A DNA stretch of 54,111 nucleotides from Pyrinomonadaceae bacterium (GTDB lineage: Bacteria; Acidobacteriota; Blastocatellia; Pyrinomonadales; Pyrinomonadaceae), in NCBI GenBank assembly GCA_013811945.1, contig JACCUI010000225.1:1-54111 (forward strand), written 5' to 3'. The first letter of the stretch is position 1; every line of letters begins with the position of its first letter. Positions 1-54,111 of this stretch are shown one piece after another. Below the pieces are notes generated by a model, which did not search any database, was not told the DNA's origin, and worked only from the letters and a program-made list of their open reading frames with translations. The position numbers and the translations under genes were made by a program.

Positions 1-444
1 CACCCCGCCTCGCGGCGACGCAGTTGCAGTTGGTTACAGGCCGGAGAGCGTATACCTGAAGAGGACTTTCACCTCTCCGACCACTTGCGCTTTCAGGCGC
101 ACAAAGCCTGGGGCGTGAGCCCCAGGATAGACGCATTTGAGTTCCTAGCCCCGCGAGCGGGCGGCAGAGGCAACAAGGAGTCGGCAAATAGGGATCATCG
201 ATCCACTGTCCCCCACTTCGCGGGCTTGCGAATCTTCACCACATGATTACCCAGGGTTCCGCTTCGCTCCACCCCAGGCTGTAAGCTCTCGCCACGCTTC
301 GCGGGCTCTAAAACAATCTGCGAGTTTAATGAGAGTGTTACCACTTCCTGAGAGCCATCTCACATTCGTCGATCATCAGCCTGCGCGGTACAATGACTTT
401 GAAACAGACTCCAGATTACAGTCGGTAGTACACACCACAACGAG
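1..444. other. Gene-free left edge with palindromic repeat fragments
   Basis: No convincing coding frame is visible. A perfect 8-bp stem with a GTGA loop (CCTGGGGC at 107-114, GCCCCAGG at 119-126) is not followed by a T-tract, so it is not an obvious terminator. A second region at about 251-306 has the look of a dispersed repeat, with CCCAGGGTT and ACCCCAGGC facing each other. Either could be the 3' end of a repeat family whose other copies lie outside the window. Confidence 0.5.
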
Positions 445-450
445 GTGGAC

Positions 451-2541
451 ATGTCAGATCATAAGCACACAAACCGGTTAATTAACGAAACCAGCCCTTA
501 TCTTTTGCAACACGCACATAATCCCGTGGATTGGTATCCCTGGGGTGATGAAGCTTTCGCGGCAGCCCGCGGCGAAAATAGGCCAATCCTTCTGAGCATA
601 GGGTATTCAGCCTGTCACTGGTGTCACGTCATGGAGCACGAGTCATTCGAAAACGAGGAGATTGCCCGGCTCATGAACGAGAACTTTGTCAGTATTAAAG
701 TTGATCGCGAAGAGCGTCCAGACCTGGATCAGATCTACATGAACGCTGTTCAAATGATGACGCATCACGGCGGCTGGCCGATGACCGTCTTTCTCACTTC
801 TGAAGGTGTTCCGTTCTATGGCGGAACCTATTTTCCTCCGGAAGATCGGCACAACATGCCAGGATTTCCGCGTGTGCTAATTAGCATGGCGGAGGCCTAC
901 CGGGACCGACCGGAGGATATCGAGCAAACCGGCGCCTCGGTTCTTGCCGAACTAAATCGCTTGAGTCTGGCACGTGAATCAAATGAACCGCTAACACAGG
1001 CACTGCTGGACCAGGCCTTTAGAGGGATCGTTAAGAGCTATGACGCGGTTAACGGCGGCTTTGGCGGCGCTCCAAAATTTCCGCCGGCCATGAGCTTAGA
1101 GTTTCTGCTGCGCGTTTATCACCGCACCGGAATCCAAGAAGCCTTGGACGTTGTAGATCACACACTCCGTAAGATGGCCGACGGCGGAATCTACGATCAC
1201 CTGGGCGGCGGATTTCACCGCTACTCAACGGACGCGAAATGGCTGGTTCCGCATTTCGAGAAGATGCTTTACGACAATGCGCTCCTTTCCCGAGTCTATC
1301 TACACTACTACCAGCTAACCCGTGACGAGTCGGCGCGCTGGATCGCCGAAGGGATCCTTGATTACGTCGTGCGGGAGATGACGGATGCCGGCGGCGGGTT
1401 CTACTCAACACAGGACGCCGATTCCGAAGGAGAGGAGGGGAAGTTTTTCGTATGGAGTCCCAACGAAGTTGCGTCTGTCCTGGCTAAGGAGGACACAGCA
1501 CTCTTCTCGGCTTATTACGATGTCACCGAGGGGGGGAACTTCGAAGCTAAGAACATTCTCAACGTCACTCGGCCCCTCGAAGACGTGGCAGCTGAGGCGA
1601 GAGTTACCCCTGAGCACCTTCAGCAATCATTAGAGCGTTCCCGGCGCAGACTCTTTGAGCTGCGTGAGAACCGTGTGAAACCCGATCGGGATGAAAAGAT
1701 TCTGACTGCCTGGAACGGAATGATGCTGGCGAGCTTTGCCGAAGCTGCGGCGATTCTGGACCGGGTGGATTATTTAGAAATTGCCCGACGTAATGCCCGG
1801 TTCGTCCTCGAAAATTTGCGTCGTGATGAACTGCTCCTAAGAACTTACAAAGATGCCACTGCGAAGCTAAATGCTTATCTTGAAGACTACGCATTCCTCA
1901 GCGACGGACTCCTCACTCTCTACGAGGCTACCGGAGAACTTAGATGGTTTGAGGCGACTCTTTCTATAACTGACAAGATGATTGAGGAATTCTGGGATGA
2001 TCAAAACGGGGGATTCTACTACACCGGCAGAAGTCACGAGAACCTGATTGTCCGTTCAAAGGATTACTTTGATAACGCCACTCCTTCAGGGAATTCCGTC
2101 GCAGCCGAAGTGCTGCTACGCCTCGCCGCCTTAACAGATAACAACGACTACCGAAGAAGAGCGGTGACCATCCTACGCCTTATCGCCGAGTCCTTGCGGC
2201 GATATCCATCTGGTTTTGGACGGGCCCTGTGCGCTCTCGACTTTTATCTGGGGACGCCTAAAGAGATTGTAATCGTTGGCGATCCAGAATCACCCAAAAC
2301 CCGGCTCTTGATTAGAGAGGTTTGGAAACCTTATCTGCCCAACAAGGTAGTGGCCCAGGCGGCTCATGGAGACAGTCGAAGCACTGAAGTGATTCCGCTC
2401 CTACGCGACCGCGGATTACTCAATAACAGCCCGACGGCCTATGTTTGCGAGCATTTCACTTGCAGTGAGCCTGTCGCGGACGCTGAAAAGCTCGCCTCTC
2501 AATTTGCGCTGCAGCGGCCCGCTTCAAGCGTAACGGGTTAA
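451..2541 (+). CDS. DUF255 thioredoxin-fold / glycosidase-like protein (YyaL, SSP411 family)
   Basis: This is a full-length member of the DUF255 family (bacterial YyaL, human SPATA20), normally about 650-700 residues. The N-terminal thioredoxin-like domain shows the family signature around [14 protein letters not shown] with a CHWC pair, followed by [10 protein letters not shown]. The rest resembles an alpha/alpha-barrel of the six-hairpin glycosidase type, with [14 protein letters not shown] typical of the family. The exact reaction is not established; a role in redox or protein quality control is only inferred. The reading frame opens at a GTG at 445, but GAGG at 442-445 sits five bases before the ATG at 451, so 451 is the better start. 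It stands alone, with unrelated flanking genes. Confidence 0.9.
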
Positions 2542-2773
2542 CAGAGGCACCCTCCCTTCGAGTTCCCTCGTTAAGCCCTTTCGGCTCTTCACTGCAGTAG
2601 TGGGACCACCCGCATGCATATAACGCAAGACATCGCCTTGACTCCAACCTGCTGGAAAGGTTATATTTAGCGGCGGTGGCAAACACTGTTGGCTACTGTC
2701 TAGTCAGGGTTACCCGAAATTTTCACGAAACATCAAGCCGACTCTTATGCTCCTTCGCGATGTGAATTAATTC

Positions 2774-5377
2774 ATGCGTGTGCATTCGCAGTCTGACCGC
2801 CTCCAAGCCCAATCCGGTAAGTATTCGATTCAAGTCACGATGCAAAAACGTAACTGGAAGAGTAGCACTTTCTTTGTTGTCATCTCGGCAACGGGCGGGC
2901 TGGTTCTGTGTTCAGCAATTTTCTCAATCATCAATTTGCCGCTCCTCACCCCGGCCGGGCTTGCCTCGCTCTTCAATTTAGTTCTCCTGACTTTCGCCGC
3001 GAGCCGCTTCACCGTACCCTTGACTGGCACGGATGGGGTTAGCCAAAGTCGGAAATCGGTCGCTGACACATTGGTGTTTTTGGCAGTGATGCTGTATGCG
3101 ATTCCGCCGACAGATACTGCCGGACCAGCCACACTTCTAGCCGCTATCGTTGGCTACATGTCCACCTATCGACTCTCCAGCAGAAGAGACTCCATCTTCA
3201 CCACGGCCATTGCTGTCATTTCCACTTTTGTCTCGGCTTCATGCTACGGAATGCTGGTCGGATTTTTTACTGACAACCCCAACATCGGGTTGGAGGGCGG
3301 ACTGCCTCTAAACGTCTTCCTGATACCTGTCTGTGTGCTTGCGATTCTGCAATATGTTCTCAGCACGTTGGCGACGGCGTCATTCCTGCGCATCGAGGAG
3401 GGCAAAGCTCGAGTCCTTCCCTCGCAAGAGAGTATCGTGTGGACATTAACCACTCAGGTCGCCGGAGCGGCTTCCGCAGTCCTCTTCTATTCGGCCATTC
3501 GCGGATCAGGCCTTCCCTATGTGCTTCTTGGTCTTCTGAACACCAGCCTGGTTCACCTGCTCTATAGGTTCAACGAGAAACGCTTTGAGGAAATACGACG
3601 GGGGGAAGAGGAGAAACGAAAGCATAGCGAAGAGATGGCCACTATTCACATGAATACCATTGAGTCTCTAGCCATCGCCATCGACGCCAAGGATCAAACG
3701 ACCCACGGACATGTCCGTCGCACACAGATCTACGCCCGCCAAATGGGCAATCTCTTTGAGGTAAATGAATCTGAACTGCGCGCGCTTGTCGCGGGAGCAC
3801 TCTTGCACGATATCGGCAAACTGGCGGTTCCTGAGTACATACTCAACAAGCCCGGTAAACTAACTGAGGCAGAATTCGCCAAAATGAAGATCCACCCGGT
3901 GGTCGGGGGCGACATTCTCCGCCGCGTCAACTTTCCTTATCCCGTAGAAGACATCGTTCGCTACCATCATGAAAAGTGGGATGGTTCCGGCTATCCAAAA
4001 GGGCTACAAGGCAAGGCTATTCCGTTGGTGGCCCGAATCATTTCCGTTGTCGATTTCTACGACGCTACGCGCTGCGATCGACCATACCGCAAAGGGATGA
4101 AGCGTGAAGATTCTCTGGCGCTGTTGGAGAGCATGGCTGGTACCGCTTTCGATCCTCGGGTCGTCCGTAAATTCGTGGAACACGTTTTGGAGTTTGACGC
4201 CCTGATTGACGCTGGGGACATCCGGGAACAAGTCCATTGCGAATCGCTGCAGGTTGACTATCTGACCAGTACGAAGCCTGACGCCGGTCTCGCCTCGGAT
4301 GTGATCGGGGGCCCTTACGATACGTCAGGATTCCGATCCATCACCCAGGCACAACGAGAAGTGTTTGCGCTTCACGAGATAGCCCAGACGATAGGCTCCT
4401 CGCTGAGTATTAACGACACTGTCACTCTGGTAACAAACAAGCTTCGCGCGATAGTTCCTTTTGATACTTGCGTCATTTTTGTGGTGGATGAGAAATCGGG
4501 CAAGGCGGTGGCTGCTCACGTTGATGGCCAACACGCCGAATTGTTCGCCCGCCGACGCATGAACGTGGGCGACGGCATAACCGGATGGGTCATAGCCAAT
4601 GCGCGATCTATGTGTAACGCTTCGCCCGAATTAGACCTCGTGGGAATGTCAGAGGATGTCTCCAAACAGTACCGGGGCGTGCTCGTTTCACCACTACTTC
4701 GCGAAGACGGCGCGTTTGGCGCCATAACCCTCTTGTCCAAAAAGCTCACGTCATACACCACCGAGCACGTTCGTTTGCTGGAGTCAGTTTGCCAGCACGC
4801 CTCGAACGCGCTTAATAACGCCCTGACTTTTGAGAAAACCAAGGAAAGCGCGCTTGTCGATCCACTAACAGAACTCCCCAACGCTCGCGCGTTTTACATG
4901 ATGCTCGAGCAACGGATTGCCGAAGGGCAGCGCATGAATCGCGAAGAACTTGCGCTCATTAGCATGGACATCGACAACTTTAAACGGATCAATGATGAGT
5001 ATGGCCACGCGATTGGTGATCGGGTGCTGGGCAGCATAGCCGGCGTGATTCGTCGCGAACTCCGGCAAATGGATATCTTGACTCGGTACGCTGGTGACGA
5101 GTTTGTGGCGATCATGCCCATGGCATCCACGCAGATGGCCGCCTCCGTCGGCGAACGAATTAGACGTGCAGTTGAGGCTCAGAAGTTTGCAGTGCGCACG
5201 GGTAAGACCGTGGAAATCCGATTAAGTCTGGGGGTGGGCTGTTTTCCTCAGGACGGCGAAACATCTGAGGAACTTCTCACGGCCGCAGCCCGCAAGATGC
5301 AACGCGATAAACATGGCCGCAAGACCCTGCTAACCCTTGCTGAAGCACCAGCCAGCGCGATCGAAGTCTCCAGGTAA
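2774..5377 (+). CDS. Membrane HD-GYP / GAF / GGDEF cyclic-di-GMP signalling protein
   Basis: The 867-residue protein has an N-terminal membrane region of several hydrophobic segments (about residues 25-270). It then has an HD-GYP phosphodiesterase domain (about 290-465) with HDIGK at 345-349 and HHEKWDGSGYP ending at the GYP motif 406-408. A GAF sensor domain (about 525-685) and a C-terminal GGDEF domain (about 690-855) follow. The GGDEF signature reads AGDEF at 773-777, a variant usually still compatible with cyclase activity, and the upstream RQMD matches an RxxD inhibitory site. It therefore carries both synthesis and breakdown modules for cyclic-di-GMP on one membrane sensor. Translation could also begin at an internal ATG near 2840. 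No neighbour indicates the input signal. Confidence 0.88.
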   Translation: MRVHSQSDRLQAQSGKYSIQVTMQKRNWKSSTFFVVISATGGLVLCSAIFSIINLPLLTPAGLASLFNLVLLTFAASRFTVPLTGTDGVSQSRKSVADTLVFLAVMLYAIPPTDTAGPATLLAAIVGYMSTYRLSSRRDSIFTTAIAVISTFVSASCYGMLVGFFTDNPNIGLEGGLPLNVFLIPVCVLAILQYVLSTLATASFLRIEEGKARVLPSQESIVWTLTTQVAGAASAVLFYSAIRGSGLPYVLLGLLNTSLVHLLYRFNEKRFEEIRRGEEEKRKHSEEMATIHMNTIESLAIAIDAKDQTTHGHVRRTQIYARQMGNLFEVNESELRALVAGALLHDIGKLAVPEYILNKPGKLTEAEFAKMKIHPVVGGDILRRVNFPYPVEDIVRYHHEKWDGSGYPKGLQGKAIPLVARIISVVDFYDATRCDRPYRKGMKREDSLALLESMAGTAFDPRVVRKFVEHVLEFDALIDAGDIREQVHCESLQVDYLTSTKPDAGLASDVIGGPYDTSGFRSITQAQREVFALHEIAQTIGSSLSINDTVTLVTNKLRAIVPFDTCVIFVVDEKSGKAVAAHVDGQHAELFARRRMNVGDGITGWVIANARSMCNASPELDLVGMSEDVSKQYRGVLVSPLLREDGAFGAITLLSKKLTSYTTEHVRLLESVCQHASNALNNALTFEKTKESALVDPLTELPNARAFYMMLEQRIAEGQRMNREELALISMDIDNFKRINDEYGHAIGDRVLGSIAGVIRRELRQMDILTRYAGDEFVAIMPMASTQMAASVGERIRRAVEAQKFAVRTGKTVEIRLSLGVGCFPQDGETSEELLTAAARKMQRDKHGRKTLLTLAEAPASAIEVSR

Positions 5378-5452
5378 TCCCGTCGATACTTTTTCCGCGG
5401 CGCACGCTGCACCATGCAGTGTGCGCATTTTTGTGGCTGCCGGGCTCCAGTT

Positions 5453-5482
5453 TTGCACGTGCTCACAAATGTCGCGTATAAT
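5453..5482 (+). promoter_or_regulatory. Sigma-70-type promoter of the pdh operon
   Basis: TTGCAC at 5453-5458 and a perfect TATAAT at 5477-5482 are separated by 18 bp. Transcription would begin near 5489, leaving a leader of about 90 bases before the pdhA ATG at 5579. This position lies inside the longer open frame from 5414 and argues against that upstream start. Confidence 0.65.
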
Positions 5483-5578
5483 CAGCGCCCTAAAACGCAA
5501 CAACAGACTGTCTCGTCGGCCTTGGTTCACACGGCCCTTAAGCGGCAAGAATCGAATCGTCGCCCAGTACGCAAGCAA

Positions 5579-6712
5579 ATGAGCAAACAGACCGCACCGT
5601 CAGAAATGAGTACAGGACCTGGAGAGAAGAGCAGAACCGGCGTGATCGATCAGAACCCACTCAAAGCGGTTTCTCAACAACTCAAAACCGTCAAGCAAGA
5701 GCAGAAGCACCGCGTTGACGATGTTGACGAGAAGACTTTGATCGAGCTTTATCGCCAGATGCTTTTGGTTCGGCGCTTCGAAGAAAAAGCCGCCGAGGCC
5801 TACAGCATGGGTAAAATTGGCGGCTTCTGCCATCTCTACATTGGTCAGGAAGCTGTGGCCATCGGCGCTATTTCCGCAATCCGCACGGATGATTACGTCT
5901 TAACCAGTTATCGCGAGCACGGCCATGCGATTGCCAAAGGGATCTCTCCTGATGCGGTGATGGCCGAGTTGTTTGGTAAGTCCGGCGGCTGCTCCCACGG
6001 CAAGGGCGGTTCGATGCACATGTTCGACCGCAACCTAAATTTCCTGGGCGGGCATGCGATTGTCGGCGGCCAGATCCCGCTAGCTACTGGTGTGGCCTTC
6101 GCTTCGAAATACAAAGGCACGGATCAGGTGACGCTTTGCTTTTTCGGAGAAGCAGCCGTCAACCAGGGCGCTTTTCACGAGTCGCTAAACATGGCTCAGC
6201 TCTGGAAGCTTCCCTGCATTTACATCTGCGAGAACAATCAATATGGGATGGGCACGTCGCTGGATCGGGCCATGTCGTTTCAGAATATCGCAGAGAAGGC
6301 GTGCGCCTACGAGATCGCATCAGAGTTCGTCGACGGCATGGATGTGTTGGCCGTGAGGGAGGCTACCGCACAAGCTGTTGAGCGAGCTCGCAAGGATCAT
6401 CTGCCCACGCTACTCGAGGTGCGCACTTACCGCTTCATGGGCCACTCGATGTCTGATCCCGGGAGTTATCGCACGCGCGCCGAGATTGAGAAACACCAGG
6501 AGCGCGATCCGGTGAAGCTATTCTTTTCCACGCTCAAGGAGAAAGGGATCATCGACGACGCGGCGCTTGCAGAGGTGGAGAAAAGCGTCCGCGAAGAGGT
6601 TGAACACGCTCTTCGTTTCGCTGAGGAGAGTCCGTCGCCCGGGCCCGAGGAGTTGTATACAGATGTCTATTCCAATCCAATCGTTCCGGGTAACCGGGCA
6701 CCTAACAAGTAA
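5579..6712 (+). CDS. pdhA: Pyruvate dehydrogenase E1 component, alpha subunit
   Basis: Thiamine-diphosphate-dependent E1 alpha subunit, which decarboxylates pyruvate and passes the acetyl group to the lipoyl arm of E2. Family landmarks include LYRQMLLVRRFEEKAAEAY near the N terminus, GFCHLYIGQEA, the phosphorylation-loop-like YRFMGHSMSDPGSYR and a C-terminal acidic tail. The cofactor-Mg motif, commonly GDGxxN, reads GEAAVN (residues 190-195), an Asp-to-Glu change worth noting. The frame is open from 5414, but a strong promoter at 5453-5482 lies inside that extension and the extension has no family similarity, so the ATG at 5579 (377 residues) is chosen. E1 beta and E2 follow on the same strand. 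Confidence 0.93.
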   Translation: MSKQTAPSEMSTGPGEKSRTGVIDQNPLKAVSQQLKTVKQEQKHRVDDVDEKTLIELYRQMLLVRRFEEKAAEAYSMGKIGGFCHLYIGQEAVAIGAISAIRTDDYVLTSYREHGHAIAKGISPDAVMAELFGKSGGCSHGKGGSMHMFDRNLNFLGGHAIVGGQIPLATGVAFASKYKGTDQVTLCFFGEAAVNQGAFHESLNMAQLWKLPCIYICENNQYGMGTSLDRAMSFQNIAEKACAYEIASEFVDGMDVLAVREATAQAVERARKDHLPTLLEVRTYRFMGHSMSDPGSYRTRAEIEKHQERDPVKLFFSTLKEKGIIDDAALAEVEKSVREEVEHALRFAEESPSPGPEELYTDVYSNPIVPGNRAPNK

Positions 6713-6813
6713 ATTGTAGGGGGTCCCTCCGTGGGCGCCCGTGGTACAGCGCTACTCAGGGGAGCGATGCCCTACCCGAATAGTTTGCGGCGAGTAACTA
6801 GGGGAAACATTTA

Positions 6814-7794
6814 ATGGCCGTTATCACCATGAGGGAAGCCCTTAACCAGGCGCTCCGGGAAGAAATGCTTCGTGACCAGAATGTTTTTCTGATGGGCGAA
6901 GAGGTAGCCGAATACCAGGGCGCTTACAAAGTCACCAAAGGGCTTCTCGAAGCGCTGGGCCCGAAGCGGGTTATTGACACTCCGATTACCGAGCTGGGGT
7001 TTGCGGGGTTGGGCGTGGGCGCGGCGATGGTCGGATTGCGACCAATCATCGAGTTCATGACGTTTAACTTTTCAATCCTCGCAACCGATCAAATCATCAA
7101 CTCCGCAGCAAAAATGCTTTACATGTCCGGTGGGCAGTTTAAGATCCCCATCGTCTTTCGAGGACCTGGAGGTTCCGCGTTTCAGGTCTCCTCACAACAC
7201 TCACAAGCCATGGAATCATGGTTCGCCTACTTCCCCGGCCTCAAAGTCGTGATGCCTTCAACGCCCGCTGATGCGAAGGGGTTACTTAAGACCTCGATTC
7301 GTGATGACGACCCGGTGATCTTCATTGAGCAGGAGAGGATGTACGGCAATAAAGGCGACGTTCCAGAGGATCCTGAATTCACCATCCCGCTCGGACTGGC
7401 AGACGTCAAGCGCGAAGGAACGGACGCGACCATTGTGGCCAGATCGTTAATGGTGCCGGTCGCTTTGAAGGCGGCGGAACAGCTGGAGAAGCAAGGTATC
7501 TCCTGCGAAGTTATCGATCCGCGAACGATCAGACCTTTGGACATCGACACGATCGTGGAATCAGTAAAGAAGACTAACCGGGTAGTAGTAGCGGAAGAGT
7601 CGCATCCCTTCTGCGGTGTTGCGGCCGAGATAAGCATGGAAATTATGGAGCGCGCGTTCGATTATCTCGACGCTCCGGTGAAGCGTGTTTCGGGCGTGGA
7701 TGTTCCCATGCCCTACGCTAAGAATCTCGAGGCACTCGCAATACCGGATGTCGATCAACTGGTGGCCGCGGTCCGCGAGGTTTCCTACATATGA
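6814..7794 (+). CDS. pdhB: Pyruvate dehydrogenase E1 component, beta subunit
   Basis: A 326-residue E1 beta subunit of the transketolase-like fold, pairing with the preceding alpha subunit to form the active E1 heterotetramer. It starts [14 protein letters not shown], and the typical [26 protein letters not shown] and [15 protein letters not shown] blocks follow. The C-terminal transketolase domain has the usual EEDP-like EESHPFCGV segment. The start is supported by AGGGG at 6800-6804, nine bases before the ATG. It lies about 100 bp after pdhA and is probably cotranscribed. Confidence 0.95.
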
Positions 7795-7797
7795 AAG

Positions 7798-7908
7798 CTG
7801 TCAGTTTGTTCGTGGTCAGTTGTCCGTTGTTTCGATCTTATTGTTCATGGCCGCCTCTAAGGGCGTGAGTTTTTACAACGGACGAACGTACAACTGACAA
7901 AGGACCAA
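7798..7908. repeat. Inverted repeat of GTCAGTTGT/CCGTTGT units between pdhB and pdhC
   Basis: The gap between pdhB and pdhC is almost entirely two facing copies of a unit with CAGTTGT and CCGTTGT words (about 7805-7830 and 7875-7903). The same word family appears inside the bchH N-terminal ORF near 37940-37970. The right arm contains AAAGGA at 7899-7904, nine bases before the pdhC ATG, so the repeat seems to provide the ribosome binding site. Confidence 0.65.
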
Positions 7909-7913
7909 TCTTA

Positions 7914-9302
7914 ATGGCAACTCAGGTGATCATGCCGAAACTATCTCCCACCATGGAGGAGGGGCAGCTTTCTCGTTGGCTCAAAAAAGAAGGCGACAAA
8001 GTCTCGATGGGCGAGCCGCTCGCTGAGATTGACACCGATAAAGCGACGATGGAAATGCAGGCTCTCGGCAATGGAGTGCTTCGGAAGATTCTGATCAAAG
8101 AGGGCGAATCGGCACCGTTGGGTCAATTGATCGCGATAATCGCTGAGCCCGACGAAGATATTTCGGCGTTGGAACAAGGATCTGCAGCTCAAGCCCCGGT
8201 GCCAAGTAACAAATCAACGGAAGCTAAACCGGAACCTGCTGCCGCGGCCGCTATCTCAAGCCCCTCCCCGGTTCCGGCTGCCGGCGAAGTCAATGGGAGT
8301 TCGGATAGCCAAGCTCGCCAGAGTGCGAACGCGGAACCGCGTGGAGGTGCTGCCGGCAACGGTAGTCAATCTGGAACGGCCGACGCCACATCCTCAGGGC
8401 GACTGATAGTGTCGCCCCTTGCGGCCCGCATGGCTGCGGAAGCCGGCGTGGATCTGCGATCACTGAGCGGCACTGGACCGGGCGGTCGCATCGTCAAACG
8501 CGACATTGAGGCAGCCTTGAGCCAGACCAAGACCGCCGGCGCTGCCACGCCGATGCAGGTGCCGCAACATCATTTGCGAGCGGTGGAGAGTTCGTCCTCG
8601 CCGCAGACCGCAGGACCATCAACTTATCACGACGAACCGGCCAGCGAAATCCGGCGGACGATTGCTCGCAGACTGGTCACCTCACTGGGCCCGATACCCC
8701 ACTTTTTTCTCACCACCGAGATAGAGATGGATCGCGCGGCCGAGATGCGCCGGGGAATCAACGAACTTGATCCGGATCTAAGAATTAGCATCAACGACAT
8801 TGTCATCAAGGTTGCGGCCGCCGCACTTATAGCGCATCCCCAAGTAAACTCATCGTTTCAGGATAAGAGCGTCAGGTACTATGAGCGGGCCGACATCGGC
8901 GTGGCGGTTGCTATTGAAGACGGCTTGATCACTCCGGTTGTTCGTTCCGCGGATGGAAAGTCGCTGAGTGAGATTGCCAGAGAAGTGCGCGAACTTGCCG
9001 AACGTGCACGCCATCGCAAGCTGCGGCCTGAAGAGTATACAGGCGCAACCTTTTCTATTAGCAATCTCGGCATGTTTGGCATCGACGAATTTACCGCGGT
9101 CATCAATCCACCAGAAGGCGCCATCCTGGCGGTCGGCTCAATGTCTCTCAGGCCGGTGGTGCGCGACGGCGAGATTGTGGTAAGGCAGATGATGCGTGTC
9201 ACGATGTCATGCGACCACCGCGTCATCGACGGCGCTACCGGAGCAAAATTCCTCCAGACACTCAAGAAGATCCTCGAAAATCCACTGTACCTGGTTGTTT
9301 AG
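7914..9302 (+). CDS. pdhC: Dihydrolipoamide acetyltransferase, E2 of pyruvate dehydrogenase
   Basis: The 462-residue E2 core carries one lipoyl domain (about 1-80; EIDTDKATME, modified lysine at residue 43) and an Ala/Pro/Ser-rich flexible linker. A peripheral subunit-binding domain follows (about 163-200, with VSPLAARMA and GTGPGGRIVKRDI), then a second linker. The C-terminal catalytic domain has the active-site DHRVIDG motif (His at about 435, Asp at about 439). It transfers acetyl from lipoamide to CoA. No E3 (dihydrolipoamide dehydrogenase) gene is in the window, so E3 must be encoded elsewhere. The ribosome binding site AAAGGA falls within the preceding inverted repeat. Confidence 0.95.
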   Translation: MATQVIMPKLSPTMEEGQLSRWLKKEGDKVSMGEPLAEIDTDKATMEMQALGNGVLRKILIKEGESAPLGQLIAIIAEPDEDISALEQGSAAQAPVPSNKSTEAKPEPAAAAAISSPSPVPAAGEVNGSSDSQARQSANAEPRGGAAGNGSQSGTADATSSGRLIVSPLAARMAAEAGVDLRSLSGTGPGGRIVKRDIEAALSQTKTAGAATPMQVPQHHLRAVESSSSPQTAGPSTYHDEPASEIRRTIARRLVTSLGPIPHFFLTTEIEMDRAAEMRRGINELDPDLRISINDIVIKVAAAALIAHPQVNSSFQDKSVRYYERADIGVAVAIEDGLITPVVRSADGKSLSEIAREVRELAERARHRKLRPEEYTGATFSISNLGMFGIDEFTAVINPPEGAILAVGSMSLRPVVRDGEIVVRQMMRVTMSCDHRVIDGATGAKFLQTLKKILENPLYLVV

Positions 9303-9431
9303 AAAACCATTGCGACCTTTGACGATTGCCCAGATCGAGCGCGAGCGTAGCGGGCGGGGCGGGTAACCCGACTTTTAAGGAAAGCTCGGCACGGCCATTC
9401 GCACCCCTCGAGGATTCTGGGGTCTCTTGAG

Positions 9432-9477
9432 GAGCCCTCCTTTCAGTCGGGCTGCTGCCCCGTAGTTGGAGGGTCTC
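9432..9477 (+). other. Stem-loop upstream of the EamA gene; possible structured leader
   Basis: GAGCCCTCC at 9432-9440 pairs with GGAGGG plus CTC at 9468-9477 (one T bulged). Inside it, GGGC at 9449-9452 pairs with GCCC at 9457-9460 around a TGCT loop. This two-tier stem sits 13 bp before a strong terminator and about 50 bp before a transporter gene. I could not match it to a known riboswitch consensus. It may simply be the pdhC 3' untranslated region. Confidence 0.35.
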
Positions 9478-9490
9478 GACTAAAAACAGA

Positions 9491-9518
9491 AGGATCGGGA
9501 ATCAGTCCGATCCTTTTT
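9491..9518 (+). terminator. Intrinsic terminator after the pdh operon, just before the EamA gene
   Basis: AGGATCGG (9491-9498) and CCGATCCT (9507-9514) form a perfect 8-bp stem with an 8-base loop, followed by TTTT and then CTCTT. It ends only about 11 bases before the ATG of the permease. It could therefore terminate pdh transcription, act as an attenuator for the permease, or both. Confidence 0.8.
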
Positions 9519-9529
9519 CTCTTAACACG

Positions 9530-10477
9530 ATGGACTCTAAACCCCAGCTGAAAGATCGAGGGTTCACACCTCACCTCGCACTATTTGCCGTGCAGCTAAT
9601 GTTTGGCACCTGGCCGATTGTTGGAAAGGTAGCACTGCGATCGATGTCAAGCACTAGTCTGGTTGCGCTACGGATGGTGGGCGCCGCGGTTGCCTTCATG
9701 CTATTGCAGATCAAGCTGAGACAGTTGCGCAGAATACCCACGCGTGATCTTGCCTGGCTCGTACTGTGCAGCATGTTAGGAGTCGCTCTTAATCAACTCC
9801 TATCTGTTAAAGGCTTGTCTCTAACAACTGTGATCAATGCAACATTGTTGGGAACAACCATTCCGGTGTTTACTTTGGTAGTTAGTATTGCGTTAGGCTA
9901 CGACAAAATATCTTTGCGGCGCACGCTGGGAATTGCTCTGGCGGCGAGCGGAGTTATTTACCTCGTTGATCCACTGCGAGCTGACTTCTCCGGGCAAACA
10001 AACACCGGAAACCTGTTGATTGTGGCTAATTCCTTTTCGTACGGGGCTTACATCGCAATCTCAAAGGATCTCTTCAAACGCTATGGCGCGCTCAACGTAA
10101 TTACCTGGATGTTTTGTATTGGTTCTCTGGTCACCCTGCCCGTTGGCGCTTACGCGCTGAGCGGCGACAAGCTGCAAACCGCACCCGCGAGCGTCTGGCT
10201 AGCAGTGGTTTACATCATTCTGGTTCCGACGGTGGTTGCGTACTACCTAAACGCTTGGGCGTTGGCACGAGTATCGCCCAGCACGGTGGCCACCTATATT
10301 TATCTTCAGCCGCTGATCGCTTTCGGTCTCGCCCCGTTGATCCTGGGCGAAAGCTTCAACTCACGAATCCTGATCGCCAGCTTACTAATCTTCGCGGGCG
10401 TCGGCGTAGTGACAAAACGCGGCCGCAGCCGGGCAGTTAAAGAAGTGGCTGAACGTCCCGATGCGCTGGCTCACTAA
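9530..10477 (+). CDS. EamA-family (DMT superfamily) transporter
   Basis: A 315-residue integral membrane protein with about ten hydrophobic segments arranged as two EamA repeats, for example FAVQLMFGTWPIVGKVAL at the start and YIYLQPLIAFGLAPLILGE in the second half. The family exports or imports small metabolites; the substrate cannot be read from sequence. No Shine-Dalgarno sequence is visible between the terminator and the ATG, which is unusual and suggests a leaderless or attenuated transcript. Its last 41 bp overlap the 3' end of the convergent FtsH gene. Confidence 0.88.
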   Translation: MDSKPQLKDRGFTPHLALFAVQLMFGTWPIVGKVALRSMSSTSLVALRMVGAAVAFMLLQIKLRQLRRIPTRDLAWLVLCSMLGVALNQLLSVKGLSLTTVINATLLGTTIPVFTLVVSIALGYDKISLRRTLGIALAASGVIYLVDPLRADFSGQTNTGNLLIVANSFSYGAYIAISKDLFKRYGALNVITWMFCIGSLVTLPVGAYALSGDKLQTAPASVWLAVVYIILVPTVVAYYLNAWALARVSPSTVATYIYLQPLIAFGLAPLILGESFNSRILIASLLIFAGVGVVTKRGRSRAVKEVAERPDALAH

Positions 10478-12293
10478 ACACCCCGGGCTGAGGTGCTTTC
10501 CAGGCCGCCTGGGTCACGTCTTGCTTGGCAAAACATTCCAGGATTTCCTGGGAGTCGACGGTGTCGCGTTCCAACAGCAGCGACACGAGTCGGGCAATCG
10601 ATTCTTGATCTGATGTCACTACATCGCAAGCCCTTTTCAATTGCTCAGTGATAATCGCAGTGGTGGCATCCTCGATACGATCCAGCAGCGTCTGACTGTG
10701 AGGCACGTCGGAGGCGCCCAGGTGAATTGGTCCCAGCGCGCTCATCCCGAATTCGCTGACCATTTGTCTCGCAATCTCGACAGCACGCTCAATGTCGTTT
10801 GAGGCCCCGGCGGTCATTGTTGAGAGAAGAATTTGTTCCGCAGCCCGTCCTCCCAGAAGCGTAGCGACTTGATCCTCAAGGTATTCGCGTTTTTTCATCA
10901 AGCGATCTCGCTCAGGCAACGACTGTGTAACGCCCAGGGCTTGTCCTCGTGGGAGGATTGAAACCTTGTGGATCGGGTCGCCATGCTTGGCGGCTAACCC
11001 TACCGCCACATGGCCGGCTTCATGAACCGCGGTCGCGTAGCGCTCATCTTCGTCCATCCTGAAGCCCTGACGCTCCGCTCCCATCAGAATTCTATCTCGC
11101 GCAGCCTCAATATGTTTCCGGCCTATCGCCTCGGAATCGTCACGAGTGGCAGCAATTGCTGCTTCATTCATCAGATTGGCGAGTTCAGCCCCTGAAAAAC
11201 CAGGGGTTCCCCGGGCGATCCAATGAAGGTCGAGTTCCGCTTCGAGCTGTAAACCGCGGGCGTGTACTCGCAGAATAGCTTCGCGACCCCGCGCGTCTGC
11301 CAGGTTCACGGTGATTTGACGATCGAAACGGCCGGGACGGGTTAACGCATGGTCCAGGATATCTGGCCGGTTGGTCGATGCGATAACAGCAATGCTGCTG
11401 TTCTGATCGAAACCATCCATTTCGATCAAGAGTTGATTTAACGTTTGGTCCTGATCTGCTGAAGCGGAATCGCTGCTGCGTCCACGGCGACGCCCCAAAG
11501 CATCAATCTCGTCGATGAACACAATGCAAGGTGCCACTTTCCTCGCTTTAGCAAATAGTCGGCGAACACGGGCCGCACCAACACCAGCAAACTTTTCCTG
11601 GAAGCTCGCTCCAGAGACTGAAAGAAACGGTACGGCGGCCTCATTGGCCGCAGCGCGAGCCAACAGAGTCTTACCCGTTCCCGGGGGTCCGGCAAGCAAG
11701 ATTCCTCGGGGAACCCGTCCACCTAACCTTCCGAATCGAGTGGGATTTCGCAAGAATTCTATCGTCTCGGCCAGCTCGGCTTTAGCTTCGTCTACACCTG
11801 CAACATCTGAAAAGGTAACGTTCTGTTTGTTACTGGTGTCGTCGCACTTAAAGCTGCCATCACGCCCACCCATACTGGAATAGACCCGCCAGCCGATGAA
11901 ACCAACCAGGGCGAAAGTAAGCAGGGGCATTGACCAACTGAATACCGTCGCCAACAATCCCGGGCGCAAGGCCTTAAATTCAATCGGAACGCTGTTTTTC
12001 CTGAAGAGCTCAACCACACCCTGTCGGGCTATCTCGCTGGTGACCGTGGCTTGCATCAGTGAACCGTCCTTCACCTGAACGGTCAAGACATCACCTTCAA
12101 TAGTCACCAAAGCCGCCGAGGTGCCTTCAGTGAGCGAGTAAAGCTGCGAATAGTTGATCTTTTGGGAAGCAACCGCTTGACGCTGATAGATCACTACCGC
12201 AACGATAGGAGCCAATACCAGCAGCACGACGGCAGTTATAATCAACGCGACTCTGGGTGAACGTAGAATCGCTTTACGTATGGGGGAAGGCAT
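10437..12293 (-). CDS. ftsH: FtsH-type membrane AAA+ zinc protease
   Basis: A 618-residue FtsH homologue with two N-terminal membrane segments (about 15-35 and 113-133) enclosing a small periplasmic domain. The AAA module has Walker A GPPGTGKT (202-209), Walker B IVFIDEID (257-264) and the second region of homology ending RPGRFDRQ. The M41 peptidase domain has zinc motif HEAGH (424-428). The family extracts and degrades membrane and soluble proteins using ATP. The N-terminal domain is divergent and the C-terminal tail is short, so this may be a paralogue and not the housekeeping copy. It converges with and overlaps the EamA gene by 41 bp. Confidence 0.93.
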   Translation of the reverse strand: MPSPIRKAILRSPRVALIITAVVLLVLAPIVAVVIYQRQAVASQKINYSQLYSLTEGTSAALVTIEGDVLTVQVKDGSLMQATVTSEIARQGVVELFRKNSVPIEFKALRPGLLATVFSWSMPLLTFALVGFIGWRVYSSMGGRDGSFKCDDTSNKQNVTFSDVAGVDEAKAELAETIEFLRNPTRFGRLGGRVPRGILLAGPPGTGKTLLARAAANEAAVPFLSVSGASFQEKFAGVGAARVRRLFAKARKVAPCIVFIDEIDALGRRRGRSSDSASADQDQTLNQLLIEMDGFDQNSSIAVIASTNRPDILDHALTRPGRFDRQITVNLADARGREAILRVHARGLQLEAELDLHWIARGTPGFSGAELANLMNEAAIAATRDDSEAIGRKHIEAARDRILMGAERQGFRMDEDERYATAVHEAGHVAVGLAAKHGDPIHKVSILPRGQALGVTQSLPERDRLMKKREYLEDQVATLLGGRAAEQILLSTMTAGASNDIERAVEIARQMVSEFGMSALGPIHLGASDVPHSQTLLDRIEDATTAIITEQLKRACDVVTSDQESIARLVSLLLERDTVDSQEILECFAKQDVTQAAWKAPQPGVFSEPAHRDVQPLL

Positions 12294-12614
12294 TGAAGTC
12301 TCCGGGCAAGGCGCTTTAGCCTAATGAAGCCCTTTTCGCGATAGTATTACAAAAAAACTAGAAGTGGGGTTGAGAGCGGTGACACCAGGGAGGAGCGGGA
12401 CCGCCGGGGAAACCAAGATCTAAACAAGAACGTTCACCTCTATAGCCCCAGCGGCGAACGTGCTCTTCACTTTACCAGTTCTTATGAAAAAAAGTCCAGC
12501 TAAAGAAAAAAATGGGGTATCTAGTGAACTGGACGATGCGTAGTCCGCACCAGCGGAATGGCTTTACTAGCCTATCGCTTGAGACGCGTTAGCACCAACT
12601 TTGAACTCACTTCC
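12294..12614. other. Intergenic region between ftsH and the M14 peptidase gene
   Basis: About 320 bp with no coding frame. It should contain the ftsH promoter on the minus strand and the 3' end of the M14 transcript. GTCCAG near 12494 and CTGGAC near 12528 are complementary but widely spaced around an A-rich run. Nothing else stands out. Confidence 0.4.
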
Positions 12615-14351
12615 TCAGCTTGAATTTTCAGTCATGATGCGACCCACCGGATAAAGGTTCATTTGACGATCCCAGTAAGCTGACCGCTCGTAAAAGAACT
12701 GGAGCCGGCTAGCGGGACTGGACGCAAATTTGGGATCAGACTCAAGCCTCCAGAGAAATTCCGCCCGCAACGCCGCATCCTCAGACATCATCTCGCGCGC
12801 GAGATTTTCCAATACGTAGCTCTCGCCGTATTCCTTTTGCTCGAAGATCGCATTGAAGAATCCCCAGGCTACCAATGAATCCGGTGCTTCCGGTTCCAAG
12901 AGGTTGATGGCAACTTTCGCCAGGTTGTCATTTAGCGGGACAATCACGGAACCGGGAGGAAACGTTCTCCGCTCCCTAATCAATTCGGCTGTGAACTTAG
13001 GCATGAATCGACCCTCGAACGGACCAGCGGGCCATTTCACGTCATTAAATCTATAGCTCTCAATGTCTATTGTCTTCGCCTCTGACGTAGGTAGTAGTCG
13101 CAGTCCGTGTGCACTTAAGACCGAGGTCGCCTCTCTCCATTGAGGCGGGACAATGTAATAAAGCGGTCGAGTCACTTCTTTCGATACCCGAAAGGTGTTG
13201 TACATCGGCACGGTCACATCGAGTGGCTTCGTCCCAAAGACTACTCTGGTGTCTCCGGAAACGTCGCTCGGTTCAGTTCTATATTCAAGCGCTTTCAGGT
13301 GGAACGGTATTGTCTTGTCAGTTAACTCGAAATCAATAGGAAGCTTGCGACCGACGTCATTTGGGCGACTCTGCCCCACTGTCTCCTCGTCCGCGGCGCG
13401 CACCGCATCAAGAAGACTTTCAGGGTCGCGACTAACCTCAGCTAGGGTGAATCTCAGCAAATCATATGTGCCGATGACCCGCGATTGGTAATCTTTGATC
13501 ATGTGCGTTTCAATCAGAATCGCTGCACGATTCCGCAAAGGCACATAGCCGGTTGAGAAGCGAGGACTGCCATTGAAATCTCGAATGCCCTTCCCAAAAT
13601 CTCGGTTGTCAGCAAACTCGAGATACCACGAGACAACATTGCCTGCGGCTTCTGTAGCGGGAAACACCTTTCCATTCATTACCTTCCGCTGCCAGGCAAG
13701 CACGCTGGGCGCAATCCCCTCGTGATGCTCAAAATGGTACGTGATGTTGTAGCGATAGTCTGCCCCATCGGTGACGTGGCAATCGATGAATAAATCGGGG
13801 TTCCACTCGTTCCAGAGAGCTAACCACGCTCGGGTTTCAGGCGTGTCGGCCTTCATGTAGTCGCGGTTAAGGTTTTGGTTGGTAGTGGTGGCGCGCCAGC
13901 CCATGTCGGCGGGGCCATTCTGGTTGAGGCGGTTGTAGGGACTCGATCTCTCATGTCCGTCTGTGTTGTAAATGGGAATGAAAAGCACTACTACATTTTC
14001 CAATAACCCCGGCTGCGTTTTAGTGATGGTAATGTCTCTCAACAAAGCCAAACCAGCATCTTTGCCATCGGGCTCGCCAGAATGAATGCAAGCCTGAATG
14101 TGCACTACCGCCTTGCCAGCCTTGCGTGCTGCCCCAGGGGTGAACGTATCGCCTTCCGATGCAATTAACAGCGGCAGATCACGCCCTTCTCCGCTATGTC
14201 CAAAGGAAGCGTATCGGATCAGCGGCGAAGCAGCAGCAAGCCTTTTTGCATAAGCTAATGTCTCGTCGTAGTTGGGTGTTTCGCGGTAGTTGGTCTGCTC
14301 CGCATGAGTCTGCCATTCGAGCGGAGTTTCAGATCGGGGGTTATGTGACAT
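12615..14351 (-). CDS. M14-family zinc carboxypeptidase-like protein
   Basis: A 578-residue protein whose N-terminal ~300 residues match the M14 metallocarboxypeptidase fold. The first zinc ligands are in HSGE (His90 and Glu93) and the third is His192 in FIDCHVTDG. NLNRDY supplies the substrate-binding Asn/Arg pair, and Glu281 in LIETH is the likely catalytic base. No signal peptide is obvious at the predicted start, although many relatives are secreted. The C-terminal ~280 residues have no domain that I recognise. It is transcribed alone, with a REP-like repeat pair in its upstream gap. Confidence 0.85.
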   Translation of the reverse strand: MSHNPRSETPLEWQTHAEQTNYRETPNYDETLAYAKRLAAASPLIRYASFGHSGEGRDLPLLIASEGDTFTPGAARKAGKAVVHIQACIHSGEPDGKDAGLALLRDITITKTQPGLLENVVVLFIPIYNTDGHERSSPYNRLNQNGPADMGWRATTTNQNLNRDYMKADTPETRAWLALWNEWNPDLFIDCHVTDGADYRYNITYHFEHHEGIAPSVLAWQRKVMNGKVFPATEAAGNVVSWYLEFADNRDFGKGIRDFNGSPRFSTGYVPLRNRAAILIETHMIKDYQSRVIGTYDLLRFTLAEVSRDPESLLDAVRAADEETVGQSRPNDVGRKLPIDFELTDKTIPFHLKALEYRTEPSDVSGDTRVVFGTKPLDVTVPMYNTFRVSKEVTRPLYYIVPPQWREATSVLSAHGLRLLPTSEAKTIDIESYRFNDVKWPAGPFEGRFMPKFTAELIRERRTFPPGSVIVPLNDNLAKVAINLLEPEAPDSLVAWGFFNAIFEQKEYGESYVLENLAREMMSEDAALRAEFLWRLESDPKFASSPASRLQFFYERSAYWDRQMNLYPVGRIMTENSS

Positions 14352-14516
14352 GCGTTGATAAGAAACGGCAAACGGCGAACAGCCTCGAATCGTAATTACT
14401 TAATCGATGTTGTCCCAATGTCTGAGTGGCATGTTAGTTCAAGATCTGGTAACCAAGAGAGATTTCGGACTGGTGTATTCGATTTCAATTCACGACCTGG
14501 GTTCAGTGCCTTCATA

Positions 14517-14677
14517 CAGAACCGGGAGCGATAGCAACCGCACTCAACCAGCTTAGGGATCAAGTCGGGTCGATTATTTGGACCTTAAGCATTTCTCTGA
14601 TGCGAGTCACTGTTAACTTCAATTCCTGCGGGGAGTACTGCCTTGCTTGAATGCGGTCGCTACCGCTCCCGGTTCTG
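14517..14677. repeat. REP-like inverted pair (family 1) upstream of the M14 gene
   Basis: Two arms of the window's commonest repeat face each other. CAGAACCGGGAGCGATAGC begins at 14517, and its complement containing GCGGTCGCTACCGCTCC and GGTTCTG ends at 14677, with about 100 bp between arms. The left arm has two substitutions relative to the others. The surrounding gap (14352-14861) holds no credible gene. Confidence 0.8.
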
Positions 14678-14861
14678 TAGCATGCGCAGTTTGCATGCTA
14701 CCTGAGGTCGCGTTCACATGACCGACATCTCAAACGCCGTCTCGCATTAAGAGTCCCGCAGGCCAGACAGCGGATATACATTGTACGCGCGAACCAGCCG
14801 GTGATAACTGCGCTCAGACCCAGAATGCCAATTAAGACAGCCAGGTTTAGCAGCAGTTCTT

Positions 14862-15644
14862 TCACCGGTTATGGCTTTCTCTTACTCTCTTCTGATAGTC
14901 CTGGCCGCGCTGGTATCCGCGGCGAAAAGCCTTGTCAGTGGCAGCCTCGCGATAAGCCTCGTTCAATTCTGAAGCGGTTTCCTCATAGGATCGGCCTCGC
15001 CTCTTCGGATTGAGGGCAGCCTCGAAACCGCGGCGATAGCTTACTTCATCAGACCGGAAGTCCCCACCCTCCGTCTGGTAGTACTCTTCTTCTGCATCGC
15101 GCAGGCCCACCCACCAGCTTTCGCGAGCCGCGTCAATACTTTCGGCACCAGCCTGGGCCAGCACATTGTGTATCCGTTCCTTAGCGTCGTCATCTTGAGC
15201 GAAGCTAATCACGACGGAGCGGCCTTTCCTTAACGCATCCTCGTAGAGATACAACTCGTCCCGTGATAACCCTTCCGCCAATCCACTTTCCATCGCGGCG
15301 CCGGCAGCTGCCCCCGTAGCTGCTCCTCCAACTCCCAGTAATGCAGCGCCAATAACGCCGGCCGCAAGCACAGGTCCAACTCCTGGAACCAGAAGGCTGG
15401 CTGCGGCCAGACCTAGAGTTGCCCCTCCGGCCGCCCCGATCGCACCTCCCATGGCTCCACCCATAGCTTTCCCCATTCCCGGCTGTTCCGTGTCAGTAAT
15501 AGGAACCGCCGACTCAACTTCTTCGTCGCTGGTTCCAGGCGTTAAGAAGACAGTCCTGTCGTTGGCAATTCCTGCGGAACTAAGTCCAGAAACGGCACGT
15601 TCGGCGTCTGCGCGTGAGTCAAAGATACCCGCTATTGCTTCCAT
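14862..15644 (-). CDS. Stress-type protein with YflT-like fold and glycine-zipper segment
   Basis: A 260-residue protein. The first ~30 residues (AIAGIFDSRADAERAVSGLSSAGI) resemble the general stress protein YflT/DUF1269 pattern used for small ferredoxin-like modules. Residues ~55-115 form a long Gly/Ala-rich segment (GKAMGGAMGGAIGAAGG) of glycine-zipper type that may insert in membranes. After that the ferredoxin-like half continues (GRSVVISFAQDDDAKERIHNVL), then a charged Arg/Glu/Tyr-rich tail. The function is unknown; a stress or envelope role is inferred only. It is divergent from the ferredoxin gene. Confidence 0.72.
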   Translation of the reverse strand: MEAIAGIFDSRADAERAVSGLSSAGIANDRTVFLTPGTSDEEVESAVPITDTEQPGMGKAMGGAMGGAIGAAGGATLGLAAASLLVPGVGPVLAAGVIGAALLGVGGAATGAAAGAAMESGLAEGLSRDELYLYEDALRKGRSVVISFAQDDDAKERIHNVLAQAGAESIDAARESWWVGLRDAEEEYYQTEGGDFRSDEVSYRRGFEAALNPKRRGRSYEETASELNEAYREAATDKAFRRGYQRGQDYQKRVRESHNR

Positions 15645-15797
15645 GGTTGTTCTCCCTTGTCGATTTGCACCATTTAACTCTTCAGACGACTAAGCATCAA
15701 GCGAAACTGTCAAACGACACAAATCGTTGAGGAAATCAACAAGGCTATGTTAGAGTCGGTTTGAAGATCGGAATATAGACGGCCGGGGAGAAACGGC

Positions 15798-16172
15798 TTG
15801 TACGACATCGTAGATAAACACTGGCCCATGTCGGAGGGCGACGGAAAGGCGACGCGCAAGAAGAAACCGCGGATCCTGGCTATTACGACCGACTGTTGCA
15901 CCGGCTGTGCTGGATCACCTGCCTGCATCGAGTATTGCCCCATTGAGGCGTGTATGTTCTGGGTGCCCGACGAAGATCACCCACCCTTCGGGCGCATCGA
16001 AGTTGATCCCTATCTCTGCATTGGTTGCCAGAAGTGCATCAGCAAAGGACCGGATGGCGCCTTCCTGGATGGTTGTCCTTGGGACGCTATCGAAATGGTT
16101 CCCACCGAGGATTGGGAAGGCCTTCACGGGATCGCTCTTCCCGACGCACCGCCAGCTCCTCCTGTCGGCTAA
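15798..16172 (+). CDS. 4Fe-4S dicluster ferredoxin-like protein
   Basis: A 124-residue soluble electron carrier with two cysteine motifs. The first is C34-x2-C37-x5-C43-x3-C47-P and the second is C74-x2-C77-x2-C80-x12-C93-P. The spacing differs from the classic CxxCxxCxxxCP in both motifs, with a long insertion before the last cysteine of the second. The start is a TTG at 15798 with GGGGAG at 15785-15790; the ATG at 15828 has no ribosome binding site and would remove only non-cluster residues. A Pro/Ala tail ends the protein. It has no redox partner nearby. Confidence 0.83.
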   Translation: MYDIVDKHWPMSEGDGKATRKKKPRILAITTDCCTGCAGSPACIEYCPIEACMFWVPDEDHPPFGRIEVDPYLCIGCQKCISKGPDGAFLDGCPWDAIEMVPTEDWEGLHGIALPDAPPAPPVG

Positions 16173-16366
16173 GCTATAAGGATCGGGCGCTTGGATGGCT
16201 GAAAAACCCCTTACGACGAACATTCTGATCACGTGAATCTACTCAAGCTTGATTTCTATCTTCGATGGCCCGCCATCAGATCAGGTTTCACCGACCTCTT
16301 GCGGCACATCGGCCTTACGCCCTAATTGAGAATTTAGACGGGCTACGGATTTTGTAAGAGGCCGCG

Positions 16367-17173
16367 ATGAGAAAGAGCCAAAGCGACTCAAAGAAATTCG
16401 ATTTTCAACTTGAGCCTGATGCGGGTGGGGTAATAGCGCGTCGCAAAACACGCTTTCTGCCAGACGGCGCGTATTTATTTGAGGATGACTTGGAAGTTCA
16501 GGGCGGGCTAACCGCCAAAGTTATCACCTGCGCGGCGTGGCTGCTCGAACTTTATGAACTGAAGGCCGGCGAAGTCTTTTTTATCAGTGGCACAACGCAC
16601 GTCCGGCCAGCCACAAAATGTTTCGGGGTCCTTTACCCTCCGTTCAACCTTTCGCAAGCTTGCTTAGAAAATGCAAAGGGTCGTCTTGTCGGAGTTGCTG
16701 CGACCGAGTCCTTGCCCGCCGGCTTAACGAAGGTTCCGAGAATGTTTGAAACGACGTCCATCGAACTATTGACAGGTGTGGCGCAGGTGTTAGAAATTGT
16801 TAATCGCGGCGAGAGCCATCAATCAGTGGAAATGAATCCAAAGTTGTCTTTGCTTTCAGTCAAGACGAAAAGGCTGATTGATGAGAATTATCTTAACTAT
16901 CCCTCAATCGAACGTATTGCCCGGCGGCTTAATGTTACGCATGAACATCTTTCCCGGCAGTTCAAACTTGATTTGGGAATGAGTCCCAGCGCTTACCTTC
17001 GCCAATTGCGTCTCGCGGATGTACCACTCAGACTGGCTAGGGGCGAAGGGATAGTGAACGTTTCGTTGGATGTGGGTTATAACGACTTGAGTCGTTTTTA
17101 TAAACAATTTCGCAAAACCACCAGCACATCACCGGGCGCCTGCCAGACCATGATGAAACCTAACCGCGTCTAA
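16367..17173 (+). CDS. AraC-family transcriptional regulator
   Basis: A 268-residue regulator. The N-terminal part has a cupin-like pattern of strands but no obvious ligand motif. The C-terminal ~100 residues form the double helix-turn-helix of AraC/XylS proteins: IERIARRLNVTHEHLSRQFK is the first helix pair, and VSLDVGYNDLSRFYKQFRK is the second, with the conserved Gly-Tyr. The adjacent downstream gene on the same strand encodes a dihydrofolate-reductase-fold protein, a possible target. The effector is not recognisable. Confidence 0.88.
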   Translation: MRKSQSDSKKFDFQLEPDAGGVIARRKTRFLPDGAYLFEDDLEVQGGLTAKVITCAAWLLELYELKAGEVFFISGTTHVRPATKCFGVLYPPFNLSQACLENAKGRLVGVAATESLPAGLTKVPRMFETTSIELLTGVAQVLEIVNRGESHQSVEMNPKLSLLSVKTKRLIDENYLNYPSIERIARRLNVTHEHLSRQFKLDLGMSPSAYLRQLRLADVPLRLARGEGIVNVSLDVGYNDLSRFYKQFRKTTSTSPGACQTMMKPNRV

Positions 17174-17273
17174 CGCTGCGGTTAACCGCTCTCAAGTTAA
17201 TATCAAAAAACGCCAAGACACGCCTGCCGCTCCTGAATAAGGATTAATGTTGATCTGAGAAAGGAGAGTGGAA

Positions 17274-17804
17274 ATGCGAAAGGTTACATTTGGAGGCGCG
17301 AGCAGTCTCGACAATTACTTTGCGCGCAAAGATCACGCTGTTGATTGGCTCATGTGGAGTGACGAGGCGGCGTCAATGATGACGGACTACTGGAAGACTA
17401 TCGACACGGTTTTGATGGGACGCAAGACTTACGAGGTAGGGCTTAAGATCAGCAAGAGTAAGAGCAACCCTTACGCGGGCATCAAATCATACGTCTTCTC
17501 GCGCACCTTACAGCCAGGCAAAGAGGCCGGCGTCGAGATCGTCCAGAAGGATGCCGCGGCCTTCGTAAGAAAGTTAAAGGGTCAGGAAGGCAAAGACATC
17601 TGTGTGATGGGCGGTGGCGATTTCGCGAAGACCCTCTTCGAGGCGAAATTGATTGATGAGATCGGTTTCAACATCCATCCGGTTTTGCTAGGCTCGGGGA
17701 TTCCGGTCTTTTACGAGATGAAGCATCAGATTGATCTGGAGTTGCTGAGTTGCAAAGCCTTCAAAAACGGCTGTGTGGCGGTGACATATCGGGTAAAGCA
17801 ATAA
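17274..17804 (+). CDS. Dihydrofolate reductase-fold protein (RibD C-terminal family)
   Basis: A 176-residue member of the DHFR / RibD C-terminal family, with TVLMGRKTYEV, KSYVFSRTL and ICVMGGGDFAKTLFEAKLIDEI in order, matching the NADPH-binding core. Such stand-alone proteins are usually annotated as dihydrofolate reductase family without a proven substrate. The frame opens at a GTG (17268), but AAGGAG at 17261-17266 is well spaced for the ATG at 17274. It lies about 100 bp after the AraC regulator. Confidence 0.87.
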   Translation: MRKVTFGGASSLDNYFARKDHAVDWLMWSDEAASMMTDYWKTIDTVLMGRKTYEVGLKISKSKSNPYAGIKSYVFSRTLQPGKEAGVEIVQKDAAAFVRKLKGQEGKDICVMGGGDFAKTLFEAKLIDEIGFNIHPVLLGSGIPVFYEMKHQIDLELLSCKAFKNGCVAVTYRVKQ

Positions 17805-17874
17805 GCGCTTTCTTGTGCCTCCTGTGCTTTCGGACAGTCTGCAGTTTCTTAGTATTGTCTGTGGGTTTGGTCTA

Positions 17875-17959
17875 CACAAACACGATCCACGAAATCACAC
17901 GAACTGGTACTAACAGGATTTCGTGTTGGTTCGAGTAATTTCGTGGATCGTGTTTGACG
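17875..17959. repeat. Family 2 inverted repeat (TTTCGTGGATCG type), copy 1
   Basis: Outer arms ACACGATCCACGAAATCACA and the facing TTTCGTGGATCGTGTTTG enclose inner arms of the ACTAACA / TGTTGGT type. In this copy the order of arm blocks is inverted compared with copies near 39.1 and 39.7 kb. There, the TTCGTGTTG block is outermost. Confidence 0.75.
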
Positions 17960-17984
17960 AACCGCAACGATCACGAATTCGGAT

Positions 17985-18851
17985 TTACTCTTGCTTTGCC
18001 CGGCCCTGAATGGCTTTTATCGCCAGGACCGCTTGTTCTCTTATGCGAGGCGAGGAGGCAGCGGAGCCTTGGGTGTAGGATTCAATAGCCGGCACATCCT
18101 GCGACTCACCGATCAATGAAAGGCCACGCAGCGCCTCCCAAATACTATCCTTATCCGAGTTGATGGTCATTAACGCTGCGCCCGTTGCGACCCTGGAACC
18201 GCTCGGCGCGGTGATGCGTTCCAACTTTCCGGGGAGCGGCGACCTGACTTCGACCGTTTTCTTATCAGGCTGAGTAATGCGAGCGAGTAAGGCCCCACGC
18301 GCGAGCGAGGCTCCCTCGCTCAAGGTGCTCGCCACCTCCCCTTCTTCGGTCGCGGTCACAACAAAGGGGCTCAGGATCGCCACGAGCTCGGGGCGTCCTC
18401 TTGGATCTGCGAATCTTACCAGGGCAAGGGCTGCGTTTCTGCGGACGATCGGTTCCGGATCTCGCACAAGTTTCAAGAGCGTCTGATGAAATTCTTCAGA
18501 CTGGTTATCGAAACCCATCAGCCACCCAGCGGTCAGGCGAAACTCTGTTTCCGGATGACTGGCCAGAACGACGATTTGGGGGTACCACTGTTTGGCGGTG
18601 GGGTCGCCACCTTCCAGGCGCTGTTGGATCTGCAAGAGCGCATGTTGGACGCGCCGCGGATGCTTCTCATCAACGAGGTACTGGGAGATGTCTACGTCGG
18701 AGAGGTCGCGGCCGAACCAGGTGAAATACCACGTCAGGAACGCTCCCGTTACAAACAGGACCGCGAGAATCAGGATGGGACCCGAGGCCCGGAGCCGCTT
18801 CGCCTCCGGCGTCGCGATCTTAACTTCGGTATTGTTGCCGTTACCGGTCAT
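17985..18851 (-). CDS. Membrane-anchored HEAT-repeat protein with an inserted barrel-sandwich (biotinyl/lipoyl-like) domain
   Basis: The frame is open from 18947, but the upstream segment is Arg-rich and lacks conservation cues, so the ATG at 18851 (288 residues) is favoured; no start has a good ribosome binding site. After one transmembrane segment (ILILAVLFVTGAFLTWYFTWF) the protein has alpha-helical HEAT-like repeats (for example DPEPIVRRNAALALVRFADP). These are interrupted by two hammerhead motifs, EEGEVASTLSEGASLARGAL and SPLPGKLERITAPSGSRV, which would form a barrel-sandwich hybrid. No modifiable lysine is evident. HEAT repeats resume at the end. It sits at the 3' end of the oxidase locus, suggesting an assembly role, but that is inference. 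Confidence 0.7.
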   Translation of the reverse strand: MTGNGNNTEVKIATPEAKRLRASGPILILAVLFVTGAFLTWYFTWFGRDLSDVDISQYLVDEKHPRRVQHALLQIQQRLEGGDPTAKQWYPQIVVLASHPETEFRLTAGWLMGFDNQSEEFHQTLLKLVRDPEPIVRRNAALALVRFADPRGRPELVAILSPFVVTATEEGEVASTLSEGASLARGALLARITQPDKKTVEVRSPLPGKLERITAPSGSRVATGAALMTINSDKDSIWEALRGLSLIGESQDVPAIESYTQGSAASSPRIREQAVLAIKAIQGRAKQE

Positions 18852-18976
18852 TCCGCATGCTTCGTCGTCGGCGCGCTCGTAACTCTGCGCGTCCCTGGCT
18901 GACCTCATTGTGGGTCGCAACTCTGTGTGCGCCCGGTAGACGCCCATCGGCGAGGGTGATCCTCGGTATGCGTCAA

Positions 18977-19002
18977 GGGGCGGACACGGAATCCGCCCCT
19001 AC
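18977..19002. repeat. Palindrome GGGGCGGA...TCCGCCCC at the end of the DUF420 gene
   Basis: GGGGCGGA and TCCGCCCC face each other around CACGGA. On the minus strand the element reads TTGTAGGGGCGG, and its TAG is the stop codon of the DUF420 gene. The style matches a dispersed palindrome; only one copy is in this window. Confidence 0.6.
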
Positions 19003-19433
19003 AACTGAGAAGGATAGATGCGATACAGCATCAAGTAGACGATTACGCCGGTGATCGAAACATAAAGCCATAGAGGTAACGTCCATCGAGCTATCCTGCG
19101 ATGCCGGATGAAATCCCCACGGGCTGCGCGGTAGACCGTAATCAAAACGAGAGGAACTATGACAATAGCCAGGATCACGTGCGTGACCAGAATTATAAAG
19201 TAAAAAGGCCGAACGATTCCCTGTCCCAGGAAAGGCGTGTCGCCATGATAGTAGTGGTAAGTCAGATAAGAAATCAGGAAAAATGTGGACGTTGTCAGAG
19301 CCGCAATCTGACAGTTTCGGTGCGGTCGAACGAATCCGGCCCGAATAAAACGGTAGCCCGCTATCAAAAACAGGGTGCTGGTAGTATTTAGAACGGCGTT
19401 TAGATGAGGCAGGTAGGAAATGTATTCAGGCAT
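18999..19433 (-). CDS. DUF420 family membrane protein (CtaM/YozB-like)
   Basis: A 144-residue protein with four hydrophobic segments. It matches the DUF420 pattern (LPHLNAVLNTTSTLFLIAGY at the N terminus and paired histidines in TYHYYHGDTPF). In Staphylococcus a DUF420 protein (CtaM) is needed for maturation of an aa3-type oxidase. Its place downstream of the cytochrome oxidase genes here fits that role. The last codons and the TAG stop come from a GC-rich palindromic repeat. Confidence 0.85.
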   Translation of the reverse strand: MPEYISYLPHLNAVLNTTSTLFLIAGYRFIRAGFVRPHRNCQIAALTTSTFFLISYLTYHYYHGDTPFLGQGIVRPFYFIILVTHVILAIVIVPLVLITVYRAARGDFIRHRRIARWTLPLWLYVSITGVIVYLMLYRIYPSQL

Positions 19434-19446
19434 TCAAATCTTTTTT

Positions 19447-19530
19447 TGTGCGGCTTCGTGTGATTTCGTGGATCGAGTTTTCTGCGGACGACGGCGATCC
19501 ACGAAGTCATACGAAAATCACGAAACTCAA
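19447..19530. repeat. Family 2 inverted repeat, copy 2
   Basis: Left arm GCTTCGTGTGATTTCGTGGAT (19454 onward) faces a degenerate right arm CGATCCACGAAGTCATACG. It occupies the gap between the small 73-residue gene and the DUF420 gene. Confidence 0.7.
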
Positions 19531-19546
19531 AGCTTTTTTCTATCCA

Positions 19547-19768
19547 TTATCGACCAGCGGCGACTTGTTTTCCCTTCTCTGTCAGGGAATAAAAATCGTT
19601 CCCTAGTTCCTCTAGCAATCCCTCTTTCACCAATCGTTCGACGATATCAAAGACCCTGGTTCGTGCTTCCGGATCATTGCCGCCGGCTTCAAACAAAGTG
19701 TGCAGGTCCAACGTGTCTTTCTTCCACACTGCAAAGCTTCCCAGTACTTCTCTTGTAAACTCGTCCAC
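19547..19768 (-). CDS. Small uncharacterised protein, possible winged-helix fold
   Basis: 73 residues beginning at a GTG. The predicted helices and the ERLVKEGLLEELGNDFYSLTEKGK stretch look like the recognition helix and beta wing of a winged helix-turn-helix. The protein is acidic overall with no metal motif. It sits 17 bp after a small membrane protein within the run of minus-strand genes following the oxidase subunits. It may belong to that transcript. The function is unknown. Confidence 0.6.
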   Translation of the reverse strand: MDEFTREVLGSFAVWKKDTLDLHTLFEAGGNDPEARTRVFDIVERLVKEGLLEELGNDFYSLTEKGKQVAAGR

Positions 19769-19785
19769 GGTTAGAACAGATTCTG

Positions 19786-20136
19786 CTAAACGTCTTCTGA
19801 TCGCTTCTGTTTCATCCTGGCCATCATGGATTTCACGTCGGGCGGTACCGCGCGACCTTTGGCATCAAGCAAAGGAGGTCCGGAGCCAGCCAACTGAGCG
19901 ACCTCCGGGCGAGTGGATCGTTTTGTAAACGGAATTGGCAAACGACCCTCCGACTGAAGATAAAGCAGAGGACTAGCCAAAAACATGAGGGCCATAACCA
20001 GGCAAACCGAGATGAAGAAGAGATTGTCGGTAGTGAAAAACTGCGGTGAAAACAGCGCGGTCCAAATCGCCAGGCCAACAAATACGATTCCTAATACGAT
20101 ACAGATGACATTTAATAGCCCAAGTTCCTTCCTCAT
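19786..20136 (-). CDS. Small two-helix membrane protein of unknown function
   Basis: 116 residues with two transmembrane segments (about 8-30 and 40-60) and a positively charged cytoplasmic tail rich in Lys, Arg and Met near the end. I do not recognise the family. Its position in the minus-strand series after the cytochrome oxidase genes suggests an accessory or assembly role, which remains inference. Confidence 0.65.
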   Translation of the reverse strand: MRKELGLLNVICIVLGIVFVGLAIWTALFSPQFFTTDNLFFISVCLVMALMFLASPLLYLQSEGRLPIPFTKRSTRPEVAQLAGSGPPLLDAKGRAVPPDVKSMMARMKQKRSEDV

Positions 20137-20153
20137 CCGCCTTACCCCATATT

Positions 20154-20287
20154 AGCCGCGGATTAACGCGGATGACACGAATCTGAAAAGAGTGTGATTA
20201 CAAAGCACGTAAGCCAAATCATTAACCCCATTCTACCCTATTCTCTCGTGGTCTGATCCGCGTTTCTCCGCGCAAATCCGCGGCTCG
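20154..20287. repeat. Inverted repeat of AGCCGCGGATTAACGCGGAT type
   Basis: Left arm at 20154-20182 (GCCGCGGATTAACGCGGATG) and right arm at 20253-20287 (ATCCGCG, then TCCGCGCAAATCCGCGGCT) face each other across about 70 bp. This is a different word family from the other repeats in the window and is seen here only once. It fills the gap before the zinc-ribbon gene's 3' side. Confidence 0.6.
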
Positions 20288-20388
20288 TTCTCCAGTCTTT
20301 GAATTCACCACCGGCGGGTTCCCACTTGTTAGATCGCTACCTTGCGCGCCGTGGTCAAAAGGTTCGAAGTTGTGTGGCCTTATTGTTC

Positions 20389-20604
20389 CTAGTGCTTGGC
20401 CTTGCCCGGAGGTTTAGGTCGTTCCGACATCTCCTCATAGCCGCATCGTTCGCACTGCCAGATTGCAAACACCGCGTTAGGATCACCGATGCTTTGATAG
20501 ACCGCGCGGTCCGACGGTATGATCTTGCCGCCACATCGAGGACAAGCACGACCACGCGTGGTACGCGTTTCGACGTCAATCGCCAGCGGGTTATCGTCAA
20601 ACAT
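20389..20604 (-). CDS. Small zinc-ribbon protein
   Basis: 71 residues with two cysteine pairs, CPRC (about residues 21-24) and CERC (about 51-54), consistent with a zinc ribbon of the treble-clef or rubredoxin-like kind. The rest is short and polar, ending in a Lys/Pro tail. No ribosome binding site is evident before the ATG. It lies within the minus-strand oxidase-associated series; partner and function are unknown. Confidence 0.65.
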   Translation of the reverse strand: MFDDNPLAIDVETRTTRGRACPRCGGKIIPSDRAVYQSIGDPNAVFAIWQCERCGYEEMSERPKPPGKAKH

Positions 20605-20684
20605 AATGAAACTCTGAAGTCGAGAGGGTGGACTCAGAGTCCTAAGTCAAAATCTTGCCCGAACGTCAGACAATCAAAAGGGGA

Positions 20685-20742
20685 CGATTTACGAAGCCAC
20701 ACGAGGTTACACCTTCGCCTTCGTGTGGATCGTGGATCGTGA
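20685..20742. repeat. Degenerate family 2 repeat, copy 3
   Basis: CGAAGCCACACGAGG and TTCGTGTGGATCGTGGATCG face each other around a short loop. Words shared with the other copies are TTCGTGTG and GTGGATCGTG, but the arms are shorter and more diverged. Confidence 0.5.
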
Positions 20743-20794
20743 TAGCTGCTGAAGCTCGCTCAAGAACAATAGAGAGCTATCCCGGGCGGCAAAC

Positions 20795-21067
20795 TCATGA
20801 CTTGGGGCGGTCAGGATGGGTCGCTTCATGCTCCTGGGTGCTATGCCGCCTCAAAACAACGAAGATCGAACAAAAAATTGCCACCGGAGGCGTCAACAAG
20901 ACCAGCACTGCGATATTGAAATTCCTGATAAAAAACGGATTGTTTGACCCGGCAAGTGAAGCCCGACACATAGAACATTGCGCAAGGCCAGCCGTGTCGA
21001 CCGCCAGAAAAACCGCCAGAACCAGACCCAGCACCAAACATCCGTTTACTATTCGCGGAATTTTCAT
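20795..21067 (-). CDS. Small membrane protein with CSMC motif next to oxidase subunit IV
   Basis: 90 residues from the ATG at 21067, which overlaps the ctaF stop codon by one base (TGATG), so translation is probably coupled. It has an N-terminal hydrophobic segment ending VDTAGLAQ, a likely signal peptide. A short loop with CSMC (paired cysteines with Met, suggesting copper or thiol chemistry) follows, then a second membrane helix (VLVLLTPPVAIFCSIFVVL) and a charged tail. No family is recognised. Coupling to ctaF suggests a role in the oxidase. Confidence 0.7.
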   Translation of the reverse strand: MKIPRIVNGCLVLGLVLAVFLAVDTAGLAQCSMCRASLAGSNNPFFIRNFNIAVLVLLTPPVAIFCSIFVVLRRHSTQEHEATHPDRPKS

Positions 21068-21423
21068 CAATGGCTCTCAGCGGCCGGCGCCGGTGGCGTC
21101 TCCTTGAATTTATAGCGAAGACCATGTGATCTAAAGCTATCAGGAAAAAAAACAAACAAGAGGCAGATGCAGATCACCAGCATGGGCACAATAGTAAGAA
21201 TCAAGCTCAGCCGCTCAAATTTAAGGTGCATGAAATAGGCCACAATCAGCGCCGCTTTGACTATCGAAAGACCAAGCAGGATCGTCAGCATGAAATGCAT
21301 TGCCATCGGACGGTAGGCCAGGACGATCTCGATCACAGTCAGCAGCACCAGCCAGATCCAGATCGAAGTAAATAGCTTGTTACTGCCGGCAAAGTGTTCA
21401 TGCTTTTCAGCGTGTGCGCTCAT
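21067..21423 (-). CDS. ctaF: Cytochrome c oxidase subunit IV (CtaF/CoxD-like)
   Basis: 118 residues with three membrane helices and the prokaryotic subunit IV signature: an N-terminal HAEKHEHFAGSNKLFTSIW followed by VLLTVIEIVLAY. A further helix contains IVKAALIVAYFMHLKFE. It has a strong ribosome binding site (AAAGGAGG) and follows the subunit III gene. It is a structural subunit of the aa3/caa3-type oxidase, without redox cofactors. Confidence 0.88.
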   Translation of the reverse strand: MSAHAEKHEHFAGSNKLFTSIWIWLVLLTVIEIVLAYRPMAMHFMLTILLGLSIVKAALIVAYFMHLKFERLSLILTIVPMLVICICLLFVFFPDSFRSHGLRYKFKETPPAPAAESH

Positions 21424-21464
21424 TAGCTTTCCTCCTTTACTCCCGCGTCACCCATCGACGACCT

Positions 21465-21488
21465 GGTCGCTACCGCTCCCGGTTCTGA
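21465..21488. repeat. REP-like element (family 1), single copy
   Basis: GGTCGCTACCGCTCCCGG followed by TTCTGA, lying between the ctaF and subunit III genes. It is an unpaired copy of the element found at 14.5, 27.9, 32.6 and 47.8 kb. Confidence 0.8.
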
Positions 21489-21497
21489 CAAGACGTC

Positions 21498-22169
21498 TTA
21501 GTGCGTTCCGATGTCAACTGACATGATGTAAATCAACGGGAATACGAACATCCAGACCAGATCCACGAAGTGCCAATAGAGCCCGCTGATCTCGACGTCT
21601 TCATGCTTAAGCTTGTTAAGCCTGGCCGCCACCACTGCCAAATAGATGGCACCGGTGAAGACGTGGAACATGTGCAAACCGGTAATGGTAAAAAAAGTCG
21701 CTCCAAACAATGGCGATGGCAGCGTGCCATCAGGCGCAGCGTACCTGGTAACCCAATCGGCAGGCAGGCTGAATGGTCGCAGGCCTTCACTGTACAGATG
21801 GTTCCACTCGATTAAGTGCAACACCAAGAACGCGAGACCAAAGAAAATAGTCCCCAAGATCCACTTGCGCGCCTTTGCCCGATCTCCCCTACTGGATGCT
21901 GAAACGGCAAACACCATCGTCAAGCTTGAGGAGAGCAGGCAAAAAGTCATCACCGAGGAAAATACGATGCTGGGATAGAACGGAAAAGGGGTTGGCCAAA
22001 CGTTGGACGCGCGCAGATAGCTATAACCAATTAGCAGCGCCGAAAACGTGAGCGAGTCGGAGACAATGAACAACCACATCCCCAGCTTGCGATGTCCAAC
22101 GCGATACGGGAACACACCTCCATCCCAATCGGCTGCCGGGAAATGTTCTGCGCGGGCTTCAGTACTCAC
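21498..22169 (-). CDS. ctaE: Cytochrome c oxidase subunit III (first copy)
   Basis: 223 residues with about six or seven membrane helices. It matches heme-copper oxidase subunit III, with KLGMWLFIVSDSLTFSALLIGY near the N terminus, HLIEWNHLYSEGL in the middle and GLHMFHVFTGAIYLAVV then ISGLYWHFVDLVWMFVFPLIY at the end. The start is GTG at 22169 with GGAGGT just upstream. A second subunit-III-like gene precedes it. Confidence 0.9.
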   Translation of the reverse strand: MSTEARAEHFPAADWDGGVFPYRVGHRKLGMWLFIVSDSLTFSALLIGYSYLRASNVWPTPFPFYPSIVFSSVMTFCLLSSSLTMVFAVSASSRGDRAKARKWILGTIFFGLAFLVLHLIEWNHLYSEGLRPFSLPADWVTRYAAPDGTLPSPLFGATFFTITGLHMFHVFTGAIYLAVVAARLNKLKHEDVEISGLYWHFVDLVWMFVFPLIYIMSVDIGTH

Positions 22170-22224
22170 CTGTCACCTCCAAAGTGGCACAGACTCTAAT
22201 CTGTGCTTTCTAGATCGAGCGTGG

Positions 22225-22914
22225 TTACCTCCAAAAGAACAGGAGCAGAAACAAGTAAATCCACAAACCGTCCATAAAATGCCAGTAGAGTGTAACGGCA
22301 TCAGCTACCGCGTGCCGCTTTGCCAGAGCCTGCCCATCGCGCTCGGTCCGGCGAGTGCGCAACCGCAGGTAAGTGAGTGCTATGAGACCGCCCAGCAAAT
22401 GAACCCCGTGTGTCGCAGTCAAAAGGTAGAAGAAGGAGCTGTGCGGGTTGCTGCCGACATAAACGCCTTGACCCACCAGTTGGCGCCACGCGAGCAATTG
22501 CGAACCGACGAATGCGACGCCCAGTGCTGTGGTCATCAGGAGCCATCGATGGTAAGAGACCTCAGCCGCCTCTTTGAGTTTCCGTCTCGCCAGCTCGAGA
22601 GTGCCGCTGCTAGCAACAATCAATGCCGTGCTCAGCAGTAGAATCTGCGGCATTGCGATGGGCCGCCAGTCGTTGCTGGAAGCAGCACGCACGATGTAAG
22701 CGCTCGTAAGCGCCGTAAACATCATCAAGATCGCCGCCAGAGCGACCCACATGCCGATCCGGTAACGGTTAGCGGACGACTCAAAATGGGACATATCCCC
22801 GTCGTGACCGTTGCGCCCGCGCGAGCCGCCACCATTTCCGCCGGGGAACCGCGGTCCCCCAACGGGACTCTTGCCTTTGTTGATCGTCTTAGTGCCGGTG
22901 ACCGTCGTGGCCAT
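22225..22914 (-). CDS. Cytochrome c oxidase subunit III-like protein (second copy)
   Basis: About 229 residues with five or six membrane helices, ending in VTLYWHFMDGLWIYLFLLLFF, and THGVHLLGGLIALTYL typical of subunit III. A Gly-rich, Asn/Arg-containing N-terminal tail of ~40 residues precedes the first helix. The frame is open from 22944; ATG at 22914 or GTG at 22920 (with GGGAGGG six bases upstream) are the plausible starts. Either one overlaps the ctaD stop, implying translational coupling. Two subunit-III-like proteins in one oxidase operon probably reflect a split or duplicated subunit. Confidence 0.85.
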   Translation of the reverse strand: MATTVTGTKTINKGKSPVGGPRFPGGNGGGSRGRNGHDGDMSHFESSANRYRIGMWVALAAILMMFTALTSAYIVRAASSNDWRPIAMPQILLLSTALIVASSGTLELARRKLKEAAEVSYHRWLLMTTALGVAFVGSQLLAWRQLVGQGVYVGSNPHSSFFYLLTATHGVHLLGGLIALTYLRLRTRRTERDGQALAKRHAVADAVTLYWHFMDGLWIYLFLLLFFWR

Positions 22915-24748
22915 TCCCACTGGTTCCCTCCCTACCTGACCCAACAGCTTGCAGGATCACCTCAGGTTCTGTCTGCATCACGAAATCATTTGCGGCTCCG
23001 GGTACTGCAAACTCATAAGGGCCCCGGTAAACTACCGGCAGGTGGCCGGCAAAATTGTCATGTGGAGGAGGAGACGCCGTAGTCCACTCGAGCGTGGTGG
23101 CATCCCAGGGGTTCTCCCCCGCCCGCTTGCCTTTGAAAATGCTCCAAAGCAAGTTGAAGTAAAAAACGATTTGGGCCAGCACCGTCGCTATCGCCGCGAT
23201 TGAGACAAAGACCACGAGGGGATGCAGCGTTTTGAGATACTCGTATTCCGTAAACTGCGCAAATCTCCTGGGCATACCAACGATTCCCATGGTGTGCATG
23301 GGGACAAAGATGCAATAGACACCGATGAATGTAATCCAGAAGTGAAACTTCCCAAGACTTTCATTCATGAGGCGTCCGAACATCTTGGGAAACCAGAAGT
23401 AAGTCGCCGCGAACATCCCGAAGATCGAAGCCACGCCCATGACCAGGTGGAAGTGCGCGGTTACGAAGTAGGTGTCGTGCATTGGGAGATCGAGCGATGT
23501 TTGCCCCAAGACAAGGCCGGTAATTCCTCCAGCCACGAAGAGCGAAACGAACCCAATTGCAAACAGCATGGCGGTGGTGAAGCGTATTCTGCCGCCCCAT
23601 AGAGTTCCCAGCCAGTTAAACGTCTTGACTGCAGAAGGAACGCCTATGGACAACGTCAGTATCGAGAAAGTCATTGCCGAATACGGGCTCATACCACTGA
23701 TGAACATGTGGTGGCCCCATACGAAGAATCCGAGCAGTCCGATGGCAAAAATCGCGAAGACCATTGCCCGGTAACCAAAGACGGGCTTGCGGGCAAAGGT
23801 CGACAGGATGTGCGAGGTGGCGCCCATCCCTGGCAGAATCGCGATATAGACTTCCGGGTGCCCGAAGAACCAGAAGAGATGTTGCCAGAGGATCGGAGAT
23901 CCGCCGGTGTGCAACGGAAACCTTTCGTCTGTGCCTGAGAGGATGCCGCTGAGATATAGCCCACCAGGAATAAAGAAGCTGGTACCAGCCAACCGATCGA
24001 GCAATAACAGAATGCCGCCGCCCAGCAGCACCGGGAAAGAAAGCAGAGCCAGCACTGCCGTGGTAAACCACGCCCAGCACGTCAGAGGCATGCGCATCAA
24101 GGACATTCCGCGCGTGCGCATGTTGAGCAGAGTGGTAATAAAATTAAGCGCGCCCAACAAGGAGCCAACGCAAAAAATCGCAATGCTGATGATCCACAGG
24201 TTCATGCCCATGCCTTGCCCAGGCCCAGCGTTTGGTAACGCGCTCAGCGGTGCATAACCCGTCCAGCCTCCTATTGGCCCTACTGTGGAATCCGCGCCGG
24301 AGAAGAAAATCGCAGAGAGGATGACGATGAATCCCACCAGGGTGACCCAAAAGGAAAGCATGTTCAATACGGGGAACGCCATATCTTCTGCGCCGATTTG
24401 AATGGGCAGAAAGTAGTTGCCAAAGCCGCCCTGCGGCGCTGTAGTCAGCACGAAGAAGACCATGATAGTTCCGTGCATTGTTACCAGCGACAAGTAAAAC
24501 TCAGGAGTCATCATGCCGTCCGGAGCGCCACCCGGAAACAGCGTGCCGAGAATGGGCCAATTTGTTCCGGGCCAGGACAAGTTCATTCGCATCAATACAG
24601 ACATCGTCATCCCGACCAGTACGGCAACCAGCGCCAGCATGATGTACTGGATGCCGATCACCTTGTGGTCCAGGCTAAAGATATACTTGCGGATGAAGCC
24701 TGTTGGGGCCGGGTGCCGGTGGACGGCTTCGTGAGTTTCACCTGACAT
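22889..24748 (-). CDS. ctaD: Cytochrome c oxidase subunit I
   Basis: The 619-residue catalytic subunit of an A-type heme-copper oxidase, holding heme a and the heme a3-CuB site. Visible features are HGTIMVFFVLTTAPQGGFGNY (heme a ligand His region), GHPEVYIAILPG (CuB His, cross-linked Tyr and the D-channel Glu), WGHHMF (CuB His pair) and HDTYFVTAHFHLVMG (heme a and a3 ligands). The K-channel segment reads GVPSAVKTF, keeping the Lys but with Ser in place of the usual Thr. The start has GAGGAG upstream. It follows ctaC on the same strand. Confidence 0.96.
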   Translation of the reverse strand: MSGETHEAVHRHPAPTGFIRKYIFSLDHKVIGIQYIMLALVAVLVGMTMSVLMRMNLSWPGTNWPILGTLFPGGAPDGMMTPEFYLSLVTMHGTIMVFFVLTTAPQGGFGNYFLPIQIGAEDMAFPVLNMLSFWVTLVGFIVILSAIFFSGADSTVGPIGGWTGYAPLSALPNAGPGQGMGMNLWIISIAIFCVGSLLGALNFITTLLNMRTRGMSLMRMPLTCWAWFTTAVLALLSFPVLLGGGILLLLDRLAGTSFFIPGGLYLSGILSGTDERFPLHTGGSPILWQHLFWFFGHPEVYIAILPGMGATSHILSTFARKPVFGYRAMVFAIFAIGLLGFFVWGHHMFISGMSPYSAMTFSILTLSIGVPSAVKTFNWLGTLWGGRIRFTTAMLFAIGFVSLFVAGGITGLVLGQTSLDLPMHDTYFVTAHFHLVMGVASIFGMFAATYFWFPKMFGRLMNESLGKFHFWITFIGVYCIFVPMHTMGIVGMPRRFAQFTEYEYLKTLHPLVVFVSIAAIATVLAQIVFYFNLLWSIFKGKRAGENPWDATTLEWTTASPPPHDNFAGHLPVVYRGPYEFAVPGAANDFVMQTEPEVILQAVGSGREGTSGNGHDGHRH

Positions 24749-24803
24749 CTTTGATCTCCTCGTGGTTAAGCTAATTAACCGCAGCGTAGAGCAGCCAAGC
24801 GTT

Positions 24804-25652
24804 TCAGTTCTGGGCAGGCAGTTTGTATTTGGCCAACAACTCCGTCATCCGAGTCTGAAACTGGTCCTGAGGCAGGGCGGTCAGCGCTCCCAGTTCGTCG
24901 TCAGGAAGAACCAGCAGGTAACTCTTCATCTGGAAGTGCAGTTGCCCGCAGAGTTCGGCGCAAGCAAGCTCGTACTTGCCGGGTGTGTTCGCAGTGAAGT
25001 GCACGCGAATTACCATCCCTGGAACCAGATCTTGTTTGAAACGGAGCTGCGGGACCCAGATGTTATGAATCACGTCCTTCGAACGCAACAGCAATTCGAC
25101 CGGACGACCAGAGGGTATGGCGAGCACGGTGTGCACGGCATCGTCTTTGGCGTTCGGGTCTGCTTCGTCTAAGCCGATGAAGTTGAGCCCTGAGTCATCA
25201 ATCAAGTTTGGATCAGTGCGACCAAAGACTCGGTCCGTACCGGGGTAGTGAAAGTTCCATTGAAACTGTTGCGCCACGACCTCAACCTGGTAGGAGCCTG
25301 GGGGTGCATCATTAAAGCGCAGCGACGCCCACACGCTTTGCCCCATCACCGCCAGGCCGATGAAGATGATAGCCGTGACCACGGTCCAGATAACTTCCAG
25401 CTTGCTGCTTCCGTGGGTGTAGGTCGCGCGACTGCGATCGGCGTCCTCCCGATATTTCCAGACCATGTAGCCGAGCCCAACCTGGGCCGCTGTGAAAGCA
25501 AGTCCAACGACAATGATGGTTATCAGGAACTGGCGATCGAGGGCGGCCGCGTGCGATGAGATGGCCGTGGGGAACCACCATTTGTCGATGAAAAAGAGAG
25601 ACACTGACAGGAGCGTCAGGATCCAGATAATAACCGCAAGAGCTCGTCCCAT
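24804..25652 (-). CDS. ctaC: Cytochrome c oxidase subunit II
   Basis: 282 residues: two N-terminal membrane helices and a periplasmic cupredoxin domain with the binuclear CuA motif in CAELCGQLHFQM (two Cys, Glu, His, Met) plus an upstream VIHNIWVPQL histidine. It has no C-terminal cytochrome c domain, so it is of the aa3 type, not caa3. Electrons probably arrive from the octaheme cytochrome encoded upstream in the same locus, or from a small soluble cytochrome. Confidence 0.95.
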   Translation of the reverse strand: MGRALAVIIWILTLLSVSLFFIDKWWFPTAISSHAAALDRQFLITIIVVGLAFTAAQVGLGYMVWKYREDADRSRATYTHGSSKLEVIWTVVTAIIFIGLAVMGQSVWASLRFNDAPPGSYQVEVVAQQFQWNFHYPGTDRVFGRTDPNLIDDSGLNFIGLDEADPNAKDDAVHTVLAIPSGRPVELLLRSKDVIHNIWVPQLRFKQDLVPGMVIRVHFTANTPGKYELACAELCGQLHFQMKSYLLVLPDDELGALTALPQDQFQTRMTELLAKYKLPAQN

Positions 25653-25666
25653 CGGGTACTCCTTTT

Positions 25667-25790
25667 GGTAAATCGCAAATCGTGAATCGTAAAAACAGTC
25701 CTTTTGTGCAGAGAAGAATCGGATGAAGCGAACAACCCTTCACACGACTTACGGTTTACCATTTCCGATTTACGATTCACGATTCACGAC
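25667..25790. repeat. Inverted repeat of GATTCACGATT words between ctaC and ctaB
   Basis: The left arm at 25667-25693 contains AAATCGTGAATCGTAAAAA, and the right arm at 25753-25790 contains CGATTTACGATTCACGATT. The right arm overlaps the ctaB 3' end and provides the TAA stop (25770-25772) and the preceding codons for VVNRES. Confidence 0.65.
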
Positions 25791-26693
25791 CATTAGTATG
25801 AACAAGAGCGGCAAATAAATGACCGAGGCCAGCAAGAGTCGTCGGGCCTCCTGCCGAGAATGCGAAAACGCCGCACGAACACTGCTATAGAGAAACAGTA
25901 AGCCTAGAATGATCGCCCCGATGAAATACACCTTGCCGGAGATCCCCAACGCGGTCGGCAACAAGCTCACGGGCAAGAGCATCAAGGTGTAGATAACTAT
26001 TTGCTGCCCTGTAATTCTTCCGTCGGGCTCAACCACGGGTAACATCAGAATTCCCGCGCGGGCGTAATCCTCTCGATACATCCATGCGATGGCCAGAAAA
26101 TGTGGAAACTGCCACAGAAACAAGATCGCAAACAGCACCCACGCTTCCAGGCTCAGTTCGCCGCGCGCCGCGGTCCATCCGATTAACGGCGGGACGGCCC
26201 CCGGAAACGCGCCCACTAGAGTTGAAAGCGAAGTCTTCGTTTTCAGCGGGGTGTATGCGAACAAGTAACCGGCAATAACGGTGAGACCCAGCAACGCCGT
26301 GAGCGGATTCACCAGGACCGCAAGATAGACTTCAGCAACTGCAGTAAGACCCACACCAAAGACCAATGCTTCCCTGGACAAAAGCTTGCCAGCCGGCAAA
26401 GGCCGGTCAGCAGTACGCCGCATCAGAGCGTCAAGGTCACGCTCCAGGTACTGATTGAGCGTCGCAATCCCCGACGAAAGAAGCCCAACGCCAACCATGG
26501 CGCTAGCCAGTCGCAGGTAATCAATCCTTCCCCTTGTCGCCAAGGCGAAGCCGGCAGCTGCGGTAAGGACGATGAGGAATGTAATGCGAGGCTTGGTGAG
26601 TTCAGCGTAAGCCGCGGCGCGCTCGCGAAGAGTAAGGCGATGGCCGACCGACGCAGCAATTCCCGGATGAAGTTCTACAACAATCTCTTCCAT
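25770..26693 (-). CDS. ctaB: Protoheme IX farnesyltransferase (heme O synthase)
   Basis: A 307-residue UbiA-superfamily prenyltransferase with about eight membrane helices. The Asp-rich site is NQYLERDLDALMRRTADRPLP and the second is YREDYARAGILMLPV. It farnesylates heme B to heme O for the oxidase encoded alongside. The last six residues (VVNRES) and the TAA stop come from a GATTCACGATT-type repeat, so the native C terminus may have been replaced. Confidence 0.95.
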   Translation of the reverse strand: MEEIVVELHPGIAASVGHRLTLRERAAAYAELTKPRITFLIVLTAAAGFALATRGRIDYLRLASAMVGVGLLSSGIATLNQYLERDLDALMRRTADRPLPAGKLLSREALVFGVGLTAVAEVYLAVLVNPLTALLGLTVIAGYLFAYTPLKTKTSLSTLVGAFPGAVPPLIGWTAARGELSLEAWVLFAILFLWQFPHFLAIAWMYREDYARAGILMLPVVEPDGRITGQQIVIYTLMLLPVSLLPTALGISGKVYFIGAIILGLLFLYSSVRAAFSHSRQEARRLLLASVIYLPLLFILMVVNRES

Positions 26694-26811
26694 ACAAGCG
26701 TTTCCTTAGGTCCTAGATCCCAATCAGGCACCGCAGGTCAGTTGCGGAAGTCATCAACCTTCAGGTTGTCTCTTTCGCAGCAACAAGCTAAAGCTTAATC
26801 TGAAATAACAC

Positions 26812-27798
26812 TCAAACCCGCTGCGGCGAGGTTGCTAAATCAAACTCCGAATCGGCCGCGCTTAAAACCTTAAATGACCTTAAAGTGAGTACGATGGTCG
26901 TCGCAAAGACCAAAGCACCGCAAGCCACGTGCGCTACAGTGATTCCCACCATCGGGTTCAAGGGTTGCGGCTCGTTGGGCGATGCGAGCCGGGTCAGGTA
27001 CGCAGCCACGCCTAACATCAGTTGTAATGTCAGCAAAGCGAGTCCGATTACAGCGGGTCTGGTCAAAAACGCTTCGCCCCCGTGGCGGCGTAGAATCATG
27101 ATTGCGGCGCTGGCTAGTAGGAGCGTTACGGCGAGCGCTCCGCCGATGTGAGCCACAACCAAGTCTGTCGGCAAATGCTTATCCCAGGTTGCGGAATGTC
27201 GCAGCGTAGCCCCGAGAATGAGCTGCAGGAATACCGTTGCCGCCGCCGCGAGACAAACATAACGAACCGGCAGCGTGCCTTTTTCTTCGAGGGTCAGCTG
27301 CTGGTTGGTCCAACTTCTTGACGTAAAAACCGCCAGGGCCACCGTTGTGCAGAAGAAAATCTGAGCCAGAGTGGCGTGCGCTGTCGAAACGGCCAGCGGC
27401 AGCATCAGTTTTACAGTAAGTCCGCCCAACAGCCCCTGAGCAACCACCATAAACAGGGCAAATAATCCCAGCCGGCGCACCCACCGTCTTGGTTCTTTCC
27501 TGAAAAGGTAGACAAGCAGGACAATCGTAAGCATGCCTACGGTGGTAGCCACCATCCGGTGACCATGTTCCCAAAAGAGGTTTCCCACCATTGCTGGAAA
27601 GAACTGTCCGTTGGAGAGTGGCCAATCTTCGGTCGCCAACCCCGCGTCATTACTCGTGACGAGAGCACCGGCAATGATCAAAAAGAACGTCGCGCCCGCC
27701 ACGAGCAGAGAAAACCGATGTAAGCCGTTGTTCACCTTTGTCCGGTTCACTGTTGCTAGCCCGGTCCCATTGCCGATTTCCAAGTCGATTCGACACAT
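26812..27798 (-). CDS. ctaA: Heme A synthase
   Basis: A 328-residue COX15/CtaA protein with about eight membrane helices. Conserved histidines for heme binding are in WEHGHRMVATTVG, AHATLAQIFF, LRHSATWDKHLPTDLVVAHIGGAL and TVAHVACGALV. It oxidises the C8 methyl of heme O to give heme A, acting with ctaB encoded just downstream. A ~30-residue hydrophilic N-terminal extension precedes the first helix, so the true start could be internal. Confidence 0.9.
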   Translation of the reverse strand: MCRIDLEIGNGTGLATVNRTKVNNGLHRFSLLVAGATFFLIIAGALVTSNDAGLATEDWPLSNGQFFPAMVGNLFWEHGHRMVATTVGMLTIVLLVYLFRKEPRRWVRRLGLFALFMVVAQGLLGGLTVKLMLPLAVSTAHATLAQIFFCTTVALAVFTSRSWTNQQLTLEEKGTLPVRYVCLAAAATVFLQLILGATLRHSATWDKHLPTDLVVAHIGGALAVTLLLASAAIMILRRHGGEAFLTRPAVIGLALLTLQLMLGVAAYLTRLASPNEPQPLNPMVGITVAHVACGALVFATTIVLTLRSFKVLSAADSEFDLATSPQRV

Positions 27799-27869
27799 CC
27801 CAACGGTAAGCTGTTACCTGTCTTGATAGAGGGTTAGTTCGAAAGAGCGCCCGAGCTGCTGGTTGGTGT

Positions 27870-28022
27870 TACTCAATTACGGAACCGAGAGCGGTAGCGA
27901 CCGCACTCAACTTACTGGATCACTCTGCTCACGTTCATAAAATATGGCGTCCAACTGCTGCTCACCGCTAGTACTCCGTGGGTGAGTGCGGTCGCTACCG
28001 CTCCCGGTTCTGTAATTGAGTG
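27870..28022. repeat. REP-like inverted pair (family 1) between ctaA and the cupredoxin gene
   Basis: CTCAATTACGGAACCGAGAGCGGTAGCG begins near 27872, and the facing arm with TCGCTACCGCTCCCGGTTC and TGTAATTGAG ends near 28020. Here the match extends beyond the core into CAATTAC / GTAATTG, so the pair behaves as one ~150-bp hairpin unit. No gene lies in this gap. Confidence 0.82.
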
Positions 28023-28097
28023 AATTCTTTCAAACTAAGGCACTACCACTGCCTTCAAAATCGGCAATCGGAATTTGGCAATGGCAATCCCTGTCCT

Positions 28098-28988
28098 TCA
28101 GTGTCGAACGATCATCGGCAGTTCGAGCGCCGGCATCATCTGAAGCCCCCCGGGCCGTGATGAAGCACTTGCGGCGTCGCCGAAGGCAAAGTCGGCCTTC
28201 CCACTGCCGTTAGCCGCGACTGTAACCTGCATCGTCTTCTCAGTGCCGTTTGGACCACCTTTTTCATGCCACGCAGCCACTGTGTAAGTTCCCGGCGGTA
28301 CGCCCTTGATAGTAAAGGCGCCATCCTCTCCACTTACTGCGTAAAACGGATGTTTGAGAACGCCGATGTATGACTTCATCCAAGGGTGCTGGTTACATTT
28401 GACCGGAATAAGGACTTCGGGACGCGCGAAGCTCTTCTCGATCGGAGCCGCACCATTTGCCTGGGTTTGATTCCATTCCGGGTTAACCCTTGGCGTCGGG
28501 TGAACATTGTGCTGAGTCGGATCGCTATTGGTGATTCTGACCTTCTGATTTGCCTGGACTCCCATCACATGTGGCACATAGTGACACCCTTTCTGATCTA
28601 GGACTGCGGCGTCTGTCGGCGTTGCGAAGGTGTAGTCGCCAACCTTGGTGCCGTCGACTGTGGCTCCATCCTTAATGTAGACAAAGACGTTCGCGAGCTT
28701 GCCTTCCCTCGCCATAGTGTCCTCTGTCACCAAATTCGGGTTGGCTTGCCCGCAGACGGGATCTGCCGACGTGTCGATCTTTTTCGGAGCCGGTGGAGTG
28801 CCATTAAATGCGACGGCTCCCGTTACCGTTCCTTCGTCACCTTTGCTTGCGTAAGTCTTGCCAGTCGACGCAGTGGAGTTTGTATCCGGACTAGCTTCGT
28901 TTGTACCCTGCTTGCTGCAGGATGAACCCAGCGCGAGGAGCGAAAGAATAATGGTTAGGACAAACCAGACCCTCATCTGCTTAAACAT
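28098..28988 (-). CDS. Cupredoxin-like lipoprotein
   Basis: 296 residues with a lipoprotein signal (IILSLLALGSSC, lipidation at the cysteine) and a Ser/Thr-rich linker. A beta-sandwich domain carries likely type-1 copper ligands: a His in TQHNVHPTPR and the C..H....M cluster in VKCNQHPWMK. A carboxypeptidase-regulatory-like segment (EDGAFTIKGVPPGTYTVAAWHEKGG) is inserted near the end. The ATG at 28988 has GGAGG eight bases upstream; the TTG at 29003 lies inside that site. It lies between the octaheme cytochrome and ctaA genes, suggesting electron relay or copper delivery to the oxidase. Confidence 0.8.
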   Translation of the reverse strand: MFKQMRVWFVLTIILSLLALGSSCSKQGTNEASPDTNSTASTGKTYASKGDEGTVTGAVAFNGTPPAPKKIDTSADPVCGQANPNLVTEDTMAREGKLANVFVYIKDGATVDGTKVGDYTFATPTDAAVLDQKGCHYVPHVMGVQANQKVRITNSDPTQHNVHPTPRVNPEWNQTQANGAAPIEKSFARPEVLIPVKCNQHPWMKSYIGVLKHPFYAVSGEDGAFTIKGVPPGTYTVAAWHEKGGPNGTEKTMQVTVAANGSGKADFAFGDAASASSRPGGLQMMPALELPMIVRH

Positions 28989-29074
28989 GATCAGTTCCTC
29001 CAAATTAAGATAACTTTCGGTGCAACTCTAGCACGGGCTTCGTCAGAAGTAGACCCGCGAAGCACACCAGACAA

Positions 29075-32000
29075 CTACATTCCGGGGGCACGTGTATTAG
29101 CTCGCCCGCCTGTGCGAGCTATAGTCGGCGGGCGCCTGTTCTTGCGAATTTTCTTCGTCACATTCTCATTGCTCTTCCTGCGCAAACTTCCCTGCGTCTG
29201 AGAGCTTGCACTGCCTGCAGGTTGTACCGGAGAAGTGGCTAGCAATCGTCTTTGCTCTTCCGGGGTCAGTGACAACATATAGCGAACGAGCAAGTCCGCA
29301 TGGTCCTGGCTGTACTCGTTTGCGCTGGCCGGCGGATTTGGAAGATTGATAACCCAGCGGTCCCCTTCCTTTCTGAACAATCCACTAGGCATGGCCGTTC
29401 CCGGATCGATCTGCGCGGGATCCAGAAGCCATCTGAAGGTCCAGTCAGGCTTAAGACGCTCGCCGGCAAGCAGAAAGCTAGGTGCAATGGCTTTTTCGTC
29501 GTGGGTTGGCTCGCCCGTAATGTGACATTTCAGACAAGGCGTGCCTGAAGTAAACATCTGCCGGGCTACCAGTTTTTCCTGTTCAGTCAGCGGTTGAAGC
29601 GGCTCTTTAATGTAGGGTTCCTGCTGACCGGACAGCGCCATGAAGAACCGCACCAGAGTCTGCAGTTCGTTGGACGAGAAATTAAACGTCGGCATGCGCG
29701 CTTTCAAATAGGACCGCACGCCATTGCGATCCTGTCCAGGTTGCACCTTCAACCCTCCGCTGCTCTGAGTTTCGGGTTCGATGCCAGCGTTTCCTCCGTT
29801 AGCCTGTGCCTTTCTGTTGCCACCGGGAGTGCCAACAGAAAGGGAGGTCGTGTTCGTCGCAGGCTCCGCGGCTGGCCCCTTCTGATCACTCATAGACGGA
29901 TCATTTAGAAAGCGCAGCAGCCAGGTTGGATCAACGCGGGCGCCTTCGCTCGTCAACCTCGGCGGAAGCAGGTCCTTACCTTCAGGCGTTTGATAAACCG
30001 GGACATCCATCAACACCGAACGCTGCCCCACTTGAATCTCGTGACAACCCATGCAGTTGTACTTCTTGATAACCCACCAGCCATTTTGCACATCCTGGCG
30101 ACGCTGGTCCTGAGGATTATAGAAGAGGGATGCAGGCACATTCGATCCTTCTGTGCCAACGCTCCCCAGCAGAAATGTGGTCAGAGCATTTCGCCATTCC
30201 GGCGTGAGATAAGGCTTGGGCATTCGTAGCCGATCCTTGGGATCCTTCTCTTTGCCCTGATCATAGATCGATGGTTCGACCAGCTTGTGCTCGAAGAAGC
30301 CTTTGTGGTTGTACCAGGGTTTCTCCGAATGGTCGCCATGTAACTTGAGCGGATCGTGTCCTTTCTCCGCATCATGGGTCAGCAGAGCGAAGTCTAATCT
30401 CTCAATCGGCGTAGCGCCTTCAACCGTCAGTTCCTTACCGATCCGCTGTTCCTCTTCAAACCCCTTGATTTCGTGGCAACTGGCGCAGCCGTACTGCTTG
30501 ATCAACCCATGACCCTTTTCTTTTAAATTCGGATCGTCCATGAAAGACGCATCGGGATAAGCAGGAGGCGAAGAAAGCGAGAACAAGTAACTTGCAATGT
30601 CTCGAGCGTCCCGATCAGTCAGCCGGAAGTTTGGCATCACGGTCATGTTCTGAACTTGCAACTCGGCTCCGTCGTTCGGGCAGCGAGAATTCAATTCCGT
30701 ATCAAACACGTAAGGCTTATTGTTTTTGCTGTAATCATCTGCCGTAAGATCTCGCTTTTCCTTCGGGCAATAGGGCGCCCAGCGCTCGCGTGGGTTATGA
30801 ATCCAGCGCACGATGTATTCGAAGTTTGACTTCTCACCAACGCGCTGAAGATTCGCGGCAAACGTCCCACCTATCGAGCTTTCGCTATCGCCGATCGAGT
30901 GGCAGCCAAGACAACCCCGGGTTTCAAACAACTCCTTACCCTGGGCCGCGTCGCCGCGGGCTTGATCTTGAACCTTACCGCTGAAACTCTCCTGCCAGAG
31001 ATAAGCCGAGATCGCTCTGATCTGCTCGTCCCCGTCTCGATCAACCCCGAATCGCCAGAAAGTCGGCATCTTAGTCCCCGGTCGAAAACCCTGAGGATCC
31101 TTGAGCCAGATTGGGACCCATTCCTTGCGCAGCTTCAGCCGAATATCCTTCAGGTTCGGCCCAATCTTCTTCTGGTCCTGCATCAAATACTTCGACTGCA
31201 GGCTCAACTGATCGATGCGCGCGGCCAGCAGGCTATTCGAGACGCGCAGTGACTCCGCATGCGCGAGTAAGCGTTGCGCTTCAGCATCATCGGCTGCCTG
31301 ATTAGCTGCCTCAGTATCCTGCCGGATCTGTTTTTCGTTACCGATAATTTGATCTTCGAGTTGGGTAGTGCTCTGCCGCGTGCCGGAAAGTGTGTCAGTT
31401 TCTCGATCGAAACCTTCGTAACGGTGGCAGCCTACACAGCCTCGCTGATCGAAAAGATCTCGACCCAGGTTCAGCGTCTCGGCACCCTGGGTAACCCGGT
31501 CTTTGGCATGGCACTGCTGGCAGCCGGCTTCGATGTTCTCGCGCTCAAACAACGGCCACAACCAGTATTTGTGTCGGCCGTGGCCTTTGACGTCACTCGT
31601 AGTGGCGCGTCCGTTGCCCCAGTGGCAACTTGAGCAGCCAAAACGATCGGGGTTGTGAATCTGCAGCAGTTCTCTGTTCGGATGACTGACGAATGCTCGC
31701 GCCAAACTGTCAGGCTTTTTGCCCGGCCCTTCAGGCGCCAGGTCAGCCGGTCTAATATTTAGCGGCTCGCGAATACCGACATGACACACTTCGCAGCGGT
31801 CGACGATATCTGACTCATTCGCACTAATCTGGTGCCCGAGGATGGAGTAGTCGAAATTGTCCATCTTCCTGATAAGCCCGTCGATCTGACCAGGGCCCAA
31901 TCCGATCATATGGTGCCGCAGGTAGTCGTCCCGCTTCTTTGCGAGTTCAGTTGGCTGCTTGAGCAACTCCGCTTTCCGACCCAGGATCCTTGCCTTCTCC

Positions 32001-32632
32001 TCACGCAGGTCGTTGTAAAATTTCTCGAGCTGCTCATAATTCATCCTCTGCGTAATGGTCTTGCCGGAGCCATCCGGAGCCGGTAACTCGACTTCGACTA
32101 CTTCCTGACGTTTTTCCTCCGCCTGTTTCCGATATTTCTCTTTGGCGGACCCTTTAGCAGTTTCTACGTTGTAGTTGATGACCGTGAGACGGCCGCGCTG
32201 ATTCTGGAAGGGATCGGTCACCGCGTCTAGCTGCTTTTGAATCTGCGCAACCTTCCGATCAATCTCAGCGGTTTCCGGTCTGACTTGTTCCTGCGCAGCT
32301 TTTGCCTCGGCGTCCAGCGTCTGATACTCGACGCTCTCTTTAACTTCTGCTTCAGTCTTACCGGCCTGCGGTTTAATACTCTTCAGGTAGCGCGTGTAAC
32401 GGGTGACAAACTCCTGTTGAGTGCCTTTCCACGGACGCTGACCGAAAGTTTCGTCCCAAAGCGCCCACACGAGAGAAGCTGTTAGAAGCAAAGCGCAAAG
32501 CAGCATGATGCCGCTCGTAGAGCGGCTCACGATGGGATCGTGTGCCGGGACCTCGGGCTCTTTCTTCACCAACGACCCGGTCGCTACCGCTCGCGGTTCT
32601 GACAGTTCGCTAGCTTCAGGAGAGTCGGTCAC
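29075..32632 (-). CDS. Membrane-anchored octaheme cytochrome c of the bc complex locus
   Basis: An 1185-residue protein starting at GTG. After an N-terminal tail it has one membrane anchor (about residues 41-60), a long coiled-coil-rich region (about 85-270), then eight CXXCH heme c sites at about residues 280, 333, 371, 399, 574, 716, 860 and 1033. Two non-heme cysteines (PYCPKEK, SRCPND) lie between the fifth and sixth. The last ~50 residues are basic. It is far larger than a typical cytochrome c1 and seems to combine several cytochrome c domains. Encoded directly after cytochrome b genes, it likely replaces cytochrome c1 and may also hand electrons to the oxidase. Its N-terminal SEPRAVATGS is encoded by a REP-like repeat. 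Confidence 0.85.
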   Translation of the reverse strand: MTDSPEASELSEPRAVATGSLVKKEPEVPAHDPIVSRSTSGIMLLCALLLTASLVWALWDETFGQRPWKGTQQEFVTRYTRYLKSIKPQAGKTEAEVKESVEYQTLDAEAKAAQEQVRPETAEIDRKVAQIQKQLDAVTDPFQNQRGRLTVINYNVETAKGSAKEKYRKQAEEKRQEVVEVELPAPDGSGKTITQRMNYEQLEKFYNDLREEKARILGRKAELLKQPTELAKKRDDYLRHHMIGLGPGQIDGLIRKMDNFDYSILGHQISANESDIVDRCEVCHVGIREPLNIRPADLAPEGPGKKPDSLARAFVSHPNRELLQIHNPDRFGCSSCHWGNGRATTSDVKGHGRHKYWLWPLFERENIEAGCQQCHAKDRVTQGAETLNLGRDLFDQRGCVGCHRYEGFDRETDTLSGTRQSTTQLEDQIIGNEKQIRQDTEAANQAADDAEAQRLLAHAESLRVSNSLLAARIDQLSLQSKYLMQDQKKIGPNLKDIRLKLRKEWVPIWLKDPQGFRPGTKMPTFWRFGVDRDGDEQIRAISAYLWQESFSGKVQDQARGDAAQGKELFETRGCLGCHSIGDSESSIGGTFAANLQRVGEKSNFEYIVRWIHNPRERWAPYCPKEKRDLTADDYSKNNKPYVFDTELNSRCPNDGAELQVQNMTVMPNFRLTDRDARDIASYLFSLSSPPAYPDASFMDDPNLKEKGHGLIKQYGCASCHEIKGFEEEQRIGKELTVEGATPIERLDFALLTHDAEKGHDPLKLHGDHSEKPWYNHKGFFEHKLVEPSIYDQGKEKDPKDRLRMPKPYLTPEWRNALTTFLLGSVGTEGSNVPASLFYNPQDQRRQDVQNGWWVIKKYNCMGCHEIQVGQRSVLMDVPVYQTPEGKDLLPPRLTSEGARVDPTWLLRFLNDPSMSDQKGPAAEPATNTTSLSVGTPGGNRKAQANGGNAGIEPETQSSGGLKVQPGQDRNGVRSYLKARMPTFNFSSNELQTLVRFFMALSGQQEPYIKEPLQPLTEQEKLVARQMFTSGTPCLKCHITGEPTHDEKAIAPSFLLAGERLKPDWTFRWLLDPAQIDPGTAMPSGLFRKEGDRWVINLPNPPASANEYSQDHADLLVRYMLSLTPEEQRRLLATSPVQPAGSASSQTQGSLRRKSNENVTKKIRKNRRPPTIARTGGRANTRAPGM
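32575..32603. repeat. REP-like element (family 1) inside the octaheme cytochrome gene
   Basis: ACCCGGTCGCTACCGCTCGC followed by GGTTCTGAC. It lies within the first 20 codons of the cytochrome gene and is translated in frame as SEPRAVATGS. It is unpaired. Confidence 0.85.
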
Positions 32633-32686
32633 TCAGGATCATTCCTCCGCGCTCGTCAACTGTGAGCCAGTCAAATGTTGAACCAC

Positions 32687-33793
32687 TCAGATGTTGAACC
32701 AAGGCGTCACCCAGACATACTTGATCGTAAGTCCCAGCCGCAGAATAAGTTTCACCGGCATCGCCAACAGCACACTTATTGCAAAAAATTGAAACATCAC
32801 ATACTGCAGAATGCTTGTTCGCTCCAGGAGCTTTTGCTCAAACGGATCGCGCGGGAACAAACGAAGCGGCCGCAGCGAGATTCGTTTAAAATCGACCGTC
32901 ATTAGCCAATGGAGGAACAGGGCGCCGACTATGTAGAAGCCTCCTACAACCAGTGCGCCAAAGATCCACTTGCCCCAGTTGCTCTGGAGAAATCCAAGAT
33001 GCAGCGTTTTACCGATCCAGCTCGTAGCGATTAGGTCGTGAAGGTCTATGTTCTTATCGAACACCACGGCGTTGTGATCCCAGGTTTGACCGGGCCAGAA
33101 CCAGATCCAGCCGGGGCCGCGGATGAAGGTCCCAATTACGATCAGCGCGATCCACTGCAGAAACCCGACGGCAAACATTCCAACCGCAAATCTGCGTTGT
33201 CTGAGCGTGTAATAACCGTTGCCGAGCGGGTTTGAATCGACGTACGGGAAGACCATCAATCCCACCATGATTAGCGACGGCATCACAACGCCGGCAATCC
33301 AGGGATCGATATAGACCAGCATCTCCTGCAACCCGAGGAAGTACCAGGGCGCCTTCGACGGGTTCATGGTCAAGTTAGGATTAGCAGGCTCTTCAAGGGG
33401 GGCGTTCAGCGTGATCGACCAAACAAATAGGATAACCGTGACGATTACGGTCACCAGGAATTCAATGCGCACCAGATAAGGCCAAACATGGAGCTCACGC
33501 GCCCACCCCGGTCGCCACGGCTCGGCTTTCCGGTGGTGACTTTTCGCGAGTTTGGGGTCCTGTTCCAGTTCCCTGATTAGCCGATCGTTCGCGAGGGACT
33601 GCCTGACTCCCATCCAGGTGAAGATAGGAACCAGGAAGAGCATCGCCACGATGGGAACGTTGTCCGGCGCTGAGGAGATCTTCCACAGTTGGTTCCAGTC
33701 TTCAACTGTCAGTACCGCGAGCACCACCACGGCCACCAGCACTCCCAGGGCTATCAACTTACCTTTGCTTAAGTTGAATCTTCGCTTCGCCAT
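32687..33793 (-). CDS. Cytochrome b C-terminal-like subunit (subunit-IV type)
   Basis: A 368-residue membrane protein with about six or seven helices. It contains the PetD/subunit-IV-like signature NPSKAPWYFLGLQEMLVY, where the usual Qo-site PEWY is degenerate (APWY). It pairs with the separately encoded b6-like half to make a complete cytochrome b. A histidine-rich hydrophilic loop (RELEQDPKLAKSHHRKAE) follows the first helices. No strong ribosome binding site precedes the ATG, but a promoter is predicted about 270 bp upstream on this strand. Confidence 0.85.
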   Translation of the reverse strand: MAKRRFNLSKGKLIALGVLVAVVVLAVLTVEDWNQLWKISSAPDNVPIVAMLFLVPIFTWMGVRQSLANDRLIRELEQDPKLAKSHHRKAEPWRPGWARELHVWPYLVRIEFLVTVIVTVILFVWSITLNAPLEEPANPNLTMNPSKAPWYFLGLQEMLVYIDPWIAGVVMPSLIMVGLMVFPYVDSNPLGNGYYTLRQRRFAVGMFAVGFLQWIALIVIGTFIRGPGWIWFWPGQTWDHNAVVFDKNIDLHDLIATSWIGKTLHLGFLQSNWGKWIFGALVVGGFYIVGALFLHWLMTVDFKRISLRPLRLFPRDPFEQKLLERTSILQYVMFQFFAISVLLAMPVKLILRLGLTIKYVWVTPWFNI

Positions 33794-34067
33794 AATTTAA
33801 AACTCAAAGCTCGGCAGTCTCCGAGGTGTAAAGTCAGAGTTAACCGGAGCGGCAAATTGGCAACAACATGAAAACTCGAAAAACGTTAAAAAGGTCGATC
33901 CCGGGTTCCCACGCACGAGATTGCGAACGTGCATTTTGGCGACGCCTGTTCCTTTCGTGATCTCGGCCCCTCACAACTTTGACCTGGATGATCTTGCACA
34001 TACCTCACCACTTGTTGCCGATCCACTTCGTCCTCAGCTCAATTTCATTTCTTTGGCGTACGTCTCC

Positions 34068-34096
34068 GTATAAAGCCGTCTAGTGTGGTATGTCAA
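34068..34096 (-). promoter_or_regulatory. Predicted sigma-70 promoter for the subunit-IV / octaheme cytochrome genes
   Basis: Read on the minus strand, TTGACA (34096-34091) and TTATAC (34073-34068) are 17 bp apart. This would give a ~270-base leader for the subunit-IV gene. It makes the second half of the bc locus independently transcribable from the Rieske and b6 genes. Confidence 0.5.
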
Positions 34097-34157
34097 AAAT
34101 ACTTGTACAACAGTTAAGCACGTTCGCTGGTATCATGATCGATAAAGGGCTCTTTAA

Positions 34158-34255
34158 GTTTCGTGATTTTTCGTGTGATTTCGCGGATCGTGGTAGGTCC
34201 CGCAGCAAACTACAAACGATCCACGAAATCACACTAAGCCGCACGAAAAACACAC
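34158..34255. repeat. Family 2 inverted repeat, copy 4
   Basis: TTTTCGTGTGATTTCGCGG in the left arm faces CGATCCACGAAATCACAC and GCACGAAAAAC in the right arm. It lies in the 490-bp gap separating the b6-like and subunit-IV genes, which is otherwise gene-free. Confidence 0.8.
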
Positions 34256-34286
34256 TGTAAAGTCAATTGAGAGACCCTGCACTAGC

Positions 34287-35225
34287 CTACTTCTTCTTCA
34301 CCGCCTTCATCTCTGATTCAAGCATGACTGGAGCCGGACCGGAGATGCCACCATCTTTACGTATGCGCCAAAAATGAACCGCCATGAAAATCGAGGCCAC
34401 GAGAGGAATACCAATGCAATGCCAGATGTAGGAACGCAACAACGCATTTGAATCGACAATCGATCCGCCCAGCAGTCCGAAACGAACATCATTGAATGGA
34501 GTCATTCCAAGCTGAACTCCAAAGGGCCCTTCGGATCCCAGCATGGGCGTGGCGCGAGCCATGTTGGTTCCAACTGTCACCGCCCAGAAACCGAGCTGGT
34601 CATCCGGCAAGAGATAGCCCGTAAACGAAAGCAGCAGAGTTAGCACCAGCAACACCACGCCAACCCCCCAATTAAATTCGCGCGGTCTTTTGTACGAACC
34701 AGTAAGCACGACCCGAAACATGTGTAACCAAGTGGTTATAACCATCAAGTGGGCCGCCCAACGATGCATATTGCGCAGGAGCTTCCCGAAGGGGACGTCG
34801 TGCTCCAAATAAAGGATGTCCTTAAAAGCGTCAGCCTTTGTTGGGTGGTAATAGAACATCAAGAGCACGCCAGTGAACGTAAGCACGATGAAGAGATAGA
34901 AGGTAATGCCACCCATACCCCAGGTAAATGGGTAACGCACCGCGTCGCGATTAATTTTCGCCGGGTGAAGGTGTAGAAAAACGTTCGAGAGTATTGCGAG
35001 AGAACGGTTGCGGGGATCGGACCGATCGTGAGATACGCGAAAGATCGATTTCCAAAGCTGCGTATTTTGCGGGTCCTTGTATGATTTAGCTTCCTCGACG
35101 GCGCGTTCTTTTAGCGCCATCCCGCTATCGCGAACTTTTCCGACGAGGCTCGAGCCCGCCGTCTCGCCGCCGGTGAGCTGCTTAGTCTCCTTAAGTTCCG
35201 CTTGATCCGGGCGTTCTGGCTCCAT
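34287..35225 (-). CDS. Cytochrome b6-like subunit of the bc complex
   Basis: 312 residues with an N-terminal hydrophilic tail (~95 residues, Lys/Glu-rich) and four membrane helices. Two heme b ligand pairs are visible in MHRWAAHLMV and in a pair with HCIGIPLVASIFMAVHFW, followed by RIRKDGGISGP as in cytochrome b6. It forms the quinol-oxidising core with the Rieske protein upstream and the subunit-IV-like protein downstream. The long N-terminal tail is unusual compared with PetB. Confidence 0.9.
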   Translation of the reverse strand: MEPERPDQAELKETKQLTGGETAGSSLVGKVRDSGMALKERAVEEAKSYKDPQNTQLWKSIFRVSHDRSDPRNRSLAILSNVFLHLHPAKINRDAVRYPFTWGMGGITFYLFIVLTFTGVLLMFYYHPTKADAFKDILYLEHDVPFGKLLRNMHRWAAHLMVITTWLHMFRVVLTGSYKRPREFNWGVGVVLLVLTLLLSFTGYLLPDDQLGFWAVTVGTNMARATPMLGSEGPFGVQLGMTPFNDVRFGLLGGSIVDSNALLRSYIWHCIGIPLVASIFMAVHFWRIRKDGGISGPAPVMLESEMKAVKKK

Positions 35226-35297
35226 AACCTCTCGATGCGATTGTTTTCTTAAGAAGAAAACGTGGCGAATCCGACTAGCGCCTTATCCCTGCCAACC

Positions 35298-35963
35298 TCA
35301 CAAAGAAATGTAAGCGCCAGGCTGGTCAAAATCGCTTGATTCACCCTTAGGCCAGTCGTAAAGTCTGGCAATGTCCACTCGGATCTGACCCTCTGGATCC
35401 AGCTCGACATGAGCGCGGTCCATTGGCCTGGGAGCCGGACCTTCAAAGTTAATGCCCTCGCTGTCGTAGCCACTGCCATGGCAAGGGCATTTGAACTTGT
35501 TCTCGCTTGCCTTCCAATCGGGTGTGCAGCCGAGATGGGTACAGCGCGCGTAGATCACAAAGAGGCGGTCAGAAGTCTTGGTTACCCAGATGCGATATTG
35601 CTGTTGCCACTTGGTATCGACGCCCAGTGCGTAATCACTCGGAGAACCAATGCGGAAAGTACTTGCAGGCTCAAAAATCGTCCGCGGCAAAAAGAACCGT
35701 AGGAACATCAGGAAGCACGTCGCTAAAAATCCGACCACAGCAGCCCAGACAATCCGGCGCCGCATTTTGTTAACGGGCGGATCAGGAGCGCTTTCAACGA
35801 CCGCACCGGCAGCTTTGGGAGCGGGTTTTGCCCCCGGTGGCACTGCTTTCGCTGGCGCGGAAGTTGGCGGAGCTGCAGCAGTCGCTCCTGCTACAGGAGG
35901 CGTGGCTTTGGATAGGTCTGGGGATAGCTTTGGGGATAGCTCTTGATTGTTTGCACTATCCAC
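35298..35963 (-). CDS. Rieske [2Fe-2S] iron-sulfur protein
   Basis: 221 residues: an N-terminal cytoplasmic Ala/Pro-rich stretch (about 20-60), one membrane helix (IVWAAVVGFLATCFLMFLRFF) and the Rieske domain. Cluster ligands are in CTHLGC and CPCHGSGYD (two Cys, two His). It transfers electrons from quinol to the cytochrome c partner. It has a strong GGAGGT and a GTG start. It is first in the bc locus, with a promoter predicted about 200 bp upstream. Confidence 0.93.
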   Translation of the reverse strand: MDSANNQELSPKLSPDLSKATPPVAGATAAAPPTSAPAKAVPPGAKPAPKAAGAVVESAPDPPVNKMRRRIVWAAVVGFLATCFLMFLRFFLPRTIFEPASTFRIGSPSDYALGVDTKWQQQYRIWVTKTSDRLFVIYARCTHLGCTPDWKASENKFKCPCHGSGYDSEGINFEGPAPRPMDRAHVELDPEGQIRVDIARLYDWPKGESSDFDQPGAYISL

Positions 35964-36159
35964 TATGCATACCTCCGTCGATTGGAACTGCGAGCGGGTC
36001 TAAACCCGTCGTCGCAGGTACACTTCTACTCAATAGCAGAGCTTGAACTATACAATTCCCCGCAGGCAGGGACCACTCTCTGCGAAATTGCCCGAATTAT
36101 TTGCCTAATCATTAAGAGCGCCGTGCCGTTAAGATTTATAATTGGCTCGGTGGCGATAT

Positions 36160-36188
36160 TTATAACCTGTTTCCCGATTCACTGGCAA
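36160..36188 (-). promoter_or_regulatory. Predicted promoter upstream of the Rieske gene
   Basis: On the minus strand, TTGCCA (36188-36183) and TTATAA (36165-36160) lie 17 bp apart, giving a leader of about 190 bases before the Rieske GTG. The A/T content of the segment supports a promoter. Confidence 0.45.
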
Positions 36189-36207
36189 GCAGTATTTAGT
36201 CGATTCC

Positions 36208-36237
36208 TTGACACAACCTTGCCCTCAGCAATGTGAT
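36208..36237 (+). promoter_or_regulatory. Possible weak promoter for the glutaredoxin-like gene
   Basis: TTGACA at 36208-36213 and TGTGAT at 36232-36237 are 18 bp apart, facing the plus-strand gene at 36294. The -10 matches only four of six positions, so this is tentative. Confidence 0.3.
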
Positions 36238-36293
36238 TGCTCGGGTACGATCAACGGCGGAATTGCTCATAGAAGTAAGACTAAGACTAATCC

Positions 36294-36548
36294 GTGAAAA
36301 CAAAAGTCATCATCTATTCCCGACCGGGTTGCCATCTCTGCGAAGACGCGAAGGTGGCGATGCGCGCCGCAGGCTGCGAGGGTGAGTACACACTCGACGA
36401 AGTGAACATTCAAAGCGATCCTGAGCTGTTGGAACGCTATAAAGATGATATTCCGGTAATCACATTTAATGGTGTCGAGGCGTTCAGGCATCGAGTGATT
36501 CCCGAAGAATTTCGCAGGCGTGTCTTGATTTCCTCAAGCAGCTCCTAA
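36294..36548 (+). CDS. Glutaredoxin-like thiol-disulfide protein
   Basis: 84 residues beginning at GTG, with the thioredoxin-fold pattern IIYSRPGCHLCEDAK (CHLC active-site pair) and DIPVITFNGVEAFRH carrying the cis-proline region. It is of the short glutaredoxin / DUF836 type. It sits between the divergent Rieske gene and the chelatase locus; redox control of Fe-S or heme metabolism is possible but not shown. Confidence 0.82.
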   Translation: MKTKVIIYSRPGCHLCEDAKVAMRAAGCEGEYTLDEVNIQSDPELLERYKDDIPVITFNGVEAFRHRVIPEEFRRRVLISSSSS

Positions 36549-36633
36549 CGGAGTTTGTTCGGATCATAACGAGCCTTCCTAAGCCCGTCAGGGCCGTAAT
36601 GTTTATAGATCTCGAATCTCCACTAATACGGTT

Positions 36634-36750
36634 AGCTCCTTTTAGGAGCGAAATGTGTTCTTCGGAGCCCCCCGGTCACATTGCGCTCCTACGGAGCTGG
36701 CCTGCACATGGCCAATCGGGTGCTTATAGACATCTCGCTCCGATGGAGCG
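36634..36750. repeat. GCTCC/GGAGCG repeat cluster (family 3) at the 3' end of the bchH N-terminal ORF
   Basis: Short hairpins repeat here: GCTCCTTTTAGGAGC near 36634, GCTCCTACGGAGC near 36685 and TCGCTCCGATGGAGCGA near 36735, with ATGT/TTATAG words beside them. The same style returns at 49.9-50.0 kb. The TTATAG at 36724 is read on the minus strand as the TAA stop of the chelatase ORF. Confidence 0.65.
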
Positions 36751-39042
36751 AAGGCGTGAATCCGCAAAATTCAAACTCCGGCTGGACTCCTCGATTGCGT
36801 CAAACAATCTCGCTCGCTCGCGCTCGTCAGTTGTCTGCCGGTAAGCCAACAACAATTCTTTTAGCGAAGCCAATTCCCGGTAGAGTCCCGCATTTTCCAT
36901 GGGTGGCGTCAGATAAGAAATTAGTTCAGCGTAGGAGCGACGTTTGGCGATTGAACCTTCCGAAGGGTTGTTGACGCTGTAGATGTAGATGTTTGGCAGT
37001 TCGCCCACGAGTCTGTCCGGCCAGCACGCCCCGGAAAGTCCCACTTGCTTGCCAGGCATGAATTCCAGCGCACCGTGGGTACCAACGTGAACTACCGCAT
37101 CCACGTTGAGCAAGCTTGAGAGATAAGTATAGAAAGCCATGAACCCATGATGCGGCGCACCGCCGCGAGCCATCATCAATCGCATCGGGTCGCCTTCGTA
37201 CCCAAACGTCGGCTGCACTCCGATAAATAGTTTGCCCAGCGTGAGTCCCTGAATCAGCAACTCGTTTCCAAACGAATTGATTCTGCCGGGCGCCGTTCCC
37301 CACTCGGGCTCAATCTCATCCACATAAGGACAGAGTCGACGATATTCGTCGGCGTCCATTCGATAGGCAACATTAGCCGTCGCTCCAAAAATCTCAGAGT
37401 TCCCACCAAGCAGTCTCTCCCGCAATTCTTCCGATGAGCGAGGGAGTTCCACATCGTAGCCGTCCGCCTTCAATCTCCTAAGTGCGTCCCAAACGCTGGG
37501 GAAGACATCCAGATCAGCCGCGGTTCCGATGTTGCCCTTATTCGGCGGAAAGCAAAATAGGACCAGGGCGAGCTTGAGTTCGCTGCGAGGCGCCCGGCGC
37601 AGACGGTTTGCGCGCCGCAATCGTCGCGCAAGACGTTGGCAGCGATCTTCCAAAGCCACCGGTTCAACGTCCTTTGCTGAAATGCCGCCATAGACAAAGG
37701 GTTCAGTGGCTCCATCGATCTCGGGAATGGCGATCTGCATTCCTGCTTGAATCGGATTCAATCCCGTAAGCGACTCATTCCAGGCTTCAATACTCTGGGT
37801 ATCCAAACTAACCGCGGATCGATAAGGACGATTTAAGTTGGTCAGAAACGCCGAAGCTGCCAGGCTGTCGTTCATCGCCGGTCCGCCCACAAAGCTGAAA
37901 CCAGTGAGTGAGACAATCTGGCTGACGCGCGATTGCTGTTTGTCCGTGGTCAGTTGTCCTTTGTCAGTTGCTTGGATGTTTGACGTTGGACGTTGGACTT
38001 TGGACTTTGGACTCGGGCTAGTGTCTATGAAGAATTTCTGACACGCTTCCCGGTTATCCATGAGCGTCGAGATTGCTGGGATGACACTCAAGCCTTCGCC
38101 CTCGATTGCATGAATAAGTGCGTCGTAATGCTTCGTTGTTTTGCTGACGACCTGCGGCCGCATTAGAAGCAGGCCTACTGTTGATTCAGCATCGAGAGGT
38201 ATTTGCTTCGACTTTGAACTTTGGACTTTGGACTTTGGCATTCGCCCGGAGTACCACTTTCGATATGCCTCGAACGTCTCAAAGAGTTTTGGGGCATCCG
38301 GATGATAGATCGCGACCGAGGGCATAGCTTCAGGCGCTGGAATATCAATTTTCAGTTTGCGCAATCGTTCATGTGGCACGTAGTGCTTCAGCGCGAACAG
38401 AATCATCGAGCGAATGTTGCGAGGCGTAGGTTGCAGGAAATAGCAGAAGAGGTAGAGGTAGTTTTTGACGTCACGGAGTCTTCCTGCTGTAGGCACGAAC
38501 CTGAGAATGTTTGGCAATTTATCGACCAGCTTCAGGTATTGCCCGTGCCCACGTCGCCGCTTGTTAGAATCACCGCTGGAACCATTTCCGCGCGCCTGTC
38601 TGCTAATCCATGAGCCAGCGGTGCCCAAGAGTCGCACGACGCGCCCAAATGTTCTTTGCTCCCCTTCTCCCTTTCTCCCCTTCTCATTGTACGTGGAATC
38701 GTTTCCGAAAAACCTGCCGAAATCCAAGCTCCCCATGCGCGTGCTTCGCATCAATTCCGGCATGCAGTTGATGACGACTACGGCGTGATGGCGTTCTCTG
38801 TAACGTTCAAGAGCAGGAACCAGCCGCGCAGCGTTCTCGCCATCCATGACGTGAATAACAACTACGATATCCGACACGGCGAGATCGTGATCGACCGCGC
38901 CCCACTCGAGTTGATCTAGCGGCGAGCCGAAGTTGTAGGCAGCCACACGCAGGTCGAGCTTGTATTCACGATTGATCTCCCGCTCCGCATTCTTGAGCGG
39001 CGCCAGCAGACTAGAACCCACGTAGAGAACCGTTACCTGCAC
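36724..39042 (-). CDS. bchH: Magnesium chelatase large subunit (BchH/ChlH type), N-terminal half
   Basis: 772 residues starting at GTG after GGAGGAG. It begins with the N-terminal domain typical of BchH/ChlH, and not of CobN (AVSDIVVVIHVMDGENAARL, INCMPELMRSTRMG). It then follows the family through FVPTAGRLRDVKNYLYLF, SLTGFSFVGGPAMND, NIGTAADLDVFPSVW, GVQPTFGYEGDPMRLM, VHVGTHGALEFMPGKQVG and NNPSEGSIAKRRSYAELISY. It stops after DAIEESSRSLNFA, about the middle of the ~1200-1300-residue family. Two repeat-derived, in-frame insertions lie at about residues 268-279 and 344-369, and the final ~12 residues plus stop come from a repeat. The C-terminal half is encoded separately and upstream. Confidence 0.88.
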   Translation of the reverse strand: MQVTVLYVGSSLLAPLKNAEREINREYKLDLRVAAYNFGSPLDQLEWGAVDHDLAVSDIVVVIHVMDGENAARLVPALERYRERHHAVVVINCMPELMRSTRMGSLDFGRFFGNDSTYNEKGRKGEGEQRTFGRVVRLLGTAGSWISRQARGNGSSGDSNKRRRGHGQYLKLVDKLPNILRFVPTAGRLRDVKNYLYLFCYFLQPTPRNIRSMILFALKHYVPHERLRKLKIDIPAPEAMPSVAIYHPDAPKLFETFEAYRKWYSGRMPKSKVQSSKSKQIPLDAESTVGLLLMRPQVVSKTTKHYDALIHAIEGEGLSVIPAISTLMDNREACQKFFIDTSPSPKSKVQRPTSNIQATDKGQLTTDKQQSRVSQIVSLTGFSFVGGPAMNDSLAASAFLTNLNRPYRSAVSLDTQSIEAWNESLTGLNPIQAGMQIAIPEIDGATEPFVYGGISAKDVEPVALEDRCQRLARRLRRANRLRRAPRSELKLALVLFCFPPNKGNIGTAADLDVFPSVWDALRRLKADGYDVELPRSSEELRERLLGGNSEIFGATANVAYRMDADEYRRLCPYVDEIEPEWGTAPGRINSFGNELLIQGLTLGKLFIGVQPTFGYEGDPMRLMMARGGAPHHGFMAFYTYLSSLLNVDAVVHVGTHGALEFMPGKQVGLSGACWPDRLVGELPNIYIYSVNNPSEGSIAKRRSYAELISYLTPPMENAGLYRELASLKELLLAYRQTTDERERARLFDAIEESSRSLNFADSRLRSIGARCL
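37939..38014. repeat. In-frame TTTGGAC / GTCAGTTGT repeat run inside bchH-N (first block)
   Basis: The plus strand reads GTCAGTTGTCCTTTGTCAG, then TTGGACGTTGGACTTTGG heptamers. On the coding strand this is translated as a hydrophilic Lys/Gln/Thr-rich stretch (residues ~344-369). It contains no stop, so the length kept the frame. Confidence 0.75.
38209..38240. repeat. In-frame TTTGGAC heptamer run inside bchH-N (second block)
   Basis: ACTTTGAACTTTGGACTTTG and one more heptamer give a ~12-residue insert (PKSKVQSSKSK, about residues 268-279). The same heptamer appears in the first block. Confidence 0.75.
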
Positions 39043-39108
39043 TTCACTCCTCCAATCTTTATGCTATCGAGTTCTTAACCCTAACCGTAGTAACAGGCAT
39101 TTGTTCTC

Positions 39109-39199
39109 TTATTCGTGTTGCTTCGTGTGATTTCGTGGATCGTTCGTTTCCACTGAAAATACATACGATCCACGAAATAGCACGAAACAACACGAAAAG
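39109..39199. repeat. Family 2 inverted repeat, copy 5 (left flank of GxxExxY gene)
   Basis: TTCGTGTTGCTTCGTGTGAT then TTCGTGGATCG in the left arm face CGATCCACGAAATAGCACG and AACAACACGAAAAG in the right arm. The loop contains CACTGAAAATACATA. It is highly similar to the copy at 39.65-39.75 kb. Confidence 0.85.
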
Positions 39200-39232
39200 A
39201 GTGGCCGCCGTTGTCGGATTTTGATTCGCGGA

Positions 39233-39610
39233 TCAGATTATGTACCTTTTCCACTCGAGCGTTACTTGGCTGCCAAAGTTGATCAATAGGCCGACTCTCA
39301 TACGGGTCATTTTCAGATAGTTAAGCAGTTGCGCTTCGTCTATTCCGGTTAGTCGATCGAGTGCTTTGAGTTCAACAACGATCTGGCTGAAGCAAACCAA
39401 GTCCGCAACATATTTCTTCTCCAGCGGCTGACCTTTATACTCAATTGTCAGCTCGGCCTGAGGCTCAAACGGCAACCCTCTTTTACTTAGTTCGATCTCG
39501 AATGCCTCCTGGTAGAGCGGTTCGAGAAATCCGCGGCCAAGCTGATAGTAAACCTCCATCGCTGCGCCTATAACTTCATAAACTTCTTCCTTGAGGACTA
39601 ATTCGGCCAT
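39233..39610 (-). CDS. GxxExxY family protein (PD-(D/E)XK-like nuclease fold)
   Basis: 125 residues, full length for the family. The name-giving motif is GFLEPLY, preceded by EVIGAAMEVYYQLGRG. A candidate PD-(D/E)XK metal site is in YVADLVCFSQIVVELKAL (Asp, then Glu-x-Lys). Its biological role is not established; a relation to nucleases is by fold only. It has a strong AAGGAGG site and is bracketed by two copies of a ~95-bp inverted repeat, as in a mobile cassette. It lies between the two halves of the chelatase large subunit. Confidence 0.87.
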   Translation of the reverse strand: MAELVLKEEVYEVIGAAMEVYYQLGRGFLEPLYQEAFEIELSKRGLPFEPQAELTIEYKGQPLEKKYVADLVCFSQIVVELKALDRLTGIDEAQLLNYLKMTRMRVGLLINFGSQVTLEWKRYII

Positions 39611-39648
39611 GAGGATGCCTCCTTAGGGTTGGATTCTTATTTGGATCT

Positions 39649-39745
39649 CTTATTTCGTGTTGGTTCGTGTGATTTCGTGGATGGTTGTAGTTTTCCGCTC
39701 CAGGCACGAACGATCCACGAAACTACACGAACCAACACTAAAAGC
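39649..39745. repeat. Family 2 inverted repeat, copy 6 (right flank of GxxExxY gene)
   Basis: TTCGTGTTGGTTCGTGTGAT and TTCGTGGATG face CGATCCACGAAACTACACG and AACCAACACTAAAAG. It lies immediately upstream of the GxxExxY gene and ends about 19 bp from the stop of the bchH C-terminal ORF. Confidence 0.85.
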
Positions 39746-39763
39746 TTTCTTCCAACAACTGAC

Positions 39764-41512
39764 TTAAGCCACACCCTCGATTTGGTCTTCGAGACTACCG
39801 CTGATCTCGCGGAGCTGATCCATGAGTTTTACATCAGCGTCCCAGTAGCCGCGTCCGTGGGCTTCAAGCAAGCGGCCGACCAATGAATGTACGGAATGCG
39901 GATTGAGAGTGCGCAGGCGCTCGAGCATTGCTTCGTCAAGCACAAACGTTTGTGCGACTTCTGTGTATATCCAATCGTCAACTGCGTCCGCGGTCGCGCT
40001 CCAGCCGAAAGTATTCGAAACGTGGCTCTCTATTTCGGCGACTCCGCGGAATCCATGATTCAACATCCCCTCGTACCATTTCGGGTTGAGCGTCTTCGCG
40101 CGTGATTCCAGCCGCACCGTCTCCTCCAGTGATCTGATTCTGGCATCACGCGAAAGAGAGTCCGAGAGGTAGATTGAGGGCCGCGCCTGGGCGCGCGTCT
40201 CGACGGCTTTTGAAATTCCGCCAAGATACTCGAAGTAATGATCGACATCCGTAATCCCAATCTCAAAAGTGTCGATGTTCTGGTAGGTGGCTTCAACCCG
40301 CCCCAGAGCTTGATCCAGCGCAACTCGGGCTTCACGTCCTTCAACCGCGCGTCCCTGGGAGTCTCGGCCGTAAGCAAAGCACTTGCGGGTCACAAACAGA
40401 TCCCCAAGCGTCTCGTCGCGGTCCCACTGCGAATCCATCACCATGAAGTTGACGTTAGTCCCGTAGTTGCCGGGCGCGTTGGAAAACACACGGGCCACGG
40501 CATCGTCAAGTGGGCAGACTTCGTTGCGCACTTGTTCCATCACATGTCGCCGCAAATAATTCATTTCCGGTGGCTCGTCTAGCTGGGCAACGAGTCGAAC
40601 AGCTTTGTCGAGCAGCAACACAGTCGGACTAAACAAATCGCGGAAGATTCCGGAGATCGTCATGACCACGTCAATCCGCGGTCGTTTCAATTCCTCAAGC
40701 GGTATCGCTTCCACTTCCGTAACCCGGTTCAGGGCATCGCGCACTGGACGTACACCCAGCAACCACAATGCCTGGGCCACTCCTTCACCCTGAGTCTTGA
40801 TGTTATCCAGACCCCACAACACCAACGCTATTGCCCCGGGGTAGCGTCCGTTCTCGGCCAGGTAACGTTCGAGTAAACTCCAGGCAACTGCTTCGGCGCG
40901 GGCAAAAGCCATAATCGAAGGGATGGTGTAAGGATTAACCGCGTGAGTGTTTCTTCCGGTTGGAAGGATTGCAGGGTTTTGAACGATGTCGGCGCCTGGA
41001 CCGGGTGCGATGAACTCACCGCGCAACGCGCGAAGCAGAGCTTCGATTTCGTTGTTGGTCTCGAGTTGCTTAGATATCTCCTCCAGCAGCGCGAACACCG
41101 GCAGCGAATCCTGACGTTTAATCTTGGAGGTACGCTCCAGCAAAGATGCTGCGACCTCAGAACCGGCCTCGAGAAACTCCCTAATCGCCGCGGCGACTAC
41201 GCTATCAATCCGCTCCCGGTCCGACAACCGCGCCTGGTCCAACGATGCGGACTTGAACAGTGCGTCATAACTTCCGAGGCCGAGGTTCTCGCTCACCAGA
41301 TCGGGCAACGCGCGTACACCCGCCTCGGGCCGGTCAAACGAAGCAATCATTCTGAGCATGTCCGCTCGCTCAGCGTCTTCAGACGGACGTCCAAACACAT
41401 GTAAGCCGGTCGGTATCAGCCGCTGCTCGACTTCAATCAGTTGATCGTAAAGGTCAAGCACACGCCGATCGCGTTGAGCTTCCATCAGTGTTTTGTAAGG
41501 TTGACTCGACAT
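39764..41512 (-). CDS. bchH: Magnesium chelatase large subunit (BchH/ChlH type), C-terminal half
   Basis: About 582 residues from the ATG at 41512 (a TTG at 41527 is possible). It begins where family members continue after the midpoint (DLYDQLIEVEQRLIPTGLHVFG). It retains the rest: PGPGADIVQNPAILPTGRN, LVLWGLDNIKTQGEGVAQAL, IDVVMTISGIFRDLF, RVFSNAPGNYGTNVNFMV, FEIGITDVDHYFEYLGGISK, LNPKWYEGMLNHGFRGVAEI and the DQIEGVA C terminus. It therefore complements bchH-N exactly. It lies 38 bp after the fused I/D gene on the same strand and has only a weak ribosome binding site. Confidence 0.88.
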   Translation of the reverse strand: MSSQPYKTLMEAQRDRRVLDLYDQLIEVEQRLIPTGLHVFGRPSEDAERADMLRMIASFDRPEAGVRALPDLVSENLGLGSYDALFKSASLDQARLSDRERIDSVVAAAIREFLEAGSEVAASLLERTSKIKRQDSLPVFALLEEISKQLETNNEIEALLRALRGEFIAPGPGADIVQNPAILPTGRNTHAVNPYTIPSIMAFARAEAVAWSLLERYLAENGRYPGAIALVLWGLDNIKTQGEGVAQALWLLGVRPVRDALNRVTEVEAIPLEELKRPRIDVVMTISGIFRDLFSPTVLLLDKAVRLVAQLDEPPEMNYLRRHVMEQVRNEVCPLDDAVARVFSNAPGNYGTNVNFMVMDSQWDRDETLGDLFVTRKCFAYGRDSQGRAVEGREARVALDQALGRVEATYQNIDTFEIGITDVDHYFEYLGGISKAVETRAQARPSIYLSDSLSRDARIRSLEETVRLESRAKTLNPKWYEGMLNHGFRGVAEIESHVSNTFGWSATADAVDDWIYTEVAQTFVLDEAMLERLRTLNPHSVHSLVGRLLEAHGRGYWDADVKLMDQLREISGSLEDQIEGVA

Positions 41513-41550
41513 TTGGCGTATGACCAAAACCCCGGCAGTGGCGCCGGCGT

Positions 41551-43698
41551 CTACATACTCTGCATACCCTGTTTGACGGTTAGGTAGTTCGAACCCAATT
41601 TCTCTGCCAGGGCGCGAGCATCACCGTTTGAGACAAATTGGTTGTGACTGTCAACGACAAAGATTCTTACCCCGGCCTTACCTAACGCTGAACCCAAGCC
41701 CTCTAACTCTCTCTCGATCGTTGCCTTACGTTCGGGTCGCGGTGCACTTCCTTTTGATCCGGCTGCTACATTCGCGTTGCCGTCGGTGAAGACCAAAAGA
41801 AAGACCTCACTTTCGCTTCGATCTCGTTTTGCTATTTCGAGGGAGCGAATCAGGCCGGCGGTAAGTGGCGTTCCTCCACCGACCCGTAAAGAATCGAGAA
41901 CTCGCCGGGCGCGGAGCATGCTTTTTGACGGCGTTAACAGCACTTCCGCGGATGTACCGCGAAACCCTACGATCGCCACTCGGTCACGCTTAATGTATGA
42001 CTGCTTCAGTAGGCTGAGCGCAGCTACTTTCGCCTGTCGGATGCGGTTGATTGCCATACTTCCTGAGGCGTCTATCGCGAAAATGAAAAGTCGTCCGTTC
42101 TTTCGGCTCAGTTGCTTGTAACGGAGATCGGGTATCTGCAGGCGGGTGTCAGATGCCGGAAAGTTAAAGGGTCTGGCGCCCGGCAGGCGGTACCCGGTAC
42201 CTGCCGCCGCCCGCAAAGTAGCATCTATTGCTATTCTTTTGCCCTCTCCCTTAAAGCTAACTGCGTGCGCATACCTTCCCTGTTGGGCGCCGTAGCAGAT
42301 TCGTTTCGATCCTGAGTCGCTCCTGCTGTTTAGTTTACCTTCTTTGGATTGGCGTCGCGCTTCTCCCGACCGCTCACTAAACCCGAACCTAGCCAACTCC
42401 ATACCAGGAGCCGAAGCTAGCGAGGGCACTTGGGGAGAATCGAAGCCCCGAGACCCATTCGGATCTGTTGATTCAGCACGCGAACCAGAGGACTTGGCAG
42501 CGCTTCGACTGCGAGATTCACTCGCCGAGTTCTGCGTGGAGGATCTAGCTTCGTCACCTTGCCCACCACTGCTTGATCCAGCCTCACGCTTCTGCGGCCG
42601 TTCGTCGAACACCTTTTCCAACGCTCGTTGAATTCGCTCGGTGCCGGCACGTTCTTCGAGCGGGTCTCTCCGCAGCCGGTGTCGTAAGGCCATTGGTGTC
42701 ACGCGACGAACATCGGCTGCCGTAACTTTTTTGCGGCCCTCGAATGCCGCCAGCGCACGTCCGGCTCGAGTGATGGCCAACTCACCGCGGTGTCCGTCGA
42801 TCTTCAGCTCAGTGCAAAGCTGCGCAACCTGACGCAACAATGGACGTTCGACTATGACTGAGTCCGAGTTCTTCTGCGCCCGAGTGATCCTGTTTCGAAG
42901 TTGCTCCTGATCCTGTGCCAGGTTGGCGCAGAACTCCTCCGGACCACGCTCGAAGGCGTTGCAGCGTTCGACAATGTCGACTCGCCGATCGAGATCGTCG
43001 TCTGTTGTCACCTCCACGTGCAGCCCAAACCGATCCACCAGCTGGGGACGCAACTCTCCCTCTTCGGGGTTTCCGGAGCCAACCAGTACGAAGCGGGCCG
43101 GGTGTTGGATCGAAATGCCCTCTCGCTCCACTTTGTTCACACCCGTTACCGCTACATCAAGCAAAACGTCAACCAGGTGGTCGTCGAGAAGATTGACCTC
43201 GTCGATGTAGAGAAGCCCACGGTTCGCTCGGGCCAGTAGTCCCGGCTCAAATGTTTTTGTGCCCTGCTGAAGAGCCCGTTCGATATCGATGGTTCCACAC
43301 ACACGATCTTCGGTGGCGCCGAGCGGAAGATCCACGACGGCCACAGAGGTTAGTTCAGCCTCCAGCCGTTCGCCGCCGTCCAACTTCTTTTGACACTCGG
43401 CGCAAAGGTTACTTCCGCTTGGATCGCAGCGATATGCGCAGCCTGCAACAACCTTGATTTCGGGTAACAGCTCAGCCAGGCCTCGCACTGCAGTAGATTT
43501 GCCGGTCCCACGATGTCCCATTATGAGCACGCCGCCAATCGATGGATCGACAGCGTTCAGCATAAGCGCGAGCTTCATTTCTTCCTGCCCGACGACTGCC
43601 GAGAATGGGAACTGATGAGGCGCGGAGGATTTGGCGGGGTGCACCTTTCCCGTTTTGGAAGAATTGGTTGACTGGAGGCGTGGGGTGCGTTTCTTCAT
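41551..43698 (-). CDS. bchD: Fused magnesium chelatase I/D subunit (AAA+ plus VWA)
   Basis: 715 residues combining an N-terminal BchI-type AAA+ ATPase and a C-terminal VWA domain, joined by a Ser/Arg/Gly-rich acidic linker (about 370-480). Walker A is GHRGTGKST, and Walker B lies near LLYIDEVNLL. The I-subunit cysteine insert (CDPSGSNLCAEC) and sensor arginines are present. The VWA metal site (MIDAS) is DASGSM. Fused I/D proteins energise metal insertion by the large subunit into porphyrin or, in some lineages, corrin substrates. It lies just upstream of the C-terminal half of the large subunit. Confidence 0.9.
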   Translation of the reverse strand: MKKRTPRLQSTNSSKTGKVHPAKSSAPHQFPFSAVVGQEEMKLALMLNAVDPSIGGVLIMGHRGTGKSTAVRGLAELLPEIKVVAGCAYRCDPSGSNLCAECQKKLDGGERLEAELTSVAVVDLPLGATEDRVCGTIDIERALQQGTKTFEPGLLARANRGLLYIDEVNLLDDHLVDVLLDVAVTGVNKVEREGISIQHPARFVLVGSGNPEEGELRPQLVDRFGLHVEVTTDDDLDRRVDIVERCNAFERGPEEFCANLAQDQEQLRNRITRAQKNSDSVIVERPLLRQVAQLCTELKIDGHRGELAITRAGRALAAFEGRKKVTAADVRRVTPMALRHRLRRDPLEERAGTERIQRALEKVFDERPQKREAGSSSGGQGDEARSSTQNSASESRSRSAAKSSGSRAESTDPNGSRGFDSPQVPSLASAPGMELARFGFSERSGEARRQSKEGKLNSRSDSGSKRICYGAQQGRYAHAVSFKGEGKRIAIDATLRAAAGTGYRLPGARPFNFPASDTRLQIPDLRYKQLSRKNGRLFIFAIDASGSMAINRIRQAKVAALSLLKQSYIKRDRVAIVGFRGTSAEVLLTPSKSMLRARRVLDSLRVGGGTPLTAGLIRSLEIAKRDRSESEVFLLVFTDGNANVAAGSKGSAPRPERKATIERELEGLGSALGKAGVRIFVVDSHNQFVSNGDARALAEKLGSNYLTVKQGMQSM

Positions 43699-43818
43699 TC
43701 TGGTGCAATTCTTTTATCGGAAAAGTCTGACGCGGGCAAGGCCAAGATTTGGACGACAGCTTTGCTGATGCGCGGTCGTGGAATGACCTGTTAGGCGTTG
43801 ACGATTATCGGCAGCTAG

Positions 43819-44562
43819 TTAGTGTACATTGAGGGTACTCGTGGAAAAACTCAAGACATTAGGCCCTTCATTTACCGCCCTAGCCATTACATCCATGTTT
43901 CCGCTGATCCTCTTTTTCGTCTTATCATCCGCAAATCTAAATGACTGAACAACACGACTTTCAAAACTCTTATATACTGCTTCCGCATTATTGAGTGTTG
44001 GAACTTTAATCAACCCATTTGTTATTTCTGGTACTTCTATCTCTACCTTAAATCGTTCTACAGGGTATGCCGCCGGGTCTTCTACTAATTCATATATAGG
44101 TGGTCGGTAAGTAACATTAAAAAAACCTTCGATTTCACCTGTTGAGGGGTTGCCTAATAGTTGACCTTCCCCACTAAATCTCTTGGTTGCATGTCTTTCA
44201 CACCACTTCTCCAATCTAAACCCAGCGCACCAGAATACAAAGCCTATAGCAGCTCCAACGGTCAATGATAATTGTGCGGCAAGGAACGGCGCGAATGTTT
44301 TTACAAATTCCACTAGAACTTTCATCTCCGGCTTATCTGTTTGATCGCAATATAGCCTAAGCGCCTCTCTGAAGTTTTTCTTGGACCATGCCTCTACGGA
44401 TTTAAAATTTTCTTCTTGTACTACATTAGATTTTGAAATAATACTAGGCAGTGTTTTCGGTCTTAAGATTAAGAGTCCTACCAGAGCTAGATTTTCAAAT
44501 GGCGTAAGCTTTTCACTAATCTCAATCCAAGGTCTTATATCCAATGCTGGTTTCGCAGACAT
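43819..44562 (-). CDS. Uncharacterised membrane-associated protein, AT-rich gene
   Basis: 247 residues with one clear hydrophobic segment (FLAAQLSLTVGAAIGFVFWCAGF) and otherwise charged regions. I do not recognise a family. The gene is markedly AT-rich and uses many A/T-ending codons compared with its neighbours, which suggests horizontal acquisition. It has GGAGG upstream of the start. Inverted 8-mers (GTTAGGCG at 43790, CGCCTAAC at 44645) bracket it. Any role in the chelatase locus is not supported. Confidence 0.6.
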   Translation of the reverse strand: MSAKPALDIRPWIEISEKLTPFENLALVGLLILRPKTLPSIISKSNVVQEENFKSVEAWSKKNFREALRLYCDQTDKPEMKVLVEFVKTFAPFLAAQLSLTVGAAIGFVFWCAGFRLEKWCERHATKRFSGEGQLLGNPSTGEIEGFFNVTYRPPIYELVEDPAAYPVERFKVEIEVPEITNGLIKVPTLNNAEAVYKSFESRVVQSFRFADDKTKKRISGNMDVMARAVNEGPNVLSFSTSTLNVH

Positions 44563-44901
44563 AGCTCAAGCCTCCATAGCAGGTGTTAACGCACACCAAT
44601 TCAGCGAAATTCTAGCAAACGCTCTAAAGATTAGATATTTCAAGCGCCTAACGCCGGAGCGCCTCACCCGCCCCAGCGAGCAGCACACAGCCTGATAGAA
44701 GACGTTGGACGAGCCAAGACACCAGCACGCATACCGGTCGTGTGTGTAATGGTAATAGATGTTCGGGGGAATAGCGGTTACATTGGTAGTAACAACCAGG
44801 ACGATCTTTAGTGGGGACAGGAAAACTGCGTGTGTGCTTTTCCTTCGAAGGTTCAATACAATGGATTACGAATATTTGATATACGGCGGAAGGAAGCGAA
44901 G
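44563..44901. other. Divergent intergenic region before the ccm operon
   Basis: About 340 bp between the AT-rich minus-strand gene and ccmA. It must hold the ccm operon promoter, but no convincing -35/-10 pair is clear to me. It contains the CGCCTAAC motif at 44645-44652 and a GC-rich stretch beside it. Confidence 0.4.
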
Positions 44902-45519
44902 ATGCTGGAAGTTACAGATCTCGGATGCGTACGAGGCGACCGTCGATTATTCAGCGACGTCAACTTTACTCTAAGTTCGGGGTCCTACTTGCAAGTGCAG
45001 GGCCCGAACGGCAGTGGCAAAACAAGTCTGTTGCGGCTGATCTGCGGCCTACTTACGCCTTCAGAGGGTGACGTTCGTTGGCAAGGAGCGAATATACATT
45101 CGCTGGGTGAGGACTATTTCACTTCGCTCAGCTACATCGGTCATCGCAATGGACTCAAGGAAGAGCTAAGTCCCGATGAGAATCTACGGTTCACGAGCGG
45201 ACTAGCAGGGATCGCGGTTAGCCGGGCCGAAGCTAAACGCACGCTTGCGATAATGGGTCTTGCGGGTCGTGAGCACCTGCCGGCCAGGTTGTTATCCGAA
45301 GGCCAACGACGCCGGACCGCGCTCGCTCGGCTGATGACTTGCGAAACTTCGCTCTGGGTGCTGGATGAAGTGCTTACGTCGTTGGATTCGTCTGCGGTAC
45401 GATTCGTAACTTCGTTACTCGAGGAGCACTTGAACAAGGGTGGGATCGCGGTTGTCGCCACACATCATGAATTGGATCTCTCCGCAAATTCCTATCAGCA
45501 GCTCAACCTGGCATCGTGA
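44902..45519 (+). CDS. ccmA: Heme exporter ATPase CcmA
   Basis: A 205-residue ABC ATPase of system I cytochrome c maturation. It has Walker A GPNGSGKTS, the signature LSEGQRRRTALARL and Walker B LWVLDEVLTSLD, where the usual Pro after Glu is replaced by Val. The frame is open from 44830, but the ATG at 44902, preceded by GGAAGGAAG, matches the conserved start MLEVTDLGC. It works with CcmB and CcmC to load and release heme on CcmE. The next gene starts with a 4-bp GTGA overlap. Confidence 0.93.
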   Translation: MLEVTDLGCVRGDRRLFSDVNFTLSSGSYLQVQGPNGSGKTSLLRLICGLLTPSEGDVRWQGANIHSLGEDYFTSLSYIGHRNGLKEELSPDENLRFTSGLAGIAVSRAEAKRTLAIMGLAGREHLPARLLSEGQRRRTALARLMTCETSLWVLDEVLTSLDSSAVRFVTSLLEEHLNKGGIAVVATHHELDLSANSYQQLNLAS

Positions 45520-46199
45520 GCTCTCCCTCCACCTTATCAATGTTTCGTTGGGTCGTGGTGCGCGATCTGACTCTAGCGTGGAAGGGGCGAGTGGATGTTC
45601 TGTCCACGCTCTTCTTTTTTATAATAGTTGTCAGTCTCTTCCCGTTAGGGATCGGACCTGAAACGCACTTGCTGAGGCTCATCGCGCCGGGGGTAGTGTG
45701 GGTAGCAGCTTTGCTGGCTTCGATGCTTTCACTCGGAAGGCTCTTTGCAAACGATTATCAGGATGGCACGCTCGAGCAACTGTTGCTGACGCCCCAGCCA
45801 CTGTATCTGGTTGTGCTGGGAAAAGTGATGGCGCTTTGGCTGGTCTCAGGAGTGCCTTTAGCGTTGCTTTCGCCAGTGCTGGGCATCCAGTTTGGATTGC
45901 CAAGGAATGCGTTGTTCGTGCTAGTTGTGTCATTATTACTTGGAACTCCGGTACTCGCTCTAATAGGATCGATTGGTGCAGCGCTGACGCTGGGATTGCG
46001 AGGCGGCGGACTTCTAGTTTCCATACTCGTGCTGCCTCTTTATATTCCGGTGTTGATATTCGGGGCCGGCGCAGTAGACGCGAGTATCATGGATTCAGGT
46101 GTGCAAGGGAGCCTCTCGCTTCTGGGGGCGCTACTGGTCCTTTCTTTGGTCTTTGCTCCCTGGGCAACCGCAGCAGCTCTGCGCATATCTTTGGAGTAG
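45516..46199 (+). CDS. ccmB: Heme exporter membrane subunit CcmB
   Basis: 227 residues with six membrane helices, matching CcmB. Landmarks are VVRDLTLAWKGRVDVLSTLFFFIIV near the start, ANDYQDGTLEQLLLTPQPLY in the cytoplasmic loop, and LVSILVLPLYIPVLIFGAGAVD. The start is a GTG that overlaps the ccmA stop by 4 bp, so translation is probably coupled. Confidence 0.93.
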   Translation: MSSPSTLSMFRWVVVRDLTLAWKGRVDVLSTLFFFIIVVSLFPLGIGPETHLLRLIAPGVVWVAALLASMLSLGRLFANDYQDGTLEQLLLTPQPLYLVVLGKVMALWLVSGVPLALLSPVLGIQFGLPRNALFVLVVSLLLGTPVLALIGSIGAALTLGLRGGGLLVSILVLPLYIPVLIFGAGAVDASIMDSGVQGSLSLLGALLVLSLVFAPWATAAALRISLE

Positions 46200-46235
46200 T
46201 CTCTCTCTTTTTGCTAATTTTGAAATGAGTCAAAG

Positions 46236-46991
46236 ATGAACTGGTACAAATACGCCTCACCGCCAAACTTTTACCCGTTTGCGGGGAAGATGATTCCGTG
46301 GTTTGCCATCCCCGCGGCGATACTGTTTGTACTTGGACTCTATCAGGGTCTTTTTGTGGCACCCACTGATTCTCAGCAGGGCGATGCCTATCGCATAATA
46401 TTCATCCACGTTCCAGCCGCTTGGATGGGAATGCTACTCTATGTGCTTATGGCGATTTATGCGGCTATCGGTTGGGCATTTAATGCGCGGTTGTCATCCA
46501 TGATGGCATCCGCCATATCCATCACGGGAGCGATGTTCACATTTCTCTCGCTTGTAACAGGTTCGTTATGGGGAAAGCCCACCTGGGGCACATGGTGGGT
46601 TTGGGATGCCCGTCTGACATCTACACTCATACTGCTCTTTCTCTATATCGGCTTCATCTCCCTTCAGGCATCGATTGATGATCCCAGACGGGCTGATAGG
46701 GCGGGCGCGGTTTTGGCGATCGTGGGCGTGATAAATGTCCCCATCATCTATTTTTCGGTGCAGTGGTGGAACACTTTGCACCAGGGTGCAACAATCAGGC
46801 TGATGGGCAAGCCTACAATGGCTCCACCTATGTTGAGGGCGATGTTAATCATGTTGGCGGCGTGCTGGCTTTACTCCATAGCCGTGGTGCTCATTCGTCT
46901 GCGTTACATCATACTCGAGCGAGAACAGAACGCCGCGTGGGCGGCTGAAGCCGCGGGGTCTCCAGTAGGGCAGCCCCGCTGGGGTACTTGA
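46236..46991 (+). CDS. ccmC: Heme handling protein CcmC
   Basis: 251 residues with six membrane helices. The WWD motif for heme presentation is WGKPTWGTWWVWDARLTS, and conserved histidines lie in IHVPAAWMG and WNTLHQG. It is required for stable attachment of heme to CcmE. The C-terminal tail after the last helix is Ala/Gly-rich and slightly longer than usual. Confidence 0.94.
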   Translation: MNWYKYASPPNFYPFAGKMIPWFAIPAAILFVLGLYQGLFVAPTDSQQGDAYRIIFIHVPAAWMGMLLYVLMAIYAAIGWAFNARLSSMMASAISITGAMFTFLSLVTGSLWGKPTWGTWWVWDARLTSTLILLFLYIGFISLQASIDDPRRADRAGAVLAIVGVINVPIIYFSVQWWNTLHQGATIRLMGKPTMAPPMLRAMLIMLAACWLYSIAVVLIRLRYIILEREQNAAWAAEAAGSPVGQPRWGT

Positions 46992-47001
46992 GAGCCTGAG
47001 C

Positions 47002-47169
47002 ATGGACTGGTCAGAATTCTTCTCCATGGGCGGTTACGCCTTTTACGTTTGGGGTTCCTATCTGGTGACTCTGATATTGATGGGCGGCGAGGTTGTGGTT
47101 CTGCTGCGCCGCCGGAAATTGTTGCGGCATCAAAAGCGCAGTGGGTTGGAAACTAGAGGAAAGCAGTAA
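47002..47169 (+). CDS. ccmD: Cytochrome c maturation protein CcmD (short ORF)
   Basis: A 55-residue protein between ccmC and ccmE that is easily missed by length filters. It starts [20 protein letters not shown], the hallmark of CcmD, then one membrane helix ([14 protein letters not shown]) and a basic Arg/Lys tail. It begins 10 bp after the ccmC stop and ends four bases before the ccmE ATG, exactly the standard position. CcmD is thought to aid holo-CcmE release from CcmABC. Confidence 0.9.
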
Positions 47170-47173
47170 ACTA

Positions 47174-47632
47174 ATGAAACGACGTCACAAACGAATTGGC
47201 TTTATCGTTGCAGGGCTCACGGGTTTGGGGATCGCCGCGGCGCTGGCTCTTAGCGCTTTTCAGAACAATCTAGTGTTTTTCTTTAGTCCCTCTCAGGTAG
47301 CTGCGAAAGAAGCACCGACAGGGAGGACTTTTAGAGTTGGAGGGCTGGTTCACGAAGGTACCGTTAAGCGCGATACCGATGGACTGACCGTCAGATTCAC
47401 GGTGACGGACACCGCACAAAGCATTCCTGTGGTCTACAAGGGGATCCTTCCGGACCTTTTCAAAGAAGGAAAAGGTTGCGTTGCCCAGGGAAGAGTCGGT
47501 GCTGATGGTGTGTTCTATGCCGACCAGGTGTTGGCTAAGCACGACGAAAATTACATGCCACCGGAAGCGGGACAGGCGATCGACAAGGCTAAGCATGCGC
47601 GCGAAGCTGGCAAAACTGTGGTCGATAAATAG
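47174..47632 (+). CDS. ccmE: Heme chaperone CcmE
   Basis: 152 residues from the ATG at 47174, four bases after the ccmD stop; an upstream extension from TTG at 47093 lies within ccmD and is rejected. After a basic N terminus ([10 protein letters not shown]) there is one membrane helix and an OB-fold domain with [11 protein letters not shown] and [11 protein letters not shown]. The heme-binding [10 protein letters not shown] (His-x3-Tyr) is intact. It carries heme covalently to CcmF/H. Confidence 0.94.
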
Positions 47633-47770
47633 GATGACTGCTCTTCGCCGTTAGGATGGTGAGTTAAGCTTGTCATTTATGGCCTGCAAGGAAAGCACTA
47701 GAGACTGATCAAATTAGAATGGAAGGATATTTCACCGACGAAATCATATGGAGCATGTTCTGCTCCAATG

Positions 47771-47872
47771 CAGAACCGCGAGCGGTAGCGACCGGATCCA
47801 AGCACTCAATATACAATAACCGCATTCAGATGAATTGAGTCTAGGATCCGGTCGCCACCGCTCGCGGTTCTG
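47771..47872. repeat. REP-like inverted pair (family 1) upstream of ccmF
   Basis: CAGAACCGCGAGCGGTAGCG plus ACCGGATCC faces GGATCCGGTCGCCACCGCTC plus GCGGTTCTG, with about 45 bp between the arms. It lies in the 260-bp gap between ccmE and ccmF that otherwise holds no gene. Confidence 0.88.
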
Positions 47873-47895
47873 TAGCGAGCGACGTCGACTACATC

Positions 47896-49923
47896 ATGGT
47901 CCCCGAAATCGGACAATTCGCCTTAATCACTGCACTCCTGCTGGCGTTGACGCAGGCAATCCTTCCGATGATCGGAGCCAGCCGAGGCAAGCCATCCTGG
48001 GTGGCCGTTGCTGCTCCTGCCGGTCAAGCCCAGTTCATCTTCGTTGCAATCGCCTTCTGTTGTCTCGGATATTCTTTCATCATCAATGATTTCTCTGTTC
48101 TCAACGTTGCGACCAATTCCAACTCCCGGTTGCCACTTCATTATCGGCTCGCGGCCACGTGGGGATCTCACGAGGGTTCCCTCCTGCTTTGGTCTTTAAT
48201 GCTCGGTCTTTGGACTGCGGCGGTAACGCTCTTCAGTCGTCACCTTCCCGACGATATGGTGGCGCGCGTCTTGAGCGTGATGGGCGTAATCAGCGTGGGC
48301 TTCCTCTTGTTTATGTTGCTCACCTCGAATCCGTTTGACCGCTTGATCCCTGCAGCGCCGGACGGTCGGGACCTTAATCCCCTGCTCCAGGATCCGGCGA
48401 TGGTGGTCCACCCACCGATGCTTTACATGGGCTACGTGGGCTTTTCCGTGGCTTTCGCTTTTGCCATCGCCGCCTTGATTGGGGGCAGATTAGATGCGAC
48501 CTGGGCTCGCTGGTCGCGACCGTGGACGACGGTGGCCTGGATGTTTCTAACTTGCGGTATTGCTCTCGGCAGTTGGTGGGCCTACTACGAGCTGGGCTGG
48601 GGCGGCTGGTGGTTCTGGGATCCGGTGGAGAATGCTTCGTTCATGCCATGGCTGGTGGGCACTGCTTTGATTCACTCATTGGCCGTCACCGAGAAGCGCG
48701 GCGGGTTCAAGAGTTGGACGGTGCTGCTGGCTATAGCTGCTTTCTCACTGAGTCTGCTCGGAACATTTCTGGTACGTTCCGGTGTCCTGACTTCGGTCCA
48801 TGCCTTTGCCACTGACCCGAAACGCGGCATCTTCATATTGGCTTTTCTCACCCTGGTGATTGGCGGTTCATTACTGCTTTACGCGTGGCGCGCCAAACAA
48901 GTCGGACTAGGCGGTAGGTTTGAGGTGGTCTCGCGCGAGTCCCTTCTGCTATCAAATAATGTTCTGCTCGCAGTAGCCGCCGGCTCAGTTCTGCTGGGCA
49001 CACTCTATCCACTAATAATCGACGCGCTCGGCAAGGGCAAGCTTTCCGTAGGTCCACCGTACTTCAACACCGTTTTTGTCCCGCTGATGGTGCCGGCAAT
49101 TTTCCTCATGGGCGTTGGTCCAATCGCACGTTGGAAGAAGGCTAGCGTTCCCGAATTGGCGGTACGCTTGCGCTGGGCATTTCTGGCAAGCGTCGCCACA
49201 GCGTTGTTGCTCCCGTTCGTGTTCGGCGAATGGAAAGCACTGGTCAGTCTCGGGCTGCTGCTGGCGACCTGGGTCATCGCAACCGCGGCGGTGAACCTTT
49301 GGGATCGAGTCAAGACTACCGCCGGCCAATTGAGTGTCTGGCAGAAACTGCGAATGCAGAGTCGAAGTTACTACGGAATGCAGTTGGCCCATCTGGGAGT
49401 GGCTGTGTTCATTATAGGAGTGACTTTGGTCACCGGTTATCAAGCGGAGAAAGATGTGCGGATGAAGACAGGCGATGCAGTAAACGTAGGTGGTTACGAC
49501 TTTCGGATGAAAGGAGTATCCGACGTCATGGGTCCAAACTACCGTGCAGCGCGTGCTGAGATTGAGATCACCAGGGGTGGTGAGTATTTTCGCACGATGT
49601 ATCCGGAGAAGCGTTCTTATTTGGTTTCCGAGAATGCGATGACGGAGACGGCGATTGATACCGGGCTGTTTCGCGATCTCTATATCTCCCTTGGTGAACC
49701 ATTACCGGGTGGGGCCTGGAGCGTACGCGTTCACTATAAACCTTTCGTGAGTTGGATCTGGGGAGGCGCGCTGTTGATGGCCATGGGGGGCGGTCTGGCC
49801 GTTACCGATCGTCGCTACGCGCTGGCCGCACGCAAACAACGTGAGGCTAAGACCGTCGATCGGGAAGATGAAACGGTGCCAAATCTTGCCGCAGCATCAC
49901 TCAAGGTTGAGCAGAGCAGTTAG
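47896..49923 (+). CDS. ccmF: Cytochrome c heme lyase CcmF
   Basis: 675 residues with about 13-15 membrane helices. The large WWD motif region is in WAYYELGWGGWWFWDPVENASFMPWL, typical of CcmF. TWGSHEGSLLLW and HPPMLYMGYVGFSV upstream contain conserved histidines for a bound heme b. It catalyses thioether formation with CcmH. The C-terminal periplasmic domain (KDVRMKTGDAVNVGGYDFR) is present. It starts at an ATG with a weak ribosome binding site; a REP pair sits between it and ccmE. Confidence 0.93.
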   Translation: MVPEIGQFALITALLLALTQAILPMIGASRGKPSWVAVAAPAGQAQFIFVAIAFCCLGYSFIINDFSVLNVATNSNSRLPLHYRLAATWGSHEGSLLLWSLMLGLWTAAVTLFSRHLPDDMVARVLSVMGVISVGFLLFMLLTSNPFDRLIPAAPDGRDLNPLLQDPAMVVHPPMLYMGYVGFSVAFAFAIAALIGGRLDATWARWSRPWTTVAWMFLTCGIALGSWWAYYELGWGGWWFWDPVENASFMPWLVGTALIHSLAVTEKRGGFKSWTVLLAIAAFSLSLLGTFLVRSGVLTSVHAFATDPKRGIFILAFLTLVIGGSLLLYAWRAKQVGLGGRFEVVSRESLLLSNNVLLAVAAGSVLLGTLYPLIIDALGKGKLSVGPPYFNTVFVPLMVPAIFLMGVGPIARWKKASVPELAVRLRWAFLASVATALLLPFVFGEWKALVSLGLLLATWVIATAAVNLWDRVKTTAGQLSVWQKLRMQSRSYYGMQLAHLGVAVFIIGVTLVTGYQAEKDVRMKTGDAVNVGGYDFRMKGVSDVMGPNYRAARAEIEITRGGEYFRTMYPEKRSYLVSENAMTETAIDTGLFRDLYISLGEPLPGGAWSVRVHYKPFVSWIWGGALLMAMGGGLAVTDRRYALAARKQREAKTVDREDETVPNLAAASLKVEQSS

Positions 49924-49940
49924 CTGCAACAGAGTTTTTA

Positions 49941-50080
49941 GCTCCATAGGAGCCGCATGTTTATAGTACCGAGACCCAGTTTATTGATTCGCTCCGTCAG
50001 GAGCGCAATGTCGCCCCGCTGCGGCTGTATGCCAAAAATCGATTCTCGGCTATATACATTCAGTCCCTAACGGGACAAGT
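49941..50080. repeat. GCTCC/GGAGC repeat cluster (family 3) between ccmF and ccmG
   Basis: GCTCCATAGGAGCCGCATGT then TTATAG, and GCTCCGTCAGGAGCGCAATG, with a related GTCCCTAACGGGAC further right. The words match those at 36.6-36.75 kb beside the chelatase gene. No gene is visible in the gap. Confidence 0.65.
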
Positions 50081-50168
50081 CTTGCTCCAAGTAGCACCGC
50101 TCCCCCATTTGGCTCGCGTCCGATTCTTGTGCGAGAGTCGGGCCAAAGAGTTTCGAGGTTAATTGTAT

Positions 50169-50690
50169 ATGCGAATCTGGCTGCCCCTGTTGCTGTTCGT
50201 CGTCCTCGTTGCCTTCCTGGCAATCGGCCTGGGACACGATCCCCGCACGGTTCCTTCGCCACTGATAAACAAGCCGGCACCGGACTTTCGTCTCACCCAA
50301 CTGCACGAACCGACCAAGAGTTTCACAGTCCAGGAGATGCGCGGACAGGTTTGGCTGCTGAACGTCTGGGCCTCCTGGTGCGTATCGTGCCGCGACGAAC
50401 ATCCGTTGCTCGTTGAACTGGCACGCTCGCGGGCCGTTCCTGTTTACGGACTGAATTACAAAGACAAACGCGAGGATGCCCTCGCATGGCTGACGGAATT
50501 TGGCAACCCTTATCTGTTAAGCGCAACTGATACGGATGGCCGGATCGGAATTAATTATGGCGTCTACGGCGTGCCGGAAACTTATCTGATCGATCGCGAT
50601 GGTGTGATCCGCTATAAACAACTCGGGCCCATAACACCCGGGATACTCCAGGACAAGATTCTGCCCCTCGTGAAGGACTTGAGCAAATGA
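50169..50690 (+). CDS. ccmG: Thioredoxin-like protein CcmG (DsbE)
   Basis: 173 residues with an N-terminal membrane anchor (LPLLLFVVLVAFLAIGLG) and a thioredoxin fold. The active site is WASWCVSCRDEHP (WCVSC), with a cis-Pro loop in YGVYGVPETYLI. It reduces the apocytochrome or CcmH disulfide. The frame opens at TTG 50163; ATG at 50169 is preferred, but GAGG at 50155-50158 gives a rather long spacing of 10. The following ccmH overlaps by 4 bp (ATGA). Confidence 0.93.
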   Translation: MRIWLPLLLFVVLVAFLAIGLGHDPRTVPSPLINKPAPDFRLTQLHEPTKSFTVQEMRGQVWLLNVWASWCVSCRDEHPLLVELARSRAVPVYGLNYKDKREDALAWLTEFGNPYLLSATDTDGRIGINYGVYGVPETYLIDRDGVIRYKQLGPITPGILQDKILPLVKDLSK

Positions 50691-51175
50691 AGCGCGTCGC
50701 GTTCCAACTGCTGCTGCTCTGCCTTGGGTTCATGGCCCTCTCCGCTCAAGCAGCCGCTCAAGAGGCCAAGCCCGTCGCGGATGATCCGGAACTCGAAAAG
50801 CGCGTCGTGAACTTGTCGCAGGAGCTTCGCTGTTTAGTCTGCCAAAATGAAACGCTGGCGGACTCGCGAGCGGACCTCGCCGTGGATCTCCGGCGTGAGA
50901 TTCGAGAACAAATGAAAGCCGGCCAGAGCGACAAAGAGATTATTGCCTTTCTAACCGCTCGCTACGGACAATTCATACTGTACCGCCCTCCCATAGGACC
51001 CACCACCTGCCTGCTCTGGTTTGGTCCCTTCGTTTTGCTGGTCATCGGATTGGGGTTTCTCCATCGATATCTGAAGCAGCGACGCGAATTGATTAGTCAG
51101 CAACCGCTCTCGCCGGAGGAGCGCCGCCGGGCTGAAGAACTCTTGAAGGTCGCCCCGGCAAAGGAAGCGGTATGA
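50687..51175 (+). CDS. ccmH: Cytochrome c maturation protein CcmH (CcmL)
   Basis: 162 residues: an N-terminal signal-like segment (LLLLCLGFMALSAQAAAQE), the LRCLVCQNETLADSRADLA motif with two cysteines that reduce apocytochrome, and ARYGQFILYRPP. A membrane helix (LLWFGPFVLLVIGLGFL) is followed by a basic tail. It overlaps ccmG and ccmI by 4 bp each. Confidence 0.93.
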   Translation: MKRVAFQLLLLCLGFMALSAQAAAQEAKPVADDPELEKRVVNLSQELRCLVCQNETLADSRADLAVDLRREIREQMKAGQSDKEIIAFLTARYGQFILYRPPIGPTTCLLWFGPFVLLVIGLGFLHRYLKQRRELISQQPLSPEERRRAEELLKVAPAKEAV

Positions 51176-52065
51176 TTATATTCTGGCTCGTCTGCGCGAT
51201 TTTTGTGGCCATTGCGCTGGCCTTCGTACTTCCCCCGCTGATGCAGGGCTCCGGCACCAAAGCGGATGCCAATGGCCAGAAGGAAGCCAACGTCGCCGTC
51301 TATCGCGATCAGATTTCCGAACTCGAGGCGGATCTTACCAATGGGATTGTCAGTCGGGAACAGTTCGATCAGGACCGGGACGAGATCGAGCGACGACTGC
51401 TAGAGGATGTGACTTCTTCCGACGCCGCCACTGTCAGAACTCTGAAGTCAGCGAAGGAGGGTCGCGGCGCTGTGTATGCCATCGCGTTGGGTTTACCCAT
51501 CCTGGCAGTGGCTTTCTATCTCCGTATCGGAAATCCCTCTGCCGCTCCGACGCCGGTGACCGCCTCCGTTCCGGTTCCAGTCAAGGCCCCGACTGCAAAC
51601 GGGGATGTCTCTCAACAACGCATCGAAGCAAACGTCGCCTCGCTCGCGAAACGACTTGAGCAGAATCCTGACGACTCACCGGGATGGACCATGCTTGCTC
51701 GATCCTACACATCGATGGGAAAGTATCGAGAAGCAAGCGCAGCGTACGCGAAGGCGACCACACTGAAGTCTGACGACGCAGACCTTTGGGCCGACTATGC
51801 GTTTGCTTTGGCGATGGCCAGCGAACAAACGCTCCGCGGCAAACCCGTCGAACTAATAAATAAGGCCTTACATCTCGATCCGGAAAACTCCAAGGCCCTT
51901 GAACTCGCCGGCAGTGCTGCATTTGAGGCCCGCGATTACAAACGAGCCATCGAATACTGGCAAAGATTACTAGAGAGAGTACCAGCAAATTCAGAAGTTG
52001 CCGGCTCGCTTACTGAGAGAATCAACGAAGCGAAAACGCGGGCCGGAAGCGCGGGATCAAAATAG
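51172..52065 (+). CDS. ccmI: Cytochrome c maturation protein CcmI, TPR type
   Basis: 297 residues with an N-terminal membrane helix and a cytoplasmic loop with a leucine-zipper-like helix (VYRDQISELEADLTNGIVSREQ). A second helix and periplasmic TPR repeats follow (MLARSYTSMGKYREASAAYAKAT, DLWADYAFALAMA, NSKALELAGSAAFEARDYKRAIEYW). It presents apocytochrome C termini to CcmF/H. It overlaps ccmH by 4 bp (ATGA) and is last in the ccm operon. Confidence 0.9.
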   Translation: MIIFWLVCAIFVAIALAFVLPPLMQGSGTKADANGQKEANVAVYRDQISELEADLTNGIVSREQFDQDRDEIERRLLEDVTSSDAATVRTLKSAKEGRGAVYAIALGLPILAVAFYLRIGNPSAAPTPVTASVPVPVKAPTANGDVSQQRIEANVASLAKRLEQNPDDSPGWTMLARSYTSMGKYREASAAYAKATTLKSDDADLWADYAFALAMASEQTLRGKPVELINKALHLDPENSKALELAGSAAFEARDYKRAIEYWQRLLERVPANSEVAGSLTERINEAKTRAGSAGSK

Positions 52066-52102
52066 ACCGGGCCAATTAGACCGCAACGAGAGTCTTTCTC
52101 TC

Positions 52103-52636
52103 ATGCTCAAGCCACAAAGCCAAAATTTTGTGAAAGCCCAGTCGGATCAGGGCTTGGAGCAGACCGAGAAACCGAGTGCAGCAAATAACTATGGGTTTTC
52201 TGAGCGTAGCCCTTCCGGAGACTGGGTTGTTCGAGCTGATTTTGATGTCTTCCAGTCGAATAATCCCGATGTGCCCGTGGTTTTGTCGGGGATCCGGAGC
52301 TATACAGGTAAGGGCGCCTGGCTAAGGCAACTAATGATCGAGAGTGTGATCTTAAATAACCGTACGGCCAAGCCAGTCGAACGGGTGAAGCTTGGGTGGA
52401 TCATTATGACTGAGCAAGACCGCAACGCAGGTAAGAATCGAGAAGCGGCTCTGATACAGGGCCATACTAATTCCTTCACCTTTGAATCGTCCTCCAAACG
52501 TTTCAGGAAACTGAAATCTGTGCTTATTGATGCTGTGAAACCAGCGAAACCATTGCTTCGAGCTGGAGCGCTGAACGGAAGCTTCTATCTTAGAGTTAGA
52601 GTAAGTGAAGTATATTTCAGCGATGGTTCGGCGTAG
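52103..52636 (+). CDS. Uncharacterised 177-residue protein after the ccm operon
   Basis: The frame is open from 51998 inside ccmI, but the ATG at 52103 (MLKPQSQNF) avoids that overlap and is preferred. The sequence is mostly beta-strand-like and hydrophilic, for example GDWVVRADFDVFQSNN and SGIRSYTGKGAWLRQLMIES, without a signal peptide or known motif. No family is recognised. It ends with TAG, after which the same frame stays open into the MopE-like gene. Confidence 0.55.
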   Translation: MLKPQSQNFVKAQSDQGLEQTEKPSAANNYGFSERSPSGDWVVRADFDVFQSNNPDVPVVLSGIRSYTGKGAWLRQLMIESVILNNRTAKPVERVKLGWIIMTEQDRNAGKNREAALIQGHTNSFTFESSSKRFRKLKSVLIDAVKPAKPLLRAGALNGSFYLRVRVSEVYFSDGSA

Positions 52637-52837
52637 AGAGAAGATAAATTCGTCGCGTTAGGGAAGCGATCTTACTCGCACGCTCGACCAACAGGGGCAC
52701 AAATCACTTGTCCAAACGAAAGATGTGGTCCGTTTAACGAAAACAACCAAAGGTATTGCGAACAGGATCCGTTTCCTGGCTTCCTCTGCCGAAGGGAAAA
52801 CTGCAACCCGCAAGAACCAGAAGCCTGTTATTGTAAC

Positions 52838-53770
52838 ATGTATGAATGCGCCCAATGCAGAGATCTGGATGGCGATGGCTGGTTTGACTGCGAAGGCGAT
52901 TGCTGGGACGAAGCAAACAATGTTAACGCTTTCAATACTCATCCTGGCGCTGATGAGATTTGTAACGACGGAGTCGATAACGATTGTGATCCGTTCACAA
53001 CCAACGACGGACCTGGCTGTATTACACCGACGCCAACTCCGACGCCAACACCGACGCCGGGACCAACACCCACACCCACACCTTGTCCTCCAAGTGGATC
53101 ATGTGGTTATGTTCCCAGCGGACTCTATTGTAGTACCGGTATAAACACCTGCCTATATCCAGGTAGTGGATGTCCTAGCGGTACATGGCCTAATTACTCT
53201 TCTGGATGCTGCTGCTGGAGCTCTCCCGTCGTCGTTGATACGAGCGGAAATGGCTTCAGGCTTACAGATGGTGCAGGAGGAGTGGAATTTGATATCAACG
53301 GTGATGGGGTGAGGGACAGACTGTCATGGACGACGGCTGACTCGGATGATGCTTGGCTCGCACTCGACCGTAATGGCAATGGTGTAATAGATAACGGTAC
53401 GGAGTTGTTTGGGGATAGAACGCCTCAGCCAGATCCACCGCAAGGTGAGTTTAGAAACGGCTTCCTAGCACTCGCTGAGTACGACAATTCAGCAAATGGC
53501 GGCAATGGTAAAGGTAGGATCGATCGGCGAGACGTCATCTTCTCCTCACTACGCTTGTGGCAGGATACAAACCATAACGGCATCTCTGAGCCAGGTGAGT
53601 TGCACACACTCTTGTCCTTCGATGTCAAGGCAATTGATCTTGATTACCGGGAATCGCGCAGAATTGACCAGTTCGGCAACCAGTTTAAGTATCGCGCCAA
53701 GGTTTACGACAGGCGCGGCGCGAGCGTGGGCAGATGGGCATGGGATGTATTCTTAGTTAGCGCACCCTAA
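52838..53770 (+). CDS. MopE-like calcium-binding, Cys-rich protein (start uncertain)
   Basis: 310 residues from the first ATG. It has a putative metal-binding motif ([31 protein letters not shown]) of the MopE type, a Pro-Thr linker, a Cys-rich segment (~80-130) and a C-terminal region with EF-hand-like loops ([40 protein letters not shown]). Such proteins are normally secreted, but no signal peptide is present. In the same frame 200 bp upstream, open coding-like Cys-rich sequence continues back to a TAG at 52634 with no ATG/GTG/TTG, so the true N terminus is missing or disrupted. Confidence 0.65.
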
Positions 53771-53791
53771 CCCTTAAACAAGAAATAGAAA

Positions 53792-53820
53792 GGGGCCATC
53801 GTTACTGGTGGCCTCTTTTT
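53792..53820 (+). terminator. Intrinsic terminator after the MopE-like gene
   Basis: GGGGCCA at 53792-53798 pairs with TGGCCTC at 53809-53815 (one G-T wobble) around a ten-base loop, followed by TTTTTC and TTT. Flanking A and T runs extend the stem. Confidence 0.8.
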
Positions 53821-53868
53821 CTTTAGACACATAAAAGCGCACCCCAGTTTTTGAAAGGAATTTAAGAA

Positions 53869-54111
53869 ATGGCGGCTGGTTTCTATTTCGATGAGATGCT
53901 TCCCGGCGTCGAGACTGAGAATAAGAGTCGGGCAAAAGATCTCAGGCGGCAGGTGGAGGTTTTCACCCTCAGTAACGGCTTGTTCTTACGAGTCGGGCCT
54001 ATTGGCCTCGGTGGTCACCTCAAAAGCGGCCATACGTGGTCGGGTCAAAACCGGCCAATGGAGAACGTCGCCGGGGACAAAGTGAAAGTGGTTTTACGCT
54101 CCTGTAGTTCT
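53869..54111 (+). CDS. Partial ORF at the right edge (unknown product)
   Basis: From the ATG at 53869, with AAGGAA eight bases upstream, the frame stays open to the window end (81 codons). The sequence (FYFDEMLPGVETENKSRAKD, LRVGPIGLGGHLKSGHTW) is not recognised as a known family. The 64-residue ORF at 53891-54085 in another frame is probably its shadow. Confidence 0.45.
   Translation, partial: MAAGFYFDEMLPGVETENKSRAKDLRRQVEVFTLSNGLFLRVGPIGLGGHLKSGHTWSGQNRPMENVAGDKVKVVLRSCSS

What the first reader, a model, noticed from the sequence alone, without database searches (positions are those of the whole stretch)
36724..41512. Chelatase large subunit split into two ORFs in reversed order
The two halves together cover the BchH/ChlH family from its N-terminal domain to the DQIEGVA end, with the break near the midpoint. 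The N-terminal half has its own strong GGAGGAG site and the C-terminal half follows the fused I/D gene. On the minus strand the C-terminal half precedes the N-terminal half, so a simple nonsense split does not explain it. Family motifs are intact in both, which suggests two functional polypeptides instead of decay.
Basis: partly seen in the sequence, partly recalled or inferred. Interest (0 to 1): 0.85.

Follow-up and report, generated by a model that had tools for sequence, protein, structure and literature searches.

The report
Two-piece, reordered magnesium-chelatase-type large subunit
In non-photosynthetic Acidobacteriota, the giant metal-inserting protein that starts chlorophyll synthesis in phototrophs is encoded as two separate genes in swapped order, and it persists without a known chlorophyll or vitamin B12 pathway, so its chemistry there is unknown and testable.

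Summary
The two ORFs are the N- and C-terminal parts of a BchH/ChlH-type chelatase large subunit. They abut with no lost segment. Joined in canonical order they exceed two BchH cut-offs (1468 bits against 1300; 1369 against 829) and fail every CobN cut-off. All 43 distinct linked loci examined have C before N, including one on a complete 5.1-Mb chromosome, so this is not a misassembly. Seven overlap by exactly 4 bp. In two species of one genus the halves are unlinked. The arrangement arose once (one clade, support 100) and was found only in Acidobacteriota. Both halves are under purifying selection. Known catalytic residues are all kept but divided: H621/E625/E660 in the N half, H1174 in the C half. 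The best reading is two polypeptides forming one large subunit. The enzyme is an orphan: in split-bearing genomes tested there is no BchM, BchL or CbiC. I/D co-occurs with it in 30 of 33 relatives, yet one subclade of near-complete genomes keeps the split subunit without I/D, as the heme dechelatase HmuS does. Metal and substrate are unresolved.

The parts
41551..43698 (-). Fused chelatase I/D (AAA+ plus VWA) subunit, 715 aa, the likely ATPase motor
   Evidence: TIGR02030 503 bits (cut-off 467); TIGR02442 664 bits, below its cut-off of 779
39764..41512 (-). C-terminal half of the BchH/ChlH-type large subunit, 582 aa; holds H425 (= ChlH H1174)
   Evidence: PF02514 positions 550-1086, E 2.8e-183; 4zhj residues 759-1350; residue check
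36724..39042 (-). N-terminal half of the BchH/ChlH-type large subunit, 772 aa; holds H656, E660, E695 (= ChlH H621, E625, E660)
   Evidence: PF11965 and PF02514 positions 3-539, E 2.7e-151; 4zhj residues 180-745; residue check
39047..39053 (-). GGAGGAG Shine-Dalgarno-like site of the N half, 4 nt before its GTG
   Evidence: sequence read directly
39233..39610 (-). GxxExxY protein (PDDEXK_3), inserted between the halves; probably not part of the chelatase
   Evidence: TIGR04256 140 bits; lies between the halves in only 5 of 43 loci
39112..39196 (.). Palindromic repeat, N-half side of the GxxExxY gene
   Evidence: inverted repeat I3, arms 32 nt, 91% complementary
39653..39742 (.). Palindromic repeat, C-half side of the GxxExxY gene
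   Evidence: inverted repeat I2, arms 34 nt, 88% complementary

Best explanation
A once-only rearrangement in Acidobacteriota cut a BchH-type class I chelatase large subunit between two helices, at the equivalent of Synechocystis ChlH residues 725-739, and placed the C-terminal part ahead of the N-terminal part. The two genes make two polypeptides that assemble without a covalent link into one large subunit. Its tetrapyrrole pocket is composite: H621, E625 and E660 come from the N chain and H1174 from the C chain. In most of these species the fused or separate I/D AAA+ motor drives it, as in Mg-chelatase. The reaction is most likely insertion of a divalent metal (probably Mg) into a porphyrin, for a product not yet known, in a heme and cytochrome gene context. 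In the subclade that lost I/D it must work without that motor. Shown: split, order, single origin in the sampled set, selection, residue conservation, orphan status. Inferred: co-assembly, metal, substrate, direction.
For: Halves abut and together exceed BchH cut-offs. C-before-N in 43 of 43 linked loci, 4-bp overlaps in seven. Unlinked in G043 and G051. One clade, SH-aLRT 100. Ka/Ks 0.05-0.16. Catalytic residues all kept and split between chains. No second large subunit in the own genome. Both chains model onto ChlH. I/D and H co-occur: both 30, neither 24, I/D only 2, H only 3. Heme and cytochrome gene context.
Against: No biochemistry. No downstream Mg-porphyrin enzyme found, so Mg as the metal rests on sequence kinship only. 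A subclade keeps H without I/D, which does not fit an I/D-driven chelatase there. A ChdC-family gene in most tested Pyrinomonadaceae suggests protoporphyrin IX may not be an intermediate.
Confidence: 0.75

Rival explanations
1. The two-chain protein is a demetalase or tetrapyrrole carrier, analogous to the heme dechelatase HmuS, which removes or handles metal in heme or related porphyrins instead of inserting Mg. I/D is then an accessory that one lineage could drop.
For: H kept without I/D in a clade of genomes 96-98% complete where known, with pocket and selection intact. HmuS acts without ChlI/D (PMC12583661). No chlorophyll or B12 pathway. Heme and cytochrome surroundings. ChdC-family gene in those genomes.
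Against: Sequence and tree put it in BchH/ChlH, not near HmuS-type behaviour. I/D is kept with H in 30 of 33 relatives. No methionine-rich insertion is apparent in the alignments.
Confidence: 0.3
2. It is a cobaltochelatase for vitamin B12, as automatic annotation of a CobN/I-D pair may suggest.
For: The fused I/D scores 664 bits with TIGR02442, putative cobaltochelatase.
Against: All CobN models stay below cut-off for the joined halves. CbiC absent in 59 relatives and 11 further split-bearing genomes. Position 1174 is H as in BchH, while 7 of 9 CobN-like rows have D.
Confidence: 0.04
3. Assembly error or decaying pseudogene.
For: The window genome is a 67%-complete MAG in 300 contigs; a few relatives show stops or frameshifts in the N half.
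Against: Same order in 43 loci from independent assemblies, one a complete chromosome; Ka/Ks 0.05-0.16 in both halves.
Confidence: 0.01
4. The halves are rejoined after expression by a split intein or by RNA trans-splicing.
For: Such mechanisms are known for split genes elsewhere (general knowledge).
Against: The N half ends about 12 residues after the homology and the C half begins about 10 residues before it, leaving no room for intein halves. No Rfam match. The genes overlap or nearly touch in many relatives.
Confidence: 0.02

Closest known systems
BchH/ChlH, large subunit of Mg-chelatase (TIGR02025, PRK12493; PDB 4zhj, 6ysg)
   Same: Sequence above family cut-offs when joined, same fold, same catalytic residues, I/D partner beside it in the window
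   Different: Two polypeptides in swapped gene order; no chlorophyll pathway; I/D missing in one subclade
Chloracidobacterium BchH (L082, L101)
   Same: Same phylum, BchH type, about 48% identity in the C half and 38% in the N half to the window
   Different: Single ORF in a chlorophototroph; the AU test rejects grouping it alone with the split clade
HmuS heme dechelatase (PDB 9d26, 9p4s)
   Same: Class I chelatase superfamily; acts without ChlI/D, as the I/D-less split subclade would have to
   Different: One membrane-anchored chain with a methionine-rich insertion in an hmu operon (PMC12583661); much weaker sequence similarity
CobN cobaltochelatase (PDB 7c6o, 9uk9)
   Same: Superfamily and overall architecture
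   Different: Joined halves fail CobN cut-offs; no CbiC; H, not D, at the ChlH 1174 position
chlD programmed frameshifting and chelatase gene rearrangements (PMC9227772)
   Same: Unusual genetic encoding of chelatase subunits; I/D proteins in organisms without known pathways
   Different: Concerns the I/D side, not a split or permuted H subunit; passages read mention no such split

Membership tests
BchH/ChlH sequence family | Score above curated BchH cut-offs | tested here: met
   Only when the halves are joined: PRK12493 1468 (cut-off 1300), TIGR02025 1369 (829); PRK13405 1164.5 just misses 1166
BchH/ChlH sequence family | Catalytic residues H621, E625, E660, H1174 | tested here: met
   Conserved in every permuted pair that covers them
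BchH/ChlH sequence family | Tree position with BchH/ChlH and apart from CobN | tested here: met
   long branches among the CobN-like rows noted there
BchH/ChlH sequence family | Single polypeptide | tested here: not met
   Two ORFs, C before N, in 43 loci
Mg-chelatase of (bacterio)chlorophyll synthesis | I/D AAA+ motor | tested here: met
   Present in the window and in 30 of 33 H-bearing relatives; absent in one split-bearing subclade
Mg-chelatase of (bacterio)chlorophyll synthesis | Next pathway enzymes BchM and BchL in the genome | tested here: not met
   BchM over cut-off only in Chloracidobacterium-like genomes; BchL over cut-off in none of 11 split-bearing genomes
Mg-chelatase of (bacterio)chlorophyll synthesis | Mg insertion into protoporphyrin IX | not testable with these tools
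   needs an enzyme assay
CobN cobaltochelatase | Score above CobN cut-offs | tested here: not met
   Best 641 bits against 1468; TIGR02257 604 against 822
CobN cobaltochelatase | Corrin ring pathway (CbiC as marker) | tested here: not met
   0 of 59 relatives and 0 of 11 further split-bearing genomes; controls ring
HmuS heme dechelatase | Methionine-rich insertion in domain IV | tested here: not met
   No such insertion seen in the aligned halves, by inspection
HmuS heme dechelatase | Works without I/D | tested here: inconclusive
   I/D present in the window genome, absent in one split-bearing subclade

The most novel reading that the evidence does not exclude
Non-phototrophic Acidobacteriota run an undescribed tetrapyrrole metalation or demetalation reaction with a two-chain, order-swapped BchH-type enzyme. 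It is unrelated to chlorophyll or B12, and in one lineage it has become independent of the I/D ATPase motor.
Probability: 0.55. Interest if true: 0.85.

Novelty: new variant of a known kind. Interest (0 to 1): 0.72.

Why it matters
It is a natural dissection of a roughly 150-kDa chelatase for which no structure of the full complex exists (PMC13297055). The two halves divide the catalytic residues between them, so the enzyme could be taken apart and rebuilt. The lineage that lost I/D asks what the H subunit does without its motor. Orphan status in these bacteria points to an unknown porphyrin product or heme-handling step, and means that bchH-like genes alone cannot be read as phototrophy.

Tried and rejected
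Misassembly, pseudogene decay, cobaltochelatase, split intein and trans-splicing were tested and rejected (see rivals). Replacement of ferrochelatase was considered: HemH coexists with the split chelatase in most genomes, the window's own included, so rejected. Derivation of the split form from the Chloracidobacterium bchH was tested and rejected by AU (p = 0.004), with the caution that long branches are present. The GxxExxY gene was considered as a partner; it lies between the halves in only 5 of 43 loci, so it looks like a local insertion. Conserved neighbours without a Pfam hit gave no functional lead; several look like spurious antisense ORFs. The breakpoint was compared with the HmuS methionine-rich insertion, from published residue numbers only; they did not appear to coincide. 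Eight literature searches showed no description of a split or permuted BchH; that is absence in the titles, abstracts and passages seen, not proof. Permuted forms outside Acidobacteriota are not excluded: only the best 80 of 578 confirmed loci were kept. The phylum sample was not mapped locus by locus.

Full report
Observation. The minus strand of the window carries a fused I/D subunit (41551-43698), the C-terminal half of a chelatase large subunit (39764-41512), a 125-aa GxxExxY gene (39233-39610) and the N-terminal half (36724-39042). In the PRK12493 model the halves span 18-710 and 715-1310, so nothing between them is missing. The N half has GGAGGAG four bases before its GTG start. The own genome holds no other match to PF02514. 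Joined in canonical order the halves score 1468 bits (cut-off 1300) and 1369 bits (cut-off 829) with two BchH models, while every CobN model stays below cut-off. Each half alone is below those BchH cut-offs, so automatic annotation may misname them.

Not an artefact. Of 59 genomes in the relatives set (own included), 33 have PF02514 matches. Three Chloracidobacterium-like genomes have full-length genes; the others, where enough sequence is present to judge, show two halves with the break at the same place. The name Chloracidobacterium-like for that group rests on its two-contig 3.7-Mb genomes, BchM hits and about 90% identity to named Chloracidobacterium loci. Mapping gene order in 43 distinct linked loci gave C before N in all 43; nine overlap, seven by exactly 4 bp, and 21 are spaced 0-100 bp. 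Overlap of this kind suggests translational coupling of two separate products. One locus is from a complete 5.1-Mb chromosome, OX638355.1. In two species of one genus, G043 and G051, the halves lie on different contigs, with several kilobases of other genes after the C half and shared gene context around each half. The halves can therefore be independent genes.

Origin. Among 80 named loci, every permuted one is from Acidobacteriota (Blastocatellia, Pyrinomonadaceae, Bryobacterales, and records titled Terriglobia or Acidobacteria). The Chlorobi, Chloroflexi, Proteobacteria and Chloracidobacterium genes are single ORFs, apart from one interrupted Chlorobiaceae gene still in canonical order, L129. 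In a 59-row tree the 26 permuted pairs are one clade (SH-aLRT 100, stem 0.79) inside the BchH/ChlH part, with CobN-like rows outside. The deeper placement among phototroph BchH is not firm; grouping the split clade with Chloracidobacterium BchH is rejected (AU p = 0.004), though long branches call for caution. A tandem duplication followed by loss of the N half of the first copy and the C half of the second would give this order; that is inference, and no intermediate was seen.

Two functional chains. Ka/Ks against relatives is 0.08-0.16 for the N half and 0.05-0.14 for the C half. Synechocystis ChlH residues H621, E660 and H1174 are named as essential catalytic residues, and E625 as a strictly conserved channel residue, in PMC13297055. 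All are conserved: the first two and E625 in the N half (H656, E695 and E660 here), H1174 in the C half (H425), in every permuted pair that covers them. Neither chain can form the known pocket alone. AlphaFold models (mean pLDDT 74 and 77) have ChlH as best PDB hits. The N model ends in helices and a low-confidence tail, and the C model starts with a low-confidence tail and a helix, so the break lies between helices in a flexible stretch. C-terminal ChlH fragments are known as crystal structures on their own (6ys9, 5ewu). There is no room for intein halves and no Rfam match.

What it does. Chlorophyll: BchM passes its cut-off only in the three Chloracidobacterium-like genomes of 59, and BchL in none of 11 split-bearing genomes while phototroph controls ring. 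B12: CbiC is absent in all 59 and in those 11. HemH coexists, so the chelatase does not replace ferrochelatase. The window lies among COX1, CtaA, a UbiA-family gene (possibly CtaB), a multiheme cytochrome, cytochrome b with Rieske, and Ccm genes; the Rieske/cytochrome b and Ccm neighbours recur in relatives. I/D and H co-occur in the 59 genomes: both in 30, neither in 24, I/D only in 2 (both 78% complete), H only in 3 (tallied by hand from the two tables). Two of the H-only genomes, G003 and G011, are 97-98% complete. With G418 (96%), G443 and G444 they have no real I/D hit, and the members placed in the tree (L151, L152, L157, L161) form one supported clade. They keep the pocket residues and purifying selection. 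HmuS, a heme dechelatase, is a homologue that acts without ChlI/D (PMC12583661). A ChdC-family gene is present in the window's genome and most tested Pyrinomonadaceae but absent in the tested f2 genomes, which hints that protoporphyrin IX may not be the substrate in the former; family membership alone does not prove the coproporphyrin route.

Verdict. Two chains forming one BchH-type large subunit is well supported but not shown biochemically. I favour I/D-driven metal insertion into a porphyrin with an unknown product. A demetalase or carrier role is the main rival, above all for the I/D-less subclade; it shares the two-chain model with the best explanation, so the two confidences overlap. 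Novelty is a new variant of a known kind; no description was found in eight literature searches, which cover only the library held.

Noticed in passing
window 39112-39196, 39653-39742; also 17888-17945, 19455-19515, 34170-34237: A palindromic repeat (CACGAAATCACACGAA core) occurs 11 times in the window against 0.07 expected, in facing pairs; two copies flank the GxxExxY gene. It looks like a REP-type element.
   Followed up: partly
window 39233-39610; L061:2727-3101; L119:7881-8258; L157:7235-7621; L161:7926-8291: A GxxExxY (PDDEXK_3) gene sits between the C and N halves in five loci and not in the others, a recurrent insertion at this junction or an old one lost repeatedly.
   Followed up: partly
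G003, G011, G418, L157, L161: One subclade keeps the split H subunit but has no I/D gene; in four of five of its members the conserved C-terminal ED-(Q)-(L/I)-EGV end is eroded too, which may mean that the end contacts I/D.
   Followed up: partly
L065, L071, L075: The frame after the C-half stop codon is open into the N half, so a single stop codon separates the two genes; read-through would make a permuted fusion.
   Followed up: no
L083 (G045:C2) and L003-L005: Chloracidobacterium-like genomes carry, besides full-length bchH, a second CobN-like large subunit with D at the ChlH 1174 position, although CbiC is absent there.
   Followed up: no
window 22889-52065: The window is a large respiratory island: COX1, CtaA, UbiA family, multiheme cytochrome, split cytochrome b with Rieske, then CcmB, a CcmC-like protein, CcmF and a CcmH-type TPR protein on the other strand.
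   Followed up: partly
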